This document shows, one piece after another, positions 1 to 35,420 of a stretch of 35,420 bases of DNA. The stretch covers positions 1 through 35,420 of the forward strand of contig CALHAX010000086.1 of NCBI GenBank assembly GCA_937931785.1, in the 5' to 3' direction. Every line of letters begins with the position of its first letter. Positions within the stretch are counted from its first letter, which is position 1. This DNA is from an uncultured Hyphomicrobiaceae bacterium (GTDB taxonomy: Bacteria > Pseudomonadota > Alphaproteobacteria > Rhizobiales > CALHAX01). The notes under the pieces were generated by a model. That model did no database searches and had not been told where the DNA came from. It saw only the letters and a list, made by a program, of their open reading frames with translations. A program made the translations under genes and the position numbers.

Positions 1-2226
1 TTGGGCGACGGTGCTGTCGCCGTGCATCCGTCGGATGAGCGATATGCGCCGATCATCGGGCAGTTGTGCGAGATTCCGGTTGGGCCGAAAGAGCACCGCA
101 GGCTGATCCCGATCATCACGGATGACTATCCGGATCCGGATTTCGGATCAGGTGCTGTGAAGATCACGGGCGCGCACGACTTCAACGACTACGAGGTTGC
201 CCGCCGTAACAACATCCCGATGTACCGCCTGATGGATGAAGTCGCCGACATGCGCGCCGACGGCGTGCCCTATGCGGAGGCCGCCGAGTTGGCGAAAGCA
301 CTCCTCGACGCAGGCGGGGAGCCTGACAAGGCCTACGTCGACACCATCAATCTGGTGCCGGACGAGTACCGCGGTCTGGAACGCTTCGCCGCCCGCAAGA
401 AAGTCGTCGCGGACATCGATGCCGAAGGCCTGATGATCGGGATCGAGGACAAGAAGGTCATGCAACCGTTCGGCGACCGCTCCCGCGTCGTCATCGAGCC
501 CATGCTGACGGACCAGTGGTTTGCAAATGCAGAAGAGTTGGCCAAGCCCGCAATTGCGGCCATCGAAGATGGCACAACCACGTTCCATCCCAAGAATTGG
601 GAAAAGACGTACTTCGAATGGATGCGTAACATCCAGCCCTGGTGCATTTCACGCCAACTCTGGTGGGGACACCAGATCCCGGCGTGGTATGGGCCAGACG
701 GTGAAGTTTTTGTTGCCGAGAGCGAAGCAGAGGCGCGTGCTGCAGCCGAAGAAAAGTTCGGCACAGGAGTTGAGCTTACGCGCGACGAAGATGTTCTCGA
801 CACGTGGTTTTCCTCCGCGCTCTGGCCGTTCTCGACGTTGGGCTGGCCGGACGAAACACCGGAACTTGCCCGCTACTACCCGACCAGCGTTCTGATCACT
901 GGCTTCGACATTATCTTCTTCTGGGTGGCCCGGATGATGATGTTCGGCCTGCACACGATGAAGGACGCCGAAGGCAAACCGCAGGTCCCGTTCCACGACA
1001 TCTACATTCATGCCCTCGTTCGCGACGAGGACGGGAAAAAAATGTCGAAGTCCGAAGGCAACGTTATTGACCCTGTCGATCTCATCGAGGGCATCGACAT
1101 CGACGATCTTGTGCGCAAACGCACCACGGGCCTCCGCAAACCGGAAACCGCGCCCCAGGTTGATAAACTGACGCGCGCCCGTTACCCGGATGGCTTCGAT
1201 GCCTACGGTGCAGACGCCCTGCGCTTCACGCTCTCGGTTATGGCGGCCATGGGACGGGACATCAAGCTCTCCGTCGATCGCGTTGCCGGTTACCGGAACT
1301 TTGGAACGAAACTCTGGAACGCGTCCCGCTTTGCCCAGATGAATGAATGCGTGCGAGATCCAGCTTTCGATCCCACAACCGCGCAACAGATCGTCAACAT
1401 GTGGATTGCAGGGGAAGTCGAGAAAACCGCGCACGACGTCACCCGCGCCCTTGAAGCCTACCGCTACAATGAGGCCTCCGAGGCGATCTACAAATTCACG
1501 TGGAATATCTTCTGCGACTGGTATGTCGAACTCATAAAACCGTTATTGAACGGCACGGACGAAGCGGCAAAGGCCGAAACGCGGGCGATGACCGCTTGGG
1601 TGCTCGACCAGATCCTGAAACTTCTCCACCCGTTCATGCCCTTCATCACCGAAGAGCTTTGGGACAAGCTGGCCGAACATGGTGCGGCGCGCGATACGCA
1701 ACTGATGTTGGCGCCCTGGCCGGAACTTTCCGGGTTGATCAACGAAGATGCAGGCACGGAGATCGATTGGGTCATCAATCTAGTCACCGAGATTCGGTCT
1801 GTCCGTTCCGAGATGAATGTACCTGCGGGGACAAAAATCCCGCTTGAAATGATCGAGCCTGATGACACGGTGCTTGATCGTGTCGAGCGCCACACCGGCA
1901 CCATCGAACGGCTTGCCCGTCTTGATGGCATGACACGCGCCGACGAACCTTCCGAAGGCGCAGCCCAAATAGTTGTTGGCGAAACCACGATGGCGTTGCC
2001 GCTCGCGGGAATCATGGATTTCACCGCCGAAATCGAGCGCCTGAAAAAAGATATCGCAAAACAGGAAGGTGACATCATCAAGATCGACAAGAAGCTGTCG
2101 AATGAGCAGTTCATGTCGAAAGCTCCGGATCATGTCGTCGCGGAACAACGCGAACGCAAGGCCGACGCCGAAGCCGTCGTTGCGAAACTATCGGAAGCGC
2201 TCGCACGGATCGAGACATTGCAGTAG
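1..2226 (+). CDS. valS: Valine--tRNA ligase, C-terminal part (5' end outside window)
   Basis: Class I aminoacyl-tRNA synthetase that charges tRNA-Val. The frame is open from base 1, which encodes an internal Leu rather than a start, so the N-terminal Rossmann half with HIGH is missing. What remains is the editing (CP1) domain beginning at the GDGAVAVHPSDERY region, the second half of the catalytic core with DEDGKKMSKSEGN (KMSKS at residues 347-351 of this fragment), the anticodon-binding helical bundle, and a C-terminal coiled-coil arm (about residues 670-741) rich in Glu and Lys. The 741 residues left suit a full protein of roughly 900 or more. An insertion after KMSKS (DDLVRKRTTGLRKP, then a stretch ending at ARYPDGFDAYG) is, from memory, usual in alphaproteobacterial ValS. 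The next gene starts 34 bases after the stop on the same strand, so they are probably co-transcribed. Confidence 0.97.
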   Translation: MGDGAVAVHPSDERYAPIIGQLCEIPVGPKEHRRLIPIITDDYPDPDFGSGAVKITGAHDFNDYEVARRNNIPMYRLMDEVADMRADGVPYAEAAELAKALLDAGGEPDKAYVDTINLVPDEYRGLERFAARKKVVADIDAEGLMIGIEDKKVMQPFGDRSRVVIEPMLTDQWFANAEELAKPAIAAIEDGTTTFHPKNWEKTYFEWMRNIQPWCISRQLWWGHQIPAWYGPDGEVFVAESEAEARAAAEEKFGTGVELTRDEDVLDTWFSSALWPFSTLGWPDETPELARYYPTSVLITGFDIIFFWVARMMMFGLHTMKDAEGKPQVPFHDIYIHALVRDEDGKKMSKSEGNVIDPVDLIEGIDIDDLVRKRTTGLRKPETAPQVDKLTRARYPDGFDAYGADALRFTLSVMAAMGRDIKLSVDRVAGYRNFGTKLWNASRFAQMNECVRDPAFDPTTAQQIVNMWIAGEVEKTAHDVTRALEAYRYNEASEAIYKFTWNIFCDWYVELIKPLLNGTDEAAKAETRAMTAWVLDQILKLLHPFMPFITEELWDKLAEHGAARDTQLMLAPWPELSGLINEDAGTEIDWVINLVTEIRSVRSEMNVPAGTKIPLEMIEPDDTVLDRVERHTGTIERLARLDGMTRADEPSEGAAQIVVGETTMALPLAGIMDFTAEIERLKKDIAKQEGDIIKIDKKLSNEQFMSKAPDHVVAEQRERKADAEAVVAKLSEALARIETLQ

Positions 2227-2260
2227 ACCAGACGCATACCAACATCGGGAGGCTGCTGAG

Positions 2261-3637
2261 ATGGACGCCAACGCACTTGCTGCATTGATCACGGCCTACC
2301 GTACGGCACCTCAGGACAGCATCCTGGCGCTGGTCCTCGATGGTGCATGCGAGAGCGATGACGACGGAACCGTGTTGGCGCTGATCCGCGAACTCGATAA
2401 CGCAACGCCCGCCGATCCGGACGTGCGCCGCAAGGCTGCCACGCTCGCTCTCATTGCCGATGACACAGATCTCGCCCTGGATTTTGCCAGCCGAGGCGAT
2501 GATCCCCAAGACCTCATGCTCCAGGCACGCATCCATCTCGCATGCGACGACGCGCAATCGGCCCAGCAAGCCTACAAGCGCGCGGTCACCGGTGATCCGG
2601 TGCTCGAGGACGTGGGATTTGAACAGAAACTGGACGCCGCTGCGTCGGGCGCAGACAACGACCGCGCCCTCAATGTCATCTCTCTGGATGGCCGGCGTAC
2701 GCTAAATCAGGGCGAGCAGCGTGATCTCGGTGACACGCCCGGCGTCGTTCAACCGTTCGAGCCCGCCAAGGCGCACGAGACGATCGACTTTTCCGATGTC
2801 GGCGGTCTGGAAGATGTGAAGGCCCAGATTCGTCGCCGCATCATCATGCCATTTCTGAAACCGTCATTGTTCCAGAAATTCAAGCGCCGTTCCGGTGGCG
2901 GTGTCCTGCTTTATGGTCCTCCCGGTTGCGGTAAGACGATGCTCGCGCGCGCAACGGCAGGGGAATGCAAGGCACGGTTCATCAATGTCGTGATCGCGGA
3001 GATCCTCGATATGTACGTTGGGGAGAGTGAAAAACGTCTTGCTGCTGTGTTCGAAGATGCGCGCCGCGACACGCCAACCGTGTTGTTTTTCGATGAACTG
3101 GAAGCGCTTGCCGCACGCCGTCAGTACGGAGCGAATGACCGCAGCGCGAGCATGGTCTCGACGTTTCTTGCGGAACTCGACGGTTTCGCCAGCACAAACG
3201 AAGGCGTTCTCGTGCTTGGTGCGACCAACGTGCCGTGGGCCATCGACAGCGCCTTCCGCCGTCCGGGCCGTTTCGACCGTCTGCATTTCGTGCCGCCACC
3301 GGACCGTGAAGCCCGTGCCAGCATTCTGGATCTGCTCGTCAAGGAGCTTCCCGGTGGAGTGAATACACCAACGGATGCGATTGCTGGCAAAACGAGCGGA
3401 TTTTCTGGCGCTGATCTGCGCAACCTGGTCGAAACCGCAACAGACATTGCAATTGACGAAAGCTTGCTGGCGGAAAAGGAAACCGAACTCACCACCGCCA
3501 TGTTCGAAGAGGCCATGAAGGATGTGCGTCCATCAACCATCGAATGGCTGACCACGGCGAGGAACTACGCAAAATACTCCAACGTCGGCGGGCAATATGA
3601 CGACGTGTCCAAATTCCTCGACAAGTTCTCGAAGTAA
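2261..3637 (+). CDS. TPR-AAA+ ATPase of the classical (Cdc48/Vps4/FtsH-like) clade
   Basis: 458 residues. The start is the ATG preceded by GGGAGG at 2247-2252; the open frame runs further upstream, but only inside valS. Residues 1 to about 150 look like an alpha-helical TPR-type repeat region (Ala- and Asp-rich, with DDAQSAQQAYKRAV). A classical AAA+ module follows from DFSDVGGLEDVK: Walker A GPPGCGKT at 219-226, a pore loop MYVGESEK with the aromatic-hydrophobic-Gly triad Y252-V253-G254, Walker B VLFFDE at 274-279, sensor-1 region LGATN, arginine-finger region RRPGRFDR at 333-340, and sensor-2 region SGFSGADLRN. Such ATPases thread or disassemble protein substrates. There is no protease domain or membrane anchor in this polypeptide. 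The next gene, a small membrane protein, begins 13 bases downstream, then a TPR protein. The family is clear; the substrate is unknown. Confidence 0.9.
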   Translation: MDANALAALITAYRTAPQDSILALVLDGACESDDDGTVLALIRELDNATPADPDVRRKAATLALIADDTDLALDFASRGDDPQDLMLQARIHLACDDAQSAQQAYKRAVTGDPVLEDVGFEQKLDAAASGADNDRALNVISLDGRRTLNQGEQRDLGDTPGVVQPFEPAKAHETIDFSDVGGLEDVKAQIRRRIIMPFLKPSLFQKFKRRSGGGVLLYGPPGCGKTMLARATAGECKARFINVVIAEILDMYVGESEKRLAAVFEDARRDTPTVLFFDELEALAARRQYGANDRSASMVSTFLAELDGFASTNEGVLVLGATNVPWAIDSAFRRPGRFDRLHFVPPPDREARASILDLLVKELPGGVNTPTDAIAGKTSGFSGADLRNLVETATDIAIDESLLAEKETELTTAMFEEAMKDVRPSTIEWLTTARNYAKYSNVGGQYDDVSKFLDKFSK

Positions 3638-3650
3638 GCGAACCACACCC

Positions 3651-4043
3651 ATGGCGCGAACAGATCTACGCTATCAGATTGTCGATGAGCCACCGGCAGG
3701 ACCGCTTGCACGGTTTGCGATGCCGCCGATCCTGCCATTTTTCGCGTTCATGCTGTTCCCGCTTGCGGGCATTCCACTGCTGCTCTTCAACACGATTGCG
3801 CTGAAAGGTCGGACGTGGGGTAGAGAAATCATCCTGCTCGCGTTCGCGGGTGCGATGCGGTTTGGCATCCCCTACAGCATTGCTGTGTGGTTGCACGGCC
3901 AGGGTGTGCCGATCGGCTGGTTCGGCTATCTGCACATCATTCCGCTTGGGGTCTCGCTCTATCTTGCCTACCGCGTGTTTTACAACCAGTCGATAACCCA
4001 CCAGATCCGAACTTATTTTTCTCCGCAAGGAGTGCGCGGCTGA
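3651..4043 (+). CDS. Small multipass membrane protein in the AAA+ cassette
   Basis: 130 residues with no family I recognise. After a short polar N-terminus (about residues 1-22) come several hydrophobic segments (PPILPFFAFMLFPLAGIPLL, then EIILLAFAGAMRFGIPYSIAVWL, then GYLHIIPLGVSLYLAYRVF), consistent with three or four inner-membrane helices. The C-terminus is polar (SITHQIRTYFSP). The start is 13 bases after the AAA+ gene stop, and the stop TGA overlaps the ATG of the TPR gene (ATGA at 4040s), which argues for translational coupling. It may anchor the AAA+ ATPase or the TPR protein to the membrane; that role is inferred only from position. Confidence 0.8.
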   Translation: MARTDLRYQIVDEPPAGPLARFAMPPILPFFAFMLFPLAGIPLLLFNTIALKGRTWGREIILLAFAGAMRFGIPYSIAVWLHGQGVPIGWFGYLHIIPLGVSLYLAYRVFYNQSITHQIRTYFSPQGVRG

Positions 4044-4969
4044 TGGAAGACGCGACCGAACTGTTGAACCGCGCTGCGATGGATATGCGGATTGGGCAAA
4101 CCGCAGGGGCCATCGACAAACTGCGCGATGTTCTCACCATCACACCGGATGATGCGCTCGCACACACGCTGCTTGCGTCGTGTCTCATGGGACAACGACG
4201 CCTGCATGCGGCGCGTCATGAAGCGGATCTCGCGATACAGTTACAGCCGGCATTCCCGTTTGCGCACCGCATGCGTGGATTGATCGCGATGTCGGAGAAC
4301 GAGCTCGAACGCATGGGCGAGGCCATGCAGGAGGCCGTGGCGCTCGATCCGGAAGACAGCGACAATGTCATCGGGCTCGCACGCTATCACAAGGTTCGCA
4401 ATGATCTGCCTACGGCACGCGGTCTTGCCGAGAAGGCGCTGGAGATGGAACCCGGCGACAACGGCGCGCTGAATTTTATCGGCGAGATTGCGCTGGAGTC
4501 GGGAGACCTCGATCGCGCACGCCAGGCAGCGCAATCCGTGCTGGAGGCGAACCCGGAAGATGTCGACGCACTTGTGCTCCTCGGAAATGTTGCTTTGCAG
4601 TCCGGCGACGTTGACGCGGCGCGCGATCTTGCGTTGTGGGCTCTGCAACGCAATGCTGATGATGCGGACGCGTTGCGTCTGCTGACAGACATCAAAATGC
4701 GGGAGAACAAGCTGCTCGGCCTGTTCTGGAAATTCCAGACCTGGATGGGACGTCTCGGCGCCGAGCGGGCGATGATCGTGCTGATCGTTGCGTTTGTCCT
4801 CTATTCATTTGCACGGGTCGCACTGGTCGACTTCGGCCTTCAGCAGTACGGTAACATCCTGCAAATGGTCTGGCTCGGGCTGTGTCTCTACACGTGGGTT
4901 GGCGCTGGCATACAAAACCGTATGGTGCGTAAGGAACTGGAGCGCGTCCGGCTACGTCCGGGATTCTGA
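4043..4969 (+). CDS. TPR protein with C-terminal membrane segments
   Basis: 308 residues. The ATG overlaps the stop of the preceding gene by one base, and AAGGAG lies at 4027-4032, ten bases upstream. The first about 230 residues are a run of TPR-like helical hairpins spaced by about 34 residues, with recurring elements such as LTITPDDALAHTLLASCL, LAIQLQPAFPFAHRMRGL, VALDPEDSDNVIGLARY and LEANPEDVDALVLLGNVAL. Near the C-terminus are two hydrophobic stretches, about 244-262 (MIVLIVAFVLYSFARVAL) and 272-291 (ILQMVWLGLCLYTWVGAGI), ending in a basic tail. It is likely a membrane-tethered scaffold with TPRs in the cytoplasm. Its place directly behind an AAA+ gene and a small membrane protein suggests a shared complex. 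The TPR assignment is firm; the partner is inferred. Confidence 0.88.
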   Translation: MEDATELLNRAAMDMRIGQTAGAIDKLRDVLTITPDDALAHTLLASCLMGQRRLHAARHEADLAIQLQPAFPFAHRMRGLIAMSENELERMGEAMQEAVALDPEDSDNVIGLARYHKVRNDLPTARGLAEKALEMEPGDNGALNFIGEIALESGDLDRARQAAQSVLEANPEDVDALVLLGNVALQSGDVDAARDLALWALQRNADDADALRLLTDIKMRENKLLGLFWKFQTWMGRLGAERAMIVLIVAFVLYSFARVALVDFGLQQYGNILQMVWLGLCLYTWVGAGIQNRMVRKELERVRLRPGF

Positions 4970-4980
4970 GGGAAAATACC

Positions 4981-5622
4981 ATGTTCGTCCCTGACATGTT
5001 CGCCGCGAAAGACAACGAAGAAACATTTCGGATCATCGATGCCAATCCGTTTGCAACCGTGATTGGTCAAACCGATGCCGGAATGATCGCAACACACGTG
5101 CCGGTCATTATCCGCCGTGAGGGCGAAAAACTCACCCACATCGAATGTCATTTTTCCCGCGGCAACACGCACTGGAAAGAGATTGAGGGCGATGTCCTCG
5201 TGATCTTCCGCGGCGTCGAGCAATATATCACACCAAGCTGGTACGAGACCAAACAGGAAACGGGCAAGGTGGTGCCGACGTGGAACTATGAAGCCGTCCA
5301 TGTGAACGGCACAGCGCGCGCCATTCAGGATGCAGATTGGCTTCTTCGCCACGTCTCGGACGTCACCGACCGGTTCGAGGCCCCGCGTGACGCGCCGTGG
5401 GCAACAAGCGATGCCCCGGACGGCTTCATGGATGTCATGGTGCGCGGCATCGTCGGTGTGGAAATCGAAGTGACCAACGTCATTACCAAGGTGAAGGCTA
5501 GCCAGAACCGCAATAAGGCAGACCGCAAAGGTGTCATCGAGGGTCTCAACGCGGAGACCGAACCGGCAGCTCACAAGATGGCGCAATTGGTTTCACGCTA
5601 CGCGGACTGGGATACCGGCTAA
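4981..5622 (+). CDS. FMN-binding negative transcriptional regulator family (PaiB-like)
   Basis: 213 residues, matching the usual length of the PaiB/FMN_bind_2 family. Recognisable marks are the N-terminal MFVPDMFAAKD pattern, HVPVIIRREG followed by IECHFSRGNTHWKE, the FRGVEQYITPSWYETKQ segment, VPTWNYEAVHVNGTA, and near the C-terminus VKASQNRNKADRKGVIEGL. The fold is a flavin-reductase-like split barrel that binds FMN; the Bacillus PaiB member represses protease and sporulation genes, but many family members have no known role. AGGG at 4969-4972 lies eight bases before the ATG. The gene starts 11 bases after the TPR gene and probably ends that operon. No DNA-binding helix-turn-helix is evident, so acting as a regulator is not certain. 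Confidence 0.9.
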   Translation: MFVPDMFAAKDNEETFRIIDANPFATVIGQTDAGMIATHVPVIIRREGEKLTHIECHFSRGNTHWKEIEGDVLVIFRGVEQYITPSWYETKQETGKVVPTWNYEAVHVNGTARAIQDADWLLRHVSDVTDRFEAPRDAPWATSDAPDGFMDVMVRGIVGVEIEVTNVITKVKASQNRNKADRKGVIEGLNAETEPAAHKMAQLVSRYADWDTG

Positions 5623-5690
5623 GCCTGCCCACCGCCTGCCGCAATCTTCTGATTTGTCGTACTGTCGCAAATCAAAATCACGACGGTGCA

Positions 5691-6017
5691 ATGCTCCGAC
5701 TGCTGTCACTTCTTGCTATTCTGGGCGGACCAGCCGCAGCGCTCGTATATGCTGGACGCAAGGCGTTCGGGAGTGCCGTGAATTCCCAGCCAGACAACAC
5801 CTTGAACGCAATTTTCACAGGGCTACCCGTTGAGGCGGCCTATATCGCGCCGTTCCTGGCTATTGCACTCGTTGCGATGGGGTACTTCGTCTTGCGCTTG
5901 ATCGGTTTCGCGGTGTCCGTGATTGGCAGTGCTGCGATCATTGCAATGATTGTTGCCGTGTTCTTCAAGCCGGAATGGATTGATACAGCAAAGCAGATGC
6001 TCGCGGCAGCATCCTGA
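5691..6017 (+). CDS. Small hypothetical membrane protein
   Basis: 108 residues, not recognised. The N-terminus (MLRLLSLLAILGGPAAALVYAG) is a hydrophobic segment that could be a signal anchor. Two further hydrophobic stretches follow (YIAPFLAIALVAMGYFVLRLIGF and VSVIGSAAIIAMIVAVFF), ending in a short amphipathic tail (KPEWIDTAKQMLAAAS). It starts 68 bases after the PaiB-like gene and faces the M48 peptidase gene on the other strand, whose stop is 18 bases away. No strong ribosome binding site is visible. It is taken as real because of its clean membrane topology and because nothing else occupies the region, but it could be a chance hydrophobic frame. Confidence 0.6.
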   Translation: MLRLLSLLAILGGPAAALVYAGRKAFGSAVNSQPDNTLNAIFTGLPVEAAYIAPFLAIALVAMGYFVLRLIGFAVSVIGSAAIIAMIVAVFFKPEWIDTAKQMLAAAS

Positions 6018-6035
6018 TTGATTGTCTCACTGTCG

Positions 6036-7211
6036 TCAGGACTTGCAGATCGCCTTGAGCGCTTTCCATTGTGCGTCACTCAGGACCGGGCGCGGCGTAT
6101 AAGTCGCGGCTGCGTTGATCGTCTTGACGCGCTCTTCCGAGGGCGGATGCGTGCTGAACATTTCAAGCGATTGCGCAAGACCGCGTTGCAGTTTCCTGCG
6201 CCGTTCGAACGCGGAGTCGGTCTCACCCTTTTCTTTCTTCAACGTCTTGTCGCCATCAAATCCATGTTTCTTCAGCATGCGGGTGAAAAATCCAGCCAAT
6301 GGTTTCGGATCGACAGCAGACTGCTTGAGGATTTTCAACCCGATATCGTCCGCTTCCCGCTCTGCGGCACGATTGAACGTCAGCGCCACCAGAACCGTCC
6401 CGATGCCGCCAAAGGTTTCCGAACCTCCGGCGAAGATAAACTGCGCGGCGACAGTAAGCCCCATCGCGCGCACGACACCGGTTTCGGGGTGCAGTTTCAC
6501 GACGTGCCCGATTTCGTGCGCCAGAACGCCGGTGACTTCCTCGGCGCTTTCCGCCCCTTGCAGCAATCCGCGTGTCAGAACGATCTGTCCGCCGGGCAGG
6601 GCGAACGCATTCTCAAGTCCCCAGTCGATGACGCGGATCGATTGCACACCATCTCCGTCGCGTTTCAATCGATCATAAAGAACGGCAACCGCAGCATCGC
6701 CGTCGGTTGTAGAGCAGGTCTTGTACTTGTCTTTCGTAAGAGACGTAAAAAGCGAGTCTCCGATCTGGGCCCGCATCTCCTGCGGCATCATGCGGGCGAG
6801 GGTCTTCGCGGGCGACAGGTCGAGGATATAGAACAGTCCGGCCCCGGTCAGGAGGACGGCCAGTATCGCCAGGGCCGGTTTGGTGAAACGCCACAGCCAG
6901 GCGCTGGACGAGGTGTGTTCAGCTTTGGCGACGAGAGTCCGAATGAACGTGCGGTCTTCGACGAACAACGTTGCACCGGGCATATCCGGATGATGCACAA
7001 CAACGTCAAGATCCTGTGCATGAAGGCCCGCGCTGGTGGTGAGCGTGCCGTAGTCCCATTCCCACGGATCAGGACCAGCCGCTGACGCGACCTCGGCGTC
7101 AGCGGGCCAGAATACGATGCCGTGCGCACGCATTTCGCCATGCACTTCGACTGACCGAGCAGATGCTCCGTCACTGAAACGTCCTGAGAAGAGTTGGCGA
7201 TCAGAACCCAT
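6036..7211 (-). CDS. M48 family metallopeptidase with N-terminal extra domain
   Basis: Zinc metalloprotease of the HtpX/Ste24 group. With the start at 7211 it has 391 residues. The N-terminal about 100 residues (FSGRFSDGASARSVEV onward) form a separate domain that I recall as DUF7092-like; a membrane helix follows (about 105-125, KPALAILAVLLTGAGLFYIL); then comes the peptidase domain with HEIGH at 232-236 and the downstream NRAAEREADDIGL motif, whose Glu is the third zinc ligand. This resembles periplasmic BepA/LoiP-like or Oma1-like proteases with one anchor. The start at 7211 lies inside the end of the upstream gene (11-base overlap), giving translational coupling; an in-frame ATG at 7298 would overlap much further and is less likely. 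Its role is probably membrane or envelope protein quality control, inferred from the family. Confidence 0.9.
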   Translation of the reverse strand: MGSDRQLFSGRFSDGASARSVEVHGEMRAHGIVFWPADAEVASAAGPDPWEWDYGTLTTSAGLHAQDLDVVVHHPDMPGATLFVEDRTFIRTLVAKAEHTSSSAWLWRFTKPALAILAVLLTGAGLFYILDLSPAKTLARMMPQEMRAQIGDSLFTSLTKDKYKTCSTTDGDAAVAVLYDRLKRDGDGVQSIRVIDWGLENAFALPGGQIVLTRGLLQGAESAEEVTGVLAHEIGHVVKLHPETGVVRAMGLTVAAQFIFAGGSETFGGIGTVLVALTFNRAAEREADDIGLKILKQSAVDPKPLAGFFTRMLKKHGFDGDKTLKKEKGETDSAFERRRKLQRGLAQSLEMFSTHPPSEERVKTINAAATYTPRPVLSDAQWKALKAICKS

Positions 7212-8358
7212 CGATATCAAACGCTTCTGCCAATCCTTCGCCGGTTGTGCCCAATGCAGCGGCGTTCTGGACAATACCTTCGACATCCACCGTACCATGA
7301 ACAGAGAGACGCTCCACGAAGTACCTGGACACGCGCGCCATGGCCACAGGCTGAAGAATCGTCAGGCTGCCAAGAACAATCAGGATGTTCGTGAAGAACA
7401 GCCAGAGCATCCCGCCATAACCAAGGTTGAGATCGAACCGCGCAGAGGAATACGTGGTATGGCGCGTGATGTAGTTTGTGATGCTGGTGAAATAAACGAT
7501 CTGCAAGAGACCGAGCACAAACACATAGACGAACATGACAGCCGCAAGGATCCATATGAACTGCGTTGCCGCTGCCGGGTTGCTCTCGATTTCAGCAAGC
7601 TTTTCCGGATCGGAGAACATGCTGAAATCAAGGCCGACCATCCACGCGACAAGCCATGCGGCAGCGCCGACAATCGCGAGTCCGCCAAAGAAGATGCCGG
7701 CAAACCGCGCATAAATATCCCCCACATCACCATCGTATTTGAACAATTCAGAGCCGAACTGCTGCTCGTTCGTCATGCGTTGGTAAAGCGCGTGAGTGCG
7801 ATACGGCAAAATCCATCCGGCCGTGAATATGATCAGGATAGATGTCCAGATGTACGTCCATGCATAGCGCCATGGTGAGCCTGTAAGGGTGCCACGGATA
7901 CCACGCCAGTTTGTGCGCGAAAGTCGATAGCGTCGTGCACGGTATACGGCCACACCGAACAACACGAACACGATGACATAGAACAACACCTGAAACGTAA
8001 TTGTCGCCCAGTGGTTCTCGCCGAGATAGAATGTCAGCCCGAGAAGGATCAAAATGAACGGCAGCAGAAGCACACCGAATATAATCACAAACCCCAGGAA
8101 CAATTCCTTGCCCGTGCCCGTGTAGAGCAGAGGCTCATTGTTAATTCGCACGGATGACCAGATCCGTTTGCGCACCTCGGTCTTGCCCCAGAACGAATAG
8201 ATCCCGAGTGTGATGATGCTCAGAAAGAAGTTCAGAAAACTCAATCCGGTCAACGACCATGGACTGCCGCGCCACGTAACCTCGACAGGTTCACCGCTTG
8301 AAGTATCCGAGCCGCGTTGACCGAATTCGGGAACTGCGGGGGGCATTGTCTGATCCAT
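7201..8358 (-). CDS. DUF898 (YjgN-like) multipass membrane protein
   Basis: 385 residues when started at the ATG at 8358, which has AGGA about ten bases upstream; the longer frame to 8451 adds a polar stretch (ending NRTHSTMDQ) without a binding site. The signature is the DUF898 pattern: WRGSPWSLTGLSFLNFFLSIITLGIYSFWGKTEVRKRIW, here given in two parts as an N-terminal membrane helix followed by a conserved FWGKTEVRKR loop, repeated loosely further on (NYITRHTTYSSARFDL, then VSRYFVERLSVHG). About six to eight membrane helices are visible. The biochemical function of the family is unknown. Its stop overlaps the start of the M48 peptidase, so the two are coupled and may act together in the membrane. 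Confidence 0.9.
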   Translation of the reverse strand: MDQTMPPAVPEFGQRGSDTSSGEPVEVTWRGSPWSLTGLSFLNFFLSIITLGIYSFWGKTEVRKRIWSSVRINNEPLLYTGTGKELFLGFVIIFGVLLLPFILILLGLTFYLGENHWATITFQVLFYVIVFVLFGVAVYRARRYRLSRTNWRGIRGTLTGSPWRYAWTYIWTSILIIFTAGWILPYRTHALYQRMTNEQQFGSELFKYDGDVGDIYARFAGIFFGGLAIVGAAAWLVAWMVGLDFSMFSDPEKLAEIESNPAAATQFIWILAAVMFVYVFVLGLLQIVYFTSITNYITRHTTYSSARFDLNLGYGGMLWLFFTNILIVLGSLTILQPVAMARVSRYFVERLSVHGTVDVEGIVQNAAALGTTGEGLAEAFDIDGF

Positions 8359-8587
8359 GGTGCTGTGTGTCCTGTTTTGGAGGCAGGGCGATTCGTAATG
8401 CACGCGCACGTTGCTGTGAGCGTGGCATGGATTCCCCTCTTGAATGCTCACAAAACAGTGGAATCCCCAGGACGATGTTTGCGATGTGAGGCACTTTCAG
8501 AACATGTGATGTGCAAGGTGTTGTTCTTGCGTTATGAATCGCAGCGGGCAAAGCCACGATGTAAGGCGACGATCCGTTCGACTTCTG

Positions 8588-9208
8588 ATGGGCAGGGACA
8601 TGGGCAATAACGATTTTTCATGGGTCGGGGCGCTTGGCGGCGTGAACCTTTTCCTGTTTGCATGGTCCGCCACGGGGGCCACAGAACTGCTGGCCCGCGA
8701 GCAGGGTGTTTTGGAAATCGCGCAACTGGTTCTGATCGCGCTCGCCATGCTGGTGTTTCTCATCACCGTTTACCGCAGTTCCGGCCCGGCGCGCAGCGCT
8801 GCCGTGACCCTGGTCGGGCTCAGCCTCTGCTTTTTCTATCGTGAGCTCGATCTGGCTGCCCTCGGAGTCACTGGCCCGGTTGCCGAACTCTCCCGCAGTT
8901 CCATCCGCGATGTGGTTCTGGGCATCGGTGTCTCCATTCTCATGGTTTATGTCTGGTCGCGCCGTGCCGATCTGCCAGCATGGTGGCGGTTCGCAACGCG
9001 GCCAGCAGCGTGGCCGCTCTTCGGAACGGGGATCTTGCTGGGGGTGGGCGTCATCCTGAGCACAACCCTCAAAGGCGATCTTCAGGGGCAGTTCTGGGAG
9101 GAACTGATCGAGTTCAATGGTTATGTTCTGTTCGTGCTGGCGGCCTGTCGACACGGGTACATCGCGACCTATGAGGACGTCATCGAGCGTCCAATTGTGC
9201 CGAACTAA
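8588..9208 (+). CDS. Hypothetical inner-membrane protein
   Basis: 206 residues from the ATG at 8588; ATGs at 8534 and 8600 are also in frame and none has a convincing ribosome binding site, so the start is uncertain. About six hydrophobic segments alternate with short charged loops: GALGGVNLFLFAWSATG, IAQLVLIALAMLVFLITVY, AAVTLVGLSLCFFYREL, IRDVVLGIGVSILMVYVW, WPLFGTGILLGVGVIL and FNGYVLFVLAACRHGY. Conserved-looking polar positions inside or near helices include FYREL and EELIEFNGY, which could be functional. I do not recognise the family. It diverges from the DUF898 gene across a 229-base intergenic region. Confidence 0.75.
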   Translation: MGRDMGNNDFSWVGALGGVNLFLFAWSATGATELLAREQGVLEIAQLVLIALAMLVFLITVYRSSGPARSAAVTLVGLSLCFFYRELDLAALGVTGPVAELSRSSIRDVVLGIGVSILMVYVWSRRADLPAWWRFATRPAAWPLFGTGILLGVGVILSTTLKGDLQGQFWEELIEFNGYVLFVLAACRHGYIATYEDVIERPIVPN

Positions 9209-9291
9209 GGTGTGTTAACCACGCACTGAACATAGGGGTAGGTCACCAGATTGCCCCTTTCAGAACAAGTCCTTGCCGATTTGCGGCTCTA

Positions 9292-9324
9292 TCCCGACCC
9301 TCAGGATCACAGACGGGTCGGGAG
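9292..9324 (+). promoter_or_regulatory. Leader hairpin overlapping a ribosome binding site
   Basis: TCCCGACCC at 9292-9300 is the exact reverse complement of GGGTCGGGA at 9315-9323, giving a nine-base-pair GC-rich stem around a 14-base loop. The 3' arm contains most of GGGAG (9320-9324), the ribosome binding site of the gene starting at 9334. If transcribed, the folded leader would block translation initiation of that gene. No T-run follows, so it does not look like a terminator. Confidence 0.5.
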
Positions 9325-9333
9325 TACTCATCC

Positions 9334-9546
9334 ATGCGTTTCGCACTTCTCATTGCCTTCATCTTGTTGACGGGCGGGTTCCTGGGCAGCACCGCCTTCC
9401 AGTCGGGTGAACAGATCGAGCACCTCAGTCAGGCACAGTTGGTTGCCTTGGGAGAATCGGCGGCGGTGATTGCAGCTCTTTTGCTGCCAATGGTTCTGAT
9501 GCTTCTTGGCATGATGGCGCGCGGTGCAACACGGGCGATGCGGTAA
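9334..9546 (+). CDS. Small membrane protein of 70 residues
   Basis: 70 residues, not recognised. The N-terminal hydrophobic segment (RFALLIAFILLTGGFLGSTAF) could be a signal peptide or anchor. A short polar linker follows (SGEQIEHLSQAQLVALGE), then a second helix (AAVIAALLLPMVLMLLGMMA) and a basic end (RGATRAMR). GGGAG at 9320-9324 is well placed nine bases before the ATG, which supports it as a real gene. That binding site lies in the 3' arm of a strong hairpin. It precedes the ExoR-like gene on the same strand, but a 212-base gap makes co-transcription doubtful. Confidence 0.65.
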   Translation: MRFALLIAFILLTGGFLGSTAFQSGEQIEHLSQAQLVALGESAAVIAALLLPMVLMLLGMMARGATRAMR

Positions 9547-9614
9547 AGGCATTTAGTCCGATCCCGTAAGACGAAAGTCTTTGATGGGTGTGTGTTACTC
9601 ATGTGCCACGCAGT

Positions 9615-9630
9615 GAGGCATTCATGCCTC
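9615..9630. repeat. Perfect palindrome between short direct repeats
   Basis: GAGGCATTCATGCCTC is an inverted repeat (GAGGCA, four-base loop TTCA, TGCCTC) followed by TTT. Direct copies of GTGCCAC sit on either side, at 9603-9609 and 9635-9641. It could be a weak terminator for the 70-residue membrane protein or a protein-binding site upstream of the ExoR-like gene. Confidence 0.4.
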
Positions 9631-9758
9631 TTTGGTGCCACAAACAGAAGCGACGTTCTCATTGGGGATTGCGGTTGGGCTACCGGATAAAATCCAGTTC
9701 GATCGACCACGCGCTAACAAGTAAGGGCCCCGTTTTGGAGGCAACACGGAAGTTGTTT

Positions 9759-10865
9759 GTGAAATCGACATTTTGTAACGCAGGCACTGGACCTGAGCGT
9801 TTACGCCAGGTGCGCCTTGTTCATGGAAAGCGTGTGGGTTTGGCTTGCGCGGTTCTGTTGTTCGCCGCTTTGTTCACCGGCGTGCCCGACAACAGTGCGA
9901 CAGCTGCAAGCGGATCGAGTGTGATCTACGATAGTCCGGAAGACGCCTACAAGGCTGGTCGGCGCGCAATGAAGCGCGGCGACTACCGATCCGCACTCGC
10001 ACCTTTGCAGAGTGCCGCCGACGGAGGGGTGTTCCTGGCAAAATTCTACCTGGCCGAACTCCTGTCCGATACCAGACACATCTTCGCCGATCCTAATCGA
10101 GCTTACATGTTCTATTCAGAACTGATCGACCGGAATCCGGATGTTGATCCGGCTTACGATTATCGCGCTCGGTTTGTGGCGCGTGCTTATGTCATGAAGG
10201 GGCGATACCTTTCAGGCGTCTTGCCGATTGATGGGTTGCAACGCTCCCAGTCCCTTGCGCGGCGTTTGTTCGGACATGCTGCGACCTACCTCGATGACCC
10301 GGACGCTCAGTTCGAGTTCGCACGTATGCTGCTGAAAGGTCGAGGTGGTGCCCGCAACGTGCGTAGCGGCAAACATTATTTGTCCACGCTCTCACGTAAG
10401 GGACATGCCGCTGCTCAAGGCTATCTGGCAGAGTTGTTCTGGCATGGCGACTATGTGCCAAAACGTGAAGATTACGCACTTGCGTTGAGCACGCTGGCAG
10501 TGCGTAACGCCCGCCGTGACGATCAAATATGGATCGATGAACTGCATCACGAGATATCATGTCAGACGTCGGCTCAGGTGCATGATAAAGCGGAGCATCT
10601 GCTTGTGCGGTGGAAGAAAACGCATCCGCCACAAAGGATTTATCCGCGTGAAACGGCGGACGCGCTTGGTAATCGTGGCGCACAATGGACATGTGGAAGC
10701 AATCCGAACGTACCAGTCGATGGACAAAAACCGGCTCTTGTTGCCACGGATGAGCCCGAGGGCAAGGAGGCCTGGCCAGATCAGGATCGCCTTGAAGCCT
10801 TGCATGGGTCCATGTTCGGACTGGGCGGAAACATTGAAAAAGAACGTCTCGACAGTGATCAGTAG
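9759..10865 (+). CDS. ExoR-like exported Sel1/TPR repeat protein
   Basis: 368 residues from the GTG at 9759, which has GGAAG at 9748-9752; a TTG at 9753 with GGAGG at 9737-9741 is an alternative. ATGs at 9588 and 9624 are in frame but lie before the palindrome at 9615 and add an unlikely polar leader. A signal-like segment (KRVGLACAVLLFAALFTGVP, then ATAAS) precedes repeats that match the ExoR pattern as I recall it: EDAYKAGRRAMKRGDYRSAL, NRAYMFYSELIDRNPDVDP, FVARAYVMKGRYLSGVLP, LFGHAATYLDDPDAQFEFARML, KGHAAAQGYLAELFWHGD. In Sinorhizobium and Agrobacterium, periplasmic ExoR holds the sensor kinase ExoS (ChvG) inactive and so restrains exopolysaccharide production. Here the C-terminal about 100 residues (after DDQIWIDELHHE) extend past the about 268-residue rhizobial protein and look disordered. 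ExoS and ChvI are not in the window. Confidence 0.75.
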   Translation: MKSTFCNAGTGPERLRQVRLVHGKRVGLACAVLLFAALFTGVPDNSATAASGSSVIYDSPEDAYKAGRRAMKRGDYRSALAPLQSAADGGVFLAKFYLAELLSDTRHIFADPNRAYMFYSELIDRNPDVDPAYDYRARFVARAYVMKGRYLSGVLPIDGLQRSQSLARRLFGHAATYLDDPDAQFEFARMLLKGRGGARNVRSGKHYLSTLSRKGHAAAQGYLAELFWHGDYVPKREDYALALSTLAVRNARRDDQIWIDELHHEISCQTSAQVHDKAEHLLVRWKKTHPPQRIYPRETADALGNRGAQWTCGSNPNVPVDGQKPALVATDEPEGKEAWPDQDRLEALHGSMFGLGGNIEKERLDSDQ

Positions 10866-10940
10866 GTCCTCAATATAGCGGCCTCATCCAGCGTTCTGAT
10901 CTTGGAGAATTCCTCGCCTTTGACGTGTTGATTGTCTCTC

Positions 10941-11723
10941 TCAAACTGCGAGATCAATCATCACGGGAACATGATCCGATGGTTTTTCCCACCCGCGAGT
11001 CTCTCTCATGACCCGGCAGCTTTCCAGACGGTCCGCCGCCTGAGGCGAGAGCAGCATGTGGTCAATGCGTATCCCGTTGTTTTTTGGCCATGCGCCGGCT
11101 TGATAATCCCAGAACGTGTACTGTGCATCTTCCGCATTCACGGCGCGCAAGGCATCCGTAAAACCAAGGTTCATGATGGCACGGAACGCAGCATGTGTTT
11201 CAGGTCGGTAGAGCGCATCACCCTCCCATGCGGAGGGAGCATGAACGTCACGCGCTTCCGGAATAACATTGTAATCACCCGCCAACACCAATGGCTCTTC
11301 ATATGCCAGAAGTGTCTCCGCATGAGCTTTAAGATGGGACATCCACTCCAGCTTGTACGGATATTTTTCCGTATCAACCGGGTTGCCGTTCGGAAGATAA
11401 ATAGAAGCGACGCGTACTATGCCCTTGTCTCCCGGAATGACCGCCTCGATATATCGTGCCTGTTCATCAGCCTCGTTCCCCGGCAAGCCGATGATCACTT
11501 CGTCGAACGGTGTTTTCGAGAAAATCGCCACGCCGTTGAAGCTTTTTTGTCCGTGCACGGCAACATTATAACCAAGATCCTCAAAGACATCTGCGGGGAA
11601 AGCCTCGGTCATGCTCTTGACCTCCTGCAGGCATGCGACGTCCGGCTGCGCTTCTTTCAACCATGTCTTGACGGTTTCCAGACGAGCCTTGACGCCATTG
11701 ATATTCCACGTGGCAATTTTCAT
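10941..11723 (-). CDS. xthA: Exodeoxyribonuclease III
   Basis: 260 residues, the normal length of the ExoIII/AP endonuclease family. It cuts DNA at abasic sites and has 3'-5' exonuclease and 3'-phosphatase activity in base-excision repair. Motifs are all present: MKIATWNINGVKAR at the N-terminus, CLQEVK with the metal-binding Glu, the SIYLPNGNP active-site region, LAGDYNVIPEARDVH with the catalytic Asp and Asn, and IRIDHMLLS and KPSDHVPVM at the end, with the catalytic Asp-His pair. It faces the ExoR-like gene, with 75 bases between the two stops, and is neighbour to it in other Hyphomicrobiales as I recall. Confidence 0.97.
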   Translation of the reverse strand: MKIATWNINGVKARLETVKTWLKEAQPDVACLQEVKSMTEAFPADVFEDLGYNVAVHGQKSFNGVAIFSKTPFDEVIIGLPGNEADEQARYIEAVIPGDKGIVRVASIYLPNGNPVDTEKYPYKLEWMSHLKAHAETLLAYEEPLVLAGDYNVIPEARDVHAPSAWEGDALYRPETHAAFRAIMNLGFTDALRAVNAEDAQYTFWDYQAGAWPKNNGIRIDHMLLSPQAADRLESCRVMRETRGWEKPSDHVPVMIDLAV

Positions 11724-11920
11724 GAGGTGGGATCCGGATTGTCAAATGCGGGGAAAAACGTAGCTATGGTTAAGAGAGTGTGTACGCGGCGTTAAGTACC
11801 TGTCAGGGAATTTCATATATTCTTTATGCAGTGCAAATAGAGCTGCCGGGTGTTTTCCCGAGCGGCTTGAGGTTTGCATGGTGAGTAACCCGGTTTGATG
11901 GATTGCAGAGGGCGCGTGCG

Positions 11921-12277
11921 ATGTCACGATTGATATACGAAGGCCGCCGGTATGATCCAGGCCGGTTCATGAAATTCTTCTCGTTCGCAAACCTCCTGAT
12001 AACAATGGCGGTTCTTTCTGCCTGGCACTTTACCGGGCTCTTCATTGCAGCGCCAATGTCTGCAGCGACGGAGTCGTTCATTGCGGCAACCGGAAAACCC
12101 GGATTATTGGACTCGCCCTACGTTTACCTTTGGGCAAGTCCGCTGATAGCTACATTCCTCGGATGGGCTGCTTACAAACTGGACTACAAGACATTCGGAC
12201 GCTTTGTGGTGATTTACCCGGTCGCACTTTTTGCAGCCTGCGTCGTCTGGTTCAACTACGTCGACGGCAAGTTCTGA
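11921..12277 (+). CDS. Small hypothetical membrane protein
   Basis: 118 residues. The ATG at 11921 is preceded by GAGGG at 11908-11912, eight bases away, which decides it over an upstream in-frame TTG. The sequence has a basic start (MSRLIYEGRRYDPGRF) and three hydrophobic helices: FFSFANLLITMAVLSAWHF with FTGLFIAAPM, YVYLWASPLIATFLGWAAY, and FVVIYPVALFAACVVWF. It ends in NYVDGKF. I do not recognise the family. Its stop is 16 bases from the stop of erpA on the opposite strand, and no separate terminator is apparent between them. Confidence 0.75.
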   Translation: MSRLIYEGRRYDPGRFMKFFSFANLLITMAVLSAWHFTGLFIAAPMSAATESFIAATGKPGLLDSPYVYLWASPLIATFLGWAAYKLDYKTFGRFVVIYPVALFAACVVWFNYVDGKF

Positions 12278-12293
12278 TCTTAACCGGAACTTG

Positions 12294-12656
12294 TCAGATC
12301 GAGAAACTTGTGCCGCATCCACAGCCGGCCGTGGCATTCGGATTGTTGATCTTGAATGCCGCTCCGATCAGGTCATCGACGTAATCGATCTCGGAGCCGC
12401 TCAGGAACTGAAGTGACATTTGATCAATCAGGATCGTGGCTCCCTCTCGCTCAAGCACCAGATCATCAGCGTCGCGGTTCTGAACCAGATCATACTTGTA
12501 CTGAAATCCGGAACATCCGCCCCCTTCGACACTGATCCGCAGCATTGAGCCCTCAGGTTCGTCTGACATGATTTCGCAAACACGTGTCGCGGCTGAATGC
12601 GTCACGATGACAGGAGCTTCGCTTGTGGGGGCTTCTGTGGTGGATGTTTCTGACAT
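12294..12656 (-). CDS. erpA: Iron-sulfur cluster insertion protein (HesB/IscA A-type carrier)
   Basis: 120 residues from the ATG at 12656 with AGGA just upstream; the frame is open to 13232, but the longer N-terminus is antisense to dgt. Residues 1-15 are a Thr/Ser/Glu-rich tail, then the A-type carrier domain from VIVTHSAATRVCEIM. The three cluster-binding cysteines are in GGGCSGFQYKY and in the C-terminal GCGCGTSFSI. A-type carriers accept a nascent Fe-S cluster from the scaffold and pass it to apoproteins, for ErpA including enzymes of isoprenoid synthesis and respiration. Divergent from dgt, a pairing common in Alphaproteobacteria. The split between ErpA and IscA by name is from context. 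Confidence 0.93.
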   Translation of the reverse strand: MSETSTTEAPTSEAPVIVTHSAATRVCEIMSDEPEGSMLRISVEGGGCSGFQYKYDLVQNRDADDLVLEREGATILIDQMSLQFLSGSEIDYVDDLIGAAFKINNPNATAGCGCGTSFSI

Positions 12657-12827
12657 GTTCCTGGTCCATTGGCGATCAATAAGCGGGGGAGGCTGTTGCC
12701 CGGAACCCGATTCCAGCATACCGCCTTGTAACAGAATATGTGGTGTCTGGCACACATCATGTCCAGCACGATACGCGCGTGATGCTGCATGAAGGCAAGG
12801 GATCATGAAACAAGGCCTGAGAGCGCC
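12657..12827. promoter_or_regulatory. Divergent promoter region of erpA and dgt
   Basis: The 171 bases between the two start codons must hold the promoters for both genes. I could not assign -35/-10 boxes or an operator with confidence. Confidence 0.35.
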
Positions 12828-13991
12828 ATGACGATGAAGGCAAACGCTTCCTACGCCGTGGACCCGGGAACGAGCCGCGGGAGAGCCATTTCCGAGGCGG
12901 CGTGCCCCATGCGCTCGCCTTTTCACCGGGATCGCGATCGGGTCATTCATTCCACCGCATTCCGCAGACTGACCTACAAGACGCAGGTTTTCGTCTACCA
13001 TGAGGGTGATCATTATCGCACGCGACTGACCCATTCGCTTGAGGTCGCTCAGATTGCGCGTGCCATGGCCCGGATGTTGTCTCTCGAAGAAGATCTGGCC
13101 GAAGGCATAGCCCTGGCGCACGACCTGGGGCATCCACCATTCGGGCACACGGGCGAACGCGCACTGCAACACGCACTGCAGGATGTCGGTGGGTTTGATC
13201 ACAATGCCCAGAGCCTGCGCGTCGTCACGCACCTGGAGCGAAAATATGCTGGCTTTGACGGATTGAATTTATCCTGGGAATCTCTTGAAGGTCTCGTGAA
13301 ACACAACGGCCCACTGCACACGCCGACCAATCCGTTCCTGAAACGCTATCTATCCGAATACGATCTGCAACCTGAGACGTGGGCTTCGGCAGAGGCCCAG
13401 GCGGCGGCTATTGCCGACGACATCGCCTACTACAATCACGACATAGACGACGGGTTACGCGCGGGGTTATTGAGTATCCATGCCTTGCGCACAATCCCGC
13501 TGCTGGCAGAGGTGCTGGATGAGGTGGATCGTATACACACCAGTTTGTCGGAGCCGCGACAGATCTACGAAGTGAACCGTCGGCTGATCACACGCATGAT
13601 TGAGGATGCGGTTGGCGAAGCGCGCAATCGGCTTTCAAGGCTTGCTCCTGCACACGCGGACGACATTCGCAGGTCGCCTCATGCCGTAATCGCATTCTCT
13701 GACGAGATGAGCGAGCATATCGCGAGCCTGCGGTCGTTCTTGTATGCCTCAGTCTATCGACACCCCAGCGTCATGCGGGTCATGGACGATGCCGAGCAGA
13801 TGGTATTCGAGCTTTTCGAACGCTATCGCTCCGACCCCGCATTGTTGCCGGACGATTGGTCTGAAGACGTCAGGACTGCATCCGGCAACGGAGCAGAAGA
13901 AGTCATCGCAGACTTCGTTGCTGGCATGACAGACAGGTATGCAATTCAAGAACATCGTCGCCTGTTTGACGCCACTCCTGAATTGCGATAG
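12828..13991 (+). CDS. dgt: dGTPase-like triphosphohydrolase (HD superfamily)
   Basis: 387 residues from the ATG at 12828; ATGs at 12789 and 12834 are in frame, and no strong binding site separates them. The protein begins with ANASYAVDPGTSRGR and follows the type 2 dGTPase pattern: RSPFHRDRDRVIHSTAFRRL, TRLTHSLEVAQIAR (H69), ALAHDLGHPPFGHTGE (H98-D99) and ADDIAYYNHDIDD, together supplying the H...HD...D metal site. These enzymes remove triphosphate from deoxynucleotides, notably dGTP, and so adjust dNTP pools; some members act on all dNTPs. Followed by argS after a 149-base gap, the usual alphaproteobacterial order. Confidence 0.95.
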   Translation: MTMKANASYAVDPGTSRGRAISEAACPMRSPFHRDRDRVIHSTAFRRLTYKTQVFVYHEGDHYRTRLTHSLEVAQIARAMARMLSLEEDLAEGIALAHDLGHPPFGHTGERALQHALQDVGGFDHNAQSLRVVTHLERKYAGFDGLNLSWESLEGLVKHNGPLHTPTNPFLKRYLSEYDLQPETWASAEAQAAAIADDIAYYNHDIDDGLRAGLLSIHALRTIPLLAEVLDEVDRIHTSLSEPRQIYEVNRRLITRMIEDAVGEARNRLSRLAPAHADDIRRSPHAVIAFSDEMSEHIASLRSFLYASVYRHPSVMRVMDDAEQMVFELFERYRSDPALLPDDWSEDVRTASGNGAEEVIADFVAGMTDRYAIQEHRRLFDATPELR

Positions 13992-14140
13992 CCGGACCAC
14001 AGCGCCGTGATTGCACCCTGTTCCGAGCATTCGGGTTTACCGCGTTTGCAGTCGGCGCATGTCGGATTTTCACATCACTGCTAGCAGCCAGCTAGCGCGC
14101 GCTGGCCCGCGTCCGGTAGATACGCCCGAGGAACCCGATC

Positions 14141-15904
14141 ATGAACGTATTTGTCCTGTTCGAGGAACGGATTGATGACGCAATCACGGCCCTTGTCGCC
14201 GATGGCGTCTTGCCCGAAGGGACCGAGGCGCGCGGTCTGACAGTCGAGCCGCCACGTGATCCCTCCCATGGTGATCTGGCCAGCAATGCGGCGATGGTGC
14301 TGGCCAAGGCCGCAAAGATGAAACCGCGTGATCTCGCGGAGCAACTGGCCGAAAAACTCCGTGCCGACCCGGACGTCAACGAGGTCGAGATTGCCGGACC
14401 TGGCTTTATAAATTTACGTCTCGCACCAGAGTTCTGGCGCGGCGTCGTCGGTGCTGTGCTCAAGCAGGGGCAGAACTTCGGAAAGGGCCCCGACCGCCCG
14501 GGCAAGAAGGTCAACGTTGAATATGTCTCCGCCAACCCGACAGGCCCGCTTCATGTTGGCCACGTGCGAGGAGCCGTGTTCGGTGATGCACTTGCCAACC
14601 TCCTGGCGTTTGCCGGGTACGACGTGGCACGCGAATACTATATCAATGATGCCGGTTCGCAGATCGATACGCTCTGCCGGTCCGCCTACATGCGCTATCG
14701 CGAAGCGCTGGGCGAGGAGATTGGCGACATCCCTGAGGGGCTTTATCCGGGAGACTACCTGAAACCTGTCGGTGAAGCATTGGTCGCGTCCCATGGCGAT
14801 GCATTGCTCAGTGACGATGAAACGGAGTGGATGCCCGTCATCCGGGAAGTGTCGCTACACATGATGATGGAGATGATCCGGTCAGATCTTGCGACACTCA
14901 ACATCAAGCAGGATGTATTTTTCTCTGAACGTTCCATGATCCAGGGCGACAAGGATATTGTCGCAGCCACGATCGAGGAACTTCGCGGCAAGGGCATGAT
15001 CTATGAGGGGCGGTTGGAACCGCCAAAGGGCACCACGCCCCCCGAAGACTGGGAAGACCGCGAGCAGACACTTTTTCGCTCAACTGATTTTGGCGACGAC
15101 GTCGACCGCGCCCTGATCAAGTCTGACGGGACGTATACCTATTTTGCCTCCGACATGGCCTACCATCACGACAAATATCTGCGTGGCTTCAACGTCCAGA
15201 TCGATGTCTGGGGTGCAGATCATGCTGGCTATATCAAACGTGTCGATGCCGCCATTCAGGCGTTGACCGACAAACAGGCCGAATTCGACGTGAAAGTCTG
15301 CCAGCTCGTGCGCCTTTATCGTGGCGGTGAGCCGGTCAAGATGTCGAAACGGGCAGGCACATTCGTCACGTTGCGTGAGGTGGTGGATGAAGTTGGGCCG
15401 GATCCTGTGCGGTTCATGATGCTTTATCGCAAGAACGAGGCACCCCTCGATTTCGACTTCAAGGCTGTGACAGAAACCGCCAAGGAAAATCCCGTCTTCT
15501 ACGTTCAGTACGGCCACGCGCGGGTTTGCTCTGCCATGCGCAATGCGGAGGAGACATTCCCGGGCATCGCGGAAAAGGTGAAAACGGTTAACGTGGATGG
15601 CCTGGGGCAACTGGACGACGAGGGCGAACTTGGCATCATGCGCCGCCTCGCAGCCTTCCCACGACTGGTCGAAGCAGCGGCTCATGCACACGAACCGCAC
15701 AGGATTGCCTTTTATCTCTACGAACTCGCAGGCGACTTCCACGCCCAGTACAACCGGGGCAAAGATCAGCCACAATTGCGGTTCATACGGGACGATGACC
15801 GCGATCTTACCATTGCCAGATTGGCACTTGTTCAGGCCGTGGGGACAGTTTTGTACACGGGTCTTTCTCTCCTGGGTGTGCATGCACCCCAAGAGATGCG
15901 CTAG
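14141..15904 (+). CDS. argS: Arginine--tRNA ligase
   Basis: 587 residues, the full class I ArgRS length. The ATG at 14141 has GAGGAA eight bases upstream. Domain order: N-terminal Add-1 domain recognising the tRNA D-loop (residues 1 to about 105, with [15 protein letters not shown]), catalytic core starting [21 protein letters not shown] with the HIGH-like HVGH at 138-141, a KMSKR (400-404) version of KMSKS in [13 protein letters not shown], and the helical anticodon-binding domain ending [13 protein letters not shown]. Like other ArgRS it needs tRNA to activate arginine. Starts 149 bases after dgt; the SPOR gene starts 74 bases later. Confidence 0.98.
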
Positions 15905-15978
15905 ACTCTGATTCGGGTAAGCGTTTTCGTTTTCGCGTTTGCGTTTCCAGTAGGGGCTCTGGTTGAGGAATTAGGTAC

Positions 15979-18183
15979 ATGGCGCGGTCAGACGATCCGA
16001 CGACATATTCGCAGACATGGCAGGATGCGCCACAGGCGTATGCCGACGCAGCGCCGCAGCAGCCTGTGTATGCAGATCCGCAACTGAGTTACGCTCCTGC
16101 GCACCCTGTTGCTGCGGATCCTGCGTATTATGCTCAACCTGCCGAAGCGCAGCCCGGCTATGCCGAGGCGGCGTATCCTGCTCCGGAACATCAGCAGTAT
16201 GCTGACGTGACGCAGCCGGCACATGCAGCAGTGGAGGCTTATCCGCCGCTTGAGTTGCCTGCATCGACATATGCACAGCAGCCGCAAACGCAGCCATACC
16301 AGCCACAGCCAGCCCCTGAGAGCTACGCGACGTACGATCAGGCGGCGCCAGCGCAAAACTATCAGCCGGCCCAGTCCTATCAACAGTCGGCACCGCAGGC
16401 CTATGAGCAACCCGCACCGCAAGCGTATGAACAGCAGATGACGCAACCTGCTGCCTATCAGCAAGCTGATCCGGCGACGCAACAGCAGCAGTCCTACGCC
16501 CAGTATGCGCCTCAACCGGCTTACGCAGAGCAGCCCGCCCAAGGATACGCGCCAGTTCCGGAACAGCAACCGTCGGTCGTGTATTCTGATTACGCAGCCC
16601 CGGCTTCGCAGCACGACGCCTACGCTGGACAGGAAACCTATGCTGCGCCAGCAGCTGCCCCAATCCGGCAGGACCATTTTAGCGCCGGAGAACCTCAAAG
16701 TGGTGCAACTGTTGGTTATGGTGATTTCAACACACAAACCGAGCCAACATTTGGTGCCGCTCAGTCGCAGGAATACGCCCCTCAGCAACCTCAGCAGTAT
16801 CAGGCTGCGCCGCAGGGGCAGGATCCTTATGGTCTCCCGCAGCACAGTACCGCTGAAGGTCTCGATTTCAATCAATTCGGCAACGCACAGGGCCAACAAC
16901 AGCCAAGACGACCTGATGAGGCGTTCCTTGATCCGTCGCTCTTTTCACAGGCGGACACCGGTCATCAGATAGCAGGTGCTGGAAGCGCGTTGGACCAGTT
17001 CGGCCAGCAACATCAGAACGACCAGTTTCAACAGGAACAGCCCGGCCTCGATCCGCATGGTGGCTTTGATCAACGGTTTCACACCCAACAGCGCGGTTAC
17101 GACCAGCGCTTCGAACAGCCGACCCAGGGCCACTACGATGGTGGACTTGTCGGCGACTTCGATGGTCAGGCGGAAGTTGGTGGCCATGATATGGGCTCTG
17201 AGATGGCACCCGTCATCGCCAATCAGCAGATGGAACCGACCCGCAGCCGACGAGGTCTGATCGTTGTCGGGGCGCTCGTTGCAGCGGTCGGCATCGGCGG
17301 CGCATTGGGCTTCGCGTACAAATACAGCAACGACAGCGGACGTGTTGCATCCGGCACACCACCGACAATCAAGGCCAGTCGCACGGCAGCCAAGGAAGCA
17401 CCTGCGAGCAACTCAGGCCAGGACGGCACTTTTGGAACGCGTCTCGCCTCCAATCGTGCAGCCGACACATCACGAACACGCCTTCAGTCGCGTGAAGAGC
17501 CACTTGCGGGGCAACAGGGCGGTGTGAAATTACGCTCGTCGACCTCTGGGCAGACCAACAGTCTGGGAACGCAAGTCACGAATTTGCAGGGTGACAACCG
17601 TGCGAACGTGCCGGGTGTGCGACGGGTCAAGACGCTCAAGGTCAATCCGGACGGATCTTTCGCCGCGCCTGCTCCAAGCGCTTTTGGGTCCGATAACAGC
17701 ATTCCCGGAGTAACGCTCGGAGCATTGCCAACAGTGACCAAGGCGACAGCCAAGCGTATCGACGTGCCGAAAACGCTCCAGACTGCTCGAAAAACAGTTG
17801 CCAGTCTTCCGAAAGTAACGGCTCAAATTCCACAGCCACAAGCAGTGAAACCGCGCAAGCGCGTTGCCAGTCTTCAACCGACAGCGCCGGCATCGGTGCC
17901 TTCGACAGCTTCGAATAGCGGTGGAGGGCTTGGTTTCGTCGTACAGGTTTCAGCTCGGCGTTCCCGCATTGATGCTCTTGCAGCGTTCGCAGATCTTCAG
18001 CAACGCTATACGACGGCTTTGAGCACCAAACAGCCCGACATTCAGGAAGTGAACCTCGGTGGCAACCGCGGTAAGTGGTACCGGGTTCGCATCGGGCCAC
18101 CGGGCTCCAAGAACTCGGCATATAATCTTTGCAACCGCTTGAAGAAGTCGGGTCTCAAAGATTGCCTGATCAAAGCGTACTGA
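15979..18183 (+). CDS. SPOR-domain membrane protein with long Gln/Pro/Ala/Tyr-rich cytoplasmic region
   Basis: 734 residues; GAGGAA at 15965-15970 precedes the ATG by eight bases. Residues 1 to about 420 are low complexity, dominated by Ala, Gln, Pro and Tyr, with near-tandem units such as SAPQAYEQ-PAPQAYEQ (about 16388-16434). One membrane helix follows RSRRG at about 427-449 (LIVVGALVAAVGIGGALGFAYKY), giving an inside N-terminus. A Ser/Thr/Lys-rich periplasmic linker (450-650) leads to a C-terminal SPOR domain (about 652-734, GFVVQVSARRSRIDALAAF to NRLKKSGLKDCLIKAY). SPOR domains bind glycan strands lacking peptide stems at division septa. A SPOR gene between argS and nagZ is standard in Hyphomicrobiales. 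A clear terminator follows. Confidence 0.92.
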   Translation: MARSDDPTTYSQTWQDAPQAYADAAPQQPVYADPQLSYAPAHPVAADPAYYAQPAEAQPGYAEAAYPAPEHQQYADVTQPAHAAVEAYPPLELPASTYAQQPQTQPYQPQPAPESYATYDQAAPAQNYQPAQSYQQSAPQAYEQPAPQAYEQQMTQPAAYQQADPATQQQQSYAQYAPQPAYAEQPAQGYAPVPEQQPSVVYSDYAAPASQHDAYAGQETYAAPAAAPIRQDHFSAGEPQSGATVGYGDFNTQTEPTFGAAQSQEYAPQQPQQYQAAPQGQDPYGLPQHSTAEGLDFNQFGNAQGQQQPRRPDEAFLDPSLFSQADTGHQIAGAGSALDQFGQQHQNDQFQQEQPGLDPHGGFDQRFHTQQRGYDQRFEQPTQGHYDGGLVGDFDGQAEVGGHDMGSEMAPVIANQQMEPTRSRRGLIVVGALVAAVGIGGALGFAYKYSNDSGRVASGTPPTIKASRTAAKEAPASNSGQDGTFGTRLASNRAADTSRTRLQSREEPLAGQQGGVKLRSSTSGQTNSLGTQVTNLQGDNRANVPGVRRVKTLKVNPDGSFAAPAPSAFGSDNSIPGVTLGALPTVTKATAKRIDVPKTLQTARKTVASLPKVTAQIPQPQAVKPRKRVASLQPTAPASVPSTASNSGGGLGFVVQVSARRSRIDALAAFADLQQRYTTALSTKQPDIQEVNLGGNRGKWYRVRIGPPGSKNSAYNLCNRLKKSGLKDCLIKAY

Positions 18184-18192
18184 CCTTTTATT

Positions 18193-18227
18193 TGCGCGCT
18201 GGTATTTCAAGACCGGCGCGCATTTTT
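18193..18227 (+). terminator. Rho-independent terminator after the SPOR gene
   Basis: TGCGCGCTGGT at 18193-18203 pairs with ACCGGCGCGCA at 18212-18222 (11 pairs including one T-G wobble), with an eight-base loop and five T at 18223-18227. It starts ten bases after the stop codon and separates argS/SPOR transcription from nagZ. Confidence 0.9.
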
Positions 18228-18306
18228 CCCCAGAGCGTAAAAAAGAGCGGCCTGCGGCGTTCCAGATACTGACCGTTGGCATAACCCCGACACTGGATGA
18301 TCCGAC

Positions 18307-19320
18307 ATGCCCGCTGCCTTTATTGCCGGATGTGCCGGACTGTCATTGTCCCCTGAGGAACGCGCCTTTTTCCGCGGGAGTCAGCCAGCGGGTCTTATTC
18401 TCTTTCAGCGAAATTGCCAGACGCCGGATCAGGTGCGCCGCCTGACTGATGAATTTCGCGACCTCATGAAAGATGAGACGCTCGTGCTTGTCGATCAAGA
18501 GGGGGGACGTGTGCAGCGCATGGCACCTCCGAACTGGCGCGCTTTGCCTCCTGCCAAAGTCTTTGCTGATCTCTATATGTCAGATCCTGGACAGGCATTG
18601 GATGTAACGCGCGCTGTGGCACGTCTCTGCGCCTATGATCTGCAGGCGGCAGGGATTAATATGAATTGCGTGCCTGTGCTCGACGTGCCTGCACCGGATG
18701 GACACGAGATCATTGGCACGCGTGCCTATGGCAACAACGTCAGCACCATCGTTGCGTTGGGAAGAGCCGTTGCCGAGGGACATATGGCCGGTGGCGTGGC
18801 CCCTGTAATCAAACATATACCGGGACATGGTCGCGCGACCGCCGACAGCCATCTTGAGTTGCCCCACGTTGCCGTGTCGCACGATGAATTGATCGCCACG
18901 GATTTTGAACCATTTCGTCAACTCAATCAGCTTCCGGCCGGCATGACGGCACATGTCGTTTACGAAGCGCTCGATTCCGAAGAGTGCGCCAGCACCTCGC
19001 GAAGTATCATTTCAGACGTCATCCGTGGCCATATTGGGTTCAACGGACTCCTCATGAGTGACGATCTCAGCATGAAGGCATTAGCCGGAAAGATGGCGGA
19101 ACGCACACGTCGAGTGCTGAACGCCGGGTGCGATCTCGCGCTGCACTGCAACGGCAAATTACCTGAAATGGAGCAGGTCGCAGATGCGGCGCAATCACTC
19201 CCGCAGGTCGGTCAACGGCGACTTAACGCGACGTTTGCAGCAATCGCCAAACCTCAGGATTTCGATATTGCAGCCGCTGAAGCCACACTGTCACAGGTGT
19301 TGACCATGGCAGCCGTCTGA
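18307..19320 (+). CDS. nagZ: Beta-N-acetylglucosaminidase (family GH3)
   Basis: 337 residues, the normal length for NagZ. It removes N-acetylglucosamine from GlcNAc-anhydroMurNAc muropeptides in the cytoplasm during peptidoglycan recycling. Signatures: SLSPEERAFFRGSQPAGLILF at the start, VLVDQEGGRVQRM, the KHIPGHGRATADSHLELP loop with the catalytic His of the Asp-His dyad, and LMSDDLSMKAL with the nucleophile Asp. No signal peptide is seen, consistent with a cytoplasmic enzyme. It lies between the terminator at 18193-18227 and scpA, 37 bases before scpA, so nagZ-scpA-scpB are probably one transcript. Confidence 0.95.
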   Translation: MPAAFIAGCAGLSLSPEERAFFRGSQPAGLILFQRNCQTPDQVRRLTDEFRDLMKDETLVLVDQEGGRVQRMAPPNWRALPPAKVFADLYMSDPGQALDVTRAVARLCAYDLQAAGINMNCVPVLDVPAPDGHEIIGTRAYGNNVSTIVALGRAVAEGHMAGGVAPVIKHIPGHGRATADSHLELPHVAVSHDELIATDFEPFRQLNQLPAGMTAHVVYEALDSEECASTSRSIISDVIRGHIGFNGLLMSDDLSMKALAGKMAERTRRVLNAGCDLALHCNGKLPEMEQVADAAQSLPQVGQRRLNATFAAIAKPQDFDIAAAEATLSQVLTMAAV

Positions 19321-19357
19321 TGGTGGTCGGGTTAGAAAAGCGGTATAAGCAGAGACA

Positions 19358-20209
19358 ATGAGCACCGAACCGTCACCACCTGAAGATGAGAATGTCCCGG
19401 TAAAGGACATGCAATTTCTGTTTGCCGATGGCGAGAACGAGCCGGTTGTAAATCCGCTGATCATCGACATCGAAGGGTATGAAGGTCCACTTGATCTGCT
19501 CCTCGGGCTTGCTCGGACCCAAAAGGTCGATCTGGCGAATATCGCGATCCTTCCGCTGGTGATGCAATATCTCGCCTACATTGAGGAAGCCCGCGACCTG
19601 AAGCTTGAGGTCGCGGCAGACTATCTTGTCATGGCGGCCTGGTTGGCCTTCCTCAAGTCGAAACTTCTGCTCCCACGTGAAGAAGACGATGCCGACGAGC
19701 TCTCGGGAGAAGAAATGGCAGCAATGCTCGCGTTTCGGCTCCAGCGCCTCGAAGCCATGCGCCAGGCTGGCGCGTCGTTGATGAACGCAAAGCGCCTCGG
19801 CCGAGATGTGTTTCAGCGTGGCATGCCAGAGGGTGTGCGGGTATTCCGCGAGAGCAAACACACGGCGGAAGTGATTGACCTGCTGAAAGCGTATGCCACC
19901 CAACGCCAGAGAAATGTCGAGGTGGAACACAAGGTCAAGAAGCGGAATACATGGTCCATCCGTGAGGCCCGAGGTCGGCTTGAAGGTCTGTTGGGCTTCA
20001 GCATGGACTGGGCACCACTCGACCAGTATCTGACCCAGTTCCTTGCCCCTGTCGAAGAACGCGTGACAGCGATCGCAAGCACCTTTACGGCCACGTTGGA
20101 AATGGCGCGCGAAGGCCAGCTTGAAATTCGACAGGACAATCCATTCGCGCCCCTGTTTGTGCGGCGCAAACGCGGGCCTGAAGGTTTGCGTCTCGTGACG
20201 AAGGACTGA
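19358..20209 (+). CDS. scpA: Segregation and condensation protein A (kleisin)
   Basis: 283 residues. ScpA is the kleisin of the SMC-ScpAB condensin that organises and segregates the chromosome. Signatures: LIIDIEGYEGPLDLLLGLARTQKVDLANI near the N-terminus, EVAADYLVMAAWLAFLKSKLLLP in the middle, and a C-terminal winged-helix part (VEERVTAIASTF, then EIRQDNPFAPLFVRRK). The first about 30 residues are an acidic extension, as is common in Alphaproteobacteria. Four bases separate its stop from the start of scpB, so the two are made together. Confidence 0.95.
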   Translation: MSTEPSPPEDENVPVKDMQFLFADGENEPVVNPLIIDIEGYEGPLDLLLGLARTQKVDLANIAILPLVMQYLAYIEEARDLKLEVAADYLVMAAWLAFLKSKLLLPREEDDADELSGEEMAAMLAFRLQRLEAMRQAGASLMNAKRLGRDVFQRGMPEGVRVFRESKHTAEVIDLLKAYATQRQRNVEVEHKVKKRNTWSIREARGRLEGLLGFSMDWAPLDQYLTQFLAPVEERVTAIASTFTATLEMAREGQLEIRQDNPFAPLFVRRKRGPEGLRLVTKD

Positions 20210-20213
20210 CCAG

Positions 20214-21041
20214 ATGATGATCGATGGTGATCCGGCTGAAGAACAGCCGATGGATGAAAATTGCACGGATGGAGAAGTGTCGGAACCTGCTGCGATGACG
20301 GAAGAAAATGGACCGTCGCTCGTGACAATTCATCCAAGCTCCGAGAACCGGGAAAAGTTACGCATTCTCGAAGCACTTTTGTTTGCGGCAGCCGAACCGC
20401 TCGATCTCAAGACGTTGTCGGAGCATTTGGGGGAGGGCGACGACACCGAAAAGCTTCTCGAAGAACTCCAGGCGAATTATGCAAGCCGTGGCGTTCACCT
20501 GAAGCGTATTGGTGGGCGTTGGGCGTTTCGCACCGCCGAAGATCTCGGTTATCTTCTGGAAAAGCACACGGTCGAGCAGCGTAAACTGTCCCGCGCCGCC
20601 CTGGAGACGCTGGCGATCATTGCCTACCATCAACCTGCGACGCGAGCCGAGATTGAGGAAATCCGGGGGGTCAGTACATCATCTGGAACCCTGGATGTGT
20701 TGCTGGAAACGGGGTGGGTCAAGATGCGTGGCCGCCGCCGCGCGCCTGGTCGACCGATCACGTACGGCACGAGTCCGGGCTTTCTGGAGCATTTCGGTTT
20801 CGAGAACCTATCCGACCTGCCAGGAATGAGTGAGTTGAAGGGAGCAGGTCTGCTGTCCAGCAATTTGCCAGCAAACTTCGTTATGCCGGTTCCGACCGAC
20901 CTGCCAGACCTGACAGACGAGGAAGAGGCCCTGGACAACGGGGATTGTGACGAGACACCGGACATGTTCGACGAAGATATCGAAGACACGGATGACATCG
21001 ATGACGATGAATCCGTGGACAATCCGTCCGGGGATGGATAG
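20214..21041 (+). CDS. scpB: Segregation and condensation protein B
   Basis: 275 residues. AAGGA at 20201-20205 lies eight bases before the first of two adjacent ATGs (20214 and 20217). The core has the twin winged-helix pattern of ScpB: LRILEALLFAAAEPLDLKTLSEHL, GVHLKRIGGRWAFRTAEDLGYLL, LSRAALETLAIIAYHQPATRAEIEEIRGV, and GRPITYGTSPGFLEHFGFENLSDLP. An acidic N-terminal tail and a very acidic C-terminal tail (DEDIEDTDDIDDDESVD) flank it. It forms a dimer that binds ScpA in the SMC complex. The stop is nine bases from the next start, an ABC ATPase, so translation may be coupled. Confidence 0.95.
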   Translation: MMIDGDPAEEQPMDENCTDGEVSEPAAMTEENGPSLVTIHPSSENREKLRILEALLFAAAEPLDLKTLSEHLGEGDDTEKLLEELQANYASRGVHLKRIGGRWAFRTAEDLGYLLEKHTVEQRKLSRAALETLAIIAYHQPATRAEIEEIRGVSTSSGTLDVLLETGWVKMRGRRRAPGRPITYGTSPGFLEHFGFENLSDLPGMSELKGAGLLSSNLPANFVMPVPTDLPDLTDEEEALDNGDCDETPDMFDEDIEDTDDIDDDESVDNPSGDG

Positions 21042-21050
21042 CACGCGGAC

Positions 21051-22157
21051 ATGTCGCGGAGTGCACAATCGGATTTGAGAGCGCGTTGGGGCGCGCGGGG
21101 AACCGCGGCGGCCTCTATTGCTGCGCGTCTGACGTTTGAAGACGTGTGTCGATCATTCGATCAACTCGATGCACTGGACGGTGTCAGCCTTGATGTCGAG
21201 CCGGGCGAAGTCATTTGCCTGCTGGGCCCTTCAGGTTGTGGCAAGACGACGCTGCTCCGGATCGCGGCTGGCATCGAGGGGCCGGACACTGGGCGTGTAT
21301 TGCTCAATGACGAAGAGATCGCGGGCCCCAACGCTTTTGTCCCAGCCGAACGCCGCAACGTCGGTTTGATGTTCCAGGATTTTGCACTCTTCCCACATCT
21401 GACATTGCTACAGAATGTAGGTTTTGGGTTGCGAGGGCTGCCCAAGGACGAAATCGAACGGGCTTCAATGGCTGCGCTCACACGCGTCGGGCTTGCCCAT
21501 TATGCGAACGACTACCCGAACACCCTTTCTGGTGGCGAACAGCAACGTGTCGCGCTGGCTCGGGCGATTGCGCCGCGCCCGGGCGTGTTATTGATGGATG
21601 AACCCTTCAGCGGTCTGGATGTGAAGCTGCGGGAAAACATGCAGAACGAGACGCTCGCCGTTCTGCGAGAGACACGCGCCACGTCAATCATCGTGACCCA
21701 CGATCCTGAAGAGGCCATGCGCATGGCGAACCGGATTGCGGTGATGAATCGCGGGCGGTTGGTGCAGGCAGGCACGGCGGAAGAACTCTATCGTAAACCC
21801 GCCAGCCTGTTCGTCGCCCGCTTCTTTTCTGACATGAACGAGATCTCGTGTCGGGTCACTTCAGGTTGCGTCGATACCCCGTTGATCGAGGAACAGGTCC
21901 CGGCACCAGACGGCGCGAGCGATGTTGTACTTTGCGTGCGTGAACGTGGGATCGAGATCCTGCCGCAAGGAGAGGGACATCCCGGGCGTGTGATAAACGT
22001 CAGCTTCCTTGGCGATGTCGCGTTGGTGGAGTTGGCGGTTCAGGGCCTGGAGCAACATGTGTGGGTTCGATTGCTTGAAGCATCCGCGCCGGTGGTTGGT
22101 GCGAACGTTGGCATACGCGTGCCGCTGTCGTCAGTTCTGGTTTTCCAACCCGATTGA
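21051..22157 (+). CDS. ABC transporter ATP-binding protein, Fe3+/spermidine-type, without neighbouring permease
   Basis: 368 residues, typical of importer ATPases with a C-terminal TOBE-like regulatory part. Motifs: Walker A GPSGCGKT at 59-66, Q-loop FQDFALFPH, signature LSGGEQQR from residue 159, Walker B LLMDEP at 180-185, the D-loop FSGLDVK and H-loop IIVTHDPEEAM. The C-terminal about 120 residues resemble the FbpC/PotA type (CVRERGIEILP, RVINVSFLGDVALVEL). The first about 25 residues before LTFEDVCRSF are basic and Ala-rich, so an internal start is possible. It begins nine bases after scpB. Neither a permease nor a substrate-binding protein is in the window, so its transport partner, if any, is encoded elsewhere. 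Confidence 0.92.
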   Translation: MSRSAQSDLRARWGARGTAAASIAARLTFEDVCRSFDQLDALDGVSLDVEPGEVICLLGPSGCGKTTLLRIAAGIEGPDTGRVLLNDEEIAGPNAFVPAERRNVGLMFQDFALFPHLTLLQNVGFGLRGLPKDEIERASMAALTRVGLAHYANDYPNTLSGGEQQRVALARAIAPRPGVLLMDEPFSGLDVKLRENMQNETLAVLRETRATSIIVTHDPEEAMRMANRIAVMNRGRLVQAGTAEELYRKPASLFVARFFSDMNEISCRVTSGCVDTPLIEEQVPAPDGASDVVLCVRERGIEILPQGEGHPGRVINVSFLGDVALVELAVQGLEQHVWVRLLEASAPVVGANVGIRVPLSSVLVFQPD

Positions 22158-22236
22158 AGGTCTTTACAACTCTTGTAACGGCAAATTTCCACCCTAAATC
22201 AACTATATATGTGATGGTGTGCGGGAAACGAAGGTG

Positions 22237-22267
22237 ATGTCGCCAGTTGCGGCGACGTGGCCTTTTT
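22237..22267 (+). terminator. Probable terminator after the ABC ATPase
   Basis: ATGTCGCC at 22237-22244 pairs with GGCGACGT at 22251-22258 (one wobble pair) around a six-base loop. The T-run TTTTT at 22263-22267 comes four bases later, which weakens the call. It lies between the ABC gene and tatA. Confidence 0.55.
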
Positions 22268-22410
22268 GCAATATTCTCGAACAGTAAGGAAATTGGCTTG
22301 CCAAAGGCGCCTCCGGCTTTCATGGAAGCGTTACTATTTGTGTGGGTCGTCATGGAATAGCGCGCAATGCTTCAAGAAAGCACTGGAGCGCTGAATAGGA
22401 GCGTAGGCGC

Positions 22411-22617
22411 ATGGGTTTGAGTGTTTGGCAGATTGCCATTGTCGGTATTCTGGTCGTCCTGTTGTTTGGACGCGGAAAAATTTCTGACCTCATGGGCGAT
22501 GTCGCAAAGGGCATCAAGAGCTTCAAGAAAGGCATCAAGGAAGACGACGACGTCGAGACAGCGACAACGATCGATCACGAAGCCGAGACCAAGACAGAAA
22601 AATCCGGCGTAAGCTGA
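22411..22617 (+). CDS. tatA: Sec-independent protein translocase TatA
   Basis: 68 residues. AGGAG at 22397-22401 sits nine bases before the ATG. The sequence has the usual plan: a short N-terminal membrane helix ([15 protein letters not shown]), the hinge [24 protein letters not shown] forming the amphipathic helix, and an acidic tail. TatA oligomerises to make the pore that carries folded proteins with twin-arginine signals across the inner membrane. It heads the tatABC set; a 253-base gap upstream likely holds the promoter. Confidence 0.96.
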
Positions 22618-22709
22618 GTGCGTGTCGCTGATCTCTAAGGGATTGGCGCGTCTGCCCTGAAACGAGCCTTGTAAGTCAGTAATGACTGGGGCTCTACTGA
22701 AAGCGTGTG

Positions 22710-23195
22710 ATGTTCGATCTTGGCTGGAGCGAAATGCTGATCATAGCGGTGGTCGCCATCATTGTGGTGGGTCCGAAAGACCTGCCCGGGATGCTGCGCC
22801 AGATCGGTCGTTTTGTCGGGCAGGCCAAGCGTATGGCCAGCGAATTTACAGGTCAGTTTCAGGATGCTTTGCGCGACAGCGAACTTGCAGATCTGAAAAA
22901 GGATTTTGACGACGTTACCAAGGTGGATCCTTTGAGCGATTTCCAGCAGTCGATCAACAAGGACCTTAATGACCTCGACAAGGATCTTAAGGACACGCTT
23001 GAGGATTACGACAAGGCTGACGAAGCCGAGAACGCAGCTTACGAGAGCGAGCATACACCCAACTACGACGCAGCAAACGAGAATGAAGCTGATCGTCTGG
23101 ACGATGAAGCAGAACGTGCGCGCGAACTGGAAACCCTCGATGAGAAACCCGTCGTGGCTGTGAAGGCCGCATCTGCAGACAAGTCCGGAGCGTAG
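22710..23195 (+). CDS. tatB: Sec-independent protein translocase TatB
   Basis: 161 residues from the ATG at 22710, which begins the standard MFDLGWSEMLIIAVVAIIVVGPKDLP, here cited in two halves: the Glu-containing membrane helix and the GPKDLP hinge. A GTG three bases earlier is also in frame. The amphipathic helix follows (MLRQIGRFVGQAKRMASEF), then a long acidic, Asp/Glu/Ala-rich C-terminal region, as is usual for TatB. TatB and TatC together recognise twin-arginine signal peptides. Stop is three bases before tatC. Confidence 0.95.
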   Translation: MFDLGWSEMLIIAVVAIIVVGPKDLPGMLRQIGRFVGQAKRMASEFTGQFQDALRDSELADLKKDFDDVTKVDPLSDFQQSINKDLNDLDKDLKDTLEDYDKADEAENAAYESEHTPNYDAANENEADRLDDEAERARELETLDEKPVVAVKAASADKSGA

Positions 23196-23198
23196 AGC

Positions 23199-23999
23199 GT
23201 GTCCAGCGAAGTCGACATCGAAGCCTCCCGCGCGCCGCTTCTCGAGCATTTGATTGAACTGCGTCAGCGCCTGATCTGGGCACTCGTGGCTATCGCTGTG
23301 TGCTTCGTGGTCTGTTTCTATTACGCCGAAACGGTCTATACGACACTGGTCTACCCCTATGCATGGGCTGCGGGCGTTGAGGTCAGTGAGTTGAACCTGA
23401 TCCAGACGGCACCCCAGGAATGGTTTTTCACGCAAATCAAGCTCGGTCTGTTCGGTGCGATTTTCCTCGCGTTCCCGATCATCGCCTCGCAGCTCTATAT
23501 GTTTGTGGCCCCCGGTCTCTACAAGAACGAACGCCAGGCCTTCTACCCCTACCTGATCGCCACCCCGATCCTCTTCATGATCGGAGCAATGCTGGTCTAC
23601 TGGCTGGTCATGCCGATGGCGATGAAGTTCTTTCTGAGCCTCATCCCCGATCAGGGCTCAAGCTTCAAACTTGATTTGCAGATCAAGGTCAGTGAATATC
23701 TCGGGCTGATCATGACGTTGATCCTCGCCTTCGGAATCTGCTTTCAGCTGCCTGTCGTACTGACGCTGCTCGGTCGGGTCGGGTTGGCGACTGCAGACGG
23801 TTTGCGCTCGAAACGCAAGTACGCTGTTGTGGGCGTGTTTGCTGCCGCAGCCATTTTGACACCGCCGGACCCGATCAGTCAGATTGGCCTCGCTCTTCCA
23901 ACGTTGCTGCTCTACGAACTGTCCATAATTACGGTGGGCTGGGTTGAGAAAAAGCGTGCCGAAGATCAGGCTGCATACGACGCAAGCTTGAACGACTGA
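23199..23999 (+). CDS. tatC: Sec-independent protein translocase TatC
   Basis: 266 residues with a GTG start at 23199, three bases after tatB. The cytoplasmic N-terminus has the conserved [18 protein letters not shown] pattern, and the protein has six membrane helices, with the conserved loops [20 protein letters not shown] and [17 protein letters not shown] between the second and third, and [25 protein letters not shown] near the end. TatC is the main receptor for the twin-arginine signal. GGAG at 23186-23189 serves as its binding site within the tatB end. Confidence 0.97.
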
Positions 24000-24095
24000 T
24001 TGCTTGTTTTTTTTGGGGGGCCCAGAGATGAATCGTCTTCGGGCTTCTTCACTTCTTTCCATAACTGTTCTATGGTTAACGAACGCCGCGACGCT

Positions 24096-24129
24096 GCACC
24101 GTAGGGTGCGGCAGCGGGGTAAGCTGCCG
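24096..24129. other. Two tandem hairpins after tatC
   Basis: GCACC/GGTGC (24096-24100 with 24105-24109) and CGGCAGC/GCTGCCG (24109-24115 with 24123-24129) are adjacent stem-loops in the 198-base region between the converging tatC and N-demethylase genes. There is no T-run, so termination would be weak or Rho-dependent. No gene was found in this gap. Confidence 0.4.
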
Positions 24130-24197
24130 GTTTCGTCACAGGTTGCGTTCATGGATTGGTCCATTGAAAGCGGTCGGTGGCGGAACCTGCCGGCAGG

Positions 24198-25118
24198 CTA
24201 ACCCGGGTCCTCAGTGGTGTGCTGCGCTGCAAACGTTTGGAACCATGCGACTGCATCATCGCGCGTGCCTTCCAGCCCTTTGTAGGCAACCTGCGCTATA
24301 TCCAGCTTGGCAATCTGATCGGCAAAGGACAGTGCCAACGTCGCACCATTTGGCACGCGCTCGAGCACTGCGACAGGGTCCACACAAATCTTGATCGTGA
24401 ACAGAATGTCGCCGGTCAAAGGAAGACGCCGGAGCGTCTGGCGCTCCACACGAATCCAGGCGCGCGGATCATCCGACGCCCACATCTTTGGACCACGTGC
24501 ATGGTTTCGTTCCAGATAGTGCAGTTTCGGATCGTCATAGAGCGACCAGTTGTAGCGCTGGACCGGAAGCTCAACGCGCAAGTTCGTGAAGATGCGTTCG
24601 ATCATGTCCGCGGTACGCGTGCCCCGCTGAAAACCGGGAACGGGCGCGTGAATGTCCGCGAGGGGATGACCAAATTTTTCAGCCAGGGACCAGGAGGACG
24701 GAAAGCAGAGCGATGCAGCAACCAGTCTGTGCCCGCGGCTGCTTGTGCGCATGATGACGAGATCGTCCTGAACCAGTCGTGACGCCAGTTCGAGTGGACG
24801 TTCGCGCCACTGCCCACGGTCGTAGACCTGCTGCGAAGGAACAATCGAAATAACGTCGCCAGCTATACGGTACAGGTCCGGGTATCGTTCAGGCAGATAA
24901 TCCCAGAGCAAGTCCAGAATCTCGAGTTGCGCTTCAAGCGTTTCGATTTCCGCCTGAAACACAACGGGATGCTGATCTGCAAGAAGTCGATCTTTCTCGG
25001 CAAGATGATCTACAAGGCGATCGTCCACCTCTATCCAGTCTTGCAGATCGAGGTTCTGGAGCGCGATTGTGAAAGGCTGTGTCGATCCGTCGTAAGGTGT
25101 GTGGATTGGCGAGGACAT
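24198..25118 (-). CDS. Haem-dependent oxidative N-demethylase-like protein (DUF3445)
   Basis: 306 residues from the ATG at 25118; the longer frame to 25223 would run into the serS promoter region. The recognised pattern is that of DUF3445/HODM alpha: PFTIALQNLDLQDWIEVD near the start, DLYRIAGDVISIVP, VQDDLVIMRTSSRGHRLVAASLCFPSSWSLAEKFGHPL, IHAPVPGFQRGTRTADMIERIFTNL, NWSLYDDPKLHY, and RVERQTLRRLPLTGDILFTIKI, quoted here only as short landmarks. The Pseudomonas enzyme demethylates dimethylamine to methylamine and formaldehyde with a haem-binding alpha subunit; the partner subunits (electron transfer) are not in the window. Divergent from serS. The activity is unproven here. Confidence 0.85.
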   Translation of the reverse strand: MSSPIHTPYDGSTQPFTIALQNLDLQDWIEVDDRLVDHLAEKDRLLADQHPVVFQAEIETLEAQLEILDLLWDYLPERYPDLYRIAGDVISIVPSQQVYDRGQWRERPLELASRLVQDDLVIMRTSSRGHRLVAASLCFPSSWSLAEKFGHPLADIHAPVPGFQRGTRTADMIERIFTNLRVELPVQRYNWSLYDDPKLHYLERNHARGPKMWASDDPRAWIRVERQTLRRLPLTGDILFTIKICVDPVAVLERVPNGATLALSFADQIAKLDIAQVAYKGLEGTRDDAVAWFQTFAAQHTTEDPG

Positions 25119-25252
25119 AGCGGGAGACCGGGCTCGTGAACGTCTTGCTGCGGGTTCTAGCGGATGGCAGCGCGCCCCTGCTAGATTATTTATCATCAAC
25201 CCCCTATAGCTTCGCGCAACCACGCACCATCAGAAAACCGGGATAGACAGCC
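25119..25252. promoter_or_regulatory. Divergent promoter region of the DUF3445 gene and serS
   Basis: The 134 bases separating two start codons on opposite strands must carry both promoters. An AT-rich patch (GATTATTTATC at about 25185-25195) may be the -10 region for serS; no operator could be assigned. Confidence 0.3.
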
Positions 25253-26539
25253 GTGTTTGATATCAAGCTGATCCGCGACGATCCGCAAACCTTCGATGCC
25301 GCCCTTGCGCGCCGTGGGCTGGAACCGCATTCGCCCGCAATTCTGGCGGTCGATGAGAAACGTCGCACACATGTCGCGCATCTCCAGGAACTGCAGGGAC
25401 GCCGCAACGCAGCCTCGAAGGAAATCGGCAAGGCAAAGGGCTCCGGAGACGACGCAGGGGCACAAAAGCTGATCGACGAGGTCGCTGCAATCAAGGCTGA
25501 AATCCAGGCTGGCGAAGAAACAGAACGCGCTCTGGATGATGAGCTGCGAACGGTTCTGTTCAGTATCCCGAACCTGCCGAACAATGACGTGCCAGATGGT
25601 GTGGATGAAAATGATAACGTCCTGCTGCGCACGGTTGGAGAACCGCCAAAGCTGGATTTCCAGCCGAAAGAACATTTCGACCTCGGCGAAGCCTTCGGCC
25701 TGATGGATTTCGAGACGGCCGCAAAAATATCAGGCGCCCGATTTGTCGTACTCAAAGGCGCACTCGCCCGCTTGGAACGCGCGCTCGCCCAGTTCATGCT
25801 CGATCTGCAAACTGAAGAGCACGGTTACACAGAAGTTGTGCCACCCGCGCTGGTGCTGGACGATGCGCTTTACGGTACAGGCCAGTTGCCCAAGTTTTCT
25901 GAGGACCTGTTCCGAACGGAGCAAAAACACTGGCTGATTCCGACCGCCGAAGTGCCACTTACAAATCTGGTACGTGAAAGCATTCTGGACGAAGCCAGCC
26001 TCCCGCATCGCTACACAGCCTGGACGCAGTGTTTTCGTTCCGAAGCCGGGTCGGCAGGGCGCGATACGCGCGGTATGATCCGTCAGCACCAATTCTCCAA
26101 AGTGGAGATGGTCAGCATCACGACGCCGGAACAGTCTCTTGCCGAACTTGACCGCATGACCGGTTGCGCTGAGGAAGTGTTGAAACGTCTTGGTTTGGCA
26201 TATCGCGTTGTCGTGCTGTGCACCGGTGATATGGGGTTTGGCGCGCGCAAAACGCATGATATCGAGGTCTGGTTGCCCGGTCAGGATGCCTACCGTGAAA
26301 TCTCGAGCTGTTCCGTTTGCGGGGACTTTCAGGCCCGTCGCATGGGCGCGCGCTATCGCCCGACTGATAGCAAGGATGTCCGTTTCGTCCATACGTTGAA
26401 CGGCTCGGGCCTCGCAGTCGGTCGCACACTTGTTGCTGTGCTGGAGAATTATCAGCAAGTCGACGGAAGTGTCACCATTCCGGATGCGTTGCGACCCTAT
26501 ATGGGTGGTCTTGAAACGATTCCCGCACCGTCTGTGTGA
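25253..26539 (+). CDS. serS: Serine--tRNA ligase
   Basis: 428 residues with a GTG start. Class II synthetase charging tRNA-Ser and tRNA-Sec. The N-terminal tRNA-binding arm (about residues 30-105, coiled coil with [20 protein letters not shown]) precedes the catalytic domain: [10 protein letters not shown], motif 2 from about residue 261 ([21 protein letters not shown] in parts), [20 protein letters not shown], and motif 3 [18 protein letters not shown]. All class II signature residues are present. A 30-base gap leads to surE, so the two are probably co-transcribed. Confidence 0.98.
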
Positions 26540-26569
26540 ACAGACAATTCTCACCCCGAAGGATTTCGC

Positions 26570-27328
26570 ATGCGCATTCTGGTGACGAACGATGACGGCA
26601 TTACAGCTCCTGGGATCGACGTGCTGCAAACCATAGCGCACGCCTTGAGCGACGATGTGTGGGTTGTGGCTCCTGAAACGGACCAGAGTGGCGTCTCCCG
26701 TTCCATCACCTTGCACGAACCGCTGCGGCTGCGCGAGGTTTCCAGGCAGGTCTACGCTGTCAAGGGCACGCCAGCCGATTGCGTGATCATGGGCACGCGC
26801 CACATCCTGGGTGACACGTTGCCCGACCTCATCCTTTCCGGTGTGAACCGTGGGCAGAACCTGGCGGATGATGTGCATTACTCAGGCACCATTGCCGGGG
26901 CGATGGAAGGTGCCATGCTCGGTATTCCATCCCTGGCCCTCAGTCTTGCGATCAGCTCTGCGAACCACGATGGAATAATCTGGGATATGCCCCTGGCGCA
27001 CGGGAAAGACGTTGTAGAGAAACTTCTGGCGAGCGGTTGGGACAAGAATGTTGTCTTGAATATCAATTTTCCGGCGTGTCAGCCGGACAAGGTGCAGGGC
27101 ACCATTCTGACCACGCAAGGTCGACGCAGTCATGGGCGTCTCGCCATGGACGAACGACACGACACATGGGGCCGACCCTATTACTGGTTCGGTTTTGCAC
27201 CGCGCCGGAAATCCTCAGAGGAGGGGACAGACACTTGGGCCGTGCACAATGACATGATTTCGGTGACGCCATTGAAGGCCAACATGACTGATCTTGATGT
27301 CACATCTGCATTGAAAGATGTGTTTTAA
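26570..27328 (+). CDS. surE: 5'-nucleotidase SurE
   Basis: 252 residues, the usual SurE length. Metal-dependent phosphatase acting on nucleoside 5'- and 3'-monophosphates, linked with stationary-phase survival. The metal-binding Asp pair is in the opening RILVTNDDGITAPGI; further motifs are APETDQSGVSRSIT, KGTPADCVIMG, LILSGVNRGQNLADDVHYSGTIAGAMEG and VLNINFP. It starts 30 bases after serS, an order typical of Alphaproteobacteria, where pcm usually comes next; here it does not. Confidence 0.97.
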   Translation: MRILVTNDDGITAPGIDVLQTIAHALSDDVWVVAPETDQSGVSRSITLHEPLRLREVSRQVYAVKGTPADCVIMGTRHILGDTLPDLILSGVNRGQNLADDVHYSGTIAGAMEGAMLGIPSLALSLAISSANHDGIIWDMPLAHGKDVVEKLLASGWDKNVVLNINFPACQPDKVQGTILTTQGRRSHGRLAMDERHDTWGRPYYWFGFAPRRKSSEEGTDTWAVHNDMISVTPLKANMTDLDVTSALKDVF

Positions 27329-27487
27329 GGCACCGAAGAACCTGTCGAACGCGCGAATGTGTACCGGATAGGCACATCGGTTATGATGTCGCTAACCATG
27401 ATGTCCGGAACGTTGGTTATAAATGCTCATGCCCAGCCATAGTTAACATCCCTGTTGTATCTGTCTTCCGTCATGGAGGCATTTGCG

Positions 27488-28258
27488 ATGATCAAGGGAA
27501 CGGAGTGCGCTGCAGCTGATGCGTACGTTGATACAGCCGCGCTCGACAGTCTGACGCTCGAAGAGGTCCTGTACGCAGGTCGAACTCAACGTGATCTTGG
27601 GCATCAACAAACTGCCATCGCAATCTTCCGACACATCCGTACTCTATTTCCGGAAAGCGCACAGGCCGCTTATCTGCTAGGCACATCTTTGCTGGATGCG
27701 AACAACGGCGAAGGCCTCAAGCATCTGAAGCACGCCATGGCTCAGGACGAAACCGCAACAGGCGCTGCATGCGCTCAAGCCATTATTTTTCTGCACAACA
27801 ACGGCGATAGAGATGCGCTGACCGGCTATCGGAACCGGCTTGCGGCATGGCAGGACACGAACGCTGAAGCTCTCCGGGTAAGAGAAGAAATAATTCCTGA
27901 TGATACGCTGTTGCCACCGTCAGGCGAAAAACACCAACGGATGTCTGATGCTCTGACGCGTATGACATGTGGTCTGTCATGCGCCTATCTCGTGAGCAAG
28001 GTTATGCCTGAGTGGTACGATGGACCTGTAGATTGGTTGATCGTTCAGCAACGCGGCATGACGTTTGCCGGTCCGGATGATCATGTCATCAAGACAATAG
28101 AAAATACGCTCTCGGAGCATGGATTTGGTGAGGTGCGCGTGCGCTTGTTGCCCCATGACGACACGAAACTGCTCACCGTGCTGCGCCAGATAGAGGGCGC
28201 ATGCCTTTGGGATCATATCGCCCGTTCGAGCCAGATTGTCCGCACGGTCGGAGAGTAG
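27488..28258 (+). CDS. TPR-like hypothetical protein
   Basis: 256 residues from the ATG at 27488, chosen because GGAGG at 27475-27479 lies eight bases upstream; a TTG at 27455 and ATG at 27473 are also in frame. The N-terminal about 120 residues look like two or three TPR-type helical pairs (LEEVLYAGRTQRDLGHQQTAIAIFRHIRTLFP, then AQAAYLLGTSLLDANNGEGLKHLKHAM, shown as landmarks). The C-terminal half (MSDALTRMTCGLSCAYLV, VDWLIVQQRGMTFAGPDDHVI, EVRVRLLPHDDTKLL) is unlike anything I know and has no signal peptide or membrane helix. It sits alone between surE and the converging SDR gene. Function unknown. Confidence 0.7.
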   Translation: MIKGTECAAADAYVDTAALDSLTLEEVLYAGRTQRDLGHQQTAIAIFRHIRTLFPESAQAAYLLGTSLLDANNGEGLKHLKHAMAQDETATGAACAQAIIFLHNNGDRDALTGYRNRLAAWQDTNAEALRVREEIIPDDTLLPPSGEKHQRMSDALTRMTCGLSCAYLVSKVMPEWYDGPVDWLIVQQRGMTFAGPDDHVIKTIENTLSEHGFGEVRVRLLPHDDTKLLTVLRQIEGACLWDHIARSSQIVRTVGE

Positions 28259-28350
28259 CGCCAGCTTCGCAGGCACCACATCAGGACGTTTGGCTGGAAA
28301 ATTGGAACTGAACTTTCGCCGTTGTTCCCCGCGTCGACATGGCAAAGAAC

Positions 28351-29064
28351 TTACCAGTTCGTGGGTTTCCGATCGCGAAAGAAACCGCCGGTCGGTCCGT
28401 CAGTTCCTTGAGTTGCAAGCCAGACGATGGTGTCGATCCCTTCGGAAATCTCCCGGTCTGCTGCATCGGTGCCCATGTCAGTGCGCACCCACCCTGGATC
28501 GACACTGTTGACATGGACGTTCGACGTCTTACCGAGTTCCGCAACCGTCAGTGTGGTCAACGCATTGAGCGCCGTCTTGGACATCCGGTAGGCAGGAGAT
28601 CCTGCGCTCATCGCGGACAGGCGCGCCATCTGTGAAGACACATTCACGATCCGTCCGTAGTCCTGCTCCCGCATAATGGGGAGAACCGCCTGCATCACCC
28701 GGTAAGGTCCGACCGTGTTGGCGTTTAGCGTGTCGAGCACCATATCTGGATCGACAGCAAGGCCCAGGTTGGGCACATCCCGGTCCGGATAAATTGCTGC
28801 ATTGTTCACGAGCACGTCGATGCGACCGAACTTTTCATATACGGCCCGCACGCCTTCCCGCACACTTGTCGTGTCCGAGACATCAAGGGCAAAGCCGTGT
28901 ACGGGGGGCGGTATTGCAGCCAGGCGCGCAACCGCTTCAGTCGCCTTCTCTTGATGCCGCGCGGTGAGGGCGACAGCATATTCCGCTTTGGCAAGAGCTT
29001 CGCAGATCGCAAAACCCAGACCACGATTGCCACCGGTGACCAGTGCCACCCGTTGTTCAGTCAT
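28351..29064 (-). CDS. Short-chain dehydrogenase/reductase (SDR)
   Basis: 237 residues, classical SDR size. The NAD(P)-binding motif TGGNRGLG is at residues 10-17, ALDVSD marks the adenine pocket, NNA follows LVNN, and the catalytic Ser-Tyr-Lys set is in VNVSSQ and AYRMSK with Y159 and K163. An Arg in the TARHQEKA loop after beta-2 suggests NADP(H) preference, as in carbonyl reductases. The substrate cannot be told from sequence. The upstream yaiI-like gene ends three bases before its start, so they form one transcript. The gene converges with the TPR-like gene. Confidence 0.92.
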   Translation of the reverse strand: MTEQRVALVTGGNRGLGFAICEALAKAEYAVALTARHQEKATEAVARLAAIPPPVHGFALDVSDTTSVREGVRAVYEKFGRIDVLVNNAAIYPDRDVPNLGLAVDPDMVLDTLNANTVGPYRVMQAVLPIMREQDYGRIVNVSSQMARLSAMSAGSPAYRMSKTALNALTTLTVAELGKTSNVHVNSVDPGWVRTDMGTDAADREISEGIDTIVWLATQGTDGPTGGFFRDRKPTNW

Positions 29065-29067
29065 ATC

Positions 29068-29526
29068 TCAACCTTTTTTCTTCCGCTTCAGAACCTGCAC
29101 AGCGTTCTCGAGGGCTTGCAGGAAGTTGGAGCGATCCTTCGGGGAAAATGCGGCGTTGTAAGTCTGCGTATTGCTGGTTTCGCGCAGGTCCGTCATCAGG
29201 TTACGTGTTGCGAGCGTCATGCCGATGTTGTCGTCTGTGAAGGGTTTGCCTGTTGGTCCGATGGTCGTGACACCGGCGTGCACGCAACGCGCCGCAAGCG
29301 GAATGTCAGCAGTTATCGCAATATCATCGGGTGTCGCATGCTCCGCGATCCAGTCATCGGCAACATCGGGACCTTCGTCCACCAGAACACGTTCGATCAA
29401 GGGGCTATGCGGCAATCGCATGAACGCATTCGAGACAATGTAGACCTTCAGACTGTGGCGATCCGCAACACGATAAATCTCGTCCTTGACCGGGCAGGCA
29501 TCGGCATCCACGTAAATTTCGGTCAT
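29068..29526 (-). CDS. YaiI/YqxD family protein (DUF188)
   Basis: 152 residues from the ATG at 29526, which gives the family's usual start MTEIYVDADACPVKDEI; an ATG at 29535 adds MLL. Other landmarks are VSNAF, VDEGPDVADDWIAEH, DIAITADIPLAARCV, GKPFTDDNIG and FSPKDRSNFLQALE. The pattern of conserved Asp residues resembles PIN-type nucleases, but the role of the family is not established. It overlaps nothing and lies three bases upstream of the SDR gene in the same operon. Divergent from the Cys-rich exported protein gene. Confidence 0.92.
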   Translation of the reverse strand: MTEIYVDADACPVKDEIYRVADRHSLKVYIVSNAFMRLPHSPLIERVLVDEGPDVADDWIAEHATPDDIAITADIPLAARCVHAGVTTIGPTGKPFTDDNIGMTLATRNLMTDLRETSNTQTYNAAFSPKDRSNFLQALENAVQVLKRKKKG

Positions 29527-29621
29527 CAGTAGCATCCGGTTTCAGGTACGTTCGTCACAGTGAAATGCCCGGATTTTTACTTTTGCGCAAATCGCGTTAT
29601 AGTTCTGGGGATGGGATAACG

Positions 29622-29987
29622 ATGCGACATGAGTGTCGGCTCCGCCCAGCCGGGCAACAGGTCACGACACACACAGCTACGATAATATTCGTAGCGAGCC
29701 TCATGCTCGCTTTCGCAAACCAGATTTCAAACGTCCAAGCCAGCGATCTCAAATCCGGGCAGGCGCACGTCAAGGCAATACAGTCGCCCGTTTCAGGTCG
29801 CACGCTGGGCGGCGCTGTCGATGGATCACCAAGTGCGGGATGCACCTGCCGATACAAGGGCAAGGATATCTTTCTCGGCCAATCCATCTGCATGAAGACG
29901 GGGCAGGGCATGATGCAGGCGCGCTGCTCCCGCTATCTCAACAACACCTCCTGGACGATTACACAAACACCGTGCCCGGTCTCCTGA
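29622..29987 (+). CDS. Small exported cysteine-rich protein
   Basis: 121 residues from the ATG at 29622 (GGGGATGGGAT upstream). The first about 44 residues have a basic part (MRHECRLRP) and a hydrophobic core (ATIIFVASLMLAFAN) ending in NVQA-SD, a good signal-peptidase site, so the protein is likely exported. The mature part has five cysteines, in GCTCRYKG, LGQSICMKT, QARCSRYLNNTSW and TPCPVS. I recall similar C-terminal patterns (CxCRYKG and LNNTSW) in short rhizobial exported proteins of unknown role, but that needs checking. Next gene, another exported small protein, starts 139 bases later. Confidence 0.75.
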   Translation: MRHECRLRPAGQQVTTHTATIIFVASLMLAFANQISNVQASDLKSGQAHVKAIQSPVSGRTLGGAVDGSPSAGCTCRYKGKDIFLGQSICMKTGQGMMQARCSRYLNNTSWTITQTPCPVS

Positions 29988-30126
29988 ACGTCAGCATGCG
30001 ATAATTTTCGAAAAGTGATTTTGCGTGATCGTCATCACTACGGCGTGAACCCGTCATCCCTATCACTGGTTTCACAGAGACGCACACCGTGCCTCTGACA
30101 AACGAAACCAGAAAAGGATGAAAATC

Positions 30127-30435
30127 ATGTTTCGCAAAACGCTTATCGCAGCAGCACTCGCAGTTGCAACACTGACAACCGGAACGGTTGGCACCTCCGC
30201 CGCACCGGTCAACAATGCCATCGCGATCGAGACTGTTCAGTCCGCCGGCAATGGTGGCCTTGTTCAGACGGCAGGCTTCAAGCATCGCTTCAAGTTCAAG
30301 AAGCATTTCTTCTTCCACAAGAAGCGTCACGTTATCGGAGCAAAATGCTTTTGGCTGAAAAAGAAAGCCTATCGTACAGGCAACTCGTACTGGTGGAAGC
30401 GCTACAAGAACTGCATGCACCGCTATTACTATTAA
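30127..30435 (+). CDS. Small exported basic and aromatic-rich protein
   Basis: 102 residues from the ATG at 30127, preferred over the ATG at 30118 because AAAAGG at 30112-30117 has proper spacing only to the second. The N-terminus is a typical signal peptide (MFRKTLIAAALAVATLTTG to TSAAP). Residues 52-102 are extraordinary: 17 Lys/Arg, 5 His, 15 Phe/Trp/Tyr, no Asp or Glu, and two cysteines (GAKCFW and KNCMH), ending in HRYYY. Landmarks such as WLKKKAYRTG and YWWKRYKNC may recur in other exported rhizobial mini-proteins, from memory. A strong terminator follows. Function unknown; binding to anionic cell-surface polymers or an antimicrobial activity are possible but untested. Confidence 0.75.
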   Translation: MFRKTLIAAALAVATLTTGTVGTSAAPVNNAIAIETVQSAGNGGLVQTAGFKHRFKFKKHFFFHKKRHVIGAKCFWLKKKAYRTGNSYWWKRYKNCMHRYYY

Positions 30436-30488
30436 GCGGTGATGTTCGGATCACGTCGGCACTTTGCAGTGAAACACGAACCAAAAAG

Positions 30489-30525
30489 AAAGACCCCCTG
30501 ATGTGAATCAAGGGGGTCTTTTTTA
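30489..30525. terminator. Bidirectional Rho-independent terminator
   Basis: AAAGACCCCC at 30489-30498 pairs with GGGGGTCTTT at 30512-30521, extended by TGAT/ATCA with one bulged A. The stem is flanked by A-rich sequence on the left and TTTT on the right, so it can end transcription of the basic protein gene (plus) and of the aldolase gene (minus). Confidence 0.92.
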
Positions 30526-30548
30526 TCCTGAAGCTGTGTGGCTTGAAA

Positions 30549-31580
30549 TCAGGCAGCCTTTTCCAGATCCGCCTTGTACGTGCCCATCGCTGCGAGACCG
30601 TTCATCTTGGCGCGGTGCGTGAAAGCCTGCTGCCCTGCCGCAACGTTTTCCGTTTTCCCACTCCAGGCTTTCAGTGCAGCCGCTTGTAGCGCACGGCCAT
30701 AAGAGAAGGTCAGTTTCCATGGCATGTCATAGGTCGCGTTCATGGCGGACAGATGCGCCGTCGCCAGTTCGTCCGATTGACCGCCGGACAGGAACGCAAT
30801 TCCTGGAACAGCTGACGGCACACACGCCTTGAGGCACTTCACGGTTTTTTCCGCCACTTCATCTACGCTTGCCGATGTGCCGGAGTGTTGGCCCGGAACA
30901 ATCATGTTCGGTTTCAGGATCGTGCCTTCGAGATCAACATTTGCTTCGTACAGTTCATCGTACAATGTCTTCAATGCCCACTCGGTGACGCGATAGCAGC
31001 TGTCGATATCATGTTTGGCGTCCGGTCCATCCATCAGAACTTCCGGCTCCACGATCGGCACGATGCCATTGGCCTGGCAGATCACGGCATAGCGGGCGAG
31101 ACCGTGTGCATTCGCCTTGATGCAGGACCAGCTTGGACGACCGTCGTCTGCAATGGTGATCACTGAACGCCATTTGGCAAAGCGTGCGCCCAGTGCGTGA
31201 TACTCGGCCATGCGCGCACCCAGGCCGTCGAGACCTTCTGTGTTCTTCTCACCCGGGCGACCAACCATGTCTTTCGCACCCTGGTCGACCTTGATGCCCG
31301 GCACAGCTCCGGCATCTGAGATCAACTGAACCAGTGGCGTGCCGTCGGCAGCTTTCTGGCGCAATGTTTCGTCAAACAAGATCACGCCGGAGATGCAGTT
31401 CTTCATTGCGTCGTCGGCCCGGAACAGCATCTCCCGGTAGTCGCGGCGATTGTCTTCGGTGGACTCGACATTGATCGTGTCGAAACGCTTCTTGATCGTG
31501 CCGGAACTTTCGTCGGCTGCAAGAATACCTTTGCCGTCCGCAACCATCTTGTGTGCAATATCGTGAAGTTCTGTCGTCAT
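30549..31580 (-). CDS. Class I fructose-bisphosphate aldolase
   Basis: 343 residues, the length of the animal/plant-type class I enzyme. It splits fructose 1,6-bisphosphate into dihydroxyacetone phosphate and glyceraldehyde 3-phosphate through a Schiff base. The Schiff-base Lys is K223 in EGTILKPNMIVPG; other landmarks are GKGILAADESSGTIKKRF, GVILFDETL, KWRSVI, IVEPEVL, and FLSGGQSDELAT. GGGAG ten bases upstream supports the start. A short hairpin (GGCGCG/CGCGCC, 31600-31620) lies in its leader. It follows soxG after 150 bases and probably has its own promoter. The shared terminator at 30489-30525 ends it. Confidence 0.97.
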   Translation of the reverse strand: MTTELHDIAHKMVADGKGILAADESSGTIKKRFDTINVESTEDNRRDYREMLFRADDAMKNCISGVILFDETLRQKAADGTPLVQLISDAGAVPGIKVDQGAKDMVGRPGEKNTEGLDGLGARMAEYHALGARFAKWRSVITIADDGRPSWSCIKANAHGLARYAVICQANGIVPIVEPEVLMDGPDAKHDIDSCYRVTEWALKTLYDELYEANVDLEGTILKPNMIVPGQHSGTSASVDEVAEKTVKCLKACVPSAVPGIAFLSGGQSDELATAHLSAMNATYDMPWKLTFSYGRALQAAALKAWSGKTENVAAGQQAFTHRAKMNGLAAMGTYKADLEKAA

Positions 31581-31730
31581 GTCGTGTCGTCTCCCTCAGG
31601 GCGCGCAGGTCTGCCGCGCCGCATAAAATCTGTCGCTGATGTAGCGTCAATTCAAGCGAAGTGCCAGATTTCGACAGCATGCCGTGCTGCAAACCGTGGA
31701 AATCATACATAGAACGACGCGATAGGCGCG

Positions 31731-32372
31731 TCAGGCGGTTTCAAAATGGGGCAGATGCAACTTGACCCTGCCAATCGGTTCCTGACGCTCAAGGCCGAAT
31801 TCGCGACCTCCATCGGCGATCAGGCACCACAGATAGTCCGCCATGGAACGGCGCACATATAGCGCAAACTCCGGGCCGGCCCCTGTTTCATCGTCCATCA
31901 TCTGCAACCAGGCTCCGGCATGCCCGAACAGGGATGACACAGCGTGCCCCTTCGAGAACGACCGCGAATGCAGGTCAACCATCGTGATCTTGGCAAGCAC
32001 GTCCCGTGCCTTCGCTCCACCAATTGCAAGCGCTGTGTAATAGTCGGTGACGTTGACCACCTGTGAATGAACGCCTTCGAGGGCAGACGTGAGCGCGCTC
32101 ATGACGTCAAGTTCAGTTCCAGGACTTGTGAAGATCACCCATTCATCCGGGCCAAGCCACATTGCTGCATTCTCGCCTGAATCCGCGAACCGACCGACCG
32201 TGTCTGGAAGATCGAGTCCAACAATCGACTTCACAGCATTGGCAACGCGACCGTGTTGACCGCGCAGCGTCAACAGTCCGATGAACGGTTGCTCCGCGAG
32301 AGAGATCTGTCCGTTGGCATCCGAAATCGGTGTGCGATGGGCAAGGGGGGAACGTCTCAAGTCCTGGCTCAT
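31731..32372 (-). CDS. soxG: Sarcosine oxidase, gamma subunit
   Basis: 213 residues from the ATG at 32372, whose ATGA overlaps the soxA stop; a longer frame to 32387 is not needed. The protein is of the SoxG/GcvT-like family: SPLAHRTPISDANGQISLAEQPF, LDLPDTVGRF, MWLGPDEWVIF, VNVTDYYTALAIGGAKARDVLAKI, and RSMADYLWCLIADGGREFGL, short landmarks only. The gamma subunit is part of the heterotetrameric enzyme that oxidises sarcosine to glycine, with release of hydrogen peroxide and a one-carbon unit on tetrahydrofolate. Coupled translation with soxA is indicated by the overlap. Confidence 0.9.
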   Translation of the reverse strand: MSQDLRRSPLAHRTPISDANGQISLAEQPFIGLLTLRGQHGRVANAVKSIVGLDLPDTVGRFADSGENAAMWLGPDEWVIFTSPGTELDVMSALTSALEGVHSQVVNVTDYYTALAIGGAKARDVLAKITMVDLHSRSFSKGHAVSSLFGHAGAWLQMMDDETGAGPEFALYVRRSMADYLWCLIADGGREFGLERQEPIGRVKLHLPHFETA

Positions 32373-35300
32373 GATGGCTCTCCACATACGGTCAGGAAGT
32401 CGGTTTCAGTCACCCGAACGGGGATCGGGTCCTTGCCAGTGAGCGATGCATAGAGCCGGTCTCCCATCCGTTCGCCACCACCTTCGACAAGCGCAAGAGC
32501 GATCGAGCGTTTCAGATTCGGGCTGTAATAACTGGACGTCACATGCCCTAGCATCGGCACAGGCAGCTGTGACGTATCGCTTGTGCCGATGATCTGTGCG
32601 CCTTCTTCGATCACCGTTTCACGGTCCTCTGTAAGAAGGCCAACAAGTTGCAGGCGATCCCAGCGCGTCGTGTCGGAGCGGAACAGCGAGCGTCGACCAA
32701 CAAAGTCGGCCTTTTTCTTCACGATCCAGTCCATGCGCAGATCGTGCGGTGTGACGGTGCCGTCGGTATCCTGACCGACGATCACAAAACCCTTTTCCGC
32801 GCGAAGCAGGTGCATCGCCTCAGTGCCGTATGGCGTGATCTTGTATTTTTCCCCCGCTTCCATCAATTTGCCCCAAAGCCAGTAACCGTAGTTGGCAGGC
32901 ACATTGATCTCGTACGAGAGTGCACCGGTGAACGAAATCCGGAAGATCCGTACCGGGACGCCTTCGATGGTGGCGTCCTTCCATGCCATGAACGGGAACG
33001 TTTCCGGATCAAGATCGGCATTGTCCACGAGATCATTCATCATCTTGTGGCAGTCTGGTCCGCAAACACTTGCTACAGCCCACTGTTCGGTAACCGATGT
33101 CATGTAGACTTCAAGATCGTCCCATTCCGTCTGGTGATATTCCTCCAGCCAGTTGAGAACGCGTGCCGCACCACCTGTCGTGGTTGTCATGTGGAAATGG
33201 TTATCGTCAAGGCGTGCCGTCACGCCATCGTCGAACACCATGCCGTCTTCGTTCAGCATCAGGCCGTAACGGCACATGCCGGGCTTCAGCTTCAGCCATG
33301 CGTTGGTGTAGATCCGGTTGAGGAACTCCGCGGCGTCCGCACCCTGGATGTCGATCTTGCCGAGTGTCGACGCGTCGAGAATGCCAACGTGCTCGCGTGC
33401 TGCGAGGCTTTCGCGTTGCACGGATTGCCCGAAGGTTTCGCTTCCTTGCGGATAGTTCCGCGCGCGCAACCAGTCGCCGACAAGTTCGAACGTTGCCCCG
33501 GCAGCCACGTGATGCTCGTGCATTGCCGTCGTCCGGCGCGGCATGAACAGCTCGCCCGTATGTTGCCCGGCGATCGCGCCAAACGTGACCGGTTTGAATG
33601 GCTGACGATAGGTCGTCACGCCCACCTCCGGGATTGACTTGCCAAGCTGTTGCGACAGAATGCCAAAAGCATTCACGCTCACCGTCTTGCCCTGGTCCGT
33701 AGCCATGCCTGTCGTGGTGTAGCGCTTGGCGTGTTCGACGGAGCGAAACCCTTCGCGCACGGCAAGATGCAGGTCTTTCGCCGTCACATCATTCTGCAGA
33801 TCGACGAAGGCGCGGGTAGCACCTTCGGATCGCCCGGAGGGTAATTCCCAACGCGCTTCCGTCGTGTAGGAGAGGTAACCCGGTTGTGTCAGGCTTGGTT
33901 GCTCTGGTGCGTTTGTATCGAAACCTGTTGCCCTGGCAGCTGCAAGCCCCGCATCAGTGCCTTCCCGCAGACACGCCTCAAGCGCAAACGCGCCGTTTGA
34001 TGCGCCGGCGGATTGCTCATTTTGCCATGACACGGCCGGGCGGAAGCCGACCAGATCTTCGTCATATTTCAGTTTGCCGCGCGACTGCGAGAACAGCGCG
34101 ACATTCGGCGACCATCCACCAGACGTCGCGATGAGATCGCACTCGATCTTGTCGATTGGCCCGCTCGCACCACCAGCCGTATCGAGCGCCTGGACACAGA
34201 TCTTGTTGACGCGCCTGCTACCCGTCGTACCGACAATGGTAGCGCCTGTACGTACGGTCAGGCCGTGCGCTTCAGCCTCGTTCAACAGGGCAGAGGGGGG
34301 AGCCGTGCGTGTGTCGATGATCGTGACTGTGACGCCGTGTTTTTCAAGATCAAACGCTGTTTGCCACGCACTGTCGCAGGATGTGAAAACAACGGCACGC
34401 TTACCGGCCTCGACCCCAAATCGATTGAGGTAGGTTCCAACAGCACTCGCTAGCATGATGCCGGGACGATCATTCTGGTGAAACACCAGTGGTCGCTCGA
34501 TGGCGCCTGTTGCCAGGATGACCTGCCCGGCACGTACCCGCCATGTCCGCTCCCGCGGGCATTTCGCATCCCGTTCGGATGGGGGGAGATGATCCTGCAA
34601 GTTTTCGTGCAACATCACGAAGTTGTCGCTGTAGTAGCCGAAGGCACACGTCCGCTTCAGGATCATGACCTCCGGCATCGCCGCCAGTTCGGCTTCAAGC
34701 TGCGCGGCCCATGCAACAGGTGTCGCGTCGTCAATTTTCGTGTCGTCCGCATCTAGCGACAACAACTGCCCACCAAGTTCAGCAGTTTCCTCCACCAGGA
34801 TCACACGGGCACCAGACGCACCAGCCGTCTTGGCTGCCATCAAACCGGCTGGTCCGGCTCCAACGACAAGCACATCACAATGCCGGTTGGTCTGCTCATA
34901 GCGGTCCGGGTCGTTCTTCGATGGCGCAACGCCAAGGCCGGCAGCACGACGGATCGTCGGCTCGAACATCATCCAGTTGCCGAGTGGACCCATGAACGTC
35001 TTGTAGTAGAACCCGGCAGGCAGAAAGCGCGCAGCGGCGTCGTTGATCGCCCCAACGTCGAACTTCAGCGACGGCCAGCAGTTCTGCGAGAAGACTTCAA
35101 GGCCTTCGAAAATTTCAAGCTCGGTGGCGCGCGTGTTTGGGAGCGTGTTGGCGGAATCCTTGCCGACTTGCACAAGCGCAGCCGGGTCTTCCGAACCAGC
35201 ACCTACGATGCCGCGCGGACGATGATACTTGAAGCTGCGTGCCACCATGTGCACGCCATTCGCAAGCAGGGCGGAGGCAAGAGTATCACCGGCAAAACCC

Positions 35301-35389
35301 TGATACGTCGTGCCATCAAAAGAGAAGGAAATCGGGCGGGCGCGGTCAACTGTGCCGCCGCGCGGGAGCCGATGCAACTGGTCGGTCAT
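32369..35389 (-). CDS. soxA: Sarcosine oxidase, alpha subunit
   Basis: 1006 residues, full length. Domains in order: an N-terminal SoxA-type ferredoxin-fold region (about 15-100, with YQGFAGDTLASALLANGV and RSFKYHRPRGIVGAGSEDP), a FAD/NAD(P)-binding region with CDVLVVGAGPAGLMAAKTAG (GAGPAG at 177-182), a substrate region with ATGAIERPLVFHQNDRPGIM, and a C-terminal aminomethyltransferase (GcvT-like) domain from about residue 600 that binds tetrahydrofolate and receives the methyl carbon as 5,10-methylene-THF. The alpha subunit also binds NAD. The stop overlaps the soxG start and the start overlaps the end of an upstream frame that is probably soxD, so soxD, soxA and soxG are one operon. Confidence 0.97.
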   Translation of the reverse strand: MTDQLHRLPRGGTVDRARPISFSFDGTTYQGFAGDTLASALLANGVHMVARSFKYHRPRGIVGAGSEDPAALVQVGKDSANTLPNTRATELEIFEGLEVFSQNCWPSLKFDVGAINDAAARFLPAGFYYKTFMGPLGNWMMFEPTIRRAAGLGVAPSKNDPDRYEQTNRHCDVLVVGAGPAGLMAAKTAGASGARVILVEETAELGGQLLSLDADDTKIDDATPVAWAAQLEAELAAMPEVMILKRTCAFGYYSDNFVMLHENLQDHLPPSERDAKCPRERTWRVRAGQVILATGAIERPLVFHQNDRPGIMLASAVGTYLNRFGVEAGKRAVVFTSCDSAWQTAFDLEKHGVTVTIIDTRTAPPSALLNEAEAHGLTVRTGATIVGTTGSRRVNKICVQALDTAGGASGPIDKIECDLIATSGGWSPNVALFSQSRGKLKYDEDLVGFRPAVSWQNEQSAGASNGAFALEACLREGTDAGLAAARATGFDTNAPEQPSLTQPGYLSYTTEARWELPSGRSEGATRAFVDLQNDVTAKDLHLAVREGFRSVEHAKRYTTTGMATDQGKTVSVNAFGILSQQLGKSIPEVGVTTYRQPFKPVTFGAIAGQHTGELFMPRRTTAMHEHHVAAGATFELVGDWLRARNYPQGSETFGQSVQRESLAAREHVGILDASTLGKIDIQGADAAEFLNRIYTNAWLKLKPGMCRYGLMLNEDGMVFDDGVTARLDDNHFHMTTTTGGAARVLNWLEEYHQTEWDDLEVYMTSVTEQWAVASVCGPDCHKMMNDLVDNADLDPETFPFMAWKDATIEGVPVRIFRISFTGALSYEINVPANYGYWLWGKLMEAGEKYKITPYGTEAMHLLRAEKGFVIVGQDTDGTVTPHDLRMDWIVKKKADFVGRRSLFRSDTTRWDRLQLVGLLTEDRETVIEEGAQIIGTSDTSQLPVPMLGHVTSSYYSPNLKRSIALALVEGGGERMGDRLYASLTGKDPIPVRVTETDFLTVCGEPS

Positions 35390-35420
35390 TTCACTACTCC
35401 AGCGGTACCGGGCTGAAGCA
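35386..35420 (-). CDS. soxD: Probable 3' end of sarcosine oxidase delta subunit (soxD), cut by window edge
   Basis: Upstream of soxA on the minus strand, one frame reads LQPGTAGVVK and stops at a TGA that overlaps the soxA ATG (ATGA), the same junction type as soxA/soxG. SoxD is expected at this place in the soxBDAG order. Only ten codons are visible, so the call rests on context; another frame (ending at TAG in GGAGTAG) is possible. Confidence 0.4.
   Translation of the reverse strand, partial: LQPGTAGVVK

Follow-up and report, generated by a model that had tools for sequence, protein, structure and literature searches.

The window analysed here, a stretch of 35,420 nucleotides from a contig of an uncultured Hyphomicrobiaceae bacterium, contains at positions 2261-4969 (+) three co-oriented, almost gapless genes, which encode an AAA ATPase with a TPR-like N-terminal domain, a multipass membrane protein of 130 residues and a TPR protein with a two-helix membrane tail. 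The anatomy of this cassette and the association of its genes across bacteria are observed directly, and from them we propose that the three proteins form a substrate-threading machine, tethered to the membrane and lacking a protease, for the extraction or disassembly of membrane proteins, a mechanism to which we assign a probability of about 0.45. The features of the cassette are as follows.

2261-3637, +: TPR-AAA ATPase gene, 458 residues (open reading frame, Pfam, alignment and AlphaFold2)
2267-2644, +: N-terminal eight-helix TPR-like domain, residues 3-128 (AlphaFold2; Pfam TPR matches in homologues)
2645-2788, +: low-confidence, mostly disordered linker from the TPR domain to the AAA module, about residues 129-176 (pLDDT below 50 at 133-163)
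2915-2938, +: Walker A motif GPPGCGKT, residues 219-226 (invariant in 47 of 47 members, except C223, 46 of 47)
3014-3022, +: pore loop 1, YVG, residues 252-254 (aromatic residue in 47 of 47, glycine in 47 of 47)
3086-3097, +: Walker B motif FFDE, residues 276-279 (D278 and E279 invariant in 47 members)
3260-3271, +: arginine-finger segment R334-P-G-R337 (R334 and R337 invariant in 47 members)
3530-3634, +: C-terminal family signature PST.EW..(A)RN.....N..G.Y, residues 424-458, two helices (W429, N441, G444 and Y446 invariant)
3651-4043, +: multipass membrane protein, 130 residues, with N-terminal motif Y.I.DEP (three long AlphaFold2 helices, the first of them kinked)
4043-4969, +: TPR protein with two-helix membrane tail, 308 residues (TPR_2, 66.7 bits; hydropathy)
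4697-4966, +: conserved tail of the TPR protein, residues 219-308 (a profile of the tail recovers the partner across phyla)

The ATPase gene is separated from the 130-residue gene by 13 bp, and the stop codon TGA of the latter (4041-4043) overlaps by one base with the ATG of the TPR gene (4043-4045), forming the sequence TGATG; the tight cassette with a 13-base gap and a stop/start overlap, reported in a preliminary description of this DNA, is thus confirmed. The sequence GGGAGG is well spaced 5' of the ATPase gene start, as is AAGGAG for the TPR gene; a clear ribosome-binding site is not seen in the sequence for the 130-residue gene. A sigma-70-like promoter was not found within 2100-5100, which is weak evidence either way. 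The three genes are likely to constitute one operon. The location behind valS, pointed out previously, holds for the window, and valS also lies upstream in genome G038 (locus L034), with an intervening gene, but it is absent from the other cassettes that were read, and a link to valS was rejected as a general feature. Convergent to the cassette are an M48 peptidase gene (6036-7298, -) and the gene of a DUF898 membrane protein (7201-8451, -), the former lying just downstream of the latter and overlapping it. Two small membrane proteins of the window without a Pfam family (5691-6017 and 8534-9208) have relatives near the G038 cassette (34% and 35% identity), a lineage-level synteny that is not seen elsewhere.

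The ATPase and its closest relatives

The ATPase has a TPR-like N domain and an intact single-ring AAA module of the Cdc48 type, in which the pore loop is aromatic. In the AlphaFold2 model, based on 47 homologues (mean pLDDT 88.7), eight N-terminal helices are followed by the linker, a single AAA module and two C-terminal helices. A Pfam search of the 458-residue protein identifies AAA (134 bits) and AAA_lid_3, and Pfam TPR families match the N-terminal region in up to 33 of the 47 homologues. All elements of an active ATPase are present and invariant in the 47-member alignment, including Walker A, Walker B, the sensor-1 residue N323 and the arginine fingers, while pore loop 1 follows the pattern W/Y/F, a mostly hydrophobic residue and then G. 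Pfam and NCBIfam profiles reveal no protease domain in the window ATPase, and hydropathy reveals no transmembrane (TM) segment in the AAA protein in nearly all loci listed. The invariance of the motifs and the agreement of AlphaFold2 and Pfam bear out the initial reading of an AAA+ ATPase with all motifs, among them the YVG pore loop, a helical-repeat N-terminus and no protease; its assignment to the active, threading-type AAA proteins is supported by the invariant ATPase residues and the aromatic pore loop.

A comparison of profiles for Vps4, Cdc48 and FtsH had been suggested as a check. Of the NCBIfam profiles, CDC48 gives the best score for the window ATPase (203.7 bits), ahead of the proteasome-activating nucleotidase (197.5), with FtsH (190.4) and CdvC (158.3) lower. 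Both a PDB sequence search and a fold search place p97/Cdc48 first. This is not independent proof in either case, since the former ranking adds up the matches to two AAA modules and sequence also enters into the latter. These tests favour an AAA domain that is closest to Cdc48/p97, not to Vps4. A Pfam search of the window protein finds no match to an MIT domain at E≤0.1, and according to Pfam and the alignment no Vps4_C domain is present, another conserved C-terminal signature being found instead. With MIT and Vps4_C absent and Cdc48/p97 ahead in the sequence and fold searches, membership of the Vps4 family was rejected. Of the likeness to ATPases such as Vps4 and Cdc48, noted earlier from the pore loop, that to Cdc48 is retained, and that to Vps4 is not supported by these family features.

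Although the window AAA module is nearest to that of Cdc48/p97 by sequence and fold, with about 40% identity to p97 in the best-superposed match, the window ATPase has one AAA ring, not two, a TPR domain replaces the Cdc48 N domain, and its 204 bits lie far below the family cut-off of 802.65 (~803). The likeness to FtsH lies in a classical AAA module at the inner membrane, with an AAA region that is 39-42% identical; unlike FtsH, the window AAA protein has neither an M41 protease domain nor a TM segment, and a separate, better FtsH candidate is found in the window genome (G000:C94). Msp1 has an N-terminal membrane helix of its own. The window ATPase differs from Msp1/ATAD1 in that it contains no TM segment, its N domain is predicted to consist of soluble TPR-like helices and a separate protein serves as the anchor, but it resembles them as a single-ring AAA protein, extraction of membrane proteins being the activity of Msp1/ATAD1 (PMC9273213). 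The curated model of IetA, from the IetAS defence system, matches the AAA region only, with 86 of 510 bits, which is below its cut-off. The actinobacterial Cdc48-like protein Cpa is a different bacterial relative of Cdc48 (PMC6017811).

The two membrane partners

The AlphaFold2 model of the 130-residue protein (pLDDT 86.7) contains helices at residues 27-35/37-51, 56-83 and 96-123, and in an alignment of 11 family members the residues Y8, D12, E13 and P14 are invariant. Its positively charged loops would fit a topology with four short passes or with a re-entrant first hairpin. Searches of Pfam, NCBIfam and PADLOC, as well as fold searches, did not match the protein to a known family or fold. 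Homologues in loci L116, L117, L132 and L133 are longer at the C-terminus by a hydrophobic stretch of ~30-45 residues, which is lacking in the window copy. Homology of the 130-residue protein to the extra helices of fused TPR proteins with six TM segments (see below) was rejected, as the hhalign comparison is not significant (probability about 1%) and leaves a topological parallel only; homology to the small membrane protein of the Bacillota loci was likewise rejected, with hhalign again not significant.

The body of the 308-residue protein is a TPR superhelix. According to hydropathy, its tail consists of an amphipathic juxtamembrane segment, hydrophobic segments at about residues 242-262 and 273-293, and a basic C-terminus; the loop between the hydrophobic segments is short, near-neutral and uncharged-to-acidic. 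Because of this near-neutral loop and the basic C-terminus, the positive-inside rule predicts that both termini are cytosolic (N-in/C-in). The expected TPRs on both the ATPase and its membrane partner are accordingly found, as Pfam TPR matches in the ATPase homologues and as the TPR_2 match in the 308-residue protein, and the anticipated membrane anchoring is likewise supported.

Association of the genes across bacteria

A scan across whole genomes yielded 80 loci from named species, and the count covered 79 family loci, the majority of which come from such species. A neighbour was scored as adjacent if it lies close by on the same strand, matches a TPR profile and contains one or more hydrophobic segments. 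Inspection added five loci in which the 130-residue gene intervenes. A gene for a TPR protein with membrane segments adjoins the ATPase gene in 56 of the 79 family loci; the corresponding figures are 0 of 27 for the FtsH controls and 9 of 712 for the other genes in the same loci. In view of these frequencies, the cassette is a real unit and not a chance neighbourhood. The ATPase and TPR-TM genes often overlap by 4 bp. By the automated rule 23 of the 79 loci have no adjacent partner, but in at least three of these (L048, L051 and L067) the TPR partner is present and was missed because the ORF start had been set wrongly or the contig ended there. Partner-bearing loci occur in eight phyla, i.e., Pseudomonadota, Planctomycetota, Verrucomicrobiota, Bacteroidota, Fibrobacterota, Cyanobacteriota, Actinomycetota and Bacillota, and the partner is adjacent in listed members of Streptomyces, Mycolicibacterium, Lysinibacillus and Chitinophaga. 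Clustering of the neighbours shows that the TPR-membrane protein is the only widely recurring family besides the ATPase, and reveals no protease that recurs in the unit across loci.

The organization of the membrane part varies. In Planctomycetota, Verrucomicrobiota, Bacteroidota and Calothrix the usual form is a single partner of 400-450 residues, which combines TPRs with four to six TM segments. The Bacillota loci L058 and L063 have the order small membrane protein, TPR-TM protein, AAA protein. Pseudomonadota as a rule have the three-gene form (L034, L035, L036, L038, L071, L125, L127, L132 and L133), the small gene being absent from L037, a metagenome-assembled genome; in these data the 130-residue type of small membrane protein is confined to this phylum. 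A Phycisphaerales genome (L091) contains two tandem TPR-multi-TM paralogues after the ATPase, at 9112-10383 and 10394-11662.

Among 385 genomes of Alphaproteobacteria the full-length ATPase is present in four, the window genome, G124, G171 and G303, and all four contain both membrane genes; in G303 the small protein has diverged and was recognised on reading the locus. In G171 the ATPase gene, with other genes to either side of it, and the membrane pair are located on different contigs, so that the co-occurrence does not rest on adjacency. Conserved adjacency, together with co-occurrence where the genes are separated as in G171, upholds the view that the three genes form one functional unit. 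The small-protein profile detected no genuine copy of the 130-residue protein without the ATPase in the Alphaproteobacteria sample; a weak match outside the cassette in G200 was rejected, as it lies in an unrelated 596-residue multi-TM protein. Beyond these alphaproteobacterial genomes, the three genes are contiguous in two further Pseudomonadota, G448 and G474. In a sample of 398 Pseudomonadota the ATPase is found in four genomes (about 1%), with the full cassette in all four. The order sample also includes a solitary ATPase relative without membrane partners, in G029 (L033, G029:C2:60000-76000; 6967-8358, -), with a pore loop KYPG and a partly lost arginine-finger segment; this copy may have decayed or been repurposed.

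The Pseudomonadota cassettes group into a single supported set (support 99, 12 rows), and most phyla cluster, in a tree of AAA modules built without Vps4 and without a broad sampling of archaea. The ATPase family thus seems to be an old one in bacteria, thinly spread among Pseudomonadota; in the literature, an origin from archaea has been proposed.

Ravi et al. (mSystems 2024, PMC11237479) devote a single sentence to bacterial AAA+ ATPases encoded beside a TPR protein with six TM segments, with ACB74714.1 as the example and no function given; the ATPase is termed VPS4-like and membrane-proximal action is proposed in silico. Exactly such a pair is present in the Verrucomicrobiota loci L043, L056, L057 and L102. 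The window also contains an AAA+ gene beside a TPR/multi-TM gene, but its TM part is divided between two genes, for the 130-residue multipass protein and the TPR-2TM protein, and the present tests favour Cdc48 in place of the VPS4-like label. Verrucomicrobiota sequences related to the published example fall within the ATPase family in the tree. Very probably, the published pair is the present ATPase family in fused form. A functional description of the cassette was not found in the literature, in which few subscription journals were covered, the in-silico mention being the only one. The preliminary statement that no described bacterial system with such a layout is known therefore goes too far, since the published pair corresponds to the arrangement of most phyla here. 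What is new here is the split membrane part in Pseudomonadota; the pairing of an AAA protein with a TPR-multi-TM protein was already known, though uncharacterised.

Proposed mechanism and alternatives

In the proposed mechanism the AAA protein would assemble as a hexamer and would be recruited by the TPR membrane partner, whose termini are predicted to be cytosolic; contacts between TPRs would hold it at the cytoplasmic membrane, on the inner face. The pore loops would exert a pull on a membrane protein or on one subunit of a complex in the membrane, resulting in extraction or disassembly. The substrate may be chosen by the TPR surfaces, and the 130-residue protein may act as a co-anchor, as a substrate guide or as the substrate itself. 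By analogy, the closest parallel in mechanism is Pex15-Pex1/Pex6 of the yeast peroxisome, in which a tail-anchored protein recruits a classical AAA protein whose aromatic pore loops thread substrates (PMC5762779). The Pex proteins are different ones, forming a double-ring heterohexamer in a eukaryotic organelle, and no homology is claimed.

The same anatomy, including the absence of a protease from the unit, would fit a machine in which the AAA protein and its membrane partners aid the assembly or insertion of membrane complexes, instead of their extraction or disassembly, and TPRs often serve as scaffolds for clients. Dedicated assembly factors, however, often adjoin the operon of their client, and neighbour clustering shows no recurrent client operon beside the unit; moreover, the strictly aromatic pore loop favours threading. 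We consider such an assembly chaperone unlikely. Rather improbable is a remodelling activity of the ESCRT/Vps4 type, the published in-silico suggestion of Ravi et al. (PMC11237479), in which the AAA protein would dismantle a membrane polymer and the TPR-membrane protein would take the place of Snf7/ESCRT-III. The single AAA ring with a C-terminal helix and the membrane partner agree with this suggestion, whereas the missing MIT and Vps4_C domains, the CdvC score of 158 bits versus 204 for CDC48, and a partner that is a TPR protein and not a filament-former argue against it. In addition, no Snf7 or PspA gene was recognised near the ATPase in the loci, where neighbours were clustered and not all annotated.

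In other systems Cdc48-type AAA modules feed proteases, and the ATPase could similarly unfold membrane proteins for a separately encoded protease. The unit shows no co-occurring protease across loci, and neither a proteolytic domain nor a known protease-docking motif was identified, which makes regulated proteolysis an improbable function. A defence or conflict module acting at the membrane upon phage infection would be in line with the patchy distribution in Pseudomonadota, but is very improbable and was dismissed, as PADLOC matches only the generic AAA domain of IetA/TRIP13, 50,697 phage records give 0 matches and plasmids few, no defence neighbours were recognised, and the tree follows phyla, unlike that of rapidly exchanged defence genes.

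Beyond the window, the membrane-tethered threading machine proposed here might tentatively, and with considerable doubt, be regarded as a widespread bacterial system for the extraction of membrane proteins, in which a TPR receptor recruits a Cdc48-type motor and membrane proteins are removed or recycled without a built-in protease, as a mechanistic counterpart of Pex15-Pex1/6 or Msp1. Cdc48-type threading motors with membrane receptors are known from eukaryotic quality control. The presence of the pair in at least eight phyla makes extraction or disassembly of bacterial membrane proteins without FtsH directly testable, and in the split form of Pseudomonadota the anchor is divided into two separately deletable genes.
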